DNA of 56,520 bases, taken from contig JAIEMN010000050.1 in NCBI GenBank assembly GCA_019752115.1, forward strand, positions 1 to 56,520. The letters run 5' to 3'. Shown piece after piece: positions 1 to 56,520 of the stretch; the first letter of the stretch is position 1; the number at the start of each line of letters is the position of its first letter. Position numbers and translations under genes: made by a program. The DNA is from Gemmatimonadaceae bacterium (GTDB lineage Bacteria > Gemmatimonadota > Gemmatimonadetes > Gemmatimonadales > Gemmatimonadaceae). Below the pieces are notes generated by a model, which saw only the letters and a list, made by a program, of their open reading frames with translations, did no database searches and had not been told where the DNA came from.

Positions 1-1
1 C

Positions 2-84
2 ATGAACTGCCTCCCGCTCCAACCTAGGGTGAGGAACTAGTCCACGAAATCGGGTCAACTCCACCCCACGTATACGCAGTTCAT
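2..84. repeat. 9-bp inverted repeat pair at left edge
   Basis: ATGAACTGC (2-10) is matched exactly by its reverse complement GCAGTTCAT (76-84). The pair brackets 65 non-coding bases just downstream of the stop of the leftward dimethylaminohydrolase gene. The spacing is too wide for a simple terminator. It could be the end of a small element or chance, and nothing else is visible in these bases. Confidence 0.25.
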
Positions 85-85
85 A

Positions 86-856
86 TCATCCCACCCGCAC
101 AATCAGCGAACAACAAGTAACCGCCCCCTCCGCCTTCGCCAGCTCATCCGCCGGGACCGTCGTCACCGAATACCCGCGCGCCCGCAGCATCGCGTTCGTG
201 CGCGGATAGCCTTCGGCGGCAAGCAGTCGCTCCCCCACGCGCACGACGTTGGCGGCGTTGGGCTCATCGTCGGCGACCAATGCCGCGGCCTTCGGGGCGA
301 ACGCGGCGGGATCGACCCACGCCGGGTTGCACAGCACCGTGTCAGTGTCGAGTGCGGTGACCGCGCTCTTGAGGTGGAGACAGCCAGTCACCTCCACCGC
401 GATGACCCGGTAGCCGAATGGCGCCACCGCGGCGCGGAGTTGCGCGATGCCGTCGTCGTTAGTGCGCAGCGTGCGCCCCACGAAGATCGTGCTCCCCACC
501 ACCATCACGTCGCCGCCATCGAGCGTGCCGGGCGCTTCGAGGCGATGCAGCGGCCGCAGCGTGGCCAGCACCTCGGCGACCGGCTCCAACTCCGACCGGC
601 GACTTTCTGCGCCCGGGCGGGTGATCACCGCCAGCTCGTCGAGCACCACCGCCGTGTCTTCGATGAAGACCGCATCTGGATTCTCCGGCGCGGCGGGCAC
701 GCGGCGGACGTCGCAGCCCAGTGATCGCAGCGCCTGCTCGTACGCGGCATGCTGCGCCTCGGCGCGCGCCACGTCGATGGGCGTGCGGTCGAGATGCGTC
801 AGTTCACAGTCCGCAAGCGTGGGGCTCACGGCACGGGTCAGGGCAAGCCAGGCCAT
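86..856 (-). CDS. ddaH: dimethylarginine dimethylaminohydrolase (DDAH)
   Basis: This enzyme hydrolyses methylated arginine to citrulline plus methylamine or dimethylamine, using the amidinotransferase (pentein) fold in the cytoplasm. The 256-residue product has the family signatures in order: FIEDTAV (E66, D67), LDGGDVM, GCLHLKS (active-site H161), EPNAANV, and TCCSLI at the C-terminus with C248 as the predicted nucleophile. I chose the ATG that gives the normal family length of about 255. An in-frame ATG 20 codons upstream would overlap the start of the divergent permease gene by a few bases. The downstream side is the window edge. Arginine deiminase is the nearest alternative, but those proteins are longer and lack the CCS ending. 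Confidence 0.9.
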   Translation of the reverse strand: MAWLALTRAVSPTLADCELTHLDRTPIDVARAEAQHAAYEQALRSLGCDVRRVPAAPENPDAVFIEDTAVVLDELAVITRPGAESRRSELEPVAEVLATLRPLHRLEAPGTLDGGDVMVVGSTIFVGRTLRTNDDGIAQLRAAVAPFGYRVIAVEVTGCLHLKSAVTALDTDTVLCNPAWVDPAAFAPKAAALVADDEPNAANVVRVGERLLAAEGYPRTNAMLRARGYSVTTVPADELAKAEGAVTCCSLIVRVG

Positions 857-914
857 CGGCAGGGGATTTCGGGTTTCACACACCAAGGTCCGTGTTCGGC
901 GGTATGTTCGTTCC

Positions 915-2189
915 ATGACGCTGCCTGCCGATACGCCGTCGCACAAGCTGGGACCGTGGACGGCCACCGCACTCGTGGTCGGCAACATCATCGGCGTCGG
1001 CGTCTTTGTGCTGCCGACCTCCCTGGCGCCGTACGGGTGGGGCAGTGTTGTGGGGTGGACGATCACCCTGATCGGCGCGCTCTCGCTCGCCTGGGTCCTG
1101 TCTGTGCTGTCGCGTCGGTTGCCCGACAGCGGCGGAGCGATGGGAATCGTGCGCCTCGCCTTCGGCGGCGACGTCGGTTTCCTCAATGCATGGGGCTACT
1201 GGATCTCCGTCTGGGTGGCCAACGCGGTGATCGCCATCGCCGGGGTCAACTATCTCGGTTCGCTCATCCCCGGGTTGACCGTATCGAAGCCCGCGACCTC
1301 CGCCGCATCGATCGCGGCGCTCTGGATGCTGACCTGGGTCAACTGGCGTGGGCCGCGATCAGCAGGCTCGCTGCAGCTGATCACCACCATCCTCAAGGCG
1401 TGGCCGTTCATCGCGACGATCTTCGTCGGCATTCTGCTGATGAATGGGGCCCACCCGCCCGCCCTGCTCCCGTTCTCGGCATCGCAGTTCACGCTCGGCA
1501 CCGCGACCGCCACGGCGACGCTCACGTTGTACGCGATGACCGGGCTCGAGTCTGCCGCGGTGCCGGCCAGTACGGTCGAGAATCCGGAGAAGGTGATCCC
1601 GCGCGCCACCATGTTCGGCACGCTGTTTTCCGGGCTCGCCAATACGGCGCTGTCGCTCACCATCATCGCGTTGCTGCCTTCGGCGCAGCTCGCGTCGTCG
1701 AAGGCGCCGCTGGTGGACTTTCTGGCGCCGAGTCTCGGGGTGCTGGCGGGCGCCCTCGTGTCCCTCTCGGTGGCCATCAGCGCCTTCGGATGTCTGAATG
1801 GCTGGGTGCTGCTCTCCGCCGAGATCCCGGCGGGGCTCGCCGAGTCGGGTGAGCTCCCGTTGTGGTGGGGTCGTCGCAATCGACATGGTGCCGCCAGTCA
1901 TGCGCTGGTGGTGAGCTCGGTGCTCACCAGCGTGGTGATCGCGCTCAATGCGAGTGACCGCTTCACCAACGTGTTTACCTTCGCGTTGCTGCTGTCCACG
2001 GCGACGATCCTCATTTTGTATCTGCTTATTCCGCTGGCGGCGCTGCGGTTCGCCATGCAATCGCGCATTCCGCCCACGGGCGGCCTGCTCATCACCGCCG
2101 TGCTGGCTACCCTCTTCGCGATCTGGGCGATCGTTGGTGCTGGTGGTGCGGCCGTTGGCTGGGGCGCCGTGCTGACGGCGGCGGGCTGA
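915..2189 (+). CDS. APC superfamily amino-acid permease
   Basis: The 424-residue integral membrane protein has about 12 hydrophobic segments. It opens with the glycine-rich first-helix signature of the amino acid/polyamine/organocation family (NIIGVGVFVLP), and the helix 6 region YAMTGLESAA is also typical. Size and motifs resemble the AdiC/PotE/CadB exchanger branch. Its start lies 58 bases from the start of the divergent dimethylaminohydrolase, so the two probably share a control region. A reasonable inference is transport of arginine, methylarginine, citrulline or ornithine. Substrate specificity cannot be read from the sequence. No clear Shine-Dalgarno precedes the ATG. Confidence 0.85.
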   Translation: MTLPADTPSHKLGPWTATALVVGNIIGVGVFVLPTSLAPYGWGSVVGWTITLIGALSLAWVLSVLSRRLPDSGGAMGIVRLAFGGDVGFLNAWGYWISVWVANAVIAIAGVNYLGSLIPGLTVSKPATSAASIAALWMLTWVNWRGPRSAGSLQLITTILKAWPFIATIFVGILLMNGAHPPALLPFSASQFTLGTATATATLTLYAMTGLESAAVPASTVENPEKVIPRATMFGTLFSGLANTALSLTIIALLPSAQLASSKAPLVDFLAPSLGVLAGALVSLSVAISAFGCLNGWVLLSAEIPAGLAESGELPLWWGRRNRHGAASHALVVSSVLTSVVIALNASDRFTNVFTFALLLSTATILILYLLIPLAALRFAMQSRIPPTGGLLITAVLATLFAIWAIVGAGGAAVGWGAVLTAAG

Positions 2190-2267
2190 CCGCTCTATCG
2201 CCTCGTACGGCGGCAAGCGACCGCGGCGAGGATCGTGTAGCGCGCCACGAGATGTCGTCGCGTTCAT

Positions 2268-2313
2268 CGAGTGCGTGTCACACTCGCTTGTGTGAGTCGT
2301 CAGACATCGTCAG
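2268..2313. promoter_or_regulatory. repeats upstream of the hybrid kinase gene
   Basis: The 162-bp gap before the kinase contains an inverted repeat CGAGTG/CACTCG (2268-2273 and 2281-2286). It is followed by a direct repeat TCGTCAG at 2297-2303 and 2307-2313, exactly one helical turn apart. Two half-sites on the same DNA face upstream of a gene are a common activator-site layout. Assigning them to a regulator is speculation. Confidence 0.25.
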
Positions 2314-2351
2314 GTTGAAAAGAGTACGCGCGTCCTCTCTCCCGTCGCCCC

Positions 2352-4778
2352 TTGCGTTCTCTCGCTCCCACGGTGCCCTCGCACCCCGACCGCGAACTCG
2401 CGCTCCCGGGCTATCTCGCCGCGACCTATGCGCTCTTCACGCTGATTCAGGGCGTGTCGCTGGCCGTCACGGCGCAGATCGGGCAGCGCACGGGCCTCTC
2501 GCCGGCGGCGGCGGTGGGATTGGTCATGATTCTCGGCGCCCCCACCGGCGGCCGCTCGCTCGTGGCCATCACCACGTTGCTGGCAAATGCGACAGCCTAC
2601 TGGCTCGTCCCCGATGCCCAGGCCGCGCCGCCGCTCGTGGGGATGGGGGTGCGTCTCCTCGGTGATTGGGGAGGGGCGCTGCTCGTCCTCCGGGTCATTC
2701 GCGAACGCCCGTCGTTCGAACGCGCCTCGTGGCTGGTACGGTTTGGTGGGCTCATTGCACTGGTGATCACGCCAACGGTGTCGGTCGTGGCGGCGGTCCT
2801 GCTGCAGCTCAACCACGGCGGGAGTCTGTGGACGGAGTTCGTGCACTGGTACGTGCCCGAAGTGATCATGATTCTGACGGTCGGGCCAGCCATCTGGGTG
2901 CTGCGCGACGCCGTGATCCGCGCGCGGCGGACACCGGCCAGCGAAATCGCATACGGCGGGGCGGTATTGACGATCCTGATCGTGGCCGCCACGATCGCCG
3001 TGCAGCAACCGAATGTCGCCGGCATCACCCCGCCGATCAGTCTCGCCGTGGTCCCGCTCATGCTGTACATCGGCTATCGCTTCGGCGTGGGGACCACCGC
3101 GTGGGCGGGCGTCATCGTCATGGTGCTGCTGATCGGCTTCACCGCCGACGGCATCGGCCCCTTCGCCGCTACCCGAGCCGCGGGCATCCCACGCTTCGTG
3201 GCCGTCGAGCTGTATGTCGGCGCGCTCGCCATTCCACTGGTGGGCTTTGCCGCCGTGCTGCAGGAGCTCCGGGAGTCGTCGCAGCGCTTCCAATCGTTTC
3301 TCGACACCACGACCACCCCCGTCGTCGCCGTTGACCTCAGCCGTCGCGTCGTCGGGTTCAGCCCCAGCGCCGATCAGATGTTTCGCGCGTCCTCCGGCGT
3401 CGGTCTCCGCAGTGGCCTGGATCCCCTCGAGGCGGTACAGGAGTCGCCGGATGTCCTGGAGCGACGGACCCGCGGGTGGACGAACGCGTTGGCCGGTGAA
3501 GTGCACGTTGCTGTGCTCGAGCCCAACGCCGAGACGCGCGTGGAAATGCGCTATGAGCCGATGCGCAACAGCCAGGGCGACGTGGTGGGTGCCGTGGCGT
3601 CCGCCACCGACCTCATCCAACAGGAACGCGAGGCCGCCGAGCGCGAACGCGTGAGTCGACTCGAAACGATCGGTCGCGTCGCCGGCGGCATCGTGCATGA
3701 TGTGAACAACCTGATGACCGTGATTCTGGGCCAGGTGTTCGCGCTCCGGCGCCTCACGCGCGGCTCAGACGCGGCGCGCGGGGCCTTCGACGAGATCGAA
3801 CTGACCGTGGAGCGGACCAAACGCCTCTCCGCCCAGCTGCTGGCGTTCTCTCGTGCGCAGCCCATCGAGCCGATTGTCACCGAGCTGCAGAGCGAAGCGC
3901 GGCGCACGCTCGACATGCTGCGACGGGTGCTGCAGGAGGATGCAGTGCTCACGACCGACTTCGCCGACGGCGACTGGCGCATCGCCGTCGATCGCGGTCA
4001 GTTCGAACAGCTTCTGCTCAATCTCGTAACCAATGCGCGCGATGCCATGCCGAATGGCGGCACCGTGCGGCTCGCATCGTATCGGGAGACCTTCGCCGCC
4101 GCGGCGGGGGCGCGTCTGGGGATCCCGGCGGGCGATTATGTCCGGCTCGACATCAGCGACGAGGGCGCGGGGATCCCCGTCGAGGTCATCTCGAACATCT
4201 TCGACCCGTTCTACACCACGAAGGGCGCGCAAGGGAACGGCCTCGGTCTCGCCACGGTGAAGGCCATCATGCAGAAGGCTGGCGGCGCCGTCAGCGTCGC
4301 CAGCGCGCCCGGCTTGGGGACGACGTTCAGCATGTGGTTTCCCCGGACCACCTTGCCACTCACGGTGGCGGCAGCCGAAACGATCGCGAGCAGCTGGACA
4401 CCCGACGTGCCGTCTTCGCATGCGATCGTATGCGAAGACGAGCCGGCCATTCGTCGCGTGGTGGCGCGCACGCTGGGCAGCGCCGGGTGGCAGGTGACCG
4501 AGTGTGCGACGGCCGAAGACGCGCTGACCCAGCTCTCGCGCGCCGATGCGGCGTACTCGCTGCTGATCACCGATGTCGTCATGCCCGGCATGAGCGGCAT
4601 CGATCTGATGCGCGCCGCCCGTCAGCGGCAGCCGACCATCGCGATCATGCTGATGACCGGGTACTCGGAAGAGATCGTGCACTCGGTCGAGGTGAACGAC
4701 CGTCCGGACGTGGTCCTGGCCAAGCCGTTCCGGGGCGAGGATCTCATTCGCGAGGCGCAGCGGCTGCTCGCGTCGTGA
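2352..4778 (+). CDS. membrane hybrid histidine kinase (MASE1-like, PAS, HisKA, HATPase, REC)
   Basis: This is a sensor kinase carrying its own receiver. Residues 15-300 are an array of hydrophobic helices resembling MASE1-type integral membrane sensors. A PAS-like region follows (about 310-430). The dimerisation/phosphoacceptor helix has its histidine at H449 (GGIVHDVNNLMT). The ATPase domain shows an N box (NLVTNARDA), G1 (DEGAGIP), F box (FDPFYTTK) and G2 (GNGLGLA). A C-terminal receiver has phosphoacceptor D741 in LLITDVVMPG and lysine in LAKPF. The start is uncertain: TTG at 2352 or an in-frame GTG seven codons later, with no ATG near. No separate response regulator is adjacent, so phosphate probably passes on to an unlinked partner. 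It ends 4 bases from the convergent thioesterase gene. Confidence 0.88.
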   Translation: MRSLAPTVPSHPDRELALPGYLAATYALFTLIQGVSLAVTAQIGQRTGLSPAAAVGLVMILGAPTGGRSLVAITTLLANATAYWLVPDAQAAPPLVGMGVRLLGDWGGALLVLRVIRERPSFERASWLVRFGGLIALVITPTVSVVAAVLLQLNHGGSLWTEFVHWYVPEVIMILTVGPAIWVLRDAVIRARRTPASEIAYGGAVLTILIVAATIAVQQPNVAGITPPISLAVVPLMLYIGYRFGVGTTAWAGVIVMVLLIGFTADGIGPFAATRAAGIPRFVAVELYVGALAIPLVGFAAVLQELRESSQRFQSFLDTTTTPVVAVDLSRRVVGFSPSADQMFRASSGVGLRSGLDPLEAVQESPDVLERRTRGWTNALAGEVHVAVLEPNAETRVEMRYEPMRNSQGDVVGAVASATDLIQQEREAAERERVSRLETIGRVAGGIVHDVNNLMTVILGQVFALRRLTRGSDAARGAFDEIELTVERTKRLSAQLLAFSRAQPIEPIVTELQSEARRTLDMLRRVLQEDAVLTTDFADGDWRIAVDRGQFEQLLLNLVTNARDAMPNGGTVRLASYRETFAAAAGARLGIPAGDYVRLDISDEGAGIPVEVISNIFDPFYTTKGAQGNGLGLATVKAIMQKAGGAVSVASAPGLGTTFSMWFPRTTLPLTVAAAETIASSWTPDVPSSHAIVCEDEPAIRRVVARTLGSAGWQVTECATAEDALTQLSRADAAYSLLITDVVMPGMSGIDLMRAARQRQPTIAIMLMTGYSEEIVHSVEVNDRPDVVLAKPFRGEDLIREAQRLLAS

Positions 4779-4782
4779 GCCG

Positions 4783-5088
4783 CTACCCCCGCGGCCACAA
4801 AATCATCTGCGTACACCGATAGTACGCGATCACCTTCCCCGTGTCCGCGTGCGTCACGGTCGCATCCCACACCTGCGTGCTGCGACCGGCGTGCACCAGC
4901 GTAGCCACGCACTGCACCACGCCCTCGCGCGCCGTGCTCACATGGTTGGTCTTGAGCTCGATCGTCGTGAAGTTCTCGGCGCCTTCGGGGAGATGCGCGA
5001 TGCACCCGAAGCCGGCGGCGGTATCAGCGAGACTCACGATCGCGCCGGCGTGCAGATAGCTGTTCACCGCCGTGAGTTCGTGGCGCAC
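4783..5088 (-). CDS. hotdog-fold (PaaI-like) thioesterase, N-terminus uncertain
   Basis: The hotdog fold is recognisable from the helix SYLHAGAIVSLADTAAG, where the histidine/glycine and aspartate are typical of PaaI-type acyl-CoA thioesterases, and from the strand segments TTIELKTNH and TQVWDATV. The first standard start codon (GTG) gives only 101 residues. Family members run about 140. Reading upstream in the same frame gives about 38 further residues that look like a normal family N-terminus (RFTLEQL, then AEGELHAEF), back to a TAG stop at 5214-5212. The only plausible start there is ATT at 5202-5200. The gene therefore uses a rare ATT start, starts late, or has lost its start codon. It is convergent with the kinase gene. 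Confidence 0.75.
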   Translation of the reverse strand: MRHELTAVNSYLHAGAIVSLADTAAGFGCIAHLPEGAENFTTIELKTNHVSTAREGVVQCVATLVHAGRSTQVWDATVTHADTGKVIAYYRCTQMILWPRG

Positions 5089-5243
5089 CGTGAACTCGGC
5101 GTGCAGCTCGCCCTCGGCGATGTGCGTGATGCGAATGCCGAGGTAGGCGGGGAGGTGCGTGGAGGCGCGCTGCTGGAGCTGTTCGAGCGTGAAGCGTGGA
5201 ATGCGCCCAAACTAACGCGCCGCGCGCCCGCGCGATCAGGCGC

Positions 5244-5768
5244 CTACCACACCTCGCCCGGCCGCCAGTCGCAGGCCAGCGGGGCACTCACATTGAGTCC
5301 GGCCGGCGTCTTGGGTAACCGCAGGATCATCACCTCTTCATCGGGCGTCTCCACGACGCCGCCGGCGTCGCGTACCGAGAGCGGTCCGCGCCACATCTCC
5401 CAGCCGAGCCGGGCGTACCAGGCCTCGTCGCTCGGCGAGAGCGCGGCCAGATCAAACGCCTCCACCAGCGCCGGCACGGCACGCATCAGGCGCGTCGCGT
5501 AGCCCTTTCCCTGCTCCGCGGGCTGCGTGGCCACGGCTTCCACATAGGCCGTCTCCAACGGGCGGCCACCGTCGAGATAGAGCGTGCGCGGCACCCACAT
5601 CAGGTGCGACACCAGCTGGCCATCGACCGTCCCCAGGAGATGCACGCCAGGGCCGATGTCGGTGAGATAGGCCGCGAACGGTTCCTCATAGGCGGCCGTA
5701 CACAGTGCCACCACGGCGTCGCGCTGCGTGGCTGTGAGCGCGGCGGATGCGACGATATCGACCTGCAT
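5244..5768 (-). CDS. GNAT acetyltransferase resembling aminoglycoside 2'-N-acetyltransferase AAC(2')
   Basis: The GNAT acetyl-CoA binding motif is visible as Q/R-x-x-G-x-G/A in EQGKGYATRL, preceded by the strand AYVEAVATQP. The overall layout (174 residues, YARLGWE.W.GP.SV in the C-terminal half, ending CDWRPGEVW) closely matches mycobacterial AAC(2')-I proteins, which I recall ending CDWRAGDVW. Those enzymes acetylate the 2' amino group of aminoglycosides, and some may also act on cell-wall precursors. It lies among housekeeping-type genes with no mobile element beside it, so it looks chromosomal and intrinsic. Whether it confers resistance cannot be told from the sequence. Another GNAT substrate is possible. 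Confidence 0.75.
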   Translation of the reverse strand: MQVDIVASAALTATQRDAVVALCTAAYEEPFAAYLTDIGPGVHLLGTVDGQLVSHLMWVPRTLYLDGGRPLETAYVEAVATQPAEQGKGYATRLMRAVPALVEAFDLAALSPSDEAWYARLGWEMWRGPLSVRDAGGVVETPDEEVMILRLPKTPAGLNVSAPLACDWRPGEVW

Positions 5769-5801
5769 GTGATGCGATGACCCAATAAGGCGAAGGACGT
5801 G

Positions 5802-6188
5802 TTACGCCGTGTGCTGCACGCGCTTGCCCAGCGGCGCGAGACTCACGCTCGCCAGCCGGAAATGCGCGAGGCCGAACGGGATGCCGATGATGGTCAGGCA
5901 GCAGCCAATGCCGGCCACCACATGCGCGAGCCACAGCCACACGCCGGCAAAGAGCAGCCAGAGGACGTTCGCGATCCCCGTACCGGGAATGATCTGCTCG
6001 CCGACGCTCCGTGCATCCACCAGCGTCTTGCCGAACGGGAAGGCGGCGAAGCCGGCAATGCGGAACGCCGCGTATGCCCACGGCAGCCCGACGATCGTGA
6101 TCGCCAGAATGCCACCCGCGATCACCCAGCCGAGCCACGAGAAAAAGCCGCCGAGCACGAACCAGAGGATATTGCCGAGGAGGACCAT
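5802..6188 (-). CDS. YccF-domain inner membrane protein
   Basis: The 128-residue protein has the duplicated YccF pattern: LGNILWFVLGGF near the N-terminus, ITIVGLPWAYAAFRIA in the middle, ANVLWLLFAGVWLWL, then a second copy LTIIGIPFGLAHFRLA. About four membrane segments are predicted. The family is widespread and its biochemical role is unknown. It lies just upstream of the acetyltransferase gene on the same strand, 33 bases apart, so cotranscription is possible. Clear ATG start. Confidence 0.85.
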   Translation of the reverse strand: MVLLGNILWFVLGGFFSWLGWVIAGGILAITIVGLPWAYAAFRIAGFAAFPFGKTLVDARSVGEQIIPGTGIANVLWLLFAGVWLWLAHVVAGIGCCLTIIGIPFGLAHFRLASVSLAPLGKRVQHTA

Positions 6189-6241
6189 GGCGATATCTAC
6201 GGTTCGAACCCGGCGGCTGTTTCGACCGGGGCCCCCAGGCG

Positions 6242-9331
<3,090 letters not shown>

Positions 9332-9475
9332 GGCGATCAGAAAGGGGAAAGGGACCGGAGGAATGTGAGCCCCGCATGAGGCCACCGTAACCCTGACGGC
9401 AATTGGTGGCCCCCATTTGCCAAACGCACCAGTTGGCGGGAGGTTGAAGGAGGTCACCCTCAGCCCAAGGCTTCC

Positions 9476-11767
9476 ATGTCTGACGTTCGCTCCCGCCGGG
9501 ACTTTCTTGCGACCACCGGAGGCGCGGCGCTTGCCGGCGCCTTCCTCGCCCTTGGCCTGGACGCCGTGGTCGGCGTCCATCAGGCCCTGGCGCAGTCGCC
9601 GGAACTCGCCGGAGCCCTCACGGCCGATCAGCTGAAGACGCTCGCCGCCGTGGTCGATCGCATCATTCCGTCAGTGGACGGTCGCGCCGGCGCGGCGCGT
9701 GCCAATGTCGCACGCTTCCTCGATCGCACACTCGACACGCTGCTCGCCGACTTCAAGGCGCCGATGGTGGGCGCCCTCCAGGCGGTGGACGCGGCCGCCG
9801 CCAAGCTGCAGAGTGGCGCGACCTTCAGCACGCTGAGCACCGCACAACAGGATGCCGTGCTCACCGACGCGGAAAAGAGCGAGTGGTTTGGCCTGCTGAC
9901 CACCGCGGCCAAGTTCGGCTTCGTGTCCGATCCCGTGCACGGCGGCAACGCGAACGGCGAAGGATGGAAAGCCATCGGCCATCAACACGCGCCGACGTGG
10001 ATACCGCCCTACGGCTTCTACGATCGCGAGGCCAATGCGAAGAAGCCCACCGACGGGCCGCGCACCACGCCGCTCACGATTCCCGCCCGCCCAGCCGGCA
10101 CGCCCACCAGGAAGTTCCGCCCGACCGACGAGGTGGACGTTGTCATCATCGGCTCCGGTGCCGCCGGTGGGTCAGTGGCCTGGGAACTCGCCCGCGCCGG
10201 CGTCAGCGTGCTGGTGCTCGAAGCGGGGCCGCATCGCACCGAGAAGGACTTCACGCACGACGATGCGCGCATCTTCCTCGCCGGCGAGATGACAAATGAT
10301 CTGAAGAAGATCCCGCAGAGCTATCGTCCGAATGCCAGCGCGCCGACCACGCCGGTGACCGGTGGCTTTGACAGCGGGTTGATGTACGCGCGCACCGTGG
10401 GCGGGTCGTCGCTGCACTGGACCGCCAACTTCTGGCGGCTGCGTCCGGTGGATTTCAACGAGCGCACCACGTGGGGCGACATCCCCGGCTCCGGCTTTGC
10501 CGACTGGCCCATCACGTACGACGACATGGAGCCGTGGTACACGCGCGCTGAGCGCGTACTCGGCGTGAGTGGCGATCACACGCAGAACCCCTTCGAACCG
10601 CGCCGTTCCGCGCCCTATCCACTGCCGCCGATTCCGGTGAAGAGCTCCGGTGTGCTCTTCGAGCGCGGCGCGCGCAAGCTGGGGCTCCATCCGTTCCCGA
10701 GCCCGATGGCGATTATCAGCCGTCCGTACGGCAATCGCGTCCCCTGCCAGGCGTGCGGCGCGTGCCTGGGCTACGGGTGCGAGTATGGCGCCAAGGGCGG
10801 CTCCATGGCCGTCACGCTGCGTCAGGCCGAGATGAGCGGCCGCTGTGAAGTGCGCGCCAACAGCTACGTGCGCAAGATCGAAGTCAACGAAGCCGGACGC
10901 GCCACGGGCGTCGTGTACTTCGACGCGAACGGGAAGGAAGTCTTCCAGAAGGCCAAGTGCGTGGTGCTTTCCGCGAACGGTTCGGAGACGCCGCGCCTGC
11001 TCCTCAACAGCAAGTCGAACCGCTTCCCCCAGGGCCTCGCGAACTCCAGCGGCATGGTAGGCAAGCATCTGATGTTCAACACGTACGCCACCGTGAGCGG
11101 CGTGTTCGACGAACTGCTGAATGAGTTCAAGGGCCCCATGGTGACGCGCGCGCTCTGGGATTTCTACGACGCCGACCCGAAGCGTGGCTTCTACGGCGGT
11201 GGCGGCATGGACGCGCGGTGGGGGAGTGTCTCGCCCATGATCGGCGCCCTCGAATCGGTGGGGCCCAAGACGCCGCAGTGGGGCGCGGCGTGGGCGCGCG
11301 CGGTGCATCACAACTATCCGCGCTACATGGTCGTGAGCTCGCACGCCACGTCGGTGCCGATGCCGACCAACACCGTGGACCTCGACCCCACCCTCAAGGA
11401 CGCATGGGGCGTGCCGGCGCTGCGGGTGACGTACACCGATCACCCCGACGATCTCAAGTTCGCCGAGTTCCAGCTCACCAAGGCGCAGGAGATTCTCGAG
11501 GCGGCCGGTGCCAAGGAGACATGGAAGTTCCCCATGCAGCCGCAGAAGGGGAACGTGCATCTGCTCGGCACGGCGCGCATGGGCAACGACCCGCAGCGCA
11601 GCGTCGTGGACAAGAACAACCGCTCGCACGATGTGAAGAATCTGTTCATCGTGGACGGCAGTTCGCTCGTCACGTCCACTCGCGGGCAGCCGACCGGCAC
11701 CATCTTCGCGCTTGGGTTCCGGGCCGGCAGCTACATCGCGCAGGCGTCGAAGCGGGGCGAGATCTAG
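9476..11767 (+). CDS. Tat-exported GMC oxidoreductase fused to a gluconate 2-dehydrogenase subunit 3-like domain
   Basis: The N-terminus carries a twin-arginine signal (SRRDFLATTG). Residues about 45-200 resemble the small (gamma) subunit of FAD-dependent sugar dehydrogenases. The catalytic GMC flavoprotein follows, with the dinucleotide motif GSGAAGG at residues 226-232. A cysteine cluster C424-x2-C427-x2-C430-x4-C435 resembles the 3Fe-4S region of FAD glucose dehydrogenases. The C-terminal HLLGTARMG segment has the predicted catalytic base H695. The usual Asn of the NPT motif near the end is Gln here (GQPTGTIFA). In known enzymes the small subunit carries the large one through Tat. Here they are one chain. 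No cytochrome c gene lies alongside. The substrate, probably a sugar or polyol, is unknown. Confidence 0.85.
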   Translation: MSDVRSRRDFLATTGGAALAGAFLALGLDAVVGVHQALAQSPELAGALTADQLKTLAAVVDRIIPSVDGRAGAARANVARFLDRTLDTLLADFKAPMVGALQAVDAAAAKLQSGATFSTLSTAQQDAVLTDAEKSEWFGLLTTAAKFGFVSDPVHGGNANGEGWKAIGHQHAPTWIPPYGFYDREANAKKPTDGPRTTPLTIPARPAGTPTRKFRPTDEVDVVIIGSGAAGGSVAWELARAGVSVLVLEAGPHRTEKDFTHDDARIFLAGEMTNDLKKIPQSYRPNASAPTTPVTGGFDSGLMYARTVGGSSLHWTANFWRLRPVDFNERTTWGDIPGSGFADWPITYDDMEPWYTRAERVLGVSGDHTQNPFEPRRSAPYPLPPIPVKSSGVLFERGARKLGLHPFPSPMAIISRPYGNRVPCQACGACLGYGCEYGAKGGSMAVTLRQAEMSGRCEVRANSYVRKIEVNEAGRATGVVYFDANGKEVFQKAKCVVLSANGSETPRLLLNSKSNRFPQGLANSSGMVGKHLMFNTYATVSGVFDELLNEFKGPMVTRALWDFYDADPKRGFYGGGGMDARWGSVSPMIGALESVGPKTPQWGAAWARAVHHNYPRYMVVSSHATSVPMPTNTVDLDPTLKDAWGVPALRVTYTDHPDDLKFAEFQLTKAQEILEAAGAKETWKFPMQPQKGNVHLLGTARMGNDPQRSVVDKNNRSHDVKNLFIVDGSSLVTSTRGQPTGTIFALGFRAGSYIAQASKRGEI

Positions 11768-11793
11768 GCGCCGATCAATAGGCTCCGACAGCG

Positions 11794-11882
11794 AAAAACT
11801 CGTCGGGGATACCGGGGGAACGGGGAGGGCCGTGCGGACAGCACGATCCTCCCCGTTTCCCCGATCCCCCGACGAGTTTTTT
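11794..11882. terminator. long bidirectional intrinsic terminator
   Basis: The arms at 11794-11835 and 11841-11882 are largely complementary, with a few bulges, and close on GTGC/GCAC around a five-base loop. The outer ends are A5 on the left and T6 on the right, so each strand's transcript ends in a U tract after a G/C-rich stem. It lies between the convergent oxidoreductase and TIGR03790 genes, where a two-way terminator is expected. It is longer than a usual terminator. Confidence 0.85.
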
Positions 11883-11893
11883 CTTTGATCTGA

Positions 11894-12979
11894 CTACGGC
11901 ACCGCTGCGCCCGGTCCGTAGGGGGCACAGAGCGGGTCGCCGATGATCAGGTCCTTCCAGAGAATCATCGGCGACGCCGCGTAGAACGCCTCGGCGAGCG
12001 TCGCCCCGCGAAGGTAGCGGTCGAAGAGGATCTCCGGCTTCGCGAGCGCGTAGGTATACGGCTCGCTCACATAGCCCTTCACACCGGTCACGCCCTGCGC
12101 GATGAGATCCACGATGCGGCTCTGGCCACCGGTGACCGGGCCAAAGGTCCGCGCGCTGGTGGAGACAAACGTTTCGGCGAGCGCCCCGGGGAGGAAACGC
12201 ACGGCGTGATAGGCCGTGCTGTCGAAGTGGCTGTCGTTGCTCCCCCAGCTCACGTAGCCCATGACCGGTCCGGCGGGGGCCACAAAGCGTTCGCTCGAGT
12301 CGATCTGCGAGACGTAGCCCAGCAAGCGTACACCGAATGCGGCGGCGTAGAGCCGCGCGTTCATCTCGGCGTAGCCATCGTTTCCGCGTCGCAGCGGGGC
12401 CGCATCGAAGTAGAAGGGCCCGCCCACCGACCGGGCCGCGGTGGCCCGATCGACCAACGCGAGACAATTGGCCACGACATCACAGTCGAGACGCGTCACG
12501 AGGAACATGCCGTACGCGTCGCTGTTGAACGGGCCGCGCGCGTTGTAGTACGGATTGCGATACTGCCGGATCCACGCCGTATCGAGCCCCACCATGGGCG
12601 GGATCGGGAGATTCATCCCTGCCAGCAGCGCATCCACACTGTAGCCGTTCTTGCGCGCCACGCGAATGGGGACACCGGTGGTGAGCAGGATGAAGTCCAC
12701 CCGATGTGGCAGCGACTCGATCACCGCGCGCACCGGGCGCACGATCCCCGTCTGAAAGTCGATCTCGCCAATCTCGTCGCCGACCGGCACGTCGATCGTC
12801 ACGACATTTTCGGGAGGAATACGCCGCTGCGCGATGTAGTAGCGCCCCACCGTGTCGCTCGCCGGGCTGCGGCGGTTGATCACGACCAGGGTGCGCTCGG
12901 CGCCGCTCTGCGGCGCCGGTTTGCCGGTTTGGTGTGGTGCTTCGCACGCGGCGAGCAGCCACACCAGCACCGCGAGCAC
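11894..12979 (-). CDS. TIGR03790 family lipoprotein
   Basis: The 361-residue product begins with a short lipoprotein signal (LVWLLAAC). The rest matches my recollection of the TIGR03790 family: an opening LVVINRRSPASDTVGRYY, IPPENVVTIDVP, FILLTTGVPIRV, FLVTRLD, a LVDRA segment, and GVTGVKGYVSEPY late in the protein. The function of the family is unknown. The GTG start follows the stop of the upstream TauE-like gene by 11 bases, so the two form an operon. No ATG is available nearby, and the GTG immediately precedes the signal peptide. Confidence 0.8.
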   Translation of the reverse strand: MLAVLVWLLAACEAPHQTGKPAPQSGAERTLVVINRRSPASDTVGRYYIAQRRIPPENVVTIDVPVGDEIGEIDFQTGIVRPVRAVIESLPHRVDFILLTTGVPIRVARKNGYSVDALLAGMNLPIPPMVGLDTAWIRQYRNPYYNARGPFNSDAYGMFLVTRLDCDVVANCLALVDRATAARSVGGPFYFDAAPLRRGNDGYAEMNARLYAAAFGVRLLGYVSQIDSSERFVAPAGPVMGYVSWGSNDSHFDSTAYHAVRFLPGALAETFVSTSARTFGPVTGGQSRIVDLIAQGVTGVKGYVSEPYTYALAKPEILFDRYLRGATLAEAFYAASPMILWKDLIIGDPLCAPYGPGAAVP

Positions 12980-12990
12980 GACCGCGCGAA

Positions 12991-13890
12991 TCAGGTCGTG
13001 ACCTCGGGCATCGGCGCGGTCACGGCCGCGACGGGGCGAACCGCGGCCCGCAGCATGGTGAGCGCCGCATACACCACCACCGCAATCACCAGCCAGCGGA
13101 GCAGCTCGATCGGGAGCGACGTCACCAGCAGCGCCGCAACCAACACACCGGGGATCCCGCCAATCGCGAGCCCCAACGCCGGCTGATCCACCTGATTGCG
13201 CCGCTTCACGAAGGCGAGACAGCCCAGCAATGCGGCAAAGGCACCACTGCCCATCATGATGGGAAAGGCCGCGCGCGGGTCCATGCCAAGCGCACTGAGC
13301 AACACGAACGTGGGGCCGTAGTTGCCGATGCCCAGCATGATCAGCGCACCGAGCACGAAGTTCACGCCGAGCGCGAGCCAGAGGGCCGAGCCACTCAGCG
13401 CGAGCGCCGTCCCTCCGACGGGCATCTTGTTGAGCTGCGCGATCGTCATGAAGAGCGCCGCCAGGAGCAACCCGACGCCCATGCCGAGCTGGATGGGGCG
13501 TCGCGGCAATCGCGAGACCACGCCGGCCCCCAACCAGCCCCCGGCGAGCGCCGTGGCGATCATCGACAGCAGCAGCGTGCTGTCGATCTGAATCTTCGAG
13601 ATGAAGATGACCGCCTGCGCGACCACGCCGAGGGTCAGCCCGACGATCATCGTGCCGGGCAGGCGCTCATCCGGCACCATGCGCAGCGCACGGAACGCCG
13701 TGGTGGTCGTGGCCAGTGACCCGATCCCCAGCGTGTCGAAGAAGCTGACCAGAAAGCCAATGGCCAGCTGTACCGGCGTCGGCCACCGAACGGGCGTCGC
13801 GGCCGCACGTATCGCCTGCCCCCAGCGCACCACAAAGAGCGTCGCGAGGACGAGGATCGCGGTGAGCAGGAGCGTGCGAATGTCGGGCAT
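12991..13890 (-). CDS. TauE/SafE-family membrane permease
   Basis: This is a 299-residue integral membrane protein with about eight hydrophobic segments and internal two-fold similarity. The motifs GFLVSFFDTLGIGSLATTTT and ALIMLGIGNYGPTFVLLSALGMDPRAAFP are characteristic of TauE/SafE anion exporters, though this subtype, with FFDTLGIGS rather than GFGGG, is the less studied branch. The transported solute is unknown; family members have been linked to sulfite or organosulfur export. It is the first gene of an operon with the TIGR03790 lipoprotein and starts with ATG. Confidence 0.82.
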   Translation of the reverse strand: MPDIRTLLLTAILVLATLFVVRWGQAIRAAATPVRWPTPVQLAIGFLVSFFDTLGIGSLATTTTAFRALRMVPDERLPGTMIVGLTLGVVAQAVIFISKIQIDSTLLLSMIATALAGGWLGAGVVSRLPRRPIQLGMGVGLLLAALFMTIAQLNKMPVGGTALALSGSALWLALGVNFVLGALIMLGIGNYGPTFVLLSALGMDPRAAFPIMMGSGAFAALLGCLAFVKRRNQVDQPALGLAIGGIPGVLVAALLVTSLPIELLRWLVIAVVVYAALTMLRAAVRPVAAVTAPMPEVTT

Positions 13891-13932
13891 ACGCCCAAAG
13901 TACTGCCCGCCGCCGCGGTGCGCTTTGTGTGT

Positions 13933-15534
13933 CTAGGTCGACACCGTCAATGCCCGAGCGATCACGACGGCTAGCTCCTCGAACTGGAAGGGTTTCTGCA
14001 CAAACCCCAGGACACCCTTCCCCACCAGGCCGTCGAGCGCGGCGGCTTCCGAGTAGCCGCTCATCAGGATGATGCGGGCGTGCGGCCAGTCACGGTGCAA
14101 CTCTCGAACCGTGGCGCGACCGTCCAGGTGCGGCATCGTGAGATCCATCAGCACCAGGGGGTCCCGATCGTGGTACTCCTGGAACAGGGTGAGGGCCGCC
14201 CGTCCGTCAGGCGCCGAGCGGACCTCGAAGCCCATCTGGCGCAGCATGGCGCTGGCCACCGCGCGCACGCTCTCCTCGTCTTCGACGACCAGCGCCATGG
14301 CTCCCGGCCCCGGACGCGGCACAAACGCGGGCACATCGCGCACCGTCGTCGCCCGCTCAGCCGCGGGAAAGAGGAGCTTGAAGGTGGAGCCTCGACCGGC
14401 CTCGCTATAGACGCGAATGGCCCCGCCGTGACCACGGACGATGCCCAGGACGGCGGCCAGCCCGAGCCCGCGCCCCGTGAACTTGGTGGTGAAGAAGGGA
14501 TCGAAGATGCGGGCGCGCGTCTCGGGCGACATCCCCGCGCCCGTGTCCGACACCTCCAGCGTCACGTACAGCCCTTCCTGCAACCCCTCATCCACGAAGC
14601 TCTCGGCGAGATACTCGCGCTCACACCAGACCGCGCCGGTGGTCACCGAGATGATGCCGCTGCGATCGCCGATGGCTTCCGACGCGTTGATGATCAGGTT
14701 CATCACAACCTGACGGAGTTGCGAGCTGTCAGCGATACAGGCCGGCTGGTTCGGCATGAGATCCAACCGAAGCACGCACTTCTTGGAGATCGACACGTCG
14801 AGCAATCGGGCAATGCTCTCCACGAGTTCCGACAACACCACGGGCCCCGTCACGAACTGACCACGCCCCGAGTAGGCCAGCATCTGCCGCGTCAGTTCGG
14901 CGGCCTGCCGGGCACCATTGGCGGCCTCCCGGACCATGCGCGACGCTTCGGAATCGGACGCGCACTCCAGCAGGGCGAGGTCGCAGTAGCCCAGAATACT
15001 CGTCAGGATGTTGTTGAAGTCGTGCGCAATGCCGCCGGCGAGTACGCCGAGACTCTCCAGCTTTTGCGCCTGCATCAACTGCGACTCGAGTCGTTGCCGC
15101 TCGGCTTCCGCCTCACGCCGCCGGCGGATCTCCCGGTCCAGCTGCGCAATGCGCTGATTGAGCGCCGCATAGTGGACATCGGAGGTGCTCTTCGGGATCA
15201 GGCGCATCAGGAGCTTCGCCGACGACTCACCCTGACGTGGCGTCTGCACCCCGCAGTGCACCTGAAACGCCTCCACGCGCCCCGATGCCAGCCGAAATCG
15301 AAGTTGTCCGGGATGGGGCTCCCGGGACCCGGCACAGGCGTGCAAGTACCGACGCAGACGCTCGTGATCACCCTCGACCAGGTCCATCAGCGATTGGGCC
15401 GGCCTGGCCTGCATCCGCCACCCGAGGGCGCGGTACGCGGCGCGATTCGCGGCGAGGATCTCGCCATCCGGATGCACGAGCAACAGCTGATCCGGCAGCC
15501 AATCGGCTACGTCGTGAAAACGGCTGATCGGCAC
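13933..15534 (-). CDS. soluble hybrid histidine kinase (PAS, HisKA, HATPase, REC)
   Basis: The 533-residue protein has no membrane helix. Residues 5-110 form a PAS-like sensor (DQLLLVHPDGEILAANRAAYRALG). A coiled segment of charged helix (125-155) leads to the phosphoacceptor H171 (GGIAHDFNNILTS). The ATPase has N283 (NLIINASEA), G1 (DTGAGMS), F box (FDPFFTTKF) and G2 (GRGLGLA). The receiver has acidic DE at 419-420, D464 (VLMDLTMPHLDG) and a lysine in VQKPF. It starts at a GTG only 3 bases after the stop of the MetOD1-like gene, so the two are translated from one message, and the upstream protein is probably its sensory partner. Confidence 0.88.
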   Translation of the reverse strand: MPISRFHDVADWLPDQLLLVHPDGEILAANRAAYRALGWRMQARPAQSLMDLVEGDHERLRRYLHACAGSREPHPGQLRFRLASGRVEAFQVHCGVQTPRQGESSAKLLMRLIPKSTSDVHYAALNQRIAQLDREIRRRREAEAERQRLESQLMQAQKLESLGVLAGGIAHDFNNILTSILGYCDLALLECASDSEASRMVREAANGARQAAELTRQMLAYSGRGQFVTGPVVLSELVESIARLLDVSISKKCVLRLDLMPNQPACIADSSQLRQVVMNLIINASEAIGDRSGIISVTTGAVWCEREYLAESFVDEGLQEGLYVTLEVSDTGAGMSPETRARIFDPFFTTKFTGRGLGLAAVLGIVRGHGGAIRVYSEAGRGSTFKLLFPAAERATTVRDVPAFVPRPGPGAMALVVEDEESVRAVASAMLRQMGFEVRSAPDGRAALTLFQEYHDRDPLVLMDLTMPHLDGRATVRELHRDWPHARIILMSGYSEAAALDGLVGKGVLGFVQKPFQFEELAVVIARALTVST

Positions 15535-15537
15535 CGG

Positions 15538-16083
15538 TTAGCGGGCGAAGTATTCGCGGCCGGTGAGCGATCCCTCAGCGTCCGGCGGCTGGAGCTCCAC
15601 CACCACGTGGCAGCCCCCGTCACCATTCGCGATGGTGGACTCGAGCACGACGCGCGCATACCCGAGATTCTCGGCGACAATCCCGCCGAAGACGTTGGAG
15701 GTCATCATGCACAGGGCCGGCCGCCCGATGACCGCGGCGCCAAAGGGACACGCCGTATTGCGTAGCACGATACGACGGCTATCGCGTGCCTCGATACTGA
15801 ATCCGCCGCCAATGCGCCGTTTGAGATCGACGAGGACCTCCGCCACCTGCGCCTCGTCCAGTGTGGCGGTAGCGAGCCCGTCGCGGTACCCCGCATTGAT
15901 CTCATCGGCGAGACGCTGCCCCACGACGCTGACCAGACCTTCCGCCTGATCGAGACCGACGACTTCCTCGAGGACGCCCGCAAGTTCACGAAGCACGCTC
16001 CGAAAGAACCCATCCCGTTCGAGTGGATGAGCGAGCTGGGCAATCGGCAAGGCTGCGCTGGACACATGGACTCCCGGATGCAC
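15538..16083 (-). CDS. MetOD1-like cysteine-containing sensor protein
   Basis: The 181-residue protein has a helical N-terminal half (20-95) and a compact alpha/beta C-terminal half with NTACPFG, GRPALCMMTSNVFGGIVAENLGY and a third cysteine in GGCHVVVEL. C112, C125 and C158 are spaced as in the methanogen output domain 1 (MetOD1) family, related to V4R-type ligand sensors, where cysteines are suspected to hold a metal or Fe-S cluster. I recognise the family from its motifs only. The gene starts at GTG, with no in-frame ATG upstream or early in the gene. It is directly followed by a hybrid kinase, which suggests a redox, gas or metal input to that kinase. Confidence 0.7.
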   Translation of the reverse strand: MHPGVHVSSAALPIAQLAHPLERDGFFRSVLRELAGVLEEVVGLDQAEGLVSVVGQRLADEINAGYRDGLATATLDEAQVAEVLVDLKRRIGGGFSIEARDSRRIVLRNTACPFGAAVIGRPALCMMTSNVFGGIVAENLGYARVVLESTIANGDGGCHVVVELQPPDAEGSLTGREYFAR

Positions 16084-16194
16084 CGTCCGACGAACGCGAC
16101 CGCACCGCCGCTCGTCGAAACTGGGTACCCCTTTTCGATATGTCCATGCCGCCCGCGGGCTGCACGTGGGACGAACCGCCCGCGCGCCCAGCGA

Positions 16195-16533
16195 CTACGC
16201 CGTCTTGGGCACCCGCCAGTAGTACCACTCACGCTGCGGCGTCCACCCCTGTTGCGCGGCGAGCTCCGCCCCACGAATGCACGTCTCCACCGGAACGGTC
16301 GCGGCCCGATAGAGCGCATCAAGTTCGAGCAGCATCTCCCGCGTTTCCGTGGTCAGCGGGCGCACGCGGATGCGGGTGGCCAGTTCATGGCGCACATCGG
16401 CGTCAGCGAGCGGGTCGTGCTGCGGATCGTCGCGTCGCGCGCCGGCGGTGATGCCGGCGGTGCGTTCGACATCGTCCACGATACGCGCCCACTGCGCGAG
16501 GAGCGCGGGGATGGTGAGTTTGGTGAGGGTCAC
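16195..16533 (-). CDS. hypothetical protein, 112 aa
   Basis: I do not recognise this protein. It is short, soluble and mostly helical by composition. It has alternating Leu/Arg heptad-like stretches (LTIPALLAQWARIVDDVE, then LTTETREMLLELDALYRAA) and an aromatic C-terminal segment (REWYYWRVPKTA). It starts with GTG 25 bases after the stop of the UnbV lipoprotein gene on the same strand and may be the last gene of that transcript. Codon use with a G/C-rich third position fits a real gene. Confidence 0.6.
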   Translation of the reverse strand: MTLTKLTIPALLAQWARIVDDVERTAGITAGARRDDPQHDPLADADVRHELATRIRVRPLTTETREMLLELDALYRAATVPVETCIRGAELAAQQGWTPQREWYYWRVPKTA

Positions 16534-16558
16534 CCCCGCAATCTACACGCGATGGTGC

Positions 16559-18907
16559 TCAGCGGCGCTCGGGCATCGGCATGGCGTGCGGCGCCGCAGC
16601 GGCCACAAAGGGCACCGGCGGCCGCGTCAACCGCTCCGGCGCCTTCCCCTGCACCACGCGATAGCTCGCATCGAGGGCCAGCGCCGCATGCGTGGTGGTC
16701 GTGCCCTTCGCATCGGGCCACACGATGCGCAGCGAGTCGAGCGTGGTGGCGCGATCGAGCCCCACGTGGAGCTGCAGCGTGCCGCTGCCGAACGAGCTGC
16801 CGCTGCCCACGGTGCGATGGAGGACGCGCGGTGTCCCGCCCGCCTGCGTTGTGAATAGCGTGACCCGCGCGCCAATCGCGGCGCGATTGGCCGTGGTGCC
16901 CTCGAGGTCGAGCGTCACCCAATGCCGCCCGGGCCAGCCGGGGTTCTCGAACAGGACGTTCTGATAAACGTCGCCCTCGTAGGCGCCGCCCATGACCATG
17001 TAGATGTCCTCGTCGCCGTCGCGATCGAGATCGGCAAAGGTGGCCGCGTGCCCCTTCTGGATATGCGCAAAGCCGCCGGCGAGCGAAACCTCCTCGAAGG
17101 CGCGCCCCTGCACGCTGCGGAACATGCGATTGGGAATCACCGACCGGAGATCGGGATTGCCGGTGCCGACGTAGAAGTCGAGCCAGCCGTCGTTATCGAG
17201 ATCGCCATAGGCGCTGCCCATCGCAAAGATCACCTTGTCGGCGAGCCCCATCGCGCGCGTCACGTCGATGAACGTGCCATCGTGATTGTTGCGATAGAGG
17301 CGCGAACTCTCGACCGACATCGGCAGCGAATCTCCGGCGATCGCCGGGCGCCCGGCGCGCTGCACGAACTCCCGCGCCACGCCATCGTGCAGCGCCTGCC
17401 CGTTGCCGATGTCATAGCTCAGCACCAGGAGATCCTCCCAGCCATCCTGGTCGTAGTCCCAGAACCAGGTGGAGAAGCTCTGCACGGGGCGCGCGACACC
17501 GGCCGCCGCCGCGCGCTCTTCGAAGCGACCGCCGGTGTTGACGAACAGCTTGTTGGGTTCGCCCAGGATGGACACGTAGAGATCGGGGAAGCCGTCGTTG
17601 TTCACATCGCCCCAGGCGGCGCCCTTCACAAAGGCGTCCACGTTCACCCCAACCGTCTTCGCGACCTCGGTGAACGTGCCGTTCCGATTGTTCATCCAGA
17701 GTTCGCTCGGGTGCGATCGCCCGCCCTTCGCGCGATCCGATTCATGCCCCACGAACAGATCGACCCAGCCATCGCGATTGAAGTCGCCCCAGACGGCTGT
17801 CGGCGTGGGCGCCACGCGATACAGCCCGGCGGGGATCGTCACATCGGCGAACGTCCCCGGCCCCGTGCCGCGCAGGAGTGAACTGGGCTGCATCGTCGCA
17901 TCGGCGAGCCACGCGCCACGCATGATGTAGATGTCGGTGCGGCCGTCGTTGTCGTAGTCGGCATGCGACACGTTGAGCCCACCCGTGATGCCGCGCACGC
18001 CACTCAACGCGACCTGATCGCCATAGCTCCCGCGGCCGTTGGCGACATACAGTTGCAGCGGGTCGCGAATCCCCCAGGCGGTGGCGAAGAGGTCCAGCAG
18101 GCCATCGCCATTGTAGTCCGCAATGGCGAGCCCGCCCGACAGCCCGTTCTCCGCCACACCGAGCTGGCCACCGATGTTGCGAAAGAGCGGAAACGCGGCG
18201 CGCTGCGCGGCCGTCGGTGCGAGCCCGGGAATGCGCAGCGGCGCCGGGATGCTGTCGGGATATCCGCCCAGCGCCATCCACGCGATGTTGAGCAGCCACC
18301 GATCGCCGAGGTCGTCGGGATACGCGCGCGTCAGCGCTGAATAGAGGGCTACCGACTTGCGGGCGCCTTCAGTCTTCTTGTGCTGCGCCCCGCCCTCGAG
18401 CGGGAGGATGCACGCATTGGCGGCGGTGCCATCGAGACAGTTCTCCTGCTCGCCGAAGCGCAGATTCGCGATGGCGAGCAGTTCGATCAGTGGTCGATTC
18501 TGCGCGTTGATTGTGTGCACGCTCGCGCCCACCTGCGCCGCGAGCATCTCGAGCAGGCCAATCGCCTCCTTCGACTGCCCCGCGAGCACGTACTCCTGCG
18601 CGAGCATATAGCGCCCCTCGAGATCGCTCCCCATGGTGCCGCTCTCGCGCAGCATCGTGGCCAGCTTCTCGGCGCGCGCGCGGTTGAGGAACGGGTTGCG
18701 CTCGGGCGCGGCCAGCGCGGCGCTGGCGAGGCGCGTGAGGCTGTCGGTCATCGCGGTCGTCCCGCGCACATCCGCCGAGTCGCGATCGTCTTCGGCGCTG
18801 GCGGAGCCGCAGCCGGTCAGCGCGAGAGTGGTGGTGACCATGACCGAACCAACGGCGCGGCGGAGCCGCACTCGAACCCGGTCATGTTGAACGGCGCTAC
18901 GCGGCAT
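16559..18907 (-). CDS. CRTAC1-like FG-GAP/VCBS repeat lipoprotein with ASPIC/UnbV domain
   Basis: The 782-residue protein has a lipoprotein signal ending LALTGC. A helical, TPR-like region (about 50-215) precedes a seven-bladed propeller whose blades each carry a calcium-binding DxDxDGxxD-type loop (DYNGDGLLD, DYDNDGRTD, DFNRDGWVD, DVNNDGFPD, DYDQDGWED, DLDNDGWLD, DLDRDGDED). The C-terminal ASPIC/UnbV domain is recognisable from NRAAIGARV and VGLDRATTLDSLRIVWP. It should sit on the outer membrane or periplasmic face. Such proteins are abundant in Gemmatimonadota, Acidobacteriota and Bacteroidota, and their ligands are unknown. Clear ATG start. Confidence 0.87.
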   Translation of the reverse strand: MPRSAVQHDRVRVRLRRAVGSVMVTTTLALTGCGSASAEDDRDSADVRGTTAMTDSLTRLASAALAAPERNPFLNRARAEKLATMLRESGTMGSDLEGRYMLAQEYVLAGQSKEAIGLLEMLAAQVGASVHTINAQNRPLIELLAIANLRFGEQENCLDGTAANACILPLEGGAQHKKTEGARKSVALYSALTRAYPDDLGDRWLLNIAWMALGGYPDSIPAPLRIPGLAPTAAQRAAFPLFRNIGGQLGVAENGLSGGLAIADYNGDGLLDLFATAWGIRDPLQLYVANGRGSYGDQVALSGVRGITGGLNVSHADYDNDGRTDIYIMRGAWLADATMQPSSLLRGTGPGTFADVTIPAGLYRVAPTPTAVWGDFNRDGWVDLFVGHESDRAKGGRSHPSELWMNNRNGTFTEVAKTVGVNVDAFVKGAAWGDVNNDGFPDLYVSILGEPNKLFVNTGGRFEERAAAAGVARPVQSFSTWFWDYDQDGWEDLLVLSYDIGNGQALHDGVAREFVQRAGRPAIAGDSLPMSVESSRLYRNNHDGTFIDVTRAMGLADKVIFAMGSAYGDLDNDGWLDFYVGTGNPDLRSVIPNRMFRSVQGRAFEEVSLAGGFAHIQKGHAATFADLDRDGDEDIYMVMGGAYEGDVYQNVLFENPGWPGRHWVTLDLEGTTANRAAIGARVTLFTTQAGGTPRVLHRTVGSGSSFGSGTLQLHVGLDRATTLDSLRIVWPDAKGTTTTHAALALDASYRVVQGKAPERLTRPPVPFVAAAAPHAMPMPERR

Positions 18908-18998
18908 GCCTCACCCCCGGCGGTGAATTCCCGAACCCGTGGGAATCTGCACGCGACCGAGGGAAGCGTTAGGGGCTGACCCGCCAAAAAGGGGCCGC

Positions 18999-19016
18999 CA
19001 TCCGTTTTCCGGGATG
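18999..19016 (-). terminator. weak hairpin after the VOC gene
   Basis: CATCC and GGATG form a five-pair stem immediately downstream of the VOC protein stop codon in the leftward direction. A T5 tract follows about ten bases later. The stem is short, so this is only a possible terminator separating the VOC gene from the UnbV lipoprotein gene. Confidence 0.3.
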
Positions 19017-19018
19017 TG

Positions 19019-20095
19019 TTACTTGTTTCCGGGCCGGCGCGGGTTCACGGCGATCGCCAGGTTGAGCCGCGTATCGTGCGTGTTGTAGCTGATCTGCAGA
19101 TCGAAGCCGTTCGGCGTCGTCGTGTGATAGCTCTTGTACTGCGCCGCATGGATCTCCATGCCGTCACTGGTATCGACACGACTGGGGAGCCCACGCGTCG
19201 TGAGCGCGTCCTTCACCGCGTCGGTATCCCACGGCGAGATCCCGAACGAGATGTGATCGATCGCGCCGCCGCGACGCCCGGGCCCCTTGCCGAACTCGGG
19301 GTCTAGTGGGTTGCCACCGCGCACGATGATGTCCCCCACATCGCCGATCATGAGTTCGTTCTGGCTCCCTTCGTCGTACGTCGGTCCCCAGCCGAGCAGG
19401 TTCACGAAGAAGCTCACGCTCTTCTTGTAGTTCGTCGCGCCAAAGCTCAGGTGATCGAGCCACACGGTGTTCCAGCCGGTCGCCGCGAAGGGGAGCGGCG
19501 CACTGGGGGTACCCTTCGCCTTGGCGGCGGCGCGTTGCGCGGTGAGCCCTTTGCCGTTGCCGAGCGTGATGGCGAAGCCATCGGGTTCGGTGATGCGGTA
19601 TGCCTCGTACGCGCCGTTCTTGACGGCCACGGGCTTGAGCCCGCGCGCGGTGAGCGCGGCTTCGACCGCCTTGGCGTTCCACGGCTCGATGTCGAACGCG
19701 AGCCCATCGACGAGCGCACGCGTGGGGGCCCGATTGCCGCGACCGGCGGCGGGCGCGGGGAACGAGTCGACCGGCGTGCGCACGAAGATCGCACTCCCCC
19801 AGTCGCCCATGTCCATCACGACCTGCTGCGGCGTTTCGCTGCGCACCCGCCAGCCCATGAGCGCGGTGTAGAACGCGGCTTCGGTGGCCGGATCGGCGAC
19901 CTTGAAGCGGATATGATCCAGCGCCGTGGTGCGCCAGCCCGTCTTGGCGAACACCGCGGGAATTGAATCGGTGTTGCAGGCGGGCGTCCCGTACGCGCGG
20001 ATGCAGCGGCCTTGAGCGGCGAGCGATCCAGCGGGGAGGGATTCAGCAGCGAGCGTCACGAGTGACGCGAGGAGCAAGCGGTGCGGCAGGCGCAT
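19019..20095 (-). CDS. secreted protein with two VOC (glyoxalase-like) domains
   Basis: The 358-residue protein has a cleavable signal peptide (MRLPHRLLLASL to AGSLAAQG). The first VOC/glyoxalase fold covers about residues 58-185 (ALDHIRFKVADPATEAAFYTALMGW), and a second about 215-345 (WLDHLSFGATNYKKSVSFFVNLLGW, then AIDHISFGI). Histidines at the first strand of each half (DHIRF, DHLSF) are typical metal ligands of the fold. Secreted tandem VOC proteins of this kind have no established substrate. The gene lies 29 bases downstream of the esterase gene on the same strand. Confidence 0.82.
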   Translation of the reverse strand: MRLPHRLLLASLVTLAAESLPAGSLAAQGRCIRAYGTPACNTDSIPAVFAKTGWRTTALDHIRFKVADPATEAAFYTALMGWRVRSETPQQVVMDMGDWGSAIFVRTPVDSFPAPAAGRGNRAPTRALVDGLAFDIEPWNAKAVEAALTARGLKPVAVKNGAYEAYRITEPDGFAITLGNGKGLTAQRAAAKAKGTPSAPLPFAATGWNTVWLDHLSFGATNYKKSVSFFVNLLGWGPTYDEGSQNELMIGDVGDIIVRGGNPLDPEFGKGPGRRGGAIDHISFGISPWDTDAVKDALTTRGLPSRVDTSDGMEIHAAQYKSYHTTTPNGFDLQISYNTHDTRLNLAIAVNPRRPGNK

Positions 20096-20124
20096 GACCC
20101 GTTCCGGAGAGGGATCGGGAGAAG

Positions 20125-20811
20125 CTACGGCTTCTGTTGCAACCCCGCCAACAACGGCCCCAGCGTCATCGGGTCGAGCACATGCTCCCCATGGAAGGTG
20201 AGCTCGCGCGCCTGCGACTGAATGGAGCGCAGCGCGGCCACCGCCTGCGGGCGCGATTCGTCGGTGAGAAACGGGTCGTGATCGCCGGCGATGAACGTCA
20301 CGTCCACCTGGCGCAGGCGCTCACGCAGCGCCTGCTGGGGCACGTCGGTCGCGAGGCCACCGGCCCACACCACGAAGGCGCTTGGCCGCACGACCCCCTG
20401 GGCGATCCAGCGCGTGGCCGTGGCGACGCCCTGCGAAAAGCCGAGGACGCCCACGGCTTCAACCGGCCGCGTGCCGATGACGGCGGCATGCACCGTATCG
20501 AGCCAGTGCAGCGTGTCGGCGATGTCGTCTTCGCGCGCTTCGCGGGTCATCCACGTGGCGCCCACCTTCTGCAGATGGCTGCCATCGGCCTTGGGCATGT
20601 CCCGATAGAACCGGTTCAGTCCCTCAGGCGCCACCACACACGTATCGGCCGGCACAAGCCCGTCGAACGGGCGCAGGAAGCGCGACGCCAACTGCCCATA
20701 GCCATGCAGCACGAACCAGACGCGACGCGCCTCATGGGGCTCAGCGCCAATGAGGGCGTAGCGCCCGGTGCGAACGGTGGCCTGCGCGAGCGTGCGGATG
20801 GGTTGGGTCAT
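20125..20811 (-). CDS. alpha/beta-hydrolase, carboxylesterase/phospholipase type
   Basis: The 228-residue protein has no signal peptide. The oxyanion region is HGYGQLASRF. The nucleophile elbow is GFSQG with S126, the acidic residue is in AGDHDPF (D177 or D179), and the histidine is in FHGEHV (H207 or H210). The length and the GFSQG elbow fit the carboxylesterase/lysophospholipase family (YpfH/Est-like), which acts on small acyl esters in the cytoplasm. It is upstream of the VOC gene on the same strand. The specific substrate is unknown. Confidence 0.83.
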   Translation of the reverse strand: MTQPIRTLAQATVRTGRYALIGAEPHEARRVWFVLHGYGQLASRFLRPFDGLVPADTCVVAPEGLNRFYRDMPKADGSHLQKVGATWMTREAREDDIADTLHWLDTVHAAVIGTRPVEAVGVLGFSQGVATATRWIAQGVVRPSAFVVWAGGLATDVPQQALRERLRQVDVTFIAGDHDPFLTDESRPQAVAALRSIQSQARELTFHGEHVLDPMTLGPLLAGLQQKP

Positions 20812-20924
20812 GGCAAGGAATATGACGCGGGTTGTCCCTTGCCGTCACGGTGCGGCCCTCGACGCGCCACCAGCGCACGCAGGGCTGCCGATGATGTGCG
20901 ATGCATTGACCACGGTGACGCCGG

Positions 20925-22532
20925 TCAGCCGTGGTCCGCGCCCCCGCGCCCCGACGCCGCGTCGAACACCGCCATCTGCGTCGCCTTCCCGCGGACCAGC
21001 GCATGCGCCGTGCTCAATTGCGTGTCGTAGCGCAGCTGATGCCGCAGGACCGTCGAATCGCCAAAGACCAACCGGCCGATCCGCTCTTCGAGCGCGCGAT
21101 CGATTTCGCTCGCCCCGGCCTGGACCAGCGCGGGATCGAGTGTGACCGAGTCCTTGGCCAATCGCGTCAGCACGGCCGCGCGCCAAGCCGGCTGGACGGC
21201 AAAATCGCTGCGCACCACACCGCGCTGCTGCTCAGCTACCGCCGTGAGCGCCGCAAAGTACTTCCCGTAGTGCGGGGCCAGCGCCTGTCGCAGCCGCTGC
21301 TCGGCCGTGGTGATCGTATCCGCCGAGAGAATCACGTCCGGCGTGATGGCGCCACCGCCGTACAGCGTGCGCCCCCCGCGACTCGCGAACGTGGGGCGAG
21401 CGCGGCGCGCCGCCGGCGTCTCCAGAGAATCCGGGGTGATCTCCACGTAGCGCCCGTTCCCATCGAAGCGCCGCGGCTTCTGAATGCTCCGGCCCGACGG
21501 CGTGAACCAGCGCCCGGTGGTGAGCTTGAGAGCGTAGCCGCCATCGAGTTCGAACACCGACTGCACCAGCCCTTTGCCGTAGGACGTGGTGCCAAGCACC
21601 AGCGCGCGGTCGTAGTCCTGCAACGCACCGGCGACGATCTCCGATGCCGAGGCCGACCCGCCATCCACCAGCACCGCCAGCGGCATCGACGGCGCCAACG
21701 GTGCCTGCTCGGCGCGCAGCACCTCATCGCCGGTGCGCTGCTTCACCGTCAGCAGCACCTCGCCCGCCGGCAGGAAGAGGTTCGCCAGCGAGAAGGCCTC
21801 GCCCACAATCCCGCCCGGATTGCCGCGCAGGTCGAGCACGAGCCCGTTCGCGCCCTGTCGCTGGAGCGACTGCACCGCGCGCGCGACATCCGCTGCGGTC
21901 TGCTCACCGAACTGCGTGACCGGCACGTACCCGACGCCATCACCCAGCATCATCGCGAAGGGCACGGATGACACGTGGACCTCGGCGCGGGCGAAGCGAT
22001 GCGTGATGGGGGCCGTCACCCCGGCGCGCTGAAACTGCACCTGCACCGCCGTGCCGGTTTCGCCGAGCAGCTTGGCTTGCACGCGATCCACACTCCAGTT
22101 GCGGATCGGGATGCCGTCGATGGCGGTCAGGCGATCGCCCTCGCGCACGCCGCGCGCCGCGGCGGGCGTGTTCGGATAGACCTTGTCCACCATCACAAAG
22201 CCGTCGACCGGCGGGGTGAGCAGCATGCCGACACCCGAGTAGCGCCCGGCGGTACTGCGCAAGAAGGCGGCGCGATCGGCGGGGGTGAGCAGTTCGCTGT
22301 ATGGATCGCCGAGTTCTCGCACGAGGCCACGCGCGGCCGCCTCGTACAGCGAATCGGCGGCACGGGCATCCACATGGCGCAGCGCCACCAGGGAGAGCAC
22401 CTGATCGAGCAGCTGGGCGCCCCCGCGGGTGCGCGCCGCGGTGCGCACCCCGCCAGTGACGAGGGCGACGGTAAGCGCCGTGGCCACGAGGATCGTGGCG
22501 CGTCGCGCGAGCAGGCGAAGCCGCGTGGACAT
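20925..22532 (-). CDS. S41 C-terminal processing peptidase with PDZ domain
   Basis: The 535-residue protease has an N-terminal signal/anchor helix (RATILVATALTVALVTGG), an N-terminal helical part with the family word GDPYSELLTP, and a PDZ domain (YSGVGMLL, NTPAAARGVREGDRLTAIDGI). The S41 core has the Ser/Lys dyad S295 in GSASASEI and K320 in TSYGKGLVQS, 25 residues apart as in other Ctp proteases. A C-terminal helical extension of about 150 residues follows. It would cleave periplasmic proteins from their C-termini. I chose the ATG directly before the basic signal peptide; an upstream in-frame start adds 15 unlikely residues. Confidence 0.87.
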   Translation of the reverse strand: MSTRLRLLARRATILVATALTVALVTGGVRTAARTRGGAQLLDQVLSLVALRHVDARAADSLYEAAARGLVRELGDPYSELLTPADRAAFLRSTAGRYSGVGMLLTPPVDGFVMVDKVYPNTPAAARGVREGDRLTAIDGIPIRNWSVDRVQAKLLGETGTAVQVQFQRAGVTAPITHRFARAEVHVSSVPFAMMLGDGVGYVPVTQFGEQTAADVARAVQSLQRQGANGLVLDLRGNPGGIVGEAFSLANLFLPAGEVLLTVKQRTGDEVLRAEQAPLAPSMPLAVLVDGGSASASEIVAGALQDYDRALVLGTTSYGKGLVQSVFELDGGYALKLTTGRWFTPSGRSIQKPRRFDGNGRYVEITPDSLETPAARRARPTFASRGGRTLYGGGAITPDVILSADTITTAEQRLRQALAPHYGKYFAALTAVAEQQRGVVRSDFAVQPAWRAAVLTRLAKDSVTLDPALVQAGASEIDRALEERIGRLVFGDSTVLRHQLRYDTQLSTAHALVRGKATQMAVFDAASGRGGADHG

Positions 22533-22703
22533 ACGAGGGCGGGAGCAGGAGAGGGAGGGATTCTCGGACCTCTCCATGAGACGCCGCGGCGCCCGGAAGG
22601 GTTGCCTGCCCGGCCAAGGGTGTCACGTCGAACGCGTTGGCGGCTGGGACGAGACGCTGGGCCGTGAAGTGTGAGAGGGATCACGCCGAAGAGCGGAATA
22701 GGA

Positions 22704-22767
22704 CTCCCGGACTCACGGGAGCGTGAGCCGACGGCGGCTCAGCCAATTCCTGCCTTCGGACCAATTG
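22704..22767 (+). promoter_or_regulatory. three consecutive hairpins before the porin gene
   Basis: The 236-bp gap between the divergent protease and porin genes ends with three inverted repeats on the porin side: CTCCCG/CGGGAG (22704-22709, 22716-22721), TGAGCCG/CGGCTCA (22724-22730, 22735-22741) and CAATT/AATTG (22744-22748, 22763-22767). The last abuts the ATG. No Shine-Dalgarno is visible. The cluster could shape translation of the leader, but this is inference. Confidence 0.35.
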
Positions 22768-22768
22768 A

Positions 22769-24346
22769 ATGTCCTCCTCTTCTCCTACGCCCTCACCAAA
22801 ATCCGCCGGGCTGGCGCTCGCGTTGGTCGGTGTCGCGGTCGTCGCTCTGATGGCCACGCGCGCCGCCGTCGTGAAGACGCCCACGCTGTCGGCCGCGACG
22901 CGTCCCGCCCCGGCGGCCGCGTTCGCGACGGCATCGGCGGCGCCGAGTGCGGCACCGAGTGCGGCGACGAGTGTGGCGCCGACGGCGCCCGAGCCTGCCG
23001 CATCCGCGACGGTGACGACCGCGACCACGCCGGTGACGGCGCCGCCCCGCGCCTTCGCGGCAACGCCCGCCGCGAGCGCCCCCGTCGCCACCGCGCCCGC
23101 CGCGACCGTGCCAACACTCGACGCGCCACAAGCGACGGAAAGTGCGGTGAGCACCCGCGCGGCTGCTGCGGTGCCGGCCGTGATTGCCGTGGCGCCATCG
23201 CTCGTTGACGCCAGCGCGAAGGCGACGACCGCCGCGTGGCCGCCGGCTGGTGGCGTGCCCACGGCCGGCCCGGGCATCGCGCTGTCGCAGCTCCGCCTGC
23301 CGGGGCTCACCACCGAGTTCACCGACATCTCCGATATGTCGGGGGGCACGAGCGGCATGAGCGCGGCGCACGGCGCCCGTACGCATACCATCGTGAACGC
23401 GACGCTCGACTTGGAGCAGTTCGCCGGGTGGAAGGGCGCCACGCTCTTTGCCCAGCACAAGATGAAGCAGGGCGCCAACGGCTCCGGCGCCGCGGGGCTG
23501 ATGCAGCACCATTCGAATATCGATGCCGACGACTTCCGCGCGGCCGGCGAGATCTGGCTCGAGCAGCGCCTCTTCAACGACGTGCTGCGCCTCAAAGCCG
23601 GTCGCCTCGACTTCAACACCGAATTTGCCGGCACCGACAACGGCGGGTCGTTCCTCAACGCGTCGATGGGCTACACGCCCGCCATCGCCGCGGCGCCCAC
23701 GTTCCCGCTGCCGATCAATGCGTTCAACGTGATCGTCTCGCCGCGCGAACACAGCCGCTTCAGCCTCGGCGCCTTCGACGGCCGCGATGGCGCCCCCGCC
23801 ATGGCCGGGTCGTCGTCGCGCTTCTACATCGGGCAGTTCAGCCAGGGCTGGTCACGCGGCGATGGCCGGGCGTTCGACGGGCGCGTATCACTGGGCTCCT
23901 GGCGCCACACCGGCATGTTCTCCGCCGCCGACGCTGATGCGGACGCGGAGCCCACCGTGCGTGGCACGGGCGGCTGGTATGGCACGATGGACCTCACGCT
24001 GTGGCGCGGCGCCGCCAGCGACAGCGGTGCCGATGATGCGCCGTCGGCGGCCATGTTCTTCCAGGTTGGCCGCGGCAATCCGCGCATCTCCGCCGTGGAC
24101 GTGCATCAGGGGCTCGGGCTCGTGACGAGCGGCCTCGTGCCGCACCGTCAGAGCGACGCGATCGGCTTCGGCGTCACCCATGCGTCGTGGAGCGGCGGTC
24201 GGGAGACGATCGGTGAAGCGTTCTGTCAGGCGCCGTTGGGGTCGCACGTCACGTTGGTGGCCGACCTGCAGCGGGTGAATCACTTCGACAGCTTTGGCCA
24301 GCGCAACGGCTTCATCCCCAACCTGCGCACGATCGTGAAGTTCTGA
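22769..24346 (+). CDS. OprB-like porin with long Ala/Thr/Pro-rich N-terminal tract
   Basis: The 525-residue protein has an N-terminal hydrophobic segment (residues 12-30). About 130 residues made almost entirely of Ala, Thr, Pro, Val and Ser follow. The remaining 350 residues look like a carbohydrate-selective porin of the OprB type: alternating strands with aromatic girdles, a LDLEQFAGWKGATLFAQHKMK segment, QRLFNDVLRLKAGRLDFNTEFA, GWYGTMDLTLWRG, and a terminal phenylalanine (IVKF) as expected for an outer-membrane barrel. The low-complexity tract could span the periplasm or peptidoglycan. It is unusual for this family. Confidence 0.72.
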   Translation: MSSSSPTPSPKSAGLALALVGVAVVALMATRAAVVKTPTLSAATRPAPAAAFATASAAPSAAPSAATSVAPTAPEPAASATVTTATTPVTAPPRAFAATPAASAPVATAPAATVPTLDAPQATESAVSTRAAAAVPAVIAVAPSLVDASAKATTAAWPPAGGVPTAGPGIALSQLRLPGLTTEFTDISDMSGGTSGMSAAHGARTHTIVNATLDLEQFAGWKGATLFAQHKMKQGANGSGAAGLMQHHSNIDADDFRAAGEIWLEQRLFNDVLRLKAGRLDFNTEFAGTDNGGSFLNASMGYTPAIAAAPTFPLPINAFNVIVSPREHSRFSLGAFDGRDGAPAMAGSSSRFYIGQFSQGWSRGDGRAFDGRVSLGSWRHTGMFSAADADADAEPTVRGTGGWYGTMDLTLWRGAASDSGADDAPSAAMFFQVGRGNPRISAVDVHQGLGLVTSGLVPHRQSDAIGFGVTHASWSGGRETIGEAFCQAPLGSHVTLVADLQRVNHFDSFGQRNGFIPNLRTIVKF

Positions 24347-24397
24347 TCGCGCACGCAGGTCACGGAACGCGTCTGCTGCCCCCCGGCCGCGACGCCA

Positions 24398-24432
24398 GCG
24401 GGGCATGTCGGTACTTTACTGGCATGCCCCGC
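24398..24432 (+). repeat. inverted repeat enclosing the start codon of the MBL-fold gene
   Basis: GCGGGGCATG (24398-24407) and CATGCCCCGC (24423-24432) are perfect 10-base complements separated by 15 bases. The ATG of the following gene lies inside the right arm. In RNA the start codon would be paired. It may reduce translation, or act as a terminator-like stem for the upstream porin gene, although no T tract follows. Confidence 0.4.
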
Positions 24433-25515
24433 GTCCACATCCGCACGCCCGTCCGCCACTGGCGCCGGTGCGGCGTCGCGCTGCTGCTCCTGTTGAGCAG
24501 CTGTCGGTGGCTGTCGGCGGGTGATCCGGCGCCCTTCGCGCCCACGCCGGCTGCCGGCCAGCGCGTGCTCTCGTTCTGCGCGAGCGTGTGCGCGGATTCG
24601 GTGGACGTCGTGGCACTTGGCGTGGATGGCTATCTCATCGTGCCGTGGCGCGATACCACCCGCCTGGTGATGACGCCCCCGTCGTACAGCAATCCATCGC
24701 TCTGGCACCTGGCGCTGCGCGACTGGTGGTGGGGCACGCGGCCCAACACCGCGCGCATCGCCGCCGGACTCGCCGCAGTCCCCACCGCCACCGCGCGGCT
24801 GACACAGGTGCGCGCGGTGCTGGTGGGGCATGGTCACTACGACCACGCGCTCGATCTGCCATCGCTGCTGCCACGCCTGCCGCATGCCACGGTGTACGGC
24901 AGCGCGACCGTCGCCCACCTGCTTCGCCCCGCCGTGGGGACCGCCGCTGGTGGCGTGGTGGCGGTCACACCGGGTCAAGCCGTGCCGATCGGCCCGGTGC
25001 TCCGCGCGCAGGCGCTGGCGTGGGGTCACGCACCGAATGTCGCCGGCTGGACGCTCGCTCCGGGGCGCTACACCACCGATCGCACCACGCTGCCACGCAC
25101 AGTGCACGGCTGGCGCATGGGCGAACCGCTCGCGTGGAGCATCGATATCCTCGGTCGCGATGGATCGGTAGCACTCCGCCTGTTCTATCATGACGCGGCC
25201 GCGTCGCTCGACATCATCCGTGCGGCGGTGGCCGAACTGCAGCGGTTGCCGCACGCCGCGCATACCGTGGTGGTCCTGAGCGCGGCCAACTGGGATCAGC
25301 ACGCGAGCTACCCCGCCGCGTTGCTCGCGTCGCTCGAGCCGGACCACGTGCTCTTTGGCCACTGGGAGGATTTCTTCCGGTCGCCGAGCGCACGGCCCAA
25401 GGTCGTGCGTGGCATCAACGCGCGGGAGCTGGTCCAGGAGTTCGAGCGGTACGTGGGGCCACGCTGGAGCGTGCTGGCGCCCGGCGCGACGCTGCGCATT
25501 CGCCTCGGCAAGTAG
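24424..25515 (+). CDS. metallo-beta-lactamase-fold lipoprotein (YtnP/UlaG/NAPE-PLD-like)
   Basis: The 363-residue protein has a lipoprotein signal with the lipidated cysteine at C27 (LLLLLSSC). The metal site is the classic HxHxDH at H136, H138, D140 and H141 (GHGHYDHALDL). Later ligands are probably the histidine in WGHAPN, aspartate in FYHDAAAS and histidine in LFGHWEDF. The layout resembles the UlaG/NAPE-PLD-like branch rather than a beta-lactamase. It would be a zinc hydrolase tethered to the envelope, with unknown substrate. The start ATG lies within an inverted repeat. Confidence 0.8.
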   Translation: MPRVHIRTPVRHWRRCGVALLLLLSSCRWLSAGDPAPFAPTPAAGQRVLSFCASVCADSVDVVALGVDGYLIVPWRDTTRLVMTPPSYSNPSLWHLALRDWWWGTRPNTARIAAGLAAVPTATARLTQVRAVLVGHGHYDHALDLPSLLPRLPHATVYGSATVAHLLRPAVGTAAGGVVAVTPGQAVPIGPVLRAQALAWGHAPNVAGWTLAPGRYTTDRTTLPRTVHGWRMGEPLAWSIDILGRDGSVALRLFYHDAAASLDIIRAAVAELQRLPHAAHTVVVLSAANWDQHASYPAALLASLEPDHVLFGHWEDFFRSPSARPKVVRGINARELVQEFERYVGPRWSVLAPGATLRIRLGK

Positions 25516-25578
25516 CGCGCGGCGCACGATCCGGCTCGGCGTGCTTGACAGGCTCCGCCGTGCGTCGTTGCGTCAGGC

Positions 25579-27276
25579 ATGACTGGCTCCGCCGCCCCCC
25601 GCGCGATGCATCTCGAGGCGTTTGAAGCCAAGGCGTCGGCCCTGCTCGACGCCTACACGCTGGGCACCCCGGACGCGCTTGAGCGACACTACGCGCTGAC
25701 GTGGCATCGCCGCGCGTGGGCCTCGTTGCGCGAGTACGTGCAGCTCGATCTCGGCAAGCGACCGGCCACCCCGGGTGCCGATGTGCCACTCACCATCGAC
25801 GACGCACGACGGCACGTGGCGCTCGAACATGGGTTCTCGTCGTGGTCGGCCCTGACCACCGAAGTAGCGCAGTGGCCGGATGATGCGCTCATGGCCCATG
25901 TCCCCGTGCGCGTGCGCGGCAGCAGCGATCACGGGACCGCGCTGCTCATCGAAACACGCACCTGGGCTGACGCGCTCGCGGCGCTCGCCGAGCATCCGGG
26001 TGCCGTGCTCGACAGCGGCGGGCAGATCACCGACACGGTGCTCGAGCAACTCGCCGCGTTCGACACGATCGAGCATCTGCAGCTGGGGGGCGCGAAGGCG
26101 GTGACCGATGCCGGCGTCGCGCAGCTCGCCCGGATGCCGCAGCTGCGCACGCTCGACCTGTCGTGGACCGGCGTGACGGATGCGGGGCTGCGCGTCTTGC
26201 GGGCGCTGCCACGGCTGGAGCGGCTCAACCTCTCCATGACGCGCGTGACCGATGCCGGCCTGACGCATCTGGCGGCGTGCGACGCACTCGAGCGGCTCGA
26301 CTTGATGTGGACCAACACCGGCGACGGCGCGATCGAGGCCCTCGCCGGGAAATCGCGGTTTCGGGAGCTGCTGAGCGGGAACCACGTCAGCAACGCGGGG
26401 CTCGCGGCGCTCGCGAACATTCCGGCCTATCGCCACGGTCTCGCCGACGACGCGATGCGCGTCGCCACCGACCGCGCGCCAAACGAACTCGTCTTGCGCG
26501 GCCGCTTCACCGACGAAGGCGTGCCGCAACTGCGCGCGCTCCACGGGCTCGCGCAACTCGGTTTGCACGATTGCGCCATCAGCGAGGTGGGGGTGGCGTC
26601 GCTGGTCGAGCTGCCCCGCCTGTTGATGCTGGCGTGTGATCCGACCGATGCCTGGATGCCGCACCTTGCCGCGATGCCGGCGCTGCGCGCACTCAGCGCC
26701 CAGGACACCACCTGTGGCGACGACGGCTTTGTCGCCCTCGCGCAGTCCCGGACGATTGAACGGCTCTGGCTCCGCCGCTCGCACAACCTGCGGGACCGCG
26801 GCTTTCGCGCCCTCGCATCGATGCCCGCGCTCCGCAACTTCGCCGGCAGCTGCAAACACGTGAGTGATGACGCCCTGGCCGCGCTCCCCGAGTTCCCCGC
26901 ACTGCGTGAGCTCATGCCCATGGACGTGCCCGACCATGGGTATCGACACATCGCCCGCTGTGCGGCACTCGAGGTGCTGACGCTCATGTACTGCCGGGAC
27001 ACCACGGACGCGGCGACCGAGCACATCGCCCACCTCCACCTCCGTCGGTACTTCAACAGCTACACCACGATCACCGACCGCACGCCGGCTCTCCTCTCAG
27101 CCATGGACTCGCTCGAGGCGGTCACCTTCTCCGCGTGCAATGGCCTCACCGACGAGGGCGTCGCCCAGCTCGCGAGGCTCCCCCGTCTGCGCTCTCTCGA
27201 CGCCTCCGGCTTGCAGCTCACCGCGTCGCTTGCCAGCCGATTTCCCGCGTCGGTGGTCGTGCGCGTCTCCACCTGA
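25579..27276 (+). CDS. leucine-rich repeat protein (LRR_6/AMN1-like), cytoplasmic
   Basis: The 565-residue protein has no signal peptide. Residues 1-100 form a small helical domain ending DDARRHVALEHGFSSWSAL, a motif I associate with bacterial ankyrin proteins. The rest is about 15 leucine-rich repeats of roughly 24 residues with the consensus L..LxLxxTxVTDAGLxxLxxLPxL, like the eukaryotic F-box/AMN1 type. This is a protein-protein interaction scaffold and no catalytic motif is visible. The ankyrin gene follows after 3 bases, so the two are cotranscribed and probably work together. Partners are unknown. Confidence 0.82.
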   Translation: MTGSAAPRAMHLEAFEAKASALLDAYTLGTPDALERHYALTWHRRAWASLREYVQLDLGKRPATPGADVPLTIDDARRHVALEHGFSSWSALTTEVAQWPDDALMAHVPVRVRGSSDHGTALLIETRTWADALAALAEHPGAVLDSGGQITDTVLEQLAAFDTIEHLQLGGAKAVTDAGVAQLARMPQLRTLDLSWTGVTDAGLRVLRALPRLERLNLSMTRVTDAGLTHLAACDALERLDLMWTNTGDGAIEALAGKSRFRELLSGNHVSNAGLAALANIPAYRHGLADDAMRVATDRAPNELVLRGRFTDEGVPQLRALHGLAQLGLHDCAISEVGVASLVELPRLLMLACDPTDAWMPHLAAMPALRALSAQDTTCGDDGFVALAQSRTIERLWLRRSHNLRDRGFRALASMPALRNFAGSCKHVSDDALAALPEFPALRELMPMDVPDHGYRHIARCAALEVLTLMYCRDTTDAATEHIAHLHLRRYFNSYTTITDRTPALLSAMDSLEAVTFSACNGLTDEGVAQLARLPRLRSLDASGLQLTASLASRFPASVVVRVST

Positions 27277-27279
27277 GCC

Positions 27280-28179
27280 ATGTATCCCAATCCGCAGGAT
27301 GTGCTGCCGCTGCCACCGGCCGATGAGGTCCGCGCGTGGGTCGCGTCGCTCACACAGGCGCGCGCGACCGATACCGTGCGGGCGTGGGCCGACGCTCACG
27401 CGCCGCGCGTGGCCGATGCGCTGGTGCACTGGATGGCGCGCGCGTATCCGGACGGCGGTGCCGATCGATCGGTCGCGGAAGCCGTGGTGTCACGGATTTT
27501 CGGGTTTGCCGATTGGGCCACGCTGGAGCGGCATCTGATGGCCGCGCCGGAGAGCGATGCGCGGCGGTTCGAGCGCGCGGCCGATGCGATCGTCACCGGC
27601 GATCTCGCGGCGCTCACGGTGCTGCTGCGTGAGGAGCCGGCGCTCATCCACGCGCGTTCGGATCGCGTGCATGGTGCCACCCTGCTGCACTATGTCGCCG
27701 CCAACGGCGTCGAGAACTATCGGCAACGCACGCCGGCGAACATTGTGGCGATCGCGACCGCCCTGCTCGACGCCGGGGCGGACGTGAATGCGGCCTGCGA
27801 CGTGTACGGTGGCGGGGCCACCACCCTCGGCCTCACCGTCACGAGCGCGCACCCGCGCGCCGCGGGCGTGCAGGAGGCGCTCGCCCAGCGGCTGCTGGAT
27901 CGTGGCGCCACAATCGACGAGCGCGTGGTGCACGCCTGCCTCATGAACGGCTGCCCCGAGGCCGCGGTGTTCATGGCCGGCGAACGTCTTGCGCGCGGCG
28001 GCGCCTTGCGCCTCGACGAAGCCGCGGGCATCGGTCGCGTGGATCTAGTCACGGCGGCACTGCGCACCCTACCTACCAGCAGTCCGCTTATCACGGCCGC
28101 TCGCGAGATCGCCAGCTGGTACGACCAGCACGCGGTGCTGGCCCTGCTCGACGCGACCGCCCCCAGCGAGGGCGCCTAG
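27280..28179 (+). CDS. ankyrin-repeat protein
   Basis: The 299-residue cytoplasmic protein has an N-terminal helical part ending VVSRIFGFADWATLERHL, the same GF-x-x-W-x-x-L element found in the preceding LRR protein. Degenerate ankyrin repeats follow: DLAALTVLLREEPALIHARS, ATLLHYVAANGVEN, TALLDAGADVNAACDVYGGGATTLGL and QRLLDRGATIDE. The ADVNA and GATxLxxA words are diagnostic. It is the second gene of the pair, 3 bases after the LRR stop. No enzymatic domain is evident. A role as an interaction module or inhibitor is inference. Confidence 0.8.
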   Translation: MYPNPQDVLPLPPADEVRAWVASLTQARATDTVRAWADAHAPRVADALVHWMARAYPDGGADRSVAEAVVSRIFGFADWATLERHLMAAPESDARRFERAADAIVTGDLAALTVLLREEPALIHARSDRVHGATLLHYVAANGVENYRQRTPANIVAIATALLDAGADVNAACDVYGGGATTLGLTVTSAHPRAAGVQEALAQRLLDRGATIDERVVHACLMNGCPEAAVFMAGERLARGGALRLDEAAGIGRVDLVTAALRTLPTSSPLITAAREIASWYDQHAVLALLDATAPSEGA

Positions 28180-28190
28180 CGGTCAGCCGC

Positions 28191-28454
28191 TCAGGAAGCG
28201 CCCGACGCGTCGCGCTTCTTGAGCTCGAGACTGATGGCGCCCATGCGCCCCACCACCGGCACGATGGCGAGCGTTGGGAGCAAGAGGGCCGGCGCCAGAA
28301 ACGGCACGATGCGCCGCAGCTCCGGCTTGATCAGCAGAAACGCGAATGCCGACACGGCCACCACGTCCAACCCAAGCAGCGCGAACATGATCGTGCGCAC
28401 CTTGGCGTGCATGCGCTGGAGCGTGTCGGTGGGGATCCGGGAGAGGTCGTCCAT
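28191..28454 (-). CDS. small two-helix membrane protein, 87 aa
   Basis: I do not recognise the family. It has two hydrophobic segments (TIMFALLGLDVVAVSAFAFLL and IVPFLAPALLLPTLAIVPVV) separated by a short basic loop, an acidic amphipathic N-terminus (MDDLSRIPTDTLQRMHAKV) and a lysine-rich C-terminus (LELKKRDA). The ATG chosen fits the upstream 52-bp gap to the divergent amidohydrolase gene. A longer in-frame start would run into that gene. Confidence 0.65.
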   Translation of the reverse strand: MDDLSRIPTDTLQRMHAKVRTIMFALLGLDVVAVSAFAFLLIKPELRRIVPFLAPALLLPTLAIVPVVGRMGAISLELKKRDASGAS

Positions 28455-28506
28455 GGCCCCAAAACTACTACGTGCCGGCAGCTGGGCGCAGCGGTATCGT
28501 TCTCGC

Positions 28507-29745
28507 ATGGACCACGCCCTCCGTTCGCTCCGGCGCGCCCTCCTGGCGCTCGCTGTGACCCCCGCCCTCGCCGTCAGCCAGGCCACGGTCTTTTCGGGCT
28601 TCACGCTCATCGACGGCACCGGCGCCGCCCCGGTGACGAACGCGCGCATGGTCGTGGAGCGCGGGCGCATCGTGGCCATCGGGCCGGCCACCCGCGTCGA
28701 GATCCCGCTCGACGCACAGCGTGTGGACCTGACTGGTCAAACGGTGATCCCGGGGCTCATCAACGCGCATGGCCACGTGGCGAGCCTCGCGAACTTGGGC
28801 ACCTATGCCGCCTACGGCGTGACCACGGTGTTTTCGCTCGGCGATGAACCGTCGGAAGTCTTTGCCGCGCGCGATGCGCAGAAGCGCGGGCCCCCGCCCT
28901 ACGCACGCGTGTACCTCGCCGGGCCGGTCCTCAACCCCACCAGCGCCGACGACGCCCGCGTGCAGGTGGCGAAGGTCGCCGAACAGCGCGTGGACATCGT
29001 GAAGATCCGGGTCGACGACAACCTCGGCACCACGAAGAAGATGCCCCCCGAGGTGTGGAAGGCGGTCATCGATGCCGCACATGCGCGGGGGATGCGCGTG
29101 GCGGTGCACCTCTACTACCTCGATGATGCCAAGGCACTCCTCGCCGCGGGCGCTGACTACATCGCGCACAGCGTGCGAGACCAGCCGGTCGATGCGGCCT
29201 TCGTGCGCGACCTCAGGGCACGCGGCATCTGCTACACCCCAACGTTGATGCGTGAGGTGTCCACCTACGTGTACGGGAGCGTGCCCCCCTTCTTCAGCGA
29301 TTCGCTGTTCCTGGCACACGCCAACCGCGAGTGGATGGCCACGGTGTCGCAACCGGCGCGCATGGAGGCCATGCGCACCAGCAGCACCGCGCAGACGTAC
29401 CAGAAGCAGCTGCCGGTCGCGATGCGCAATCTCAAGACGCTGTTCGACGCCGGCATTCCCATTGCCATGGGCACCGATACCGGCCCACTCGGCCGCTTCC
29501 AGGGGTACTTCGAGCTGATGGAGCTCGAGATGATGGTCGACGCCGGACTCACGCCGATGCAGGCGCTCCAGAGTGCCACCCAGACCGCCGCGCGCTGCCT
29601 GCAGGTCGATCGCGAGCTCGGCACGCTCGAAGCGGGCAAGTGGGCCGACTTTGTGGTGCTGGGCGCGTCGCCGCTCGCGAACATCCGGAATGTGCGCCAG
29701 CAGCGGGGCGTGTATGTCGGCGGGAGCCGCATCGACCCGCGTTAG
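28507..29745 (+). CDS. secreted amidohydrolase (imidazolonepropionase-like)
   Basis: The 412-residue protein has a signal peptide (RRALLALAVTPALAVSQA). The metal-dependent amidohydrolase barrel is intact: HxH at H88/H90 (PGLINAHGHVA), a likely carboxylated lysine in VDIVKIRVDD, histidines in VAVHLYY and YIAHSVRD, and the catalytic aspartate in AMGTDTGPLG. It ends with the typical GTLEAGKWADFVVL beta-sandwich strand. It resembles periplasmic Xaa-Pro dipeptidase/imidazolonepropionase-related hydrolases that cleave peptides or cyclic amides. The ATG chosen begins the signal peptide. Confidence 0.87.
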   Translation: MDHALRSLRRALLALAVTPALAVSQATVFSGFTLIDGTGAAPVTNARMVVERGRIVAIGPATRVEIPLDAQRVDLTGQTVIPGLINAHGHVASLANLGTYAAYGVTTVFSLGDEPSEVFAARDAQKRGPPPYARVYLAGPVLNPTSADDARVQVAKVAEQRVDIVKIRVDDNLGTTKKMPPEVWKAVIDAAHARGMRVAVHLYYLDDAKALLAAGADYIAHSVRDQPVDAAFVRDLRARGICYTPTLMREVSTYVYGSVPPFFSDSLFLAHANREWMATVSQPARMEAMRTSSTAQTYQKQLPVAMRNLKTLFDAGIPIAMGTDTGPLGRFQGYFELMELEMMVDAGLTPMQALQSATQTAARCLQVDRELGTLEAGKWADFVVLGASPLANIRNVRQQRGVYVGGSRIDPR

Positions 29746-29853
29746 GCGGGTTCGGACCGGACCGCGATTTTCTGTCCCACGCTGGATGCCGTTCGACCCG
29801 CAGCCGCGCGGGCTGTGCGACGACGGAACCGACGTCTCAACGCTGAGTTGAAG

Positions 29854-29886
29854 GCGAGGCGCTGGCCATCACGGCCGGCGCCTCGC
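29854..29886 (+). terminator. strong hairpin between amidohydrolase and secreted-protein genes
   Basis: The 14-base arms at 29854-29867 and 29873-29886 pair fully in RNA if one G-U is allowed, around the loop ATCAC. It lies about 110 bases after the amidohydrolase stop and 40 bases before the next start. GGCGTTTCG follows, with only a short T run. It may terminate or attenuate between the two genes. Confidence 0.45.
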
Positions 29887-29925
29887 GGCGTTTCGCCCAC
29901 TCGTTTCACTCAGCTCTTGAGACCC

Positions 29926-30600
29926 ATGCGCGCATACATCCCGATGGCCTTGGCCATCACCTCCCTCGCGGCCGCTCCACTCGCCGCCCAGACCACCACT
30001 GCCGATACGGCCAGCCTGCCGGCCAAGCGCGCCGAGCGCGCGGCGACGCGGACGGTGACCGTGCAGAACGACCGTCAGGCGGCGGTCACCTTCTTCATCG
30101 ACGCCGGCCGGGTGGAGCAGGCCGTGGGCACGGTGGCGGCGGGTCAGACCGGCGCGATCGACCTCCCGGAATGGGCCGTGCGTGGCGCGCGGCAGATCAC
30201 GCTGACGGCGCGCGCGACCGGCGACAACGCGCGGGTCGCGCGCTACGAACTGCCACTGCGCGACCGCTCGCTGCTCGGGCTGCTCGTACCGCCCGCGGAG
30301 GGGCTGCCGGCGAACGACAGTCTGCTGGTGAGCACGCCGCGCGGCGCCGCGCGGAGCGCCACGGTCACGATCGACAACGCGCGCGATCGTCGCGTGAGCG
30401 TGTACGCTGAGCAGGGCCTGCTCTTCGTGCTCCTCGGTGAGGTGGATCCCAAGTCGCAGCGCACGCTCGATGTGCCGGCCCAGCTGCTGCGCAATGCGTC
30501 GCCGCTGCGCGTGTTCGCGCGCCCCGAGGGCAACGCGCCGGTGAGCACCAACGCGCTGCGCCTCAAGGAAGGCGATCACATCGCGGTCGTCATCATGTAG
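29926..30600 (+). CDS. secreted hypothetical protein, 224 aa
   Basis: A signal peptide is clear (MRAYIPMALAITSLAAAPLAAQ). The mature part starts with a Thr/Ala-rich linker, then alternates beta strands in two similar halves: RTVTVQNDRQAAVTFFIDAG early, and SATVTIDNARDRRVSVYAEQG late. Both read like Ig-like or C2-like sandwich strands with a (T)VTVxNDRxxxVxxY/F pattern. I cannot name a family. It overlaps the convergent orphan gene by 8 bases at its 3' end. A strong hairpin precedes it. Confidence 0.7.
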   Translation: MRAYIPMALAITSLAAAPLAAQTTTADTASLPAKRAERAATRTVTVQNDRQAAVTFFIDAGRVEQAVGTVAAGQTGAIDLPEWAVRGARQITLTARATGDNARVARYELPLRDRSLLGLLVPPAEGLPANDSLLVSTPRGAARSATVTIDNARDRRVSVYAEQGLLFVLLGEVDPKSQRTLDVPAQLLRNASPLRVFARPEGNAPVSTNALRLKEGDHIAVVIM

Positions 30601-31552
30601 CCGCCATGTAGTCGCACAGCGCGGCCGAGATGGCCGGCGCGAGACGCTCCAGCGCGTACGCCGTCAGGAACGTCTTCGCCGCCATCTCGCCGCGAAAGCG
30701 CGGCGACACATCGGGGTTGGCCTTGAGCCGGTCCACGCGTTCCTTCCCGAGATAGAGGAACGCAAGCCCCTGCCGCTCGGCGGCGTCGCGGCGATTGACG
30801 AGCTGCGCGGCGTCGAGCGCACCGAGGTAGAAGGCGTCCATCAGGATGCGCGTCCATTCGGCGCGCATGGGATCATGATGGCGCAGCGCACGGAGCGCTC
30901 GCGTGATTGGCGCCCCTGGCGCATCGGCATGCGCGCGCCCCAGGCGGATGGCGGTGAGCAGCTCGGGCTCCAGCGCCGTCTCCGCGTTACCGTTGGCATC
31001 ACTCACCGGCGATTCGCGAATCACCAGCTCGGCGATCTGCCCCATGAGCGCGGCGCTGCGTGTGAGCACGGTGCCATCGTCCACATCGTGCGTCGTGCGA
31101 CTGCTCCAGCGGATCCAGACTCGATCATCGAGCGCGGCGATCCGCTCCCCCACAGCGTTGAGTGCATCGACCAGCGCCGGATCGTGAAAGGCCAGTCCGG
31201 CCGCCCGCGGCCGCACGTCTTCCGAGACAATGGTGAGCGAGGCGTACAGCTGCCCGTCCGCGTGGCGCACCCACTGCCGTTCCACGTCGGCGGCGATCAC
31301 ACCGACCTGCAGCACGCCACCGACGAACGTTTCCAGCAGCGAGTGCGTCGCGATGGTGCCCTCGCGCGCCGTGAGCGCATCGAGCGCCGCGTACTCATGC
31401 TGCGCCCAGGGGTGCTCGGCGACCTTCTCGCCCGCCGTGGCGGCGCGCTGAAAATCGGCGAAGGCGTCAGACGCGACCCGTGGCGGGCCGAGCACGACGG
31501 TCAGCGCGGTGAGCGGATATGGCGCCGCCGCGCCCCCCGCGGCGCTCCCCAC
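30593..31552 (-). CDS. hypothetical protein, 319 aa
   Basis: I do not recognise a family. The product appears soluble, mostly helical in its C-terminal half (ILMDAFYLGALDAAQLVNRRD, MAAKTFLTAYALERLAPAIS) and mixed in the middle (LYASLTIVSEDVRP, RVWIRWSSRTTHD). It has no signal peptide or catalytic signature. It starts at GTG one base after the stop of the upstream lipoprotein gene (TGA-C-GTG), so it is translationally coupled to it. Its 3' end overlaps the convergent secreted-protein gene by 8 bases. Confidence 0.65.
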   Translation of the reverse strand: MGSAAGGAAAPYPLTALTVVLGPPRVASDAFADFQRAATAGEKVAEHPWAQHEYAALDALTAREGTIATHSLLETFVGGVLQVGVIAADVERQWVRHADGQLYASLTIVSEDVRPRAAGLAFHDPALVDALNAVGERIAALDDRVWIRWSSRTTHDVDDGTVLTRSAALMGQIAELVIRESPVSDANGNAETALEPELLTAIRLGRAHADAPGAPITRALRALRHHDPMRAEWTRILMDAFYLGALDAAQLVNRRDAAERQGLAFLYLGKERVDRLKANPDVSPRFRGEMAAKTFLTAYALERLAPAISAALCDYMAAT

Positions 31553-31553
31553 G

Positions 31554-31961
31554 TCAGGGGACGACGAGCGAGACTTCGGTCACCGGCCGCGCGTTGGCAC
31601 TGGTGCTCACCAGAATCGTGATCGACTTCTCGGCGAGGGGGACCCCGGTGTAGGGGGTCAGCACCCGACAGGTATAGCTCGGGCCACTGAGCGGCGGAAA
31701 GATCGACGGCGCGTTCACGTTCGTTTGAAACTTGCCGGTCGCATCGGCATCGACGGTGAGCCCGAACGGCTCGTTCGTGGTCCCCACGCAGGAGACACCG
31801 ACCGCCGCGTTCGCCACCGGTCCGCCCGACGCCCGCGTGACGGTGCCGCGCAGCAGGCCATAGTGGGCGCCGCTACCGTCCACCGTGGTCAAGAGGCTGC
31901 CACAGGCCGCCAGCGCGACGGCGCCAAGCGTGAGCGCCACAACACGAAGAGTGCGAGTCAT
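31554..31961 (-). CDS. small lipoprotein with carboxypeptidase-regulatory-like domain
   Basis: The 135-residue protein has a lipoprotein signal ending AVALAAC. The mature part has the opening strand of a carboxypeptidase regulatory-like (transthyretin-like) sandwich, YGLLRGTVTRASGGPVANAAVGV, where L-x-G-x-V-x-x-x-x-G-x-P-V-x-x-A-x-V is the family pattern. Two cysteines (SCVG, TCRV) could form a disulfide. It is probably a periplasmic-facing binding or structural module. It is the first gene of a two-gene operon with the uncharacterised 319-residue protein. Confidence 0.75.
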   Translation of the reverse strand: MTRTLRVVALTLGAVALAACGSLLTTVDGSGAHYGLLRGTVTRASGGPVANAAVGVSCVGTTNEPFGLTVDADATGKFQTNVNAPSIFPPLSGPSYTCRVLTPYTGVPLAEKSITILVSTSANARPVTEVSLVVP

Positions 31962-32032
31962 ACCGGAGTGTCGCCAATTCGGGAGGGAACTGCAATTGGC
32001 GCCGGTGATGCCGCCGGCCCGGCCGGCGCCGT

Positions 32033-34369
32033 CTAGCCCGCGCGGGCCGCGCCCGGGCCGCGCGAGGCCGTCAGCAGCGGCACCAGCCACATCCCCAGCG
32101 CCACCAGCAGCGCCACCAGACTGATGATCTTCCCCGTCCGATAGGTCGGGGAGTCGAACGTCAGCGTCACCTCCGACGCACCGGCCGGCAGTTCCACGCC
32201 GAGCAGCGCGTGATCGACACGCGTCACGGAAACGGTCTTGCCGTTCACCGTGGCCTGCCAATCGGGAAACCAGTTCTCCGCGACGACGAGCATGCTCGGC
32301 GCGGTCGCCGCCGGTGCCACGCTGACCTTCATCGCACCGGCACGCCAGTCGCTCACCGTCGCGACCGACGCCGACGGCGCAAAGGGCGCGGCCGCGGCCG
32401 GCAGCGTGGTGCGCGCCGAGTCGGAGAGCAGCACCGCCCCGTTCACCGGGAAGCGCGCATCGGTCACCGTCGCGGGGATCTGCGCATCGGGCGCCTTGGC
32501 CGCCGCCGGCACCACGCGCGCCCACGGTGTGGGCGTCTCACGTTCGTAGAGGACGGCCGTGGTGCCCAGCGCGGTCGGTGTGGGCGGTACGACGCGCTTG
32601 AAGCCCGGCACGTTCTGTTCGCCCTGCAGAATCAGATAGCGCACGGCGTAGAGATCCAACATCGACGGCGAGAGCCCCTGCTCGGCAAACATCAAGTCGT
32701 TGAAGCGCTTGAGCTGGAAGCCGTGATAGCCGGTCAGCTGCGGAATGTCGTAGCCCATGAGAATGGACTTGCCGTAGCTGTCCTGCCCATCGAGCACGCG
32801 ATACGGCTTGGGCGCCTTGCGCAGATACGTCGTGACGGCGTCATCGGCAAAGAGCTGCGAAGCCCGCGGCGACCAATTGAAGAAGCGACGGTCCACACTC
32901 CAGAGCTCGAGCCCCGTGGCGGTCACCAGCGCGATGACCGCCACACGCGCCGGCAGCTTGCGCATCGCGGTGGCCCAGAGGAGCAACGTCCCCACCACAG
33001 CAAAACCCAGGAGCCGCACGGCGCCCGCCTTGAGCGCGGCCGCGTTGGCGAAGACCGCTTCGGCGCGCTCGGGAATTGCGAGCCCTTCAGCAAGCGGCTG
33101 CAGCCCGCCCACGGCGCCGAGCAGGGCGAAGAGCACGACGCCACCGCCCAGCGCGAGTACGGTGCGGGCCTTCACCCGCTGCGCGAAGAGTGCATCGGCC
33201 CCCATCGCGGCGAGGATGCTGAGGCTGAACGCCGTGAGATAGAAGACCATGCCCATGGCGCGGATCTTCTTGAGCCCGGGGAGCAGCTCGAAGAACGGCT
33301 TGTAGAAGGGCGTGTGCCCCGCGAAGGCGAAGAGCAGGAAGAACACGGCGCCCAGCGTGAACGCGAGCGCGAGGCGGCGGCGCGTGGCATCGGTCCACGC
33401 GAGGGCGGCGAGCACCAGCGGCAGCGCGCCGACGTATTCGGTGTGGAACTTGATCGGGTTGCTCCCCCAGTACTGATCGAGCACGCCGTTGAACTCCGGC
33501 AGGAGCAGCGTGAAGATCTCGGCGGGGGGCATCGCGTAGCTGGTGGCGAACTGCCAGCCGGTGTCGCTGCCGCCTTCGGCGCGCGGCGAATACGGGATGT
33601 AGCTCAGGAACGGCAGCACCTGCAGCGCCGTGATCCCGACCCCCACCGCCACGGCCGCCGCGCTCAAGGCGAGCGGCTTCCACGCCGGCTGATCAGCGGG
33701 GCGCTCGCTGTCCCACAGGGCGAGGTACAGCGCCCACAGCCCGAGCGCGAGCAACAGGAAGTACGCCATGTGATAGTGGCCCAGCACGATCAGGGCGACT
33801 TCCACGGCAAAGGCCCCGTACGCCCACATGCGGCGCCCGCGAATGGCCACCAGCAGCGTCCAGAAGGCGAGGGGCGCGAGCGCCGACACGAAGAGCTTGC
33901 CGTCATGACCCGGGCTCATCTGCGAGGCCACGATGCCGGTGAGCTCGTACGCCACGCCACCGATCAGCGCCGCGCCCCACGAGAGACCGAGGGCCACCGC
34001 AAAGCGATAGAGCAACCAGCCGGCGAGGACGAAGTGGATCACCATCCCCCACGTGATCGCGACGTCCACCGGAAGGATCCAGCGGAGCCACGCCGTCGGG
34101 TAGAAGATGTCACCGTGCATGGCGCCGATGTACGGCAGCCCGCCGAACAGGTACGGGTTCCACTGGGGGATGTGCCCCGTGTTCAGGAACGTCTCGGCGC
34201 CGAAGCGCCGGAAGGCGTAGCCAGCAATGAACATGTCGGAGCGGCCACCGCCAAAGAGCATCTGCCCCTGGGCCAGCGGATAGAGCAGCAGCAGCGACAC
34301 CGCGATGCAGGCCAGGAAGGCTACCGCATGGTCGCGCGTGGACGGACGGGTTTCGGTCCTTTCAGTCAT
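32033..34369 (-). CDS. YfhO-family integral membrane protein
   Basis: The 778-residue protein has about 13 membrane helices in its first 500 residues, then a soluble beta-rich C-terminal domain and a final helix (SLVALLVALGMWLVPLL). The opening RSDMFIAGY...GHIPQWNPYLFGGLPYIG with an acidic first loop is the hallmark of the GT-C type fold in the YfhO family, and ENWFPDWQATVNGK near the C-terminus is also family-typical. In Firmicutes YfhO glycosylates lipoteichoic acid. In Gram-negatives the acceptor is unknown. I chose the ATG at the start of TERTETR. It is divergent from the dienelactone hydrolase gene. Confidence 0.85.
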   Translation of the reverse strand: MTERTETRPSTRDHAVAFLACIAVSLLLLYPLAQGQMLFGGGRSDMFIAGYAFRRFGAETFLNTGHIPQWNPYLFGGLPYIGAMHGDIFYPTAWLRWILPVDVAITWGMVIHFVLAGWLLYRFAVALGLSWGAALIGGVAYELTGIVASQMSPGHDGKLFVSALAPLAFWTLLVAIRGRRMWAYGAFAVEVALIVLGHYHMAYFLLLALGLWALYLALWDSERPADQPAWKPLALSAAAVAVGVGITALQVLPFLSYIPYSPRAEGGSDTGWQFATSYAMPPAEIFTLLLPEFNGVLDQYWGSNPIKFHTEYVGALPLVLAALAWTDATRRRLALAFTLGAVFFLLFAFAGHTPFYKPFFELLPGLKKIRAMGMVFYLTAFSLSILAAMGADALFAQRVKARTVLALGGGVVLFALLGAVGGLQPLAEGLAIPERAEAVFANAAALKAGAVRLLGFAVVGTLLLWATAMRKLPARVAVIALVTATGLELWSVDRRFFNWSPRASQLFADDAVTTYLRKAPKPYRVLDGQDSYGKSILMGYDIPQLTGYHGFQLKRFNDLMFAEQGLSPSMLDLYAVRYLILQGEQNVPGFKRVVPPTPTALGTTAVLYERETPTPWARVVPAAAKAPDAQIPATVTDARFPVNGAVLLSDSARTTLPAAAAPFAPSASVATVSDWRAGAMKVSVAPAATAPSMLVVAENWFPDWQATVNGKTVSVTRVDHALLGVELPAGASEVTLTFDSPTYRTGKIISLVALLVALGMWLVPLLTASRGPGAARAG

Positions 34370-34466
34370 CCGGCAAGAATAGCACGGGCGCGGGGGCGTT
34401 CGCATGGCCGACCTGGCCACGGAACGGTATTTTCGTCTCCCCCACCCTCCCGTCCCGGAGCCTGCC

Positions 34467-35354
34467 ATGACCCAGAAGACCGCGCACGATTTCGATCAGG
34501 AACTGCTCATTCTGTTCGACGCCTACGTGCACGGCGGTATCGACCGTCGCACCTTCCTCGACAAGGCCTCCAAGTGGGCGGTCGGCGGGGTCACCGCCGC
34601 CATGCTGCTCGATCAGCTGAGCCCCAAGTTCCTCGAGGCGCAGACGGTCGCCCACGACGACGCGCGCATCGAGCAGCAGTACGTGGAGTATCCGTCACCG
34701 CAGGGGTACGGCACGATGCGCGGCTATCTCGCCAAGCCGGCGGGGAGCAAGAAGGCGCCGGGCATTCTCGTCATCCACGAGAATCGCGGGCTCAACCCGC
34801 ATATCGAAGACATCGCCCGTCGCCTGGCCACCGATGGCTTTCTCGCCTTCGCCCCCGATGCGCTCTTCCCGCTGGGTGGCTATCCCGGCGATGAAGACAA
34901 GGCGCGCGAGGTGTTCCCCAAGCTCGATCAGAGCAAGACGCGGCAGGACTTCATCGCCGGCGCCAAGTTCCTCAAGGCCCACGCCGAGTGCACCGGCCAC
35001 ATCGGCGCCGTGGGCTTCTGCTACGGCGGCGGCATGGTGAACTACCTCGCCACGCAGCTCGGCGCCGATCTCTCCGCGGGCGTGGCGTTCTACGGCTCCG
35101 CGCCCGATCTGCCGGATGTGCCCAAGATCAAGGCGCCGCTGATGATTCAGAGCGCCGAGAACGATCAGCGCATCAACGACAGTTGGCCGGGGTACGAAGC
35201 CGCGCTCAAGGCCGCCGGCGTGAAGTACGAACGGTATCTGTATGCGGGCACGCAGCACGGCTTCAACAACAACACCACGCCGCGCTACGATGCCACGGCG
35301 GCCAAGCTCGCGTGGGAGCGCACGGTGGCGTTCTTCCGGGCGAACGTGAAGTAG
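34467..35354 (+). CDS. dienelactone hydrolase family protein (YghX-like)
   Basis: The 295-residue alpha/beta-hydrolase has a complete Cys-Asp-His triad: C185 in GFCYGGGM, D233 in SAENDQR and H264 in GTQHGFNN. The oxyanion motif is IHENRGLNPHI. The N-terminus (residues 1-60) has an acidic helix, then DRRTFLDKASKWAVGG, which looks like a weak twin-arginine signal as in YghX-type proteins. It probably hydrolyses lactone or ester bonds in the periplasm. An in-frame ATG 21 codons upstream is unlikely. DUF1905 follows 6 bases downstream. Confidence 0.85.
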   Translation: MTQKTAHDFDQELLILFDAYVHGGIDRRTFLDKASKWAVGGVTAAMLLDQLSPKFLEAQTVAHDDARIEQQYVEYPSPQGYGTMRGYLAKPAGSKKAPGILVIHENRGLNPHIEDIARRLATDGFLAFAPDALFPLGGYPGDEDKAREVFPKLDQSKTRQDFIAGAKFLKAHAECTGHIGAVGFCYGGGMVNYLATQLGADLSAGVAFYGSAPDLPDVPKIKAPLMIQSAENDQRINDSWPGYEAALKAAGVKYERYLYAGTQHGFNNNTTPRYDATAAKLAWERTVAFFRANVK

Positions 35355-35360
35355 TCCGGC

Positions 35361-35630
35361 GTGCCGCACCGCACGACGTTTACGGCCACGCTGTTCACCT
35401 ACCCCGGCAAGGGCGGGTGGACGTTTGCGCCCGTTCCCCCCGAGTGTGCGCCCTCACGCAGCGGTCCGTGGGGGCGCATGCCCGTGGTGGCGATTCTGGG
35501 CGACACGCGGTGGGAAACGAGTGTGTGGCGCGAGAAATCCGGGCGTGTGCTGCTGCCGTTGCCCAAGGCCGTACGCGGGTCGCTCGGCGCTGGCGATGTG
35601 GTGAGGCTCGCGCTCGAGTTCGACGTGTGA
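35361..35630 (+). CDS. DUF1905 domain protein, 89 aa
   Basis: The whole protein is one DUF1905 domain, recognisable from FTATLFTYPGKGGWTFAPVPPE at the start and the ending AGDVVRLALEFDV. The middle RMPVVAILGDTRWETSVW is also typical. DUF1905 proteins are small beta-barrel proteins of unknown role, sometimes fused to a YdeI-like domain, which is absent here. It starts 6 bases after the dienelactone hydrolase stop, so the two share a message. Confidence 0.85.
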   Translation: MPHRTTFTATLFTYPGKGGWTFAPVPPECAPSRSGPWGRMPVVAILGDTRWETSVWREKSGRVLLPLPKAVRGSLGAGDVVRLALEFDV

Positions 35631-35640
35631 CCGCTCCTCT

Positions 35641-35668
35641 GGGATGCCCGGGATGCCTCGGATGCCTG
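35641..35668. repeat. three tandem copies of a 9-bp repeat
   Basis: The word GGATGCC recurs three times with a 9-base period between the DUF1905 stop and the convergent NapH-like gene's stop, with single-base differences in the linker positions. It is a short imperfect tandem repeat. No function is evident. Confidence 0.55.
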
Positions 35669-35700
35669 GTGACAGCCGTTTCCGCCGTATCCCCGCGCCG

Positions 35701-36786
35701 TTAGCGGTCCGAGCGCCCCGCGTACGCCGGCCGCGTCACCCAGCTCTGCGCATTGGGCGGCCGCACGAGAATCCAGTACGCAAAGAACGCCGTCGCGCCC
35801 GTGACGGCCGCCCACACGCCCCACGCCGGCAGCACACCGTGCAGGTCCACGAGCACCCCGTCTGTGGCCCGCGCACCGTACCCCACCAGCGACGGAATGC
35901 GATACGCGTAGTAGCACGACACCGCCGCGGTCGCAAAGACGCGACCGAGGATGGTTTCATCGAGACGCCGCCACTGCAGCAGTGCGAGATACACCCCCAC
36001 CGACAGGGTGAGTCCCAGCATCGGCATGGCGTACACGCTGAGCACGCGTGTCGCGCTCGAGAGATCGTGGGCATCGGGCACCTGAAACCAGCCCCACACG
36101 AACCCCGGCAGCCCGCCGGTCACGAGCACCGCCGCCACCTGTGACGGCGTGAACTTGCTCCCCCGATGCGGCAGCATGTTCGGCGTCGAGTCCGGACAGG
36201 GCACCACGCAATTGCGGCAGGCCGCGCAGTGCGCGTTGGCCATCGGCGCCAGCACATTGTTGCCGTACAGGCGCTCCACCGGGTGCACCGGGCACAGCGT
36301 GGAGCACCAGGCACTCTTCCACTCGTAGCGCGCTCCCATAACGATGCCGGTGAGCGCCAGCGCCGTGATGAGCACGCCGGTGGCCGGTCCATCGGTGTTG
36401 AAGATCGCGTGACGCAGCGGGACAATCAGAAACAGGGCGCACACGCCCACCAGCTGCAATCGCGCCTGCACACGCGGTGGCATGATGCGCTGCTGCGAGA
36501 CACCAAGATGCCGCGGCAACAGCGTCACGCTGGCCATGGGGCACACATTGCGCCACACACCGACCGCCACCACCAGCAGCGCCGGCGCCACGGGAATGAG
36601 CACGTTCCAGAAGAGCGCGAGGCCCAGCGCGGGGCGGACGAACAGGCTCAGATAAATGATGAGCCCCACCAGCCACACGGCCCCCTGCGCCACACGCCAC
36701 CACCGATTGGCAGGGACCGCATCGACGATGGGCAGGGGCGTGGCCATTCGGAGACGTTGCCGCCCCTGCATGACGCTGTCAATCAT
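35701..36786 (-). CDS. NapH/NosR-like membrane ferredoxin
   Basis: The 361-residue protein has about eight membrane helices. A 4Fe-4S motif is visible at C187-x2-C190-x2-C193-x3-C197-P (HCAACRNCVVPCPD). Preceding it are CSTLCPVHP (C161, C165) and NVCPMASV (C82), the pattern seen in NapH, NosR and RdxA-type quinol-linked electron transfer proteins. It should pass electrons from quinol across the membrane. No NapG, nitrous oxide reductase or other redox partner is encoded beside it, so its acceptor is unknown. The start is clear, with two other ATG codons downstream as alternatives. It is divergent from the envelope operon. Confidence 0.78.
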   Translation of the reverse strand: MIDSVMQGRQRLRMATPLPIVDAVPANRWWRVAQGAVWLVGLIIYLSLFVRPALGLALFWNVLIPVAPALLVVAVGVWRNVCPMASVTLLPRHLGVSQQRIMPPRVQARLQLVGVCALFLIVPLRHAIFNTDGPATGVLITALALTGIVMGARYEWKSAWCSTLCPVHPVERLYGNNVLAPMANAHCAACRNCVVPCPDSTPNMLPHRGSKFTPSQVAAVLVTGGLPGFVWGWFQVPDAHDLSSATRVLSVYAMPMLGLTLSVGVYLALLQWRRLDETILGRVFATAAVSCYYAYRIPSLVGYGARATDGVLVDLHGVLPAWGVWAAVTGATAFFAYWILVRPPNAQSWVTRPAYAGRSDR

Positions 36787-36828
36787 GACACCGAGGGGCG
36801 AGTTCGACGAACGGGTGCAGCGGACGCG

Positions 36829-36844
36829 TACGTCGGCCGACGTA
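36829..36844. promoter_or_regulatory. 16-bp perfect palindrome in a divergent promoter region
   Basis: TACGTCGGCCGACGTA lies 42 bases from the NapH-like start codon and 34 bases from the start of the outer-membrane protein gene. A perfect 16-mer palindrome is expected by chance a few times in 56 kb of this composition, so length alone is weak evidence. Its position between two divergent genes makes it a plausible operator for one regulator acting on both. Confidence 0.45.
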
Positions 36845-36878
36845 TGGCGGATTCGTCAATGGAATCGCACCGTAGAGC

Positions 36879-37505
36879 ATGCGACTCATGACACGACTCC
36901 GTTCGGCATGGCGATCGCTGCCGCCTCTCGTGCTGGGTGTGGTCGGAAGCACACTCCACGCACAGCCGTCCACCGAGCGCCTCTGGCCGGACCGGCCATG
37001 GGTGATCGACGTGGCCGGTGGCCCCGAGTTCCTCGACCTGAGCAAAGGCATCGGCGTGGAACGCGGCCGAGAGGGCGGGCGCGTCCTCGCTGGGACCGTG
37101 GCCGTACGCGCCCGCCTGGCGCCCCACGTCTACGTTGGCCCGTCGCTCTGGTTCGTGGACCGCCATGTCTCGCTCTCCCCCTATGGACCGGGCCCGCGCA
37201 CCGAGCGCGTCAGCACCGTGGCGATCGAGGCGATGCTCGGGCTGCCCGTCTGGCGACAGGTGCGCCTCTCCGCAGTGGGTGGCTACGGCGGTGCCTTTTC
37301 GGTGCGCAGTTCGCGGCCGCCGATCATGGCGTGGGCCGGGCGCCCGGGCAGCAGTAGTGGGAGCGGCACCATGCCGATCGTCGGCGCCACGCTCGAAGTC
37401 GGCGCACTCCAGGTTGGCCTGCGGGCCCTCATCCTGCTCGGCGCTGAACAGGTGATCCCCGAATTTCGCGAATACTATCCCTTCACGATTGGCTGGAGAT
37501 TCTGA
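36879..37505 (+). CDS. small outer-membrane beta-barrel protein, 208 aa
   Basis: It has a signal peptide (RSLPPLVLGVVGSTLHAQP). The mature part consists of alternating hydrophobic strands (GRVLAGTVAVRARLAPHVYVGPSLWF, TVAIEAMLGLPVWRQVRLSAVGGYGG, PIVGATLEVGALQVGLRALILLG) and ends in the aromatic TIGWRF, the C-terminal signature recognised by the outer-membrane assembly machinery. The size predicts an eight-stranded barrel. It is the first gene of a three-gene run; the next start is 2 bases after its stop. The function is unknown. Confidence 0.72.
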   Translation: MRLMTRLRSAWRSLPPLVLGVVGSTLHAQPSTERLWPDRPWVIDVAGGPEFLDLSKGIGVERGREGGRVLAGTVAVRARLAPHVYVGPSLWFVDRHVSLSPYGPGPRTERVSTVAIEAMLGLPVWRQVRLSAVGGYGGAFSVRSSRPPIMAWAGRPGSSSGSGTMPIVGATLEVGALQVGLRALILLGAEQVIPEFREYYPFTIGWRF

Positions 37506-37507
37506 GC

Positions 37508-39154
37508 ATGGCGCGACGCCCCGTTCACCTCGCCCGACGCACGGTGCCGCTCATCGGGCTGCTGGCCGCCGGCGCCTGCATCAACGTCTTCTGGCATACG
37601 GAGCCGCGCGATCTCCCCGCGCGCGCCGTCGGCACTGCGGCGTCACCCATGGCCACCGAGGTCAGGACGCCCGTCAAGGCGCATCTGCGCAGTGGGGCGA
37701 CGGTTGTCTTCCTGCGCGGGGCGACCGTGACGCGCACCCATGTGAGCGGGACCGCCGCGCGCTATGCGCTGATGGCAAATGTCGCGAGCGGCCCGGCCGC
37801 GCTCGACTCGGTACCGCTCGACAGCATCGTTGGTCTGGAAACCTTCGACGGGAAAGTCGATCCGGGCGCGACGCTCGTGGTGTCCGCAGCGGCCACCGTG
37901 GCCGGCGCCTTCGGCACCGCGCTGCTGGCCGTGGCCATCTTCGGCTCATGCCCCACGCTTTACGCGGACACCGGGAGCAAGGCGGTCCTGCAAGCCGAGG
38001 GGTTCTCGTATGCCATCGCGCCCCTCTTCCGCCAACGCGATATCGACCCGCTCGTGGTGGCACGCACCCGTGAGGGTGTCGTGCGCCTCGAACTGCGCAA
38101 CGAAGCACTCGAGACCCACCACATCGATCTGCTCGAACTGACGCGCGTCACGCACGCGCCAAACGAAGTGGTGGTTCCCGATCAACGTGGCGGACTCGTG
38201 GCCGTCCGCGACCTGCAGCCGCCGGCCAGTGCGCGCGATCGCGAGGGGCGCGATGTGCGCGCCGTGCTGCGTGAGGCCGATGCCGCCACCTTCGCCAGCG
38301 CACCGCGCCGCGTGGCGGCCGCGCGTGTGGGCGATCTCGACGACTGGATCGATCTCACGGTGCCGGCGCCCGGATCGCCGAGCACCGCCGGTGCATCAGA
38401 TTCGCTGGTGGTGCTGCTGCGCCTGCGAAACTCGCTCCTCAATACGATCCTGCTGTACGACGGCATGCTCAGTGGCGTCGGCGCCATGGACTGGCTGTCG
38501 CGCGACCTCGCGAATGCAGCCCCGGCGCTCGCGCTCGGCCAGTGGTACAGCAACACCATGGGCATGCGCGCCATCGTTGACGGCGTGCCACTGGCGGTCG
38601 GCGGTCTGTCGCGGACGAGTCACGCTCGCCTGGGCGACGTGGGGCCGATCGCCTTCCGCGACGTGGCGCTCGTGCTGCCGCGGCCGCGCGTGGCCAGCGG
38701 GGAGCCCGTGCATGTACGCCTGCGGTTCGTCGCCGACAACTGGCGCATCGATCAGGCGCGCATCGCGTTCGCCTATCGACGGCCGCCCAGCGTGCGCGTG
38801 CCGGTGAGCCGCGTCTACGCCCGCATGGCAGATGGGCGCTCGGTGAACGACTCCGCCGTGGTCCCGATGCTGCGGGCCAGCGACGAGCGCTACCTCGAGA
38901 CGCGCCCCGGGCAGCGGATGACGCTCGAGTTCGACGACGCCGATGTCATGGCCGCCGACTCGACGGCGCGCTACCTCGTGACGTGGCAGGGGTGGTACAC
39001 CGAATGGGTGCGACCGGCGTGGATCACGGGCGAGGCCGCCACCCGGCGTTTCGTGCCGGGCGACAGCGCCGTCGTGACCGCGATGACCCGCTGGCGCCGT
39101 TCACAAGCCGCCTTCGAGAAGCAGTTCTATGCCTCGCCACTTCCGACGCGCTAA
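37508..39154 (+). CDS. large uncharacterised lipoprotein, 548 aa
   Basis: The N-terminus has a lipoprotein signal ending LLAAGACINV. Residues 45-110 are an Sm/SH3-like strand set (VKAHLRSGATVVFLRGATV, PLDSIVGLETF). A hydrophobic segment follows (LVVSAAATVAGAFGTALLAVAIFG). After it comes SCPTLYADTGSKAVLQAEG...RQRDIDPL and RLELRNEALETHHIDLLELTRVTHAP. From memory, this module (CPxxY, AE, RND, NE..ET, H.P) recurs in uncharacterised Bacteroidota and Acidobacteriota proteins. The C-terminal half is beta-rich with a DMGMRAI-type patch (NTMGMRAIVDGV) and many Trp/Arg. It sits between a barrel gene and a small lipoprotein gene. Confidence 0.75.
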   Translation: MARRPVHLARRTVPLIGLLAAGACINVFWHTEPRDLPARAVGTAASPMATEVRTPVKAHLRSGATVVFLRGATVTRTHVSGTAARYALMANVASGPAALDSVPLDSIVGLETFDGKVDPGATLVVSAAATVAGAFGTALLAVAIFGSCPTLYADTGSKAVLQAEGFSYAIAPLFRQRDIDPLVVARTREGVVRLELRNEALETHHIDLLELTRVTHAPNEVVVPDQRGGLVAVRDLQPPASARDREGRDVRAVLREADAATFASAPRRVAAARVGDLDDWIDLTVPAPGSPSTAGASDSLVVLLRLRNSLLNTILLYDGMLSGVGAMDWLSRDLANAAPALALGQWYSNTMGMRAIVDGVPLAVGGLSRTSHARLGDVGPIAFRDVALVLPRPRVASGEPVHVRLRFVADNWRIDQARIAFAYRRPPSVRVPVSRVYARMADGRSVNDSAVVPMLRASDERYLETRPGQRMTLEFDDADVMAADSTARYLVTWQGWYTEWVRPAWITGEAATRRFVPGDSAVVTAMTRWRRSQAAFEKQFYASPLPTR

Positions 39155-39163
39155 GGAGCCTCG

Positions 39164-39586
39164 ATGCGAAACCTGACCGGATGGCGCGTGGCGCGATATG
39201 CGTGGCTAGTGCTGCTCCCCTTGGCGACCGCGTGCCAATGGGGCACGCGCCCCACGACGCTGCGCGTCGCGCAATCGGCCGCCGGTGCGGAGGTCGCCGT
39301 GCGCATCACCGACGAACCGCGCGATCGCGTCGGTGAACTGCTGGCGGTCGATTCGGCGGGGCTCTATCTGCGGGAGACACGCCTCACCTACATCACCTGG
39401 CCGCGCATCCGCGCGCTCGACGTGGCGCAGCTTGGCCTGAACTACGATCTGCCGCCCGGGCGCGTGGCGACGCCTGAGTACAAGCAGCGCCTGACGCTGA
39501 TCAGTCGCTTTCGGAGCCTTCCCGGCGATCTGCTCCAGCAGGTGCTCCGCAGCGTGGGGCAAGACAGTCTCGACGTCATCCGGTGA
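39164..39586 (+). CDS. small lipoprotein, 140 aa
   Basis: The lipoprotein signal ends WLVLLPLATAC. The mature part carries a short beta-barrel-like region, VAVRITDEPRDRVGELLAVDSAGLYLRE, THLTYITWPRIRALDV-like in sequence, which resembles the Sm/SH3-like strand set in the preceding large lipoprotein. A helical C-terminus follows (LISRFRSLPGDLLQQVLRSVG). It begins 9 bases after the previous stop and is the last gene of the three-gene run. I do not recognise a family. Confidence 0.72.
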   Translation: MRNLTGWRVARYAWLVLLPLATACQWGTRPTTLRVAQSAAGAEVAVRITDEPRDRVGELLAVDSAGLYLRETRLTYITWPRIRALDVAQLGLNYDLPPGRVATPEYKQRLTLISRFRSLPGDLLQQVLRSVGQDSLDVIR

Positions 39587-39661
39587 GCGGCGAGGGGCGC
39601 CTCACGGGCGGGGGGCGCGCGGCGTAGCTTGTGGCAGCCCCCTCTCTTGCCCACCGGAGCT

Positions 39662-40852
39662 ATGTCACCCGTATCCGCTCTGCATCGCCCGCTTGCCGCC
39701 GCGTTCGCTGGCCTCCTCCTCGCGGCCACCGCGCACGCCCAGCCCAGCGCGTGGCCGCGCAGCACGCCAGCGCGCGAAGGGCTCAACGCGGCCGTGTTCG
39801 ATTCCCTCGACCGGGAAATTCGCGCCGGTACGTATGGCTATGTCGATCGCCTGGTGGTGGTGCGCCACGGCAAACTCGTCGTCGATCAGCGCTACACCCA
39901 CAACTACGACGCGGCCTACGGAGATTCCGCCAAGGTCAAGAGCGCGCTCAACGCGGGCGATCCGACGGGCCCGTACAACTACTACGCGTCGTGGTGGCAC
40001 CCGTTCTATCGCCGCGGCACGCTGCACAGCGAGCAATCGGTCTCCAAAACGGTCATGTCCATGGTGGTCGGCGTCGCCCGCACCCGTGGCGAATTTCCCG
40101 AGCTCACGACCCCCATCCTGCGCTTCTTTGACACGACCCAGGTCAAGCACATCGATGCCCGCAAACGCCGGATTCAGATCCGGCACCTGTTGACGATGAC
40201 GGGCGGCCTCGAATGGAAGGACGGGTTGTCGCCCAATGATCCGAACAACACCGAGTCACAGCTCGAAGCCAGCTTCGACTGGGTCGACTTTGCGATCAAT
40301 TTGCCCATGGAGCGCGAGCCGGGTACGGTCTTCAACTACAGCAGCGGCGAGAGCATTCTGCTGGGCGCCGTGTTTGCGCGTGCCACGGGGCGCGATCTCG
40401 AGGCGTATGCCGCCGAGCATCTCTTTGCGCCCCTCGGCATCACCAACTGGTTCTGGAAACGCACCGCGGCGGGCGCGCTCGACACCGAAGGGGGGCTGTA
40501 TCTCGAAACCACCGACCTCGCCAAACTCTGGCAGCTCTGGTTGCAGCGGGGCATGTGGAACGGCAAGCGCCTCGTGAGCGAGGAGTGGATCACGGCGTCC
40601 ACCACGCCCGCGGTTGCGGTGAGCGACGCGCCGAATGGCCCCAAGTATGGCTTCAAGTGGTGGCTCTACCCCGATCCGCGCGGCAACGGCAAGTACATCT
40701 GGAGCGGCTCCGGCTTTGGCGGGCAGTTCCCGATGGCCTTCCCCGATGATGACTACGTTGTCGTCTTCAACTCCTGGAACATTCTCCCGGGCAACAAAGC
40801 GCTCCCGATGGGCAAGGTGCGCGAACGATTGGCGAAGGCGATCATCAGGTAG
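39662..40852 (+). CDS. serine hydrolase, class C beta-lactamase fold
   Basis: The 396-residue secreted protein has a signal peptide (LAAAFAGLLLAATAHAQP). The SxxK catalytic pair is S126 and K129 in SVSKTVMSM. The Y-x-N-like motif is YSSGES, and the late motif is SGSGFGGQF in place of KTG/HxG. This matches the COG1680 serine hydrolases (esterase/DD-peptidase-like, CubicO group), not a true beta-lactamase. It likely cleaves an ester or D-amino-acid peptide in the envelope. I chose the ATG that begins the signal peptide. Confidence 0.85.
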   Translation: MSPVSALHRPLAAAFAGLLLAATAHAQPSAWPRSTPAREGLNAAVFDSLDREIRAGTYGYVDRLVVVRHGKLVVDQRYTHNYDAAYGDSAKVKSALNAGDPTGPYNYYASWWHPFYRRGTLHSEQSVSKTVMSMVVGVARTRGEFPELTTPILRFFDTTQVKHIDARKRRIQIRHLLTMTGGLEWKDGLSPNDPNNTESQLEASFDWVDFAINLPMEREPGTVFNYSSGESILLGAVFARATGRDLEAYAAEHLFAPLGITNWFWKRTAAGALDTEGGLYLETTDLAKLWQLWLQRGMWNGKRLVSEEWITASTTPAVAVSDAPNGPKYGFKWWLYPDPRGNGKYIWSGSGFGGQFPMAFPDDDYVVVFNSWNILPGNKALPMGKVRERLAKAIIR

Positions 40853-40863
40853 ATATTGTCGGC

Positions 40864-41319
40864 ATGCTTGACGCCCTCCGCCGACTGCTGCAACCCGCCA
40901 CGCCCGCGGCCGAACCCAGCGCGTCCGCGGCCATCCCGGCCGACGACGTGCGCGTCGCCGCCTGTGCGCTGCTCATCGAACTCGCCAACGTGGACGGCGA
41001 TTTCAGCGACGCCGAACAGGCCCAGATGCGCTGGATCCTGGAACGGCACTTCGGCGTCACCGGCGAGGGCGCCAACGCGCTCATGGCCGAAGCCGCGGCC
41101 GCGGCGCGCACCAGCGTTGACGACTTCACCTTCACGCGGCGCGTGGTGCAGGCCTACGACCTCCCGCAGCGCATGGTCCTTGCCGAGCTGATGTGGCAGG
41201 TCGTGCTGGCCGACGGCACATTGGCCGAGCGTGAGAGTTATCTCATGCGGAAGCTGGCCAACCTGCTGCAACTCGAACCGGCATTCCTCGCCGAGGCGCG
41301 GCGCAAGACGGAGGGGTGA
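40864..41319 (+). CDS. TerB-family protein
   Basis: The 151-residue all-helical protein has the TerB fold signature: LLIELANVDGDFSDAEQAQMRWIL and, in the second half, LMWQVVLADGTLAERESYLMRKLANLL. The DG and E residues in each half are the conserved metal-binding-like acidic pairs. TerB domains occur in tellurite resistance and in diverse stress or membrane systems, and isolated copies such as this have no assigned role. It starts 11 bases after the serine hydrolase stop. Confidence 0.85.
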   Translation: MLDALRRLLQPATPAAEPSASAAIPADDVRVAACALLIELANVDGDFSDAEQAQMRWILERHFGVTGEGANALMAEAAAAARTSVDDFTFTRRVVQAYDLPQRMVLAELMWQVVLADGTLAERESYLMRKLANLLQLEPAFLAEARRKTEG

Positions 41320-41325
41320 GGCGGC

Positions 41326-41358
41326 GGGCGGCCCGGCGCGACCTCTCGCGGGGCCGCC
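41326..41358 (+). terminator. GC-rich hairpin after the TerB gene
   Basis: GGCGGCCC (41327-41334) pairs exactly with GGGCCGCC (41351-41358) across a 16-base loop. It lies directly after the TerB stop and 22 bases before the M20 hydrolase start. No T run follows, so it may be an ordinary GC-rich stem rather than a true terminator. Confidence 0.3.
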
Positions 41359-41380
41359 ACCGGATCGGCATTCTTGTGGC

Positions 41381-42874
41381 ATGCCCGCTTCCTTCCGCCT
41401 CCGCGCGCCTCTGGCGCTCCTCGGCGCCGCCGCCCTGACGGCCGCGCCCGCGCTCTTCGCCCAAGCCAAGCCCGCCGCCAAGGCGCCCACCGCGCCGAAC
41501 ACGGCTGCCCTCCTCACGAGCCTCGACAGCAAGGCCGCGCACTACAGTGACGTCGCCAAGCAGATCTGGGGCTTCGCCGAGGTGGGCTTCATGGAGACCA
41601 GGAGCTCGGCGCTCCTGCAGTCGGAGCTCAAGACCGCCGGCTTTACCGTGAAGGCCGGCGTCGCCGGCGAGCCGACGGCGTTCATCGCCGAGTACGGCAG
41701 TGGCAAGCCGGTCATCGCCATTCTGGGCGAGTTCGACGCGCTCCCCGGCCTGTCGCAGGACGCGAGCCCCACGCGCAAGGCGCTCTTAAACGGCGGCCCC
41801 GGGCATGGCTGTGGCCACCATCTCTTTGGCACGGCGAGCACGGCGGCCGCCATCGCGCTCAAGGAGTGGATGCAGGCCAACAACGTGAAGGGCACGCTGC
41901 GCATGGTCGGCACCCCCGCCGAAGAAGGCGGCTCGGGGAAGGTGTACATGGTGCGCGATGGCGTGTTCAACGATGTCGACGCGGTGATTGCCTGGCACCC
42001 TGGCGACGAGAACAACGTCACGTTCGGTGAGTCGATGGCCAATGTCTCCGGCAAGTTCACCTTCCATGGCGTCAGCGCCCATGCGGCCGCTGCGCCCGAA
42101 CGTGGCCGCTCGGCGCTGGATGGCGTGGAAGTGATGAACGTGATGACCAACTACCTGCGCGAGCACGTGCCGGACGGGACGCGCATCCACTATGTCATCA
42201 CCGACGGTGGCAAGGCGCCAAACGTCGTGCCCGACGAAGCGCAGGTGTACTACTACGTGCGCCACGTGGACATGAAGGTGGTGAAGGACGTGTGGGAGCG
42301 CGTCGTGAACGCCGCCAAGGGGGCCGCGATCGGCACCGGCACGACGTTTGACCTGACGCTCACCGGCTCGGTCTATGCGCTGCTCCCCAACGAAACGCTG
42401 GCCAAGGTGCAGCAGCGCGCGCTCGAGCGCGTGGGCGGCTATACGATGACCGCCGAGGAGCGCGCCTTCGCCGAGCAACTGCAGAAGTCGCCCAACTTCG
42501 TGGCCAAACCGCTCGACATGACGTCACAGGTTCGTCCACTCACGCGCGGCAACGATGCCGGATCCACCGATGTGGGTGATGTGAGCTGGACCGTGCCCAC
42601 CGTGCAGTTGAACGCGGCCACATGGGTGCCCGGCACGGCCGCGCATTCATGGCAGGCCGTCGCAGCCGGCGGAATGTCGATCGGTGCGAAGGGGATGATG
42701 ATCGCCGCCAAGACCATGGCGCTCACGGCGACGGATCTCTTCACGCAGCCCGCCACGCTCGCGGCGGCGAAAGCGGAGTTCGAGAAGGCGCGCGGCGCCG
42801 ACTTCCGCTACACCACGCTGCTCGGCACACAGAAGCCGGCGCTCGACTACCGCAAGGGGAGCGTGCCGCAGTGA
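41381..42874 (+). CDS. M20 family amidohydrolase (AbgB-like), secreted
   Basis: The 497-residue protein has a signal peptide (LALLGAAALTAAPALFAQA). The M20 core shows AILGEFDALPG, the metal site GPGHGCGHHLFG, the catalytic glutamate pair in TPAEEGGSGK, and VSAHAAAAPERGRSAL from the lid domain. It resembles p-aminobenzoyl-glutamate hydrolase subunit B and related N-acyl amino-acid amidohydrolases. Secretion suggests uptake of amide-linked compounds. The stop codon overlaps the next gene's GTG. Confidence 0.87.
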   Translation: MPASFRLRAPLALLGAAALTAAPALFAQAKPAAKAPTAPNTAALLTSLDSKAAHYSDVAKQIWGFAEVGFMETRSSALLQSELKTAGFTVKAGVAGEPTAFIAEYGSGKPVIAILGEFDALPGLSQDASPTRKALLNGGPGHGCGHHLFGTASTAAAIALKEWMQANNVKGTLRMVGTPAEEGGSGKVYMVRDGVFNDVDAVIAWHPGDENNVTFGESMANVSGKFTFHGVSAHAAAAPERGRSALDGVEVMNVMTNYLREHVPDGTRIHYVITDGGKAPNVVPDEAQVYYYVRHVDMKVVKDVWERVVNAAKGAAIGTGTTFDLTLTGSVYALLPNETLAKVQQRALERVGGYTMTAEERAFAEQLQKSPNFVAKPLDMTSQVRPLTRGNDAGSTDVGDVSWTVPTVQLNAATWVPGTAAHSWQAVAAGGMSIGAKGMMIAAKTMALTATDLFTQPATLAAAKAEFEKARGADFRYTTLLGTQKPALDYRKGSVPQ

Positions 42875-44130
42875 GCGCGAGTCGCGGGGGGCTCGCGCTG
42901 ATCACGCTGCTGGCGTTGGGTGTCGCGGGCACGCGCGCCGACGCGCAGACGCGTCCGCAGACCCGCCCGCGCGCGCGTGACCTGGGGATCTCGCCATTGA
43001 TCGGCGGCACGCCCGGCACCCTTGACGCGATCACCGATGTCGCCGGCGTCGAGGTGGGACACACCACGCTCATCCGTGGGGCGGCGGGGCCGCTCGTCGT
43101 GGGACAGGGGCCGGTGCGCACCGGCGTGACGATCATTCATCCGCGCGGACAGCGTGATGCGACGCCGGTGTTCGGGGCGTGGTTCACGCTCAATGGCAAC
43201 GGCGAGATGACCGGCACGACGTGGTTGCAGGAGGGCGGCGTGCTCGAAGGCCCCATCGGCATCACCAACACGCACAGCGTGGGCGTGGTGCGCGATGCGA
43301 TTCTCGAATGGAAGGTGGGCACCCCGGGGTTGCAGCCGTGGGGCTTGCCGGTCGTCGCCGAGACGTACGACGGCAGCCTCAACGACATCAACGGCTTTCA
43401 TGTGAAGCCCTCGCATGTGCGTGAGGCCATCACCAGTGCGCGTGGCGGCGCCGTCACCGAAGGCAGTGTCGGCGGCGGCACCGGCATGCGCTGCCTTGGC
43501 TTCAAGGGCGGCATCGGGACGGCCTCCCGTCGCGTCACGGTTGCTCAGGGCGGCTACACCGTGGGTGTGCTTGTGCAGTGCAACTTCGGCGCGCAGCGCG
43601 ATCTGCTGGTGGCGGGCGTGCCCGTCGGTCAGGAGATCACCGATCTCGCGAGCTGCGCGGCGGGCGAGATGCCCGCGACCGCCGATGCGGCACTGCGCAA
43701 CCGCCCGCGCTGCGCCTCGGGTGCGCCGCGCGATGATCGCACGGATGCCGTGGAGCAAGGCTCGATCATCGTGGTGGTGGCCACCGACGCGCCGCTCATG
43801 CCACATCAACTCAAGCGCATCGCTACCCGCGTCGCCCTCGGCGTGGGGCGCACCGGCGGCTTCGGTGGCAATGGCTCGGGCGACATCTTCGTCGCCTTCT
43901 CCACCGCCAACGGCAAGGCAGCCATCGCGAAGGACAGCGCGAGCGTCACGCTGCTCTCCAACGACATGATCTCGCCGCTGTTCACGGCCACCGTGCAGGC
44001 CACCGAGGAGGCGATCCTGAACGCGATGCTTGCCGCCGATACGATGGAGGGGGCCAACTACACGCGCGTCTACGGGCTGCCTGCGGCGCGGGTGGTGGAC
44101 GCGCTCAAGAAGTACGGGCGGCTCAAGTAG
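42871..44130 (+). CDS. P1-family peptidase (DmpA/BapA-like aminopeptidase), secreted
   Basis: The 419-residue protein has a signal peptide (ALITLLALGVAGTRADAQ). The family matches the DmpA/BapA beta-aminopeptidases, which autocleave into two subunits with the newly exposed serine as nucleophile. Here the expected cleavage is before S298 in VEQGSIIVVVATDAPL, leaving about 120 residues for the small subunit, as in known enzymes. Other signatures are TNTHSVGVVRDA and GSVGGGTGMRCLGFKGGIG. The GTG start overlaps the M20 stop (GTGA), so the two are translationally coupled. Its end overlaps the convergent SRPBCC gene by 8 bases. Confidence 0.88.
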   Translation: MSASRGGLALITLLALGVAGTRADAQTRPQTRPRARDLGISPLIGGTPGTLDAITDVAGVEVGHTTLIRGAAGPLVVGQGPVRTGVTIIHPRGQRDATPVFGAWFTLNGNGEMTGTTWLQEGGVLEGPIGITNTHSVGVVRDAILEWKVGTPGLQPWGLPVVAETYDGSLNDINGFHVKPSHVREAITSARGGAVTEGSVGGGTGMRCLGFKGGIGTASRRVTVAQGGYTVGVLVQCNFGAQRDLLVAGVPVGQEITDLASCAAGEMPATADAALRNRPRCASGAPRDDRTDAVEQGSIIVVVATDAPLMPHQLKRIATRVALGVGRTGGFGGNGSGDIFVAFSTANGKAAIAKDSASVTLLSNDMISPLFTATVQATEEAILNAMLAADTMEGANYTRVYGLPAARVVDALKKYGRLK

Positions 44131-45091
44131 CCTGGATCACCGCCTCCAGCTTGTCGAACGAGCCCGTCCACCCCATCGTCATCCCCGCACGCGCCTCGGC
44201 GAACACGGCGATCTCTTCCGGCGTCGCCGTCTGATCCGGCTGCCACCGCACGGTGACCCGCGTGCGGTGCGGCCCCTCCTCGGTGAGCAGCACCGTGGTG
44301 CGCATGTAGGCCGGCCAGAGCGGTGCCATCGGGTGGCGCGACAGATTCTCCTGCGCATCGACGAAGCACTGCGTGTACTGGATGAGATGCGGCCGCTCGA
44401 TGCGTGTGTACGCCGTCTTGCCGTACATGGTGAAGGCGTCGTTGCCCATGGAGTAGAAGCCTTCGCCGCCGGTGCGAATGTCCACGCGGATGAACGCCAT
44501 CGTCATGCCGGTGGGCGCCAACCACTTGGCGAAGTGTTCCGGCTTGGTCCACAGGTCGAACATCGTGTTGATGTCGGTGTCGAAGCTGCGGTTGATCACG
44601 AACACATCGGCATTCGACTGTTGCTTCTCGAGGAACTCGGCGAGACGGTCCCACGTGCCGTTGCCGCCGGCAGCCTTCACGAAGGCGCGTGTCTGCGCGG
44701 CCGCTTCGGCCGACTCCAGCACCATGCGCATATCGAGTTCGGTCTTGCCGCCCACGTCGGTGAAGGTCGCGGTCACGCGGAACATCGGCTTCGCATCTTC
44801 CGACGACGCACCGTGATCGTACACCAGCCTGGCCTGCGGTACGACCTCGTGATAGCGCGTGAAGTTCGGCCAGTCCTTGCCGTCGGGGCCGTGCATCGTG
44901 TAGTCCCAGAAGCCGCCCGGGCGCAGCTCCTTGCGGTGCGTCGTGATGGTGAAGCCACGCGGCCCCCACCACTTCCCCACGTGTTCGTCCTGGGTCCACG
45001 CATCCCACACGAGGGAGACGGGCGCGTCGTACAGGCGGGTGATGCGAAGCTCGTTCGCGGCTTCGTAGGGGTCAGGCGTCGCGTGGCTCAT
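44123..45091 (-). CDS. tandem SRPBCC (AHSA1-like) protein
   Basis: The 322-residue protein contains two AHSA1/SRPBCC domains. The first (1-155) has LRITRLYDAPVSLVWDAWTQ...WWGPRGFT, the second (160-320) has FVINRSFDTDINTMFDLWTKPEHFAKWLAPTG and ends WTGSFDKLEAVI. Each forms a hydrophobic helix-grip pocket. Single-domain versions are often paired with an ArsR regulator, as here. The tandem fusion is less usual. The ligand is unknown. Its start overlaps the ArsR coding sequence by 20 bases, so the two are cotranslated. Confidence 0.87.
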   Translation of the reverse strand: MSHATPDPYEAANELRITRLYDAPVSLVWDAWTQDEHVGKWWGPRGFTITTHRKELRPGGFWDYTMHGPDGKDWPNFTRYHEVVPQARLVYDHGASSEDAKPMFRVTATFTDVGGKTELDMRMVLESAEAAAQTRAFVKAAGGNGTWDRLAEFLEKQQSNADVFVINRSFDTDINTMFDLWTKPEHFAKWLAPTGMTMAFIRVDIRTGGEGFYSMGNDAFTMYGKTAYTRIERPHLIQYTQCFVDAQENLSRHPMAPLWPAYMRTTVLLTEEGPHRTRVTVRWQPDQTATPEEIAVFAEARAGMTMGWTGSFDKLEAVIQAT

Positions 45092-45437
45092 CGGGGGAGT
45101 CCTGGTGGGTGGGTGTGGTGAGCGTCTTGAGGTAGTCGCCGAGGCGATCGAGGCTGGCTTCCATATGCACGCGGTATTCCTGCATCCACGCGTCCACATC
45201 GCGAAGCGGCGCGGCATTGAGCGTGCACGGCCGCCACTGCGCCTCGCGCCCCTTGGTGACGAGCCCGGCCTTCTCCAGCACCTTGAGGTGCTTGGTGACG
45301 GCCGGGAGGGTCATGCGCCCCAGAAACGGCTCCGCCAACTGCCCCACACTCGCCTCCCCGTCCCGCAGCCGAGCCAGGATGGCCCGCCGGGTGGGGTCGG
45401 CGAGCGCCGAGAAGGTGAGGGAGAGGGAGTCGGGCAT
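45072..45437 (-). CDS. ArsR-family transcriptional regulator
   Basis: The 121-residue protein is a winged-helix regulator: FSALADPTRRAILARLRDGEASVGQLAEPF, then the recognition helix LPAVTKHLKVLEKAGLVTKGREA. No cysteine pair typical of arsenic or metal sensing is present. This subtype (SmtB-like, non-metal) usually controls an adjacent SRPBCC gene. It starts at ATG 10 bases from a near-palindromic AT-rich sequence, suggesting autoregulation of the pair. Confidence 0.88.
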   Translation of the reverse strand: MPDSLSLTFSALADPTRRAILARLRDGEASVGQLAEPFLGRMTLPAVTKHLKVLEKAGLVTKGREAQWRPCTLNAAPLRDVDAWMQEYRVHMEASLDRLGDYLKTLTTPTHQDSPDEPRDA

Positions 45438-45449
45438 TGTATACCGTTT

Positions 45450-45461
45450 GGTTAATTAGCC
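45450..45461. promoter_or_regulatory. candidate ArsR operator
   Basis: GGTTAATTAGCC is a near-palindrome (GG-x-TAATTA-x-CC) in an unusually AT-rich stretch just upstream of the ArsR start codon. A direct TTTGG repeat flanks it on both sides (near 45446 and 45462). Position and symmetry suit an autoregulatory site. No experimental consensus was used. Confidence 0.45.
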
Positions 45462-45561
45462 TTTGGGTAAAGTAAAGGATCACACGCGGCGCGCAATCCC
45501 CAGATGCGTGCTCCGCGCGCAACTTTGGGCGGTCAACTGTTCCCGTTCTCGCCAGTGCTGA

Positions 45562-46209
45562 ATGACCGCCGCTCTCCGTTCTTCCTTCGTCGCCCTGCTT
45601 GTCGCCGTCTGCTCCTGCGGCACGTCCACCGCCCCTGCAGATCGCACGGTCACCGTTCCCGCCGCGCCCGTCCCTGCGGCCTACTTGAGTTTCTGGGTCG
45701 ATGTTGATGTCGGTGACAGCGTGGCCGTGACGCTCGACAACGCGCTCGCCGGCTACATCACGCGAAGCCACAGCACCGCCCCCGCGTGTCGCGGAACGGG
45801 CGTCTTCACGGTGGAGGTCACCCCGGGGATTCACACCATATCGGCGGCGGGCGGTGGCCTCACGTGGAACACCAACAACACGCCCAATGTGCTGAGCGGG
45901 CAGTGTCAGCTGCTGCGCTTCAGCACGGCAGCGAGTGAACGCACTCGGCTGCTCTTCTGGACGAACGCGCCGATCACCTCGCCCATCAACGTGGTGATCG
46001 ATGACCTGCTGGTCGGTCAGATCACGCGTAGCTACAGCAGCCGCCCACCGTGCGGTGCCGCAGGATCCGTGACGACGGTGCTCACGCCCGGCGTTCATGT
46101 CCTCAGCGCCACCGGGAGCGGCGCCAGTTGGACGACCGCCATCACCGCGACCGCCGACCGGTGCGGCTTTGTGCAGCTGAACCCCAATGGGACCGTGACG
46201 ACGAACTGA
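45562..46209 (+). CDS. lipoprotein with internally duplicated domain, 215 aa
   Basis: The lipoprotein signal ends LLVAVCSC. The mature part contains two copies of an 80-residue unit. Copy one has LSFWVDVDVGDSVAVTLDNALAGYITRS, TAPACRGTG and TPGIHTISA. Copy two has LLFWTNAPITSPINVVIDDLLVGQITRS, RPPCGAAGS and TPGVHVLSA. Each has a paired cysteine late in the unit (GQCQLLRF, DRCGFVQL), so each probably holds a disulfide. The fold looks like a small beta sandwich. I do not recognise a family. Confidence 0.75.
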   Translation: MTAALRSSFVALLVAVCSCGTSTAPADRTVTVPAAPVPAAYLSFWVDVDVGDSVAVTLDNALAGYITRSHSTAPACRGTGVFTVEVTPGIHTISAAGGGLTWNTNNTPNVLSGQCQLLRFSTAASERTRLLFWTNAPITSPINVVIDDLLVGQITRSYSSRPPCGAAGSVTTVLTPGVHVLSATGSGASWTTAITATADRCGFVQLNPNGTVTTN

Positions 46210-46516
46210 CCGCTCCGGGAACGGTCGGAGCATCCACCGCAGCGGGCATGCGCGCGCGATATGTTCACATGGACGTGGACCGTTGAGGACCCTTCTCGAC
46301 TCTCGTGTTAGTTCATTCTCGCTCACGGTCATGCACGTGCAGCGCGGGATGTCCGTTGGCACCGACGCTGCCTGACCGCGCCCGCGAATGCGCGGTGGCA
46401 ACGCAGGCCAGCTGAACCGGATGTCTCGTGGTCGACACCCTGCAGCCCTGTCTCGCGCCGCACTGAGTGACATCGCCCGCACCGCGCCACGCCTTCTTCC
46501 TTCGCCCTGCACCCAC
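46210..46516. other. gene-free stretch with a TGCACGTGCA palindrome
   Basis: No convincing coding sequence lies here. A 10-base palindrome TGCACGTGCA occurs at 46332-46341, and a weak stem GCTCC/GGAGC follows the upstream lipoprotein stop. The stretch probably holds the promoter of the downstream serine hydrolase gene. Confidence 0.4.
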
Positions 46517-47863
46517 ATGCGTCTCCGCGCGCTCCCCGCTCTCGCCCTGCTCCTCGCGCCGCTTCTCCCTGCCCGTGGGCAGGCCGGCCTCCGCAATCGC
46601 CTCGACTCGCTCGTCCGCGCGCGCCTCGCCTCGGGCCCCGTGGCGGGCTTCTCCGTGGGCGTCGTGCGCGGCACCGACACGCTGCTGCTCAAGGCGTATG
46701 GCAAGGGGGAGATCGAGCTCGGCGTCCCCACGCCCGATCGCGCGATCTACGAGATCGGTTCCGTGACCAAGCAGTTCACCGCCGTCGCGATTCTGCAGCT
46801 ACGCGACGCCGGCAAGCTGTCGCTCGATGATCTGGTCACGAAGTACGTGCCGACGTTCGACACGCATGGCAACACGGTAACGGTGCGGGATCTCCTCAGC
46901 CACACGTCTGGCATCCGCAGCTATACCGAAATGGCGAGCTTCGGCAGCATCGCCGCCGAGCCGCTGCGGCGCGACACGCTCGTGACGCTTGTCTCGAAGG
47001 AGTCGTTCGACTTCCCCACCGGCACGCAGGCGCGCTACAACAACTCGGCGTACTTCCTCGCCGGTCTCGTCATCGAGAAGGCGTCCGGCCAGTCGTACGC
47101 CCAGTATGTGACCGAACGGGTGTTCACGCCGGCCGGCATGCGCGATGCGAGCTACTGCTCCGAGTCGCGCGTCACGCCGCGCAAGGTGCGCGGCTATGAT
47201 GTCGCACGCGACAGCCTCGTGAATCACGCCCCGATTTCACATTCGTGGCCGTACGCCGCGGGCTCACTCTGTGCGTCCGTCCAGGATCTGCTCACCTGGA
47301 ACGCCGCGCTGCATGGCGGCAAGGTACTGAGCGCGGCGAGCTATCAGGAGCTCATCGCTCCGGCAACGCTCACCGACGGCACGCGCCTCCGCTACGCCAA
47401 GGGGCTCGCGCTGCGCACGGTTGGCGGCCATCGCATGATCGGTCACGGTGGGGCGATTCCCGGCTATCTCGCCGAGTCGGAGTACTATCCCGACGACCAG
47501 CTCACGGTGGTCGTGCTTGCCAACACCAATGGCCCCGTCTCACCGAGCACGCTGGGCGTCGATCTCGCGATGCTGGTACTCGGCCGGAAGCCGGTCACCG
47601 ACTCCGTGTTCACCGGGTCACGGGCCACCCTCGTGGGGACCTATCGCGGCCCCGCGCGCGGGGCGCCGCTCACGGTGCGGATCGATTCCACGGCGACTGG
47701 TCTCACCATCGCCCGCAACGGTGGCAAGCCGGAGGTGCTGCACTTCGCCGGGGGCGACACGTGGACGCGCGAAGAAGATCGCCTGCGGTTTGTCACCGAG
47801 GGCGGTGTCGCGCAGATCCGGTATGACGCGGGGTCGGGGTACTACTTCCTCCGGAACCAGTGA
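46517..47863 (+). CDS. serine hydrolase, class C beta-lactamase fold, with C-terminal domain
   Basis: The 448-residue secreted protein has a signal peptide (LALLLAPLLPARGQAG). The SxxK pair is S82 and K85 in GSVTKQFTAV, the Y-x-N motif is YNNSAY and the third motif is GHGGAIPG. After the hydrolase core a separate C-terminal beta-rich domain of about 90 residues starts at ATLVGTYRGPARG, as in many COG1680 peptidase-like enzymes. It probably acts on D-amino-acid peptides or esters. I chose the ATG that starts the signal peptide. Confidence 0.86.
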   Translation: MRLRALPALALLLAPLLPARGQAGLRNRLDSLVRARLASGPVAGFSVGVVRGTDTLLLKAYGKGEIELGVPTPDRAIYEIGSVTKQFTAVAILQLRDAGKLSLDDLVTKYVPTFDTHGNTVTVRDLLSHTSGIRSYTEMASFGSIAAEPLRRDTLVTLVSKESFDFPTGTQARYNNSAYFLAGLVIEKASGQSYAQYVTERVFTPAGMRDASYCSESRVTPRKVRGYDVARDSLVNHAPISHSWPYAAGSLCASVQDLLTWNAALHGGKVLSAASYQELIAPATLTDGTRLRYAKGLALRTVGGHRMIGHGGAIPGYLAESEYYPDDQLTVVVLANTNGPVSPSTLGVDLAMLVLGRKPVTDSVFTGSRATLVGTYRGPARGAPLTVRIDSTATGLTIARNGGKPEVLHFAGGDTWTREEDRLRFVTEGGVAQIRYDAGSGYYFLRNQ

Positions 47864-47905
47864 GGCGCGTGGCCGCAGCCTGGACGCGAGGCGCCCCCGC
47901 AACCG

Positions 47906-48157
47906 TCAACCGGCGAGCTTCGCCTTGACGTAGGCGACAATGGCGTTCGCGTGCCCATGCCCGAGTCCATGCTCGGTCTTCAGCACGCCGACCGCCTCCA
48001 TGTGCGTGTGCTTGCCGAGGAGCTTCACCGTGAGATCGAGCCAATGCTGCATCGGCTTCCCGTACGTCTTCTCGATGCTCGGGAAGTAGGAGGCCGGGCC
48101 GGCGAGCTTCTGCCCCGGCGCGGGCGCGGGGGGTGGGACGACTTTCTTGGCGGGCAT
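47906..48157 (-). CDS. DUF4287 domain protein, 83 aa
   Basis: This small protein has the DUF4287 core: SYFPSIEKTYGKPMQHWLDL followed by HMEAVGVLKTEHGLGHGHANAIVAYVKAK. A lysine/proline-rich N-terminus (MPAKKVVPPPAPAPGQK) precedes it. The family is found alone or fused to AHSA1-type domains, and its function is unknown. Compact size and the typical codon bias support a real gene. Confidence 0.85.
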   Translation of the reverse strand: MPAKKVVPPPAPAPGQKLAGPASYFPSIEKTYGKPMQHWLDLTVKLLGKHTHMEAVGVLKTEHGLGHGHANAIVAYVKAKLAG

Positions 48158-48521
48158 AGGGCGTGGGGAAGGTCCATCTCCAACATGCCCCCCTGCGCGC
48201 CCCGCAGCGACCCGCCCCACGGATCGGACATCCGACCTCGGTCCCGATCGGGCCTCGGAATTCGGTCTCGGGCGCGGCTGTCTGAGGTCAGACCCGGAAT
48301 TCCGACATCGGAAGACCGACGACCGCCCCCGAGACTGAAGTCCGAGGCCCGATCGGGGCGCGGAATTCGGAATTCCGAAGAGACCATGCTGGCCGCGAGG
48401 CCCCGCGCGCCCCAACATATAGAGTCCGGCTCGCGTTTCTCCTCGCGCCCCGGCGCGGCGCCTCTGGCGCTTGCCTTCTCCATTTGTCCCGCGACCGCCC
48501 GCCGGTCGCCCGGAGCCCCTC
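48158..48521. other. gene-free stretch upstream of the amidohydrolase operon
   Basis: The stretch holds the palindrome-rich repeat and no convincing coding sequence. After the repeat, TATAGAGT near 48418 could be part of a promoter for the amidohydrolase operon. An in-frame TTG start at 48471 exists but adds 17 residues before the signal peptide. Confidence 0.4.
48243..48358. repeat. palindrome-rich imperfect inverted repeat
   Basis: Left arm 48243-48277 and right arm 48324-48357 are imperfect reverse complements of about 34 bases. Each begins or ends with the self-palindrome CCCGATCGGG. Inside lies the hairpin GTCTGA-GG-TCAGAC (48280-48293), and CGGAATTCCG palindromes occur inside (48295-48304) and just beyond the right arm. 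The block fills most of the 364-base gap between the DUF4287 and amidohydrolase genes. It may be a REP-like element or folded leader. Confidence 0.65.
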
Positions 48522-51518
48522 GTGAGAGCGTTTCGTGTCCTCCTCGGCATCGCGGCCCTCGCCGCGACTTCGCTCGAGGCCCAGCAGTCCTCCCGCACCG
48601 AGCCGATTGCCGGCCTGCGCGACAACGGCACGGGCTACCACGCCCTCGTTGGCGCCAAGGTCGTCACGGCCCCCGGTCAGGTCCTGACCAACGCTACCGT
48701 CGTCATCCGCAACGGCCTCATCCAGGCCGTCGGAGCCGGCATGGCGCCGCCGGCCGGTGCGCGCGTGTGGGACCTCAAGGGTCTCACGGTCTATCCCGGC
48801 TTCATCGATGCCTCGGCCGACCTGGGCGGTGACTTGCCGCCGCAGGGCGGCGACGTGGGCCCGACGCACTGGAATCCGCAGGTGCGGGCGTGGTTCAGCA
48901 CCACGTCGAACGCCAAGGACGACTCCACCCGCCGCACCGCGCTCCGCTCCCTCGGGTTCGGCGCCGCGCTCGCCGTGCCGCGTCAGGGAATCTTCCGCGG
49001 CACGACGTCGGTCGTGAGCCTGAGCGACGCCGGTCTGCGCGATCGCGTGCTGCGCCCCGACCTCACGCAGGCGATGGGCTTCAACCGCTCCTTCCAGCTC
49101 GGCGGGCAGTACCCCAACTCCACGATGGGCACCATCGCGCTCATGAAGCAGACCTTCATGGACGCCGAGTGGTACATCCGCGCGTGGGGCGCCTACGAAA
49201 CGAGCGGTCGCTCGATTCTGCCGCCCGAAACGAGTGAAGCGCTCGCCGCGCTCGGCAAGGCCGTGAAGGGGACGCAGCCGGTGCTCTTCGAGACCACGAG
49301 CGAAGAGGAATACCTGCGCGCCTCCAAGCTCGCACAGGAGTACAAGCTGACGCCGTGGTTCCGCGGCAGCGGGGAGGAGTATCGCCTCCTCGACGTGCTC
49401 AAGGGGAAGACGCAGCCGCTCATCGTGCCGCTCGCCTTCCCCGACGCGCCGAATGTGTCGAGCCCGGAAGCGGCCACGAACGCGTCGCTCGCCGATCTGC
49501 GCCACTGGTACCTCGCGCCCACCAATCCGGCGAAGCTTGCCGAAGCGGGCGTGAACTTCGCGATCACCGCCGACGGCCTGCCGAGCCTGCAGCAGTTCTT
49601 CCCGAACCTCCGCACCGCCGTGGCGCGCGGCCTCGCGCCCGACAAGGCGCTGGCGGCGCTGACCACCGTGCCCGCCGGCATCCTCGGTATCGACAAGACC
49701 CACGGCACGATCGCGGTGGGCAAGGCCGCCAATCTCGTCGTCGCCGACGGCGATCTCTTCACCGAAGAGGCGGCCATTCGCGACGTGTGGGTGCAGGGCA
49801 AGCAGTACGGTGTCACGCGTGCGCCGCAGATCGATCCGCGCGGCACGTGGACGATCACGAGCGATGATCAGGGCACCTGGAAGAACGCCGTCGTGAAGTT
49901 CGACGGCCCGCTCAACCGCATCCGTGGCACGATCGAAATGGCCGGCCGTCGCCCGGTCAACCTCACCAACGTGCGTGTCATCTCCGAGACCGGCCGCATC
50001 GAAGCGTCGTTCCCGGGTGAGCCGTTGGGTCAGGAAGGCGGCATGCTCCTCGCCGGCTCGGTCACCGACTCGGTGTTCTACGGCTGGCTCTCGCTGCCGA
50101 ACGGCACCGATGCGAAGTACCGCGGCACGCGCACCGAAGGCTACACCGGGCCCGCGCGCGGCGCGGTGGCGGTGAAGGTGCCGAAGCTCGACCTGCCGAT
50201 GCTCCGCCCGAGCATGGAGTTCGGCCGGACGTCGGCGCCGGTGCAGCCGGCCGCCGTGCTGGTCAAAAACGCCACCGTGTGGACGTCGGGTCCGCAGGGC
50301 AAGATCGAAGGCGCCGATCTGCTCGTGCAGGCCGGCAAGGTCACGCGTGTGGGCAAGGGGCTCACGGCGCCGGCTGGCGCGGTGATCATCGACGCCACCG
50401 GCAAGCATGTCACGCCGGGGCTCATCGATCCGCACTCGCACTCGGGTGTGAGCTCGGTGAACGAGTCGGGCTTCGCGATCGTCCCCGAAGTGGTGATGGG
50501 CGATGTGCTCACGCACAACAACATCTGGTTCTATCGCCAGCTCGCCGGTGGGCTCACGTCGGCGATGGTGCTGCACGGCTCGGCCAACCCGATCGGTGGC
50601 GAGAACGTGTTCATCAAGACGCGCTGGGGCGGGCTCCCCGAGGACTACAAGATCCAGGGGGCGCCGCGCACGGTGAAGTTCGCGCTGGGTGAGAACCCCA
50701 AGCGCAGCCCGACGCGCTATCCGAACACGCGTGAAGGCGTGAACGAAATCATTCGCGACCACTTCGCGGCGGCGCGCGATTACGAGAAGGAGTGGAAGAA
50801 CTGGGAAAAGACGAAGACTGGCATTCCGCCGCGCAAGGATCTGCGCATGGAAGCGCTGCTCGACATCCTGAACCAGAAGCTGCTGGTCACGAGCCACGGC
50901 TATCGTGCCGACGAGTTCCTCGCCCTGGTGCGCCTGGCCGAAGAATTCGGCTTCCGCATCCAGGCGCTGCAGCACGGCGTCGAAGCCTACAAGATCGCGA
51001 CGGAGCTCAAGAACTCGGGCGTTGCCGCGATCGTGTGGTCGGACTGGGGCGCGTTCAAGCTCGAGGCGTACGACGCCACGTCGTACAACGCGCGCATCCT
51101 GCTCGAAGCCGGCGTGGTCACCTCGCTGCACTCGGACGACGCCGAAATCTCGACGCGCATGAACTGGGAAGCGGGCAAGCTGCTTCGCTCGGGCGTGAAC
51201 GAGATCGACGCGCTCAAGACGGTCACCATCAACGCCGCGAAGGCGGTGGCGATCGACAGCAAGATCGGCTCGCTCGAGGCGGGCAAGGATGCCGACTTCG
51301 TGATCTGGAACGGCAATCCGCTCTCGCAGTTCACGAAGGCCGAGCAGACGTGGATCGATGGCCGCAAGTACTTCTCACTCGAGGAGGACAAGGCCAATCG
51401 TGAGGAAATCGCCAAGGAACGCGCGCAGCTCATTCAGGCCGTGATCGCGGCCGGCCCGAGCGACGCGCCGGCCGGTCCGGTGCGCGGTGGCCGCGGCGGC
51501 CCGGGAGGCGGCAAGTAA
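48522..51518 (+). CDS. double amidohydrolase, C-terminal copy intact, secreted
   Basis: The 998-residue protein has a signal peptide (VLLGIAALAATSLEAQQ) after a GTG start. It contains two amidohydrolase barrels. In the N-terminal copy the metal ligands are gone (YPGFIDASADLGG where HxH is expected). In the C-terminal copy they are present: H638/H640 (PGLIDPHSHSG), histidines in VTSHGYR and LQHGVEA, and H870/D872 in LHSDDAE. A Gly-rich RGG-type tail ends the protein. It probably hydrolyses peptides or cyclic amides in the periplasm. The next gene overlaps its stop by one base. Confidence 0.86.
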   Translation: MRAFRVLLGIAALAATSLEAQQSSRTEPIAGLRDNGTGYHALVGAKVVTAPGQVLTNATVVIRNGLIQAVGAGMAPPAGARVWDLKGLTVYPGFIDASADLGGDLPPQGGDVGPTHWNPQVRAWFSTTSNAKDDSTRRTALRSLGFGAALAVPRQGIFRGTTSVVSLSDAGLRDRVLRPDLTQAMGFNRSFQLGGQYPNSTMGTIALMKQTFMDAEWYIRAWGAYETSGRSILPPETSEALAALGKAVKGTQPVLFETTSEEEYLRASKLAQEYKLTPWFRGSGEEYRLLDVLKGKTQPLIVPLAFPDAPNVSSPEAATNASLADLRHWYLAPTNPAKLAEAGVNFAITADGLPSLQQFFPNLRTAVARGLAPDKALAALTTVPAGILGIDKTHGTIAVGKAANLVVADGDLFTEEAAIRDVWVQGKQYGVTRAPQIDPRGTWTITSDDQGTWKNAVVKFDGPLNRIRGTIEMAGRRPVNLTNVRVISETGRIEASFPGEPLGQEGGMLLAGSVTDSVFYGWLSLPNGTDAKYRGTRTEGYTGPARGAVAVKVPKLDLPMLRPSMEFGRTSAPVQPAAVLVKNATVWTSGPQGKIEGADLLVQAGKVTRVGKGLTAPAGAVIIDATGKHVTPGLIDPHSHSGVSSVNESGFAIVPEVVMGDVLTHNNIWFYRQLAGGLTSAMVLHGSANPIGGENVFIKTRWGGLPEDYKIQGAPRTVKFALGENPKRSPTRYPNTREGVNEIIRDHFAAARDYEKEWKNWEKTKTGIPPRKDLRMEALLDILNQKLLVTSHGYRADEFLALVRLAEEFGFRIQALQHGVEAYKIATELKNSGVAAIVWSDWGAFKLEAYDATSYNARILLEAGVVTSLHSDDAEISTRMNWEAGKLLRSGVNEIDALKTVTINAAKAVAIDSKIGSLEAGKDADFVIWNGNPLSQFTKAEQTWIDGRKYFSLEEDKANREEIAKERAQLIQAVIAAGPSDAPAGPVRGGRGGPGGGK

Positions 51519-52915
51519 TGCGCTCCTACACTCCGACTCTCGATATCATGAGCATGCTGAAGAAGAGCGCGCGTTCGACGGCGATCGCATTGGCCGCGGC
51601 GCTGGCGTCGGCCGCGACGGCCGGCGCGCAGGTCACGATGCCGGTGGCGGCGCAAACGACCCCGGTGGTGCTCAAGGGCGCCACCATTCACACGGTGACC
51701 AAGGGCGTCATCCAGAACGGCACGATCGTGCTCGACAAGGGCAAGATCGCCGCGATCGGTGGCGCCGAGGTGCAGGCGCCGCGCGGGGCCAAGATCGTCG
51801 ACGTCACGGGCAAGCACATCTACCCCGGCCTCATCGACGCCTACAGCACGGTGGGTCTCACCGAAATCGGTGCCGTGGATGTCTCGAACGACATTCGCGA
51901 AGCCGGTGATTTCAATCCGAACATCCGCGCCGAGATCGCGGTGAACGCGGAAAGCCGGCACATCGGCACCACGCGCTCGGCCGGCGTGCTCGTGGCCTTC
52001 AGCACGCCGGAAGGCGGCGTGATCTCCGGCCTCTCCTCGGCGATGTCGCTCGAAGGGTGGACGTGGGAGGAGATGTCGATGAAGGGCGCCGCGGCGCTCA
52101 ACGTGAAGTGGCCCGACCCGAACGCGCGCCCGGGTGGGCGCTTCGGTGGCGGCGGCGGCCCGGGTGGCCGCGGCGGTCCGCCGGCGGCGCCGCCCAAGAC
52201 GTACCCGGAACAGGTGCAGCAGATCAAGGATTGGTTTGCGGAGGCGCGTGCGTACCGCGATGCCGTCAAGGCTGGGCAGAACGTGCGCACCGATACGCGC
52301 TACGCGGCGATGATCCCCGCGCTCGACAAGAAGATCCCGGTGGTGGTGGCGGCGGAGACGCCGTCGCAGATCAACGACGCCATCACCTGGGCCAAGGCGG
52401 AGAACGTCAACCTCGTCATTCGTGGCGGGCGGGATGCGGTGCTGGTGGCCGATCGCCTCAAGGCGGAGAACGTGCCGGTGATCCTCACCTCCACGCTCGA
52501 TGCGCCGTCGCGCGAATACGAAAGCTACGATCACGCCTACAACGCGCCGGCGCAGCTGTACGCGAAGGGCGTGAAGTTCGCGATCGCCGGTGGGTCGGGT
52601 GGCCTCTACAGCTACCGCCTCCCGTGGGAAGCGGGCGTCGCGGTCGCATTCGGCCTGCCGGAAGAGGAAGCCCTCAAGGCCGTGACGATCAACGCGGCGC
52701 AGATGATGGGCGTCGACGACAAGGTCGGCTCACTCGAGGTGGGCAAGGAAGGCACGCTGCTCATCACGACGGGCACGCCGCTGGACATGACGAGCAACAT
52801 CGTCCAGAACTACATCCAGGGGCGTGAGATCAACATGATGGACATCCACAAGTTCTTCTTCGAGAAGTACATGGAAAAGATCAAGCAGCAGCAGCCGAAG
52901 AAGATCACGCCGTAA
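51518..52915 (+). CDS. degenerate amidohydrolase (pseudo-enzyme), secreted
   Basis: The 465-residue protein has a signal peptide (ARSTAIALAAALASAATAGAQ). Fold and strand words match the preceding double amidohydrolase (GKHIYPGLIDAYSTVGL, AVTINAAQMMGVDDKVGSLEVGKEG), but the metal ligands are replaced: AYSTVG where HxH belongs, and IAGGSGG where the catalytic aspartate belongs. A Gly/Arg-rich insert (GGRFGGGGGPGGRGGP) lies at about residue 205-225. It likely binds or scaffolds rather than catalyses. Its ATG overlaps the previous stop by one base (TAATG), and alternative ATG codons lie 10 and 12 codons on. Confidence 0.82.
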   Translation: MRSYTPTLDIMSMLKKSARSTAIALAAALASAATAGAQVTMPVAAQTTPVVLKGATIHTVTKGVIQNGTIVLDKGKIAAIGGAEVQAPRGAKIVDVTGKHIYPGLIDAYSTVGLTEIGAVDVSNDIREAGDFNPNIRAEIAVNAESRHIGTTRSAGVLVAFSTPEGGVISGLSSAMSLEGWTWEEMSMKGAAALNVKWPDPNARPGGRFGGGGGPGGRGGPPAAPPKTYPEQVQQIKDWFAEARAYRDAVKAGQNVRTDTRYAAMIPALDKKIPVVVAAETPSQINDAITWAKAENVNLVIRGGRDAVLVADRLKAENVPVILTSTLDAPSREYESYDHAYNAPAQLYAKGVKFAIAGGSGGLYSYRLPWEAGVAVAFGLPEEEALKAVTINAAQMMGVDDKVGSLEVGKEGTLLITTGTPLDMTSNIVQNYIQGREINMMDIHKFFFEKYMEKIKQQQPKKITP

Positions 52916-52939
52916 GCACACCGCAAGGCGTGTGAGCAC

Positions 52940-52976
52940 ACGGGCCGGGCGTCGGGATGACGTCCGGCCCGTTTTG
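52940..52976 (+). terminator. intrinsic terminator of the amidohydrolase operon
   Basis: A 14-pair stem (52940-52953 with 52959-52972, one G-U) with loop GGGAT is followed by a T4 tract. It lies 24 bases after the pseudo-amidohydrolase stop. Confidence 0.85.
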
Positions 52977-52999
52977 CGTACCAACGTGGCGCGCGTGAC

Positions 53000-54202
53000 T
53001 CACTCTCGGTGGGACCCGCCGGGCACCAGACGGGCACTCCCTACCCGATCGAGCAGCCGAAAGGACAGCGTCCGCGTGTCCACGCCGTCGGCATTGACGA
53101 GCACGACGATGCCCAGGGAGTCGCGGGGGGCGAGCACCATATCGGTCGAGAAGCCCACATCGCTGCCGCTGTGCATCACCAACAGGCGCCCTCTGCGCAC
53201 CATGCGCTCCCACGAATAGCCGAGGGCCAGACTGTCATAGGGCATCGGGACGCCAGCCTTCTTGGCGTCGCGCTCCACGTCGCCGGTGAGATCCCAGCTC
53301 GGCTTCCACAGCTCGGCGTGCGTCTCGGGCTGCATGATGCGCACGCCATCCAGCTCGCCACCGCGCAGGTTCGCGCGCACCCAACGCATCATGTCGTTGA
53401 TGCTGCTGTGCAACGTGGAGCTGCCGGCGTGACGACGATTGTATGGATAGACCGCGGTGCGCCGATATTGGCCCGAGGCACTATCGGCACTGTGACCCCA
53501 CGCCATACGCGACGAATCCATGTCCGTCATCAGGAACGTGCTCTGCGTCATCTTGAGCGGCGTCAGGATGTGCCGTTGCATGTAGTCGTCGAAGGACTCC
53601 CCGCTGACTTTCGCTACGACATCCGCGAGCACTTCGAAGCCGATGTTGCTGTAGCGCGGCGCGACGCCCGGCTCGCCGACCAGGCTCGAGTCCTTGAGCT
53701 CCCTGATGTAGCGCTCGAGTGACCCGGCATCGTACTCGGCGTGGTCCCATCGATAGTCCGTGACATCCGGCAGGCCCGCGACGTGGCGCAGCAACTGGCG
53801 GGCGGTGATGCGCGCGGCGCGCGCGTCCTTCATGCGGAAGTACGGCAGGTACTGCGTGATCGGGGCATCGAGCTCCAGCTGGCGTCGCTCCACCAACTGC
53901 ATGATGGCCGTGGCGACGAACGGCTTGGAGATCGAGGCCATATGGAAAACACTGGCCGTCGAAATCGGCGCGCCACCGGGAAGTGCGGAGCGGCCCTGCG
54001 CCAAATCGAAGAGCAGAGAGTCGCCCTGCCAGATGCCGACGGCGAGCCCCGGGAGATGGAGGCTGTCGGCGAAGTGCTTGGTGAGCGCCGCAAGGGTATC
54101 GCGCAGCGGCGTTGTGCCCACGCGGGCGGGCGGCGTGGAGACGTCGCGTGCGCACGCCCCGGCGAGCGAACACAGCGAGATGATGAGAAGCGGGAGCCGC
54201 AT
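53000..54202 (-). CDS. serine hydrolase, class C beta-lactamase fold, lipoprotein
   Basis: The 400-residue protein has a lipoprotein signal ending CSLAGAC. The SxxK pair is S90 and K93 in SISKPFVA, the Y-x-N motif is YSNIGF and the third motif HSGSDVGF (HxG). It is a COG1680 penicillin-binding-protein-like hydrolase. It is leftward and convergent with the amidohydrolase operon. An in-frame ATG seven codons upstream would lengthen the signal peptide; I chose the start nearest the hydrophobic core. Confidence 0.86.
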   Translation of the reverse strand: MRLPLLIISLCSLAGACARDVSTPPARVGTTPLRDTLAALTKHFADSLHLPGLAVGIWQGDSLLFDLAQGRSALPGGAPISTASVFHMASISKPFVATAIMQLVERRQLELDAPITQYLPYFRMKDARAARITARQLLRHVAGLPDVTDYRWDHAEYDAGSLERYIRELKDSSLVGEPGVAPRYSNIGFEVLADVVAKVSGESFDDYMQRHILTPLKMTQSTFLMTDMDSSRMAWGHSADSASGQYRRTAVYPYNRRHAGSSTLHSSINDMMRWVRANLRGGELDGVRIMQPETHAELWKPSWDLTGDVERDAKKAGVPMPYDSLALGYSWERMVRRGRLLVMHSGSDVGFSTDMVLAPRDSLGIVVLVNADGVDTRTLSFRLLDRVGSARLVPGGSHRE

Positions 54203-54454
54203 CACACGCAAAGCAGGACCCATGGACGACGCGCCGGGCTGATGGTGGGGTGGAGTGCCACGCGACTAGGACAGACCCGGTGGCCGAAAGGTTTGGTGAG
54301 TCGGCCGCCTTCGCCGTCATTGCCGCAGCCGATCGCCTTTCCATTTACGCACACGCCCCGTGGAATTTCTTAATGCCCTGTCCGGAGCAGGCCCGGAACC
54401 ATTCGTCCCAGTTCGGACTTGAAAAGGCGTCCCGTTCCCGCCTCTGGAGTTGGC

Positions 54455-55165
54455 ATGGCCAAGATTGTCCTCGAAGAGTACGCCGACATCATTCCGAAAA
54501 AGCCCACCGGGATGAAGAAGATCGTGCGCGAGCTGAAGCGGCTCGTGCCCGGCAACAAGCCGGTCAAGGTGAAGCCCAAGCCCGGGGAGCTGAACTTCTA
54601 CGCCGATACCTGGACGCTGCAGATGGCGGCGTGTCCGTGCGATGCCCACTTCGCGGAATACCTGAGCGAGAGCGGGCGCCAGGGGAGCACGGTGTTCCAC
54701 TTTGGGACCGGGCAGCACCATTTGCTCGCTCGCGAAAACCAGAAACTGGCAAAGCCGAACGAGATCTTGGGCATTACGGCGTCGATGGGCGAGTATCAGG
54801 CGTACGTCGACTACATCGTGGCCGAGCCGCGCGCGGCGCAGAACTACAAGGTGTTCTTCGCCGACATCTACACGCTGACGGCCGGTCTCCTGCCCCGCTT
54901 CGACGTGGTCTCGCTCTTTCACCTGTGCGAGTTCTACGAGCCGTCGAATGCGCAGTATGCGCCGCTCGATGACGAAGCGCTGGTGAAGCTGTTCCTCACC
55001 ACGCTCAATCCCGGCGGCGAAATCCTGTTCTACACCGGCTCCTTCGCCTATACGAAGGCCGCGCCGATCATCGCGCGCCTCGTGGAGACGGGCTATCTCA
55101 CCTACAAGACCGCCTACGAAACCCTGGTCGTCTACACCGCCGGCCCGGCCGCCACGTCGGCGTAG
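54455..55165 (+). CDS. Rossmann-like protein of unknown function, 236 aa
   Basis: I cannot name the family. The central part reads like a methyltransferase-type Rossmann fold: a glycine-containing strand turn STVFHFGTGQHHLL, an acidic-free second strand ILGITASMGEYQ, then KVFFADIYTLTAGLLPRFDVVSLFHLCEFYE and GGEILFYTGSF. The N-terminus (IVLEEYADIIPKKPTGMKKIVRELKRL) is basic and helical. A GGAG sequence sits properly before the ATG. Its 3' end overlaps the convergent deacetylase gene by 34 bases. Confidence 0.68.
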   Translation: MAKIVLEEYADIIPKKPTGMKKIVRELKRLVPGNKPVKVKPKPGELNFYADTWTLQMAACPCDAHFAEYLSESGRQGSTVFHFGTGQHHLLARENQKLAKPNEILGITASMGEYQAYVDYIVAEPRAAQNYKVFFADIYTLTAGLLPRFDVVSLFHLCEFYEPSNAQYAPLDDEALVKLFLTTLNPGGEILFYTGSFAYTKAAPIIARLVETGYLTYKTAYETLVVYTAGPAATSA

Positions 55166-56298
55166 CGCGGCATGAGCTCGGGCGTCACGGCGGGATCGCT
55201 GGACGGCCGCTGCACGTAGCGCCCGCTCACTTTGCGCGCAAAGCGGGCGGGCGTGATGCTCGGAAACACCACGATGCGACGCACGTGGTAGGGGTCCTCG
55301 TGCATGGCCTGCGGCCCCGAGTTGGTGGCCAGCGCGTAGCGGAAGCCGGCCTCGCGTGCCGCATCCTTGGCGGCGCGCGAGCAGCGTCCGTAGGGGTACG
55401 CCAGCGTTTCCACCGGGACGCCGAGCATCGATTCCAGCTGCGCCTTCGAGGCGCGAATCTCGTCGGCCGCCTCATCAGCGGACACCGCACTCAGGTCGGC
55501 GTGCGTCACCGTGTGCGCACCGAACTCCACGAGACCGCTGGCAAGCATCTCACGCCGCTCCGCCGCATTCAGGAGTCGCAGCGACGGCTCGCCCTTGTGT
55601 GCGTCCCACGAATTGCGCTCGAGCCCGGAGACGAGGTAGATGACCGCCTTGACCTGATACTTCTGCAACAGCGGGAAGAGCAACCGGTAGTTGTCTTCGT
55701 ACCCGTCGTCGAACGTGAGCATGATGCGTCGATCGCGTGGCTCGAAGACATCGGCCGTGCGCAGATCGGCGAAGTGCACGGTGCGATACCGATGCGCCCG
55801 CAGGTACTGCAGCTGCTCCTCGAACTTGTCGACCCGCAGGTGAATGTTGGCCGGCCCACCCTCGCGGTCCTGCTCCACCAGACGGTGGTAGCAGAGAATC
55901 GGAATCTCGAAGCGGCTGGCGGCGACGTAGGCCGACCGATACTGCCGCTCCAGCGCGGTCACCTCTGCCTCGACGCCGTCCGTCGCCGCGACCGGTGGCA
56001 CCACCGGCACACGGGCGAGGCGCGCGGCCATGCGGGTGATCGACTCGCCCGATACCCCCGCATGCTGGGCCACGTGCACCCGATAGCGGCGCATGACCTG
56101 CACCAGCAGCATGAGCCCCCGCAGCGCCCACGCGCTCGCATCGGCCCGCGCATCGACCTGAATCGCCTCCGTCTCGAGCGGCAGGGCGTCGGTCACCACG
56201 ATCACCTGATGCCCGCGCGCGATCAGCCCGTCGGCGAGCTGAGCGACGGACTGGCGTACGGCTGAGTCTGCCTGAACGCAGGTGAGGAGAACGCGCAT
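55132..56298 (-). CDS. NodB-type polysaccharide deacetylase with N-terminal GT4-like half-domain
   Basis: The 388-residue protein has a NodB carbohydrate esterase domain (about 130-350): metal triad D198 (LTFDDGYED), H262 and H266 (FGAHTVTHADL), and AYPYGRCS. The N-terminal 120 residues (MRVLLTCVQADSAVRQSVAQLADGLIARGHQVIVVTDA) look like the first Rossmann half of a GT4 glycosyltransferase, without its catalytic half. The fusion is unusual. It should deacetylate an N-acetylated polysaccharide in or outside the envelope. The start ATG is followed by a typical Rossmann strand. It overlaps the Rossmann-like orphan gene. Confidence 0.82.
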   Translation of the reverse strand: MRVLLTCVQADSAVRQSVAQLADGLIARGHQVIVVTDALPLETEAIQVDARADASAWALRGLMLLVQVMRRYRVHVAQHAGVSGESITRMAARLARVPVVPPVAATDGVEAEVTALERQYRSAYVAASRFEIPILCYHRLVEQDREGGPANIHLRVDKFEEQLQYLRAHRYRTVHFADLRTADVFEPRDRRIMLTFDDGYEDNYRLLFPLLQKYQVKAVIYLVSGLERNSWDAHKGEPSLRLLNAAERREMLASGLVEFGAHTVTHADLSAVSADEAADEIRASKAQLESMLGVPVETLAYPYGRCSRAAKDAAREAGFRYALATNSGPQAMHEDPYHVRRIVVFPSITPARFARKVSGRYVQRPSSDPAVTPELMPRYADVAAGPAV

Positions 56299-56520
56299 GG
56301 AGGGGGCTCTCGGCGTCGAGAGAGTCGGGAGGGATCGACGAGGGTCGTTTGAAACGAACGCTTCGTCCCGGCGGGAGTTTCCGGGGCGGTTCGGACTGGG
56401 GGGGGGCCTCTGAGAACCGAGAGCCGAGCAGTGAGCATCGAGATTGTTCAGCCGGGATGATCGGTAACGCTTGGACCGGGATGATGGGTAACACTCGCGG
56501 AGCCGGGAGCGAGTCGGTCA
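56299..56520. other. gene-free right edge
   Basis: No gene is visible. The left part is the upstream region of the deacetylase gene, with a G-run at 56398-56406. The right part holds the direct repeats described separately. Confidence 0.5.
56452..56495. repeat. two 20-bp direct repeats, candidate insertion-sequence end
   Basis: CCGGGATGATSGGTAACRCT occurs at 56452-56471 and 56476-56495, differing at two positions and spaced 24 bases. Repeats containing GGTAAC and CCGGGATGAT at this spacing are, from memory, typical of the terminal arrays of IS21- or IS481-type elements. TGTTCAG at 56445 could be the element's TG end. The window stops before any transposase. Confidence 0.55.

Follow-up and report, generated by a model that had tools for sequence, protein, structure and literature searches.

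The window, the whole stretch of DNA analysed here (56,520 nucleotides of contig JAIEMN010000050.1 from a Gemmatimonadaceae bacterium), carries on its minus strand two adjacent open reading frames (ORFs), and all features of the pair are given on that strand. The first ORF (15538..16083) has a GTG start and encodes a protein of 181 residues, a predicted sensor, which matches the Pfam family MetOD1 (PF18546) with 81.8 bits (E 6.7e-23, cut-off 23.8) and is the only MetOD1 copy in this genome. The second (13933..15534), also with a GTG start, encodes a hybrid histidine kinase of 533 residues, with Pfam matches in the order PAS, HisKA, HATPase_c and Response_reg. Its N-terminal PAS domain and the helical linker that follows (15097..15525, motif F..LN..I..L..E...R..AE) form a module that is common to MetOD1 partners, as judged by alignment and co-occurrence. 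In the HisKA domain (14869..15042), H171 lies in the phospho-acceptor motif HDFNN; HATPase_c (14359..14730) comes next, and then a receiver (REC) domain (13963..14292) with the aspartate D464. ORF and Pfam checks bear out the first-pass annotation, which had described a MetOD1 protein followed after three bases by a PAS-HisKA-REC kinase, presumed to be soluble.

The stop codon of MetOD1 (TAA, 15538-15540) and the kinase start at 15534 leave three bases between the two genes (stop and gap together, 15535..15540), and both ORFs are in the same frame. On reading the sequence we found no obvious ribosome-binding site for the kinase GTG, which fits coupling to MetOD1, and the arrangement makes translational coupling of the two genes likely. 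MetOD1 could also start at 16065 (residue 7), where a better ribosome-binding site, GGGAG, lies five bases upstream; the protein may then have 175 residues, with residue numbers shifted by 6. On the same strand, 42 bases past the kinase, lies a gene for a TauE/SafE family exporter (12991-13890, 63.7 bits), which may be part of the MetOD1-kinase transcript; its place beside MetOD1 is not conserved in a comparison of 80 neighbourhoods. The 112-residue ORF immediately upstream of MetOD1 (16195-16533, minus strand) has no Pfam match.

The window MetOD1 protein contains only three cysteines: C112 in a CPF motif (codon 15748..15750), C125 in a CMMTSNVFG motif (15709..15711) and C158 in a GC motif near the C terminus (15610..15612). 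From at least 354 related loci in one genome collection we took the best 80, which, together with the window protein and survey loci, form the MetOD1 alignment A1 (86 rows, 49-63% identical to the window protein; two rows are duplicates, L002 = L011 and L006 = L021). All three cysteines are invariant in these 86 rows from about 12 phyla, a count biased by the 80-locus set, because the peptide patterns used to find it include cysteine peptides. The CPF and CMMTSNVFG motifs and a C-terminal EY are also invariant in A1. Once the weak relative L007 (genome G375) is included, which falls under the Pfam cut-off and is without the third cysteine, C158 is found in 86 of 87 sequences. Surveys with the Pfam MetOD1 profile, which is independent of the cysteine peptides, placed MetOD1 above the cut-off in 8 genomes among 146 from Cyanobacteria and in 8 among 299 from Pseudomonadota, at 17 places in total. 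All three cysteines are present at each of the 17 places, at 16 of them in the exact pattern and in L140 with one extra residue. In the Gemmatimonadota, the phylum of the window, MetOD1 scores above the cut-off in 6 of 395 genomes, each time with the three cysteines. Two weak sub-cut-off matches (G375/L007 and G760/L147) do not enter the counts. The first-pass annotation had made its sensor proposal depend on the conservation of these residues, and the proposal survived in the alignment and in the surveys.

It had likewise made the proposal depend on linkage of the pair in other genomes, with a neighbourhood survey of MetOD1 proteins as the check. In that survey the ORF next to MetOD1 opens with one particular PAS-plus-helix module in 77 of the 80 loci, a count that is partly circular because the profile for this module (A3, 77 rows, omitting L022 and L067) was built from the same loci. 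Two of the exceptions are contigs that end 107 (L015) and 17 bases (L025) past MetOD1, and the third, L022, is a single ORF of 496 residues with MetOD1, HisKA and HATPase. In 65 of 76 loci the nearest possible partner start lies no more than 15 bases from the MetOD1 stop; a 4-base overlap is seen in 15 of 76. Five loci, L007, L015, L025, L056 and L071, are too short for the scan for partners. The alignment of the partner proteins (A2) omits L003, on the minus strand; its L022 row is the wrong ORF, with MetOD1 fused, and the start of its L067 row is wrong owing to Ns. A less circular test is given by the Pfam profile surveys, in which the PAS lies beside MetOD1 at 16 of 17 places, at least three of the survey genomes (G396, G397, G405) having also contributed rows to A3. 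Of 16 plasmid records with a MetOD1 match, six were examined, and five have the PAS partner; the sixth, from Priestia, does not. The MetOD1 of this Priestia plasmid (L185, 3965-4582) is divergent, keeps the three cysteines, has no annotated PAS neighbour and lies near sigma-factor and STAS genes.

Genome-wide profile searches, which score just the best first-look candidates of each genome, tie the two families together beyond these loci. The A3 profile gives 133-161 bits in 6 of 395 Gemmatimonadota genomes, exactly the MetOD1 carriers, and the next match has 49 bits; genome G244 reaches 138 bits though its own sequence is absent from the profile. At E <= 1e-14 the profile picks out 8 of the 146 cyanobacterial genomes, identical to the 8 MetOD1 carriers and including both copies of G430; in the Pseudomonadota it picks out 6 of the 299, each of them one of the 8 carriers. 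The remaining two Pseudomonadota carriers are G652, with a MetOD1-AAA+ fusion, and G797, with a PAS of just 40.8 bits. Over the 840 genomes of the three phyla, 20 have both MetOD1 and a strong PAS match, 2 have MetOD1 only, none has the PAS only and 818 have neither (Fisher p about 2e-38, for genomes that are not independent of each other); all 20 genomes with a strong match are thus among the 22 that carry MetOD1. Moreover, MetOD1 distances correlate with those of the PAS at r 0.75, compared to r 0.49 for the HATPase (54 pairs with a detectable HATPase). Given cysteines invariant in every aligned row and pairing at 77 of 80 loci, neither feature can be attributed to chance. The recurrent families are the partner cluster (69 loci) and MetOD1; every other family is confined to 6 or fewer of the 80 loci, and no neighbour gene that would name a signal recurs across the 80 neighbourhoods. 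The MetOD1 tree bears 12 phylum labels, with the Cyanobacteriota in one group and at least 14 changes for the Pseudomonadota on the best tree; this pattern fits transfer between lineages, short of proof.

The domains behind the PAS vary. Among 79 partner proteins, Pfam finds HisKA in 69, HATPase_c in 69 and Response_reg in 40, and more rarely GGDEF (4), EAL (4), HisKA_2 (2), HWE_HK (2) and SpoIIE (1). The PAS is followed by GGDEF-EAL in L018, L037, L045 and L079, by HisKA_2 in L039 and L070, and by SpoIIE in L055 (MetOD1 and partner at 5549-7417). The MetOD1 gene of a Streptomyces plasmid (L184, pair at 3992-6099, near anti-sigma/STAS genes) overlaps by 4 bases the gene of a PAS-SpoIIE phosphatase, whose PAS scores 100 bits. 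In Cereibacter sphaeroides 2.4.1, a model strain of the laboratory, the gene order on pDE is MetOD1, HisKA_2 kinase and response regulator (L183, 1891-8005); heme oxygenase and EAL genes lie immediately upstream of this operon. Because the outputs behind the PAS vary, what is conserved as a unit is the pair of MetOD1 and PAS, rather than MetOD1 with a kinase. Two natural fusions were found: in L022 MetOD1 stands ahead of HisKA-HATPase, and in L146 (1450-3012) ahead of a sigma54 AAA+ domain followed by HTH_8, a Fis-type HTH. The idea of the first-pass annotation that a sensor feeds the kinase as a separate chain is supported by the pairing and by both fusions; it needs amending in that the partner is the PAS module, whose outputs include GGDEF-EAL and SpoIIE. 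We conclude that MetOD1 is very probably an input subunit that acts in trans on this PAS.

The structure model of MetOD1 has a pLDDT of 88.7 and a pTM of 0.80. Its best structure matches are TRAPPC3/Bet3 chains (Z up to 15.0; archaeal TRAPPC3, 7yh3, Z 12.8). The sensor domains of DmpR, PoxR and MopR match at Z about 14.5 (for 6iy8_C and the PoxR chains, 146-149 residues superpose with rmsd 3.0-3.3 and Z 14.4-14.6), and H-NOX is a distant match at Z 8.7-9.2. The model thus predicts for MetOD1 the fold of TRAPPC3 and V4R proteins, and perhaps that of H-NOX. A search of PDB sequences with the single MetOD1 protein returned no credible match, and a search with a MetOD1 profile yielded nothing better than weak hits on ribosomal L12, at E-values of 0.06 and above. 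The label “V4R-like”, given in the first-pass annotation, is apt for the fold, as found by structure matching, but not at the level of the V4R Pfam profile, for which the window protein shows no match at E <= 1. MetOD1 and the PAS were also modelled as one read-through chain, from an alignment (A4) that covers 18 of the 20 in-frame loci and just a part of the remaining rows. This model has a pLDDT of 88.0 and a pTM of 0.64; both domains are well formed and their mutual arrangement is not fixed. Compared to the pTM of MetOD1 alone, this value gives no confident docking on the PAS. An Fe-S cluster shared by the two proteins was considered and rejected as unlikely, since neither cysteine of the PAS is conserved: the C67 column holds C in 55 of 81 rows and W in 12, and C94 falls in a column with G in 70 of 81.

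Two Fe-S regulators offer a comparison for the cysteines. According to the accessible text of PMC12343034, Cys179/193/223 of ArnR hold a [4Fe-4S] cluster and the ArnR sensor domain has been modelled on TRAPPC3 entries including 7yh3; in the SufR protein Rv1460, the accessible text of PMC6034842 reports that C203, C216 and C244 are required for function. The cysteine spacing is X13/X29 in ArnR, X12/X27 in SufR and X12/X32 in MetOD1. Using hhalign, residues 19-168 of MetOD1 align with the SufR sensor domain at E 0.0096 with the three cysteines in register, C112 opposite the first ligand cysteine of SufR, C125 opposite the second and C158 opposite the last. One of 200 shuffles reaches the real score of this alignment. 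With a broad SufR set the E-value is 0.017 and 2 of 150 shuffles are as good, and with a trimmed cyanobacterial set 12 of 150 are as good; the sequence similarity between MetOD1 and SufR is weak and only suggestive. The three-cysteine motif occurs in 44 of 45 SufR-like proteins, and the MetOD1 alignment has no evident fourth cluster ligand. The genome of the window also carries a SufR-like gene (G000:C22:98984-99613), which at 87 bits lies under the SufR cut-off. In our judgement MetOD1 is likely to hold a metal centre on its cysteines, and the chances that this centre is of the Fe-S kind are about even.

The same data bear on a V4R-like small-molecule sensor, in which the cysteines would bind zinc in a structural role. 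A ligand in the pocket, aromatic or otherwise hydrophobic, would then switch the partner with the PAS, just as DmpR, PoxR and MopR are switched by phenol. The fold matches these sensor domains at Z about 14.5, the hhalign comparison of V4R with MetOD1 (E 0.0095) has a score equal to that of SufR, with C125 on the first and C158 on another of the three V4R cysteines, and in L146 MetOD1 takes the place of V4R before the sigma54 AAA+ domain. However, the V4R cysteines follow the pattern C-X25-C-X7-C (L178, L179, L182), compared to C-X12-C-X32-C in MetOD1; C112 has no V4R counterpart, and the position of the middle V4R cysteine is I151 in MetOD1 (I in 83 of 86 rows). At position 148, which would correspond to the V4R glutamate, E178 of MopR, just 44 of 86 rows have E. 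Since all three cysteines register with SufR and just two with V4R, Fe-S is tentatively favoured over zinc, and we regard the small-molecule sensor as unlikely, though more probable than the other alternatives.

That MetOD1 is not a sensor at all, and is instead an output domain or an ATC-hydrolase-like enzyme on which the partner acts, seems improbable. Archaeal MetOD1 domains are found behind REC domains, and Galperin et al. suggested an enzymatic, hydrolase-like role (accessible text of PMC5847659); the Priestia member gives a weak ATC_hydrolase match (E 0.0029, under the cut-off), and PF14196 (ATC hydrolase) gives none on the window protein at E <= 1. Against this reading, the fusions in L022 and L146 put MetOD1 at the input position, and the one partner to which it is tied is a PAS at the N terminus. 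A heme sensor, either H-NOX-like or with C112-P113 as a heme regulatory motif, is a shade less probable again: H-NOX domains resemble MetOD1 distantly in fold (Z about 9), C112-P113 is invariant in A1, and H-NOX and NosP are likewise encoded beside kinases or cyclases (accessible text of PMC11237717), but MetOD1 has no conserved histidine (the sole column with more than 20 has 27 of 86), which disfavours heme, and a heme motif leaves the three invariant cysteines unexplained.

On balance we favour the reading that MetOD1 is a probable Fe-S sensor of redox state, NO or O2 that acts in trans on a dedicated PAS. Metal, redox or gas sensing, as in the first-pass annotation, is what we infer from the cysteine register and the fold, and we infer likewise the cofactor, the signal, the physical docking and the sign of regulation. 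The three invariant cysteines would bind a metal centre that reacts to redox state, O2 or NO; its most probable form is a [4Fe-4S](Cys)3 cluster of the kind found in ArnR and SufR. MetOD1 would be made together with its partner through translational coupling and would act on the dedicated PAS at the N terminus of that partner, and the long helix after the PAS would pass the signal to the output. In the window this output would be the hybrid histidine kinase, with phosphotransfer from H171 to D464 and then presumably to an Hpt protein or response regulator encoded elsewhere; in other genomes the same MetOD1 and PAS input stands ahead of HisKA_2/HWE kinases, GGDEF-EAL enzymes or SpoIIE phosphatases.

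Relatives of MetOD1 are widespread, with at least 354 stretches in the one genome collection, and annotated plasmids call them merely “methanogen output domain 1-containing protein”. The pairing with the PAS predicts a role for these relatives, pinpoints the partner domain and offers tractable cases, such as the pDE operon of C. sphaeroides 2.4.1 and the MetOD1-phosphatase pair of Streptomyces. Should the cofactor prove to be Fe-S, two-component and c-di-GMP signalling would have a redox/NO/O2 input that is broadly distributed and has so far been overlooked.

The MetOD1 domain and its cysteines are already in print. Galperin et al. named it as an archaeal output domain, with the warning that such domains could be input domains, and noted its three conserved cysteines and its similarity to HNOB, V4R and ATC hydrolase; in the accessible text it is listed for methanogens, in or behind archaeal response regulators, with stand-alone archaeal members also listed (PMC5847659). 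PF18546 is also listed, in the accessible text of PMC9879509, for a repeat-bearing protein family of Borg elements, which places MetOD1 on archaeal extrachromosomal elements as well. The methanogen domains share the Pfam family and the three cysteines with the window protein, whereas the latter and its bacterial relatives in about 12 phyla are stand-alone, paired with a PAS and very probably act as input; unlike several archaeal members, the window MetOD1 is not attached to a REC domain, a difference that does not speak against its membership of the family, since stand-alone members are known from archaea too. In the accessible text of the open-access literature searched we found no description of the bacterial MetOD1-PAS pair; judged by that literature, a bacterial input cassette of two genes, with one exclusive PAS partner and outputs of several kinds, appears to be new.

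Among the regulators compared, ArnR and SufR have their sensor domain fused to a DNA-binding wHTH, whereas MetOD1 is a free chain paired with a PAS. The V4R sensors of DmpR, PoxR and MopR have the fold in common with MetOD1 (Z 14-15) and the same place that MetOD1 holds in L146, but differ in cysteine spacing and in their Pfam profile. H-NOX and NosP are heme sensors, whereas MetOD1 has cysteines and no conserved histidine, is a distant match to H-NOX and does not belong to those families. Like MetOD1, however, they are small separate proteins encoded beside a partner enzyme, the histidine kinase or diguanylate cyclase that they regulate (accessible text of PMC11237717), and H-NOX may share the fold. 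We put forward, tentatively and at slightly less than even likelihood, that MetOD1 and its PAS form an output-independent input cassette, with a cysteine-bound Fe-S sensor of TRAPPC3/V4R fold as a separate chain. Exchange of the part behind the PAS would have joined this cassette, in at least 12 bacterial phyla, to histidine kinases, sigma-factor phosphatases and c-di-GMP enzymes. On this view the archaeal “output” domain would be a sensor, and the cassette a cysteine/Fe-S counterpart of H-NOX and NosP.
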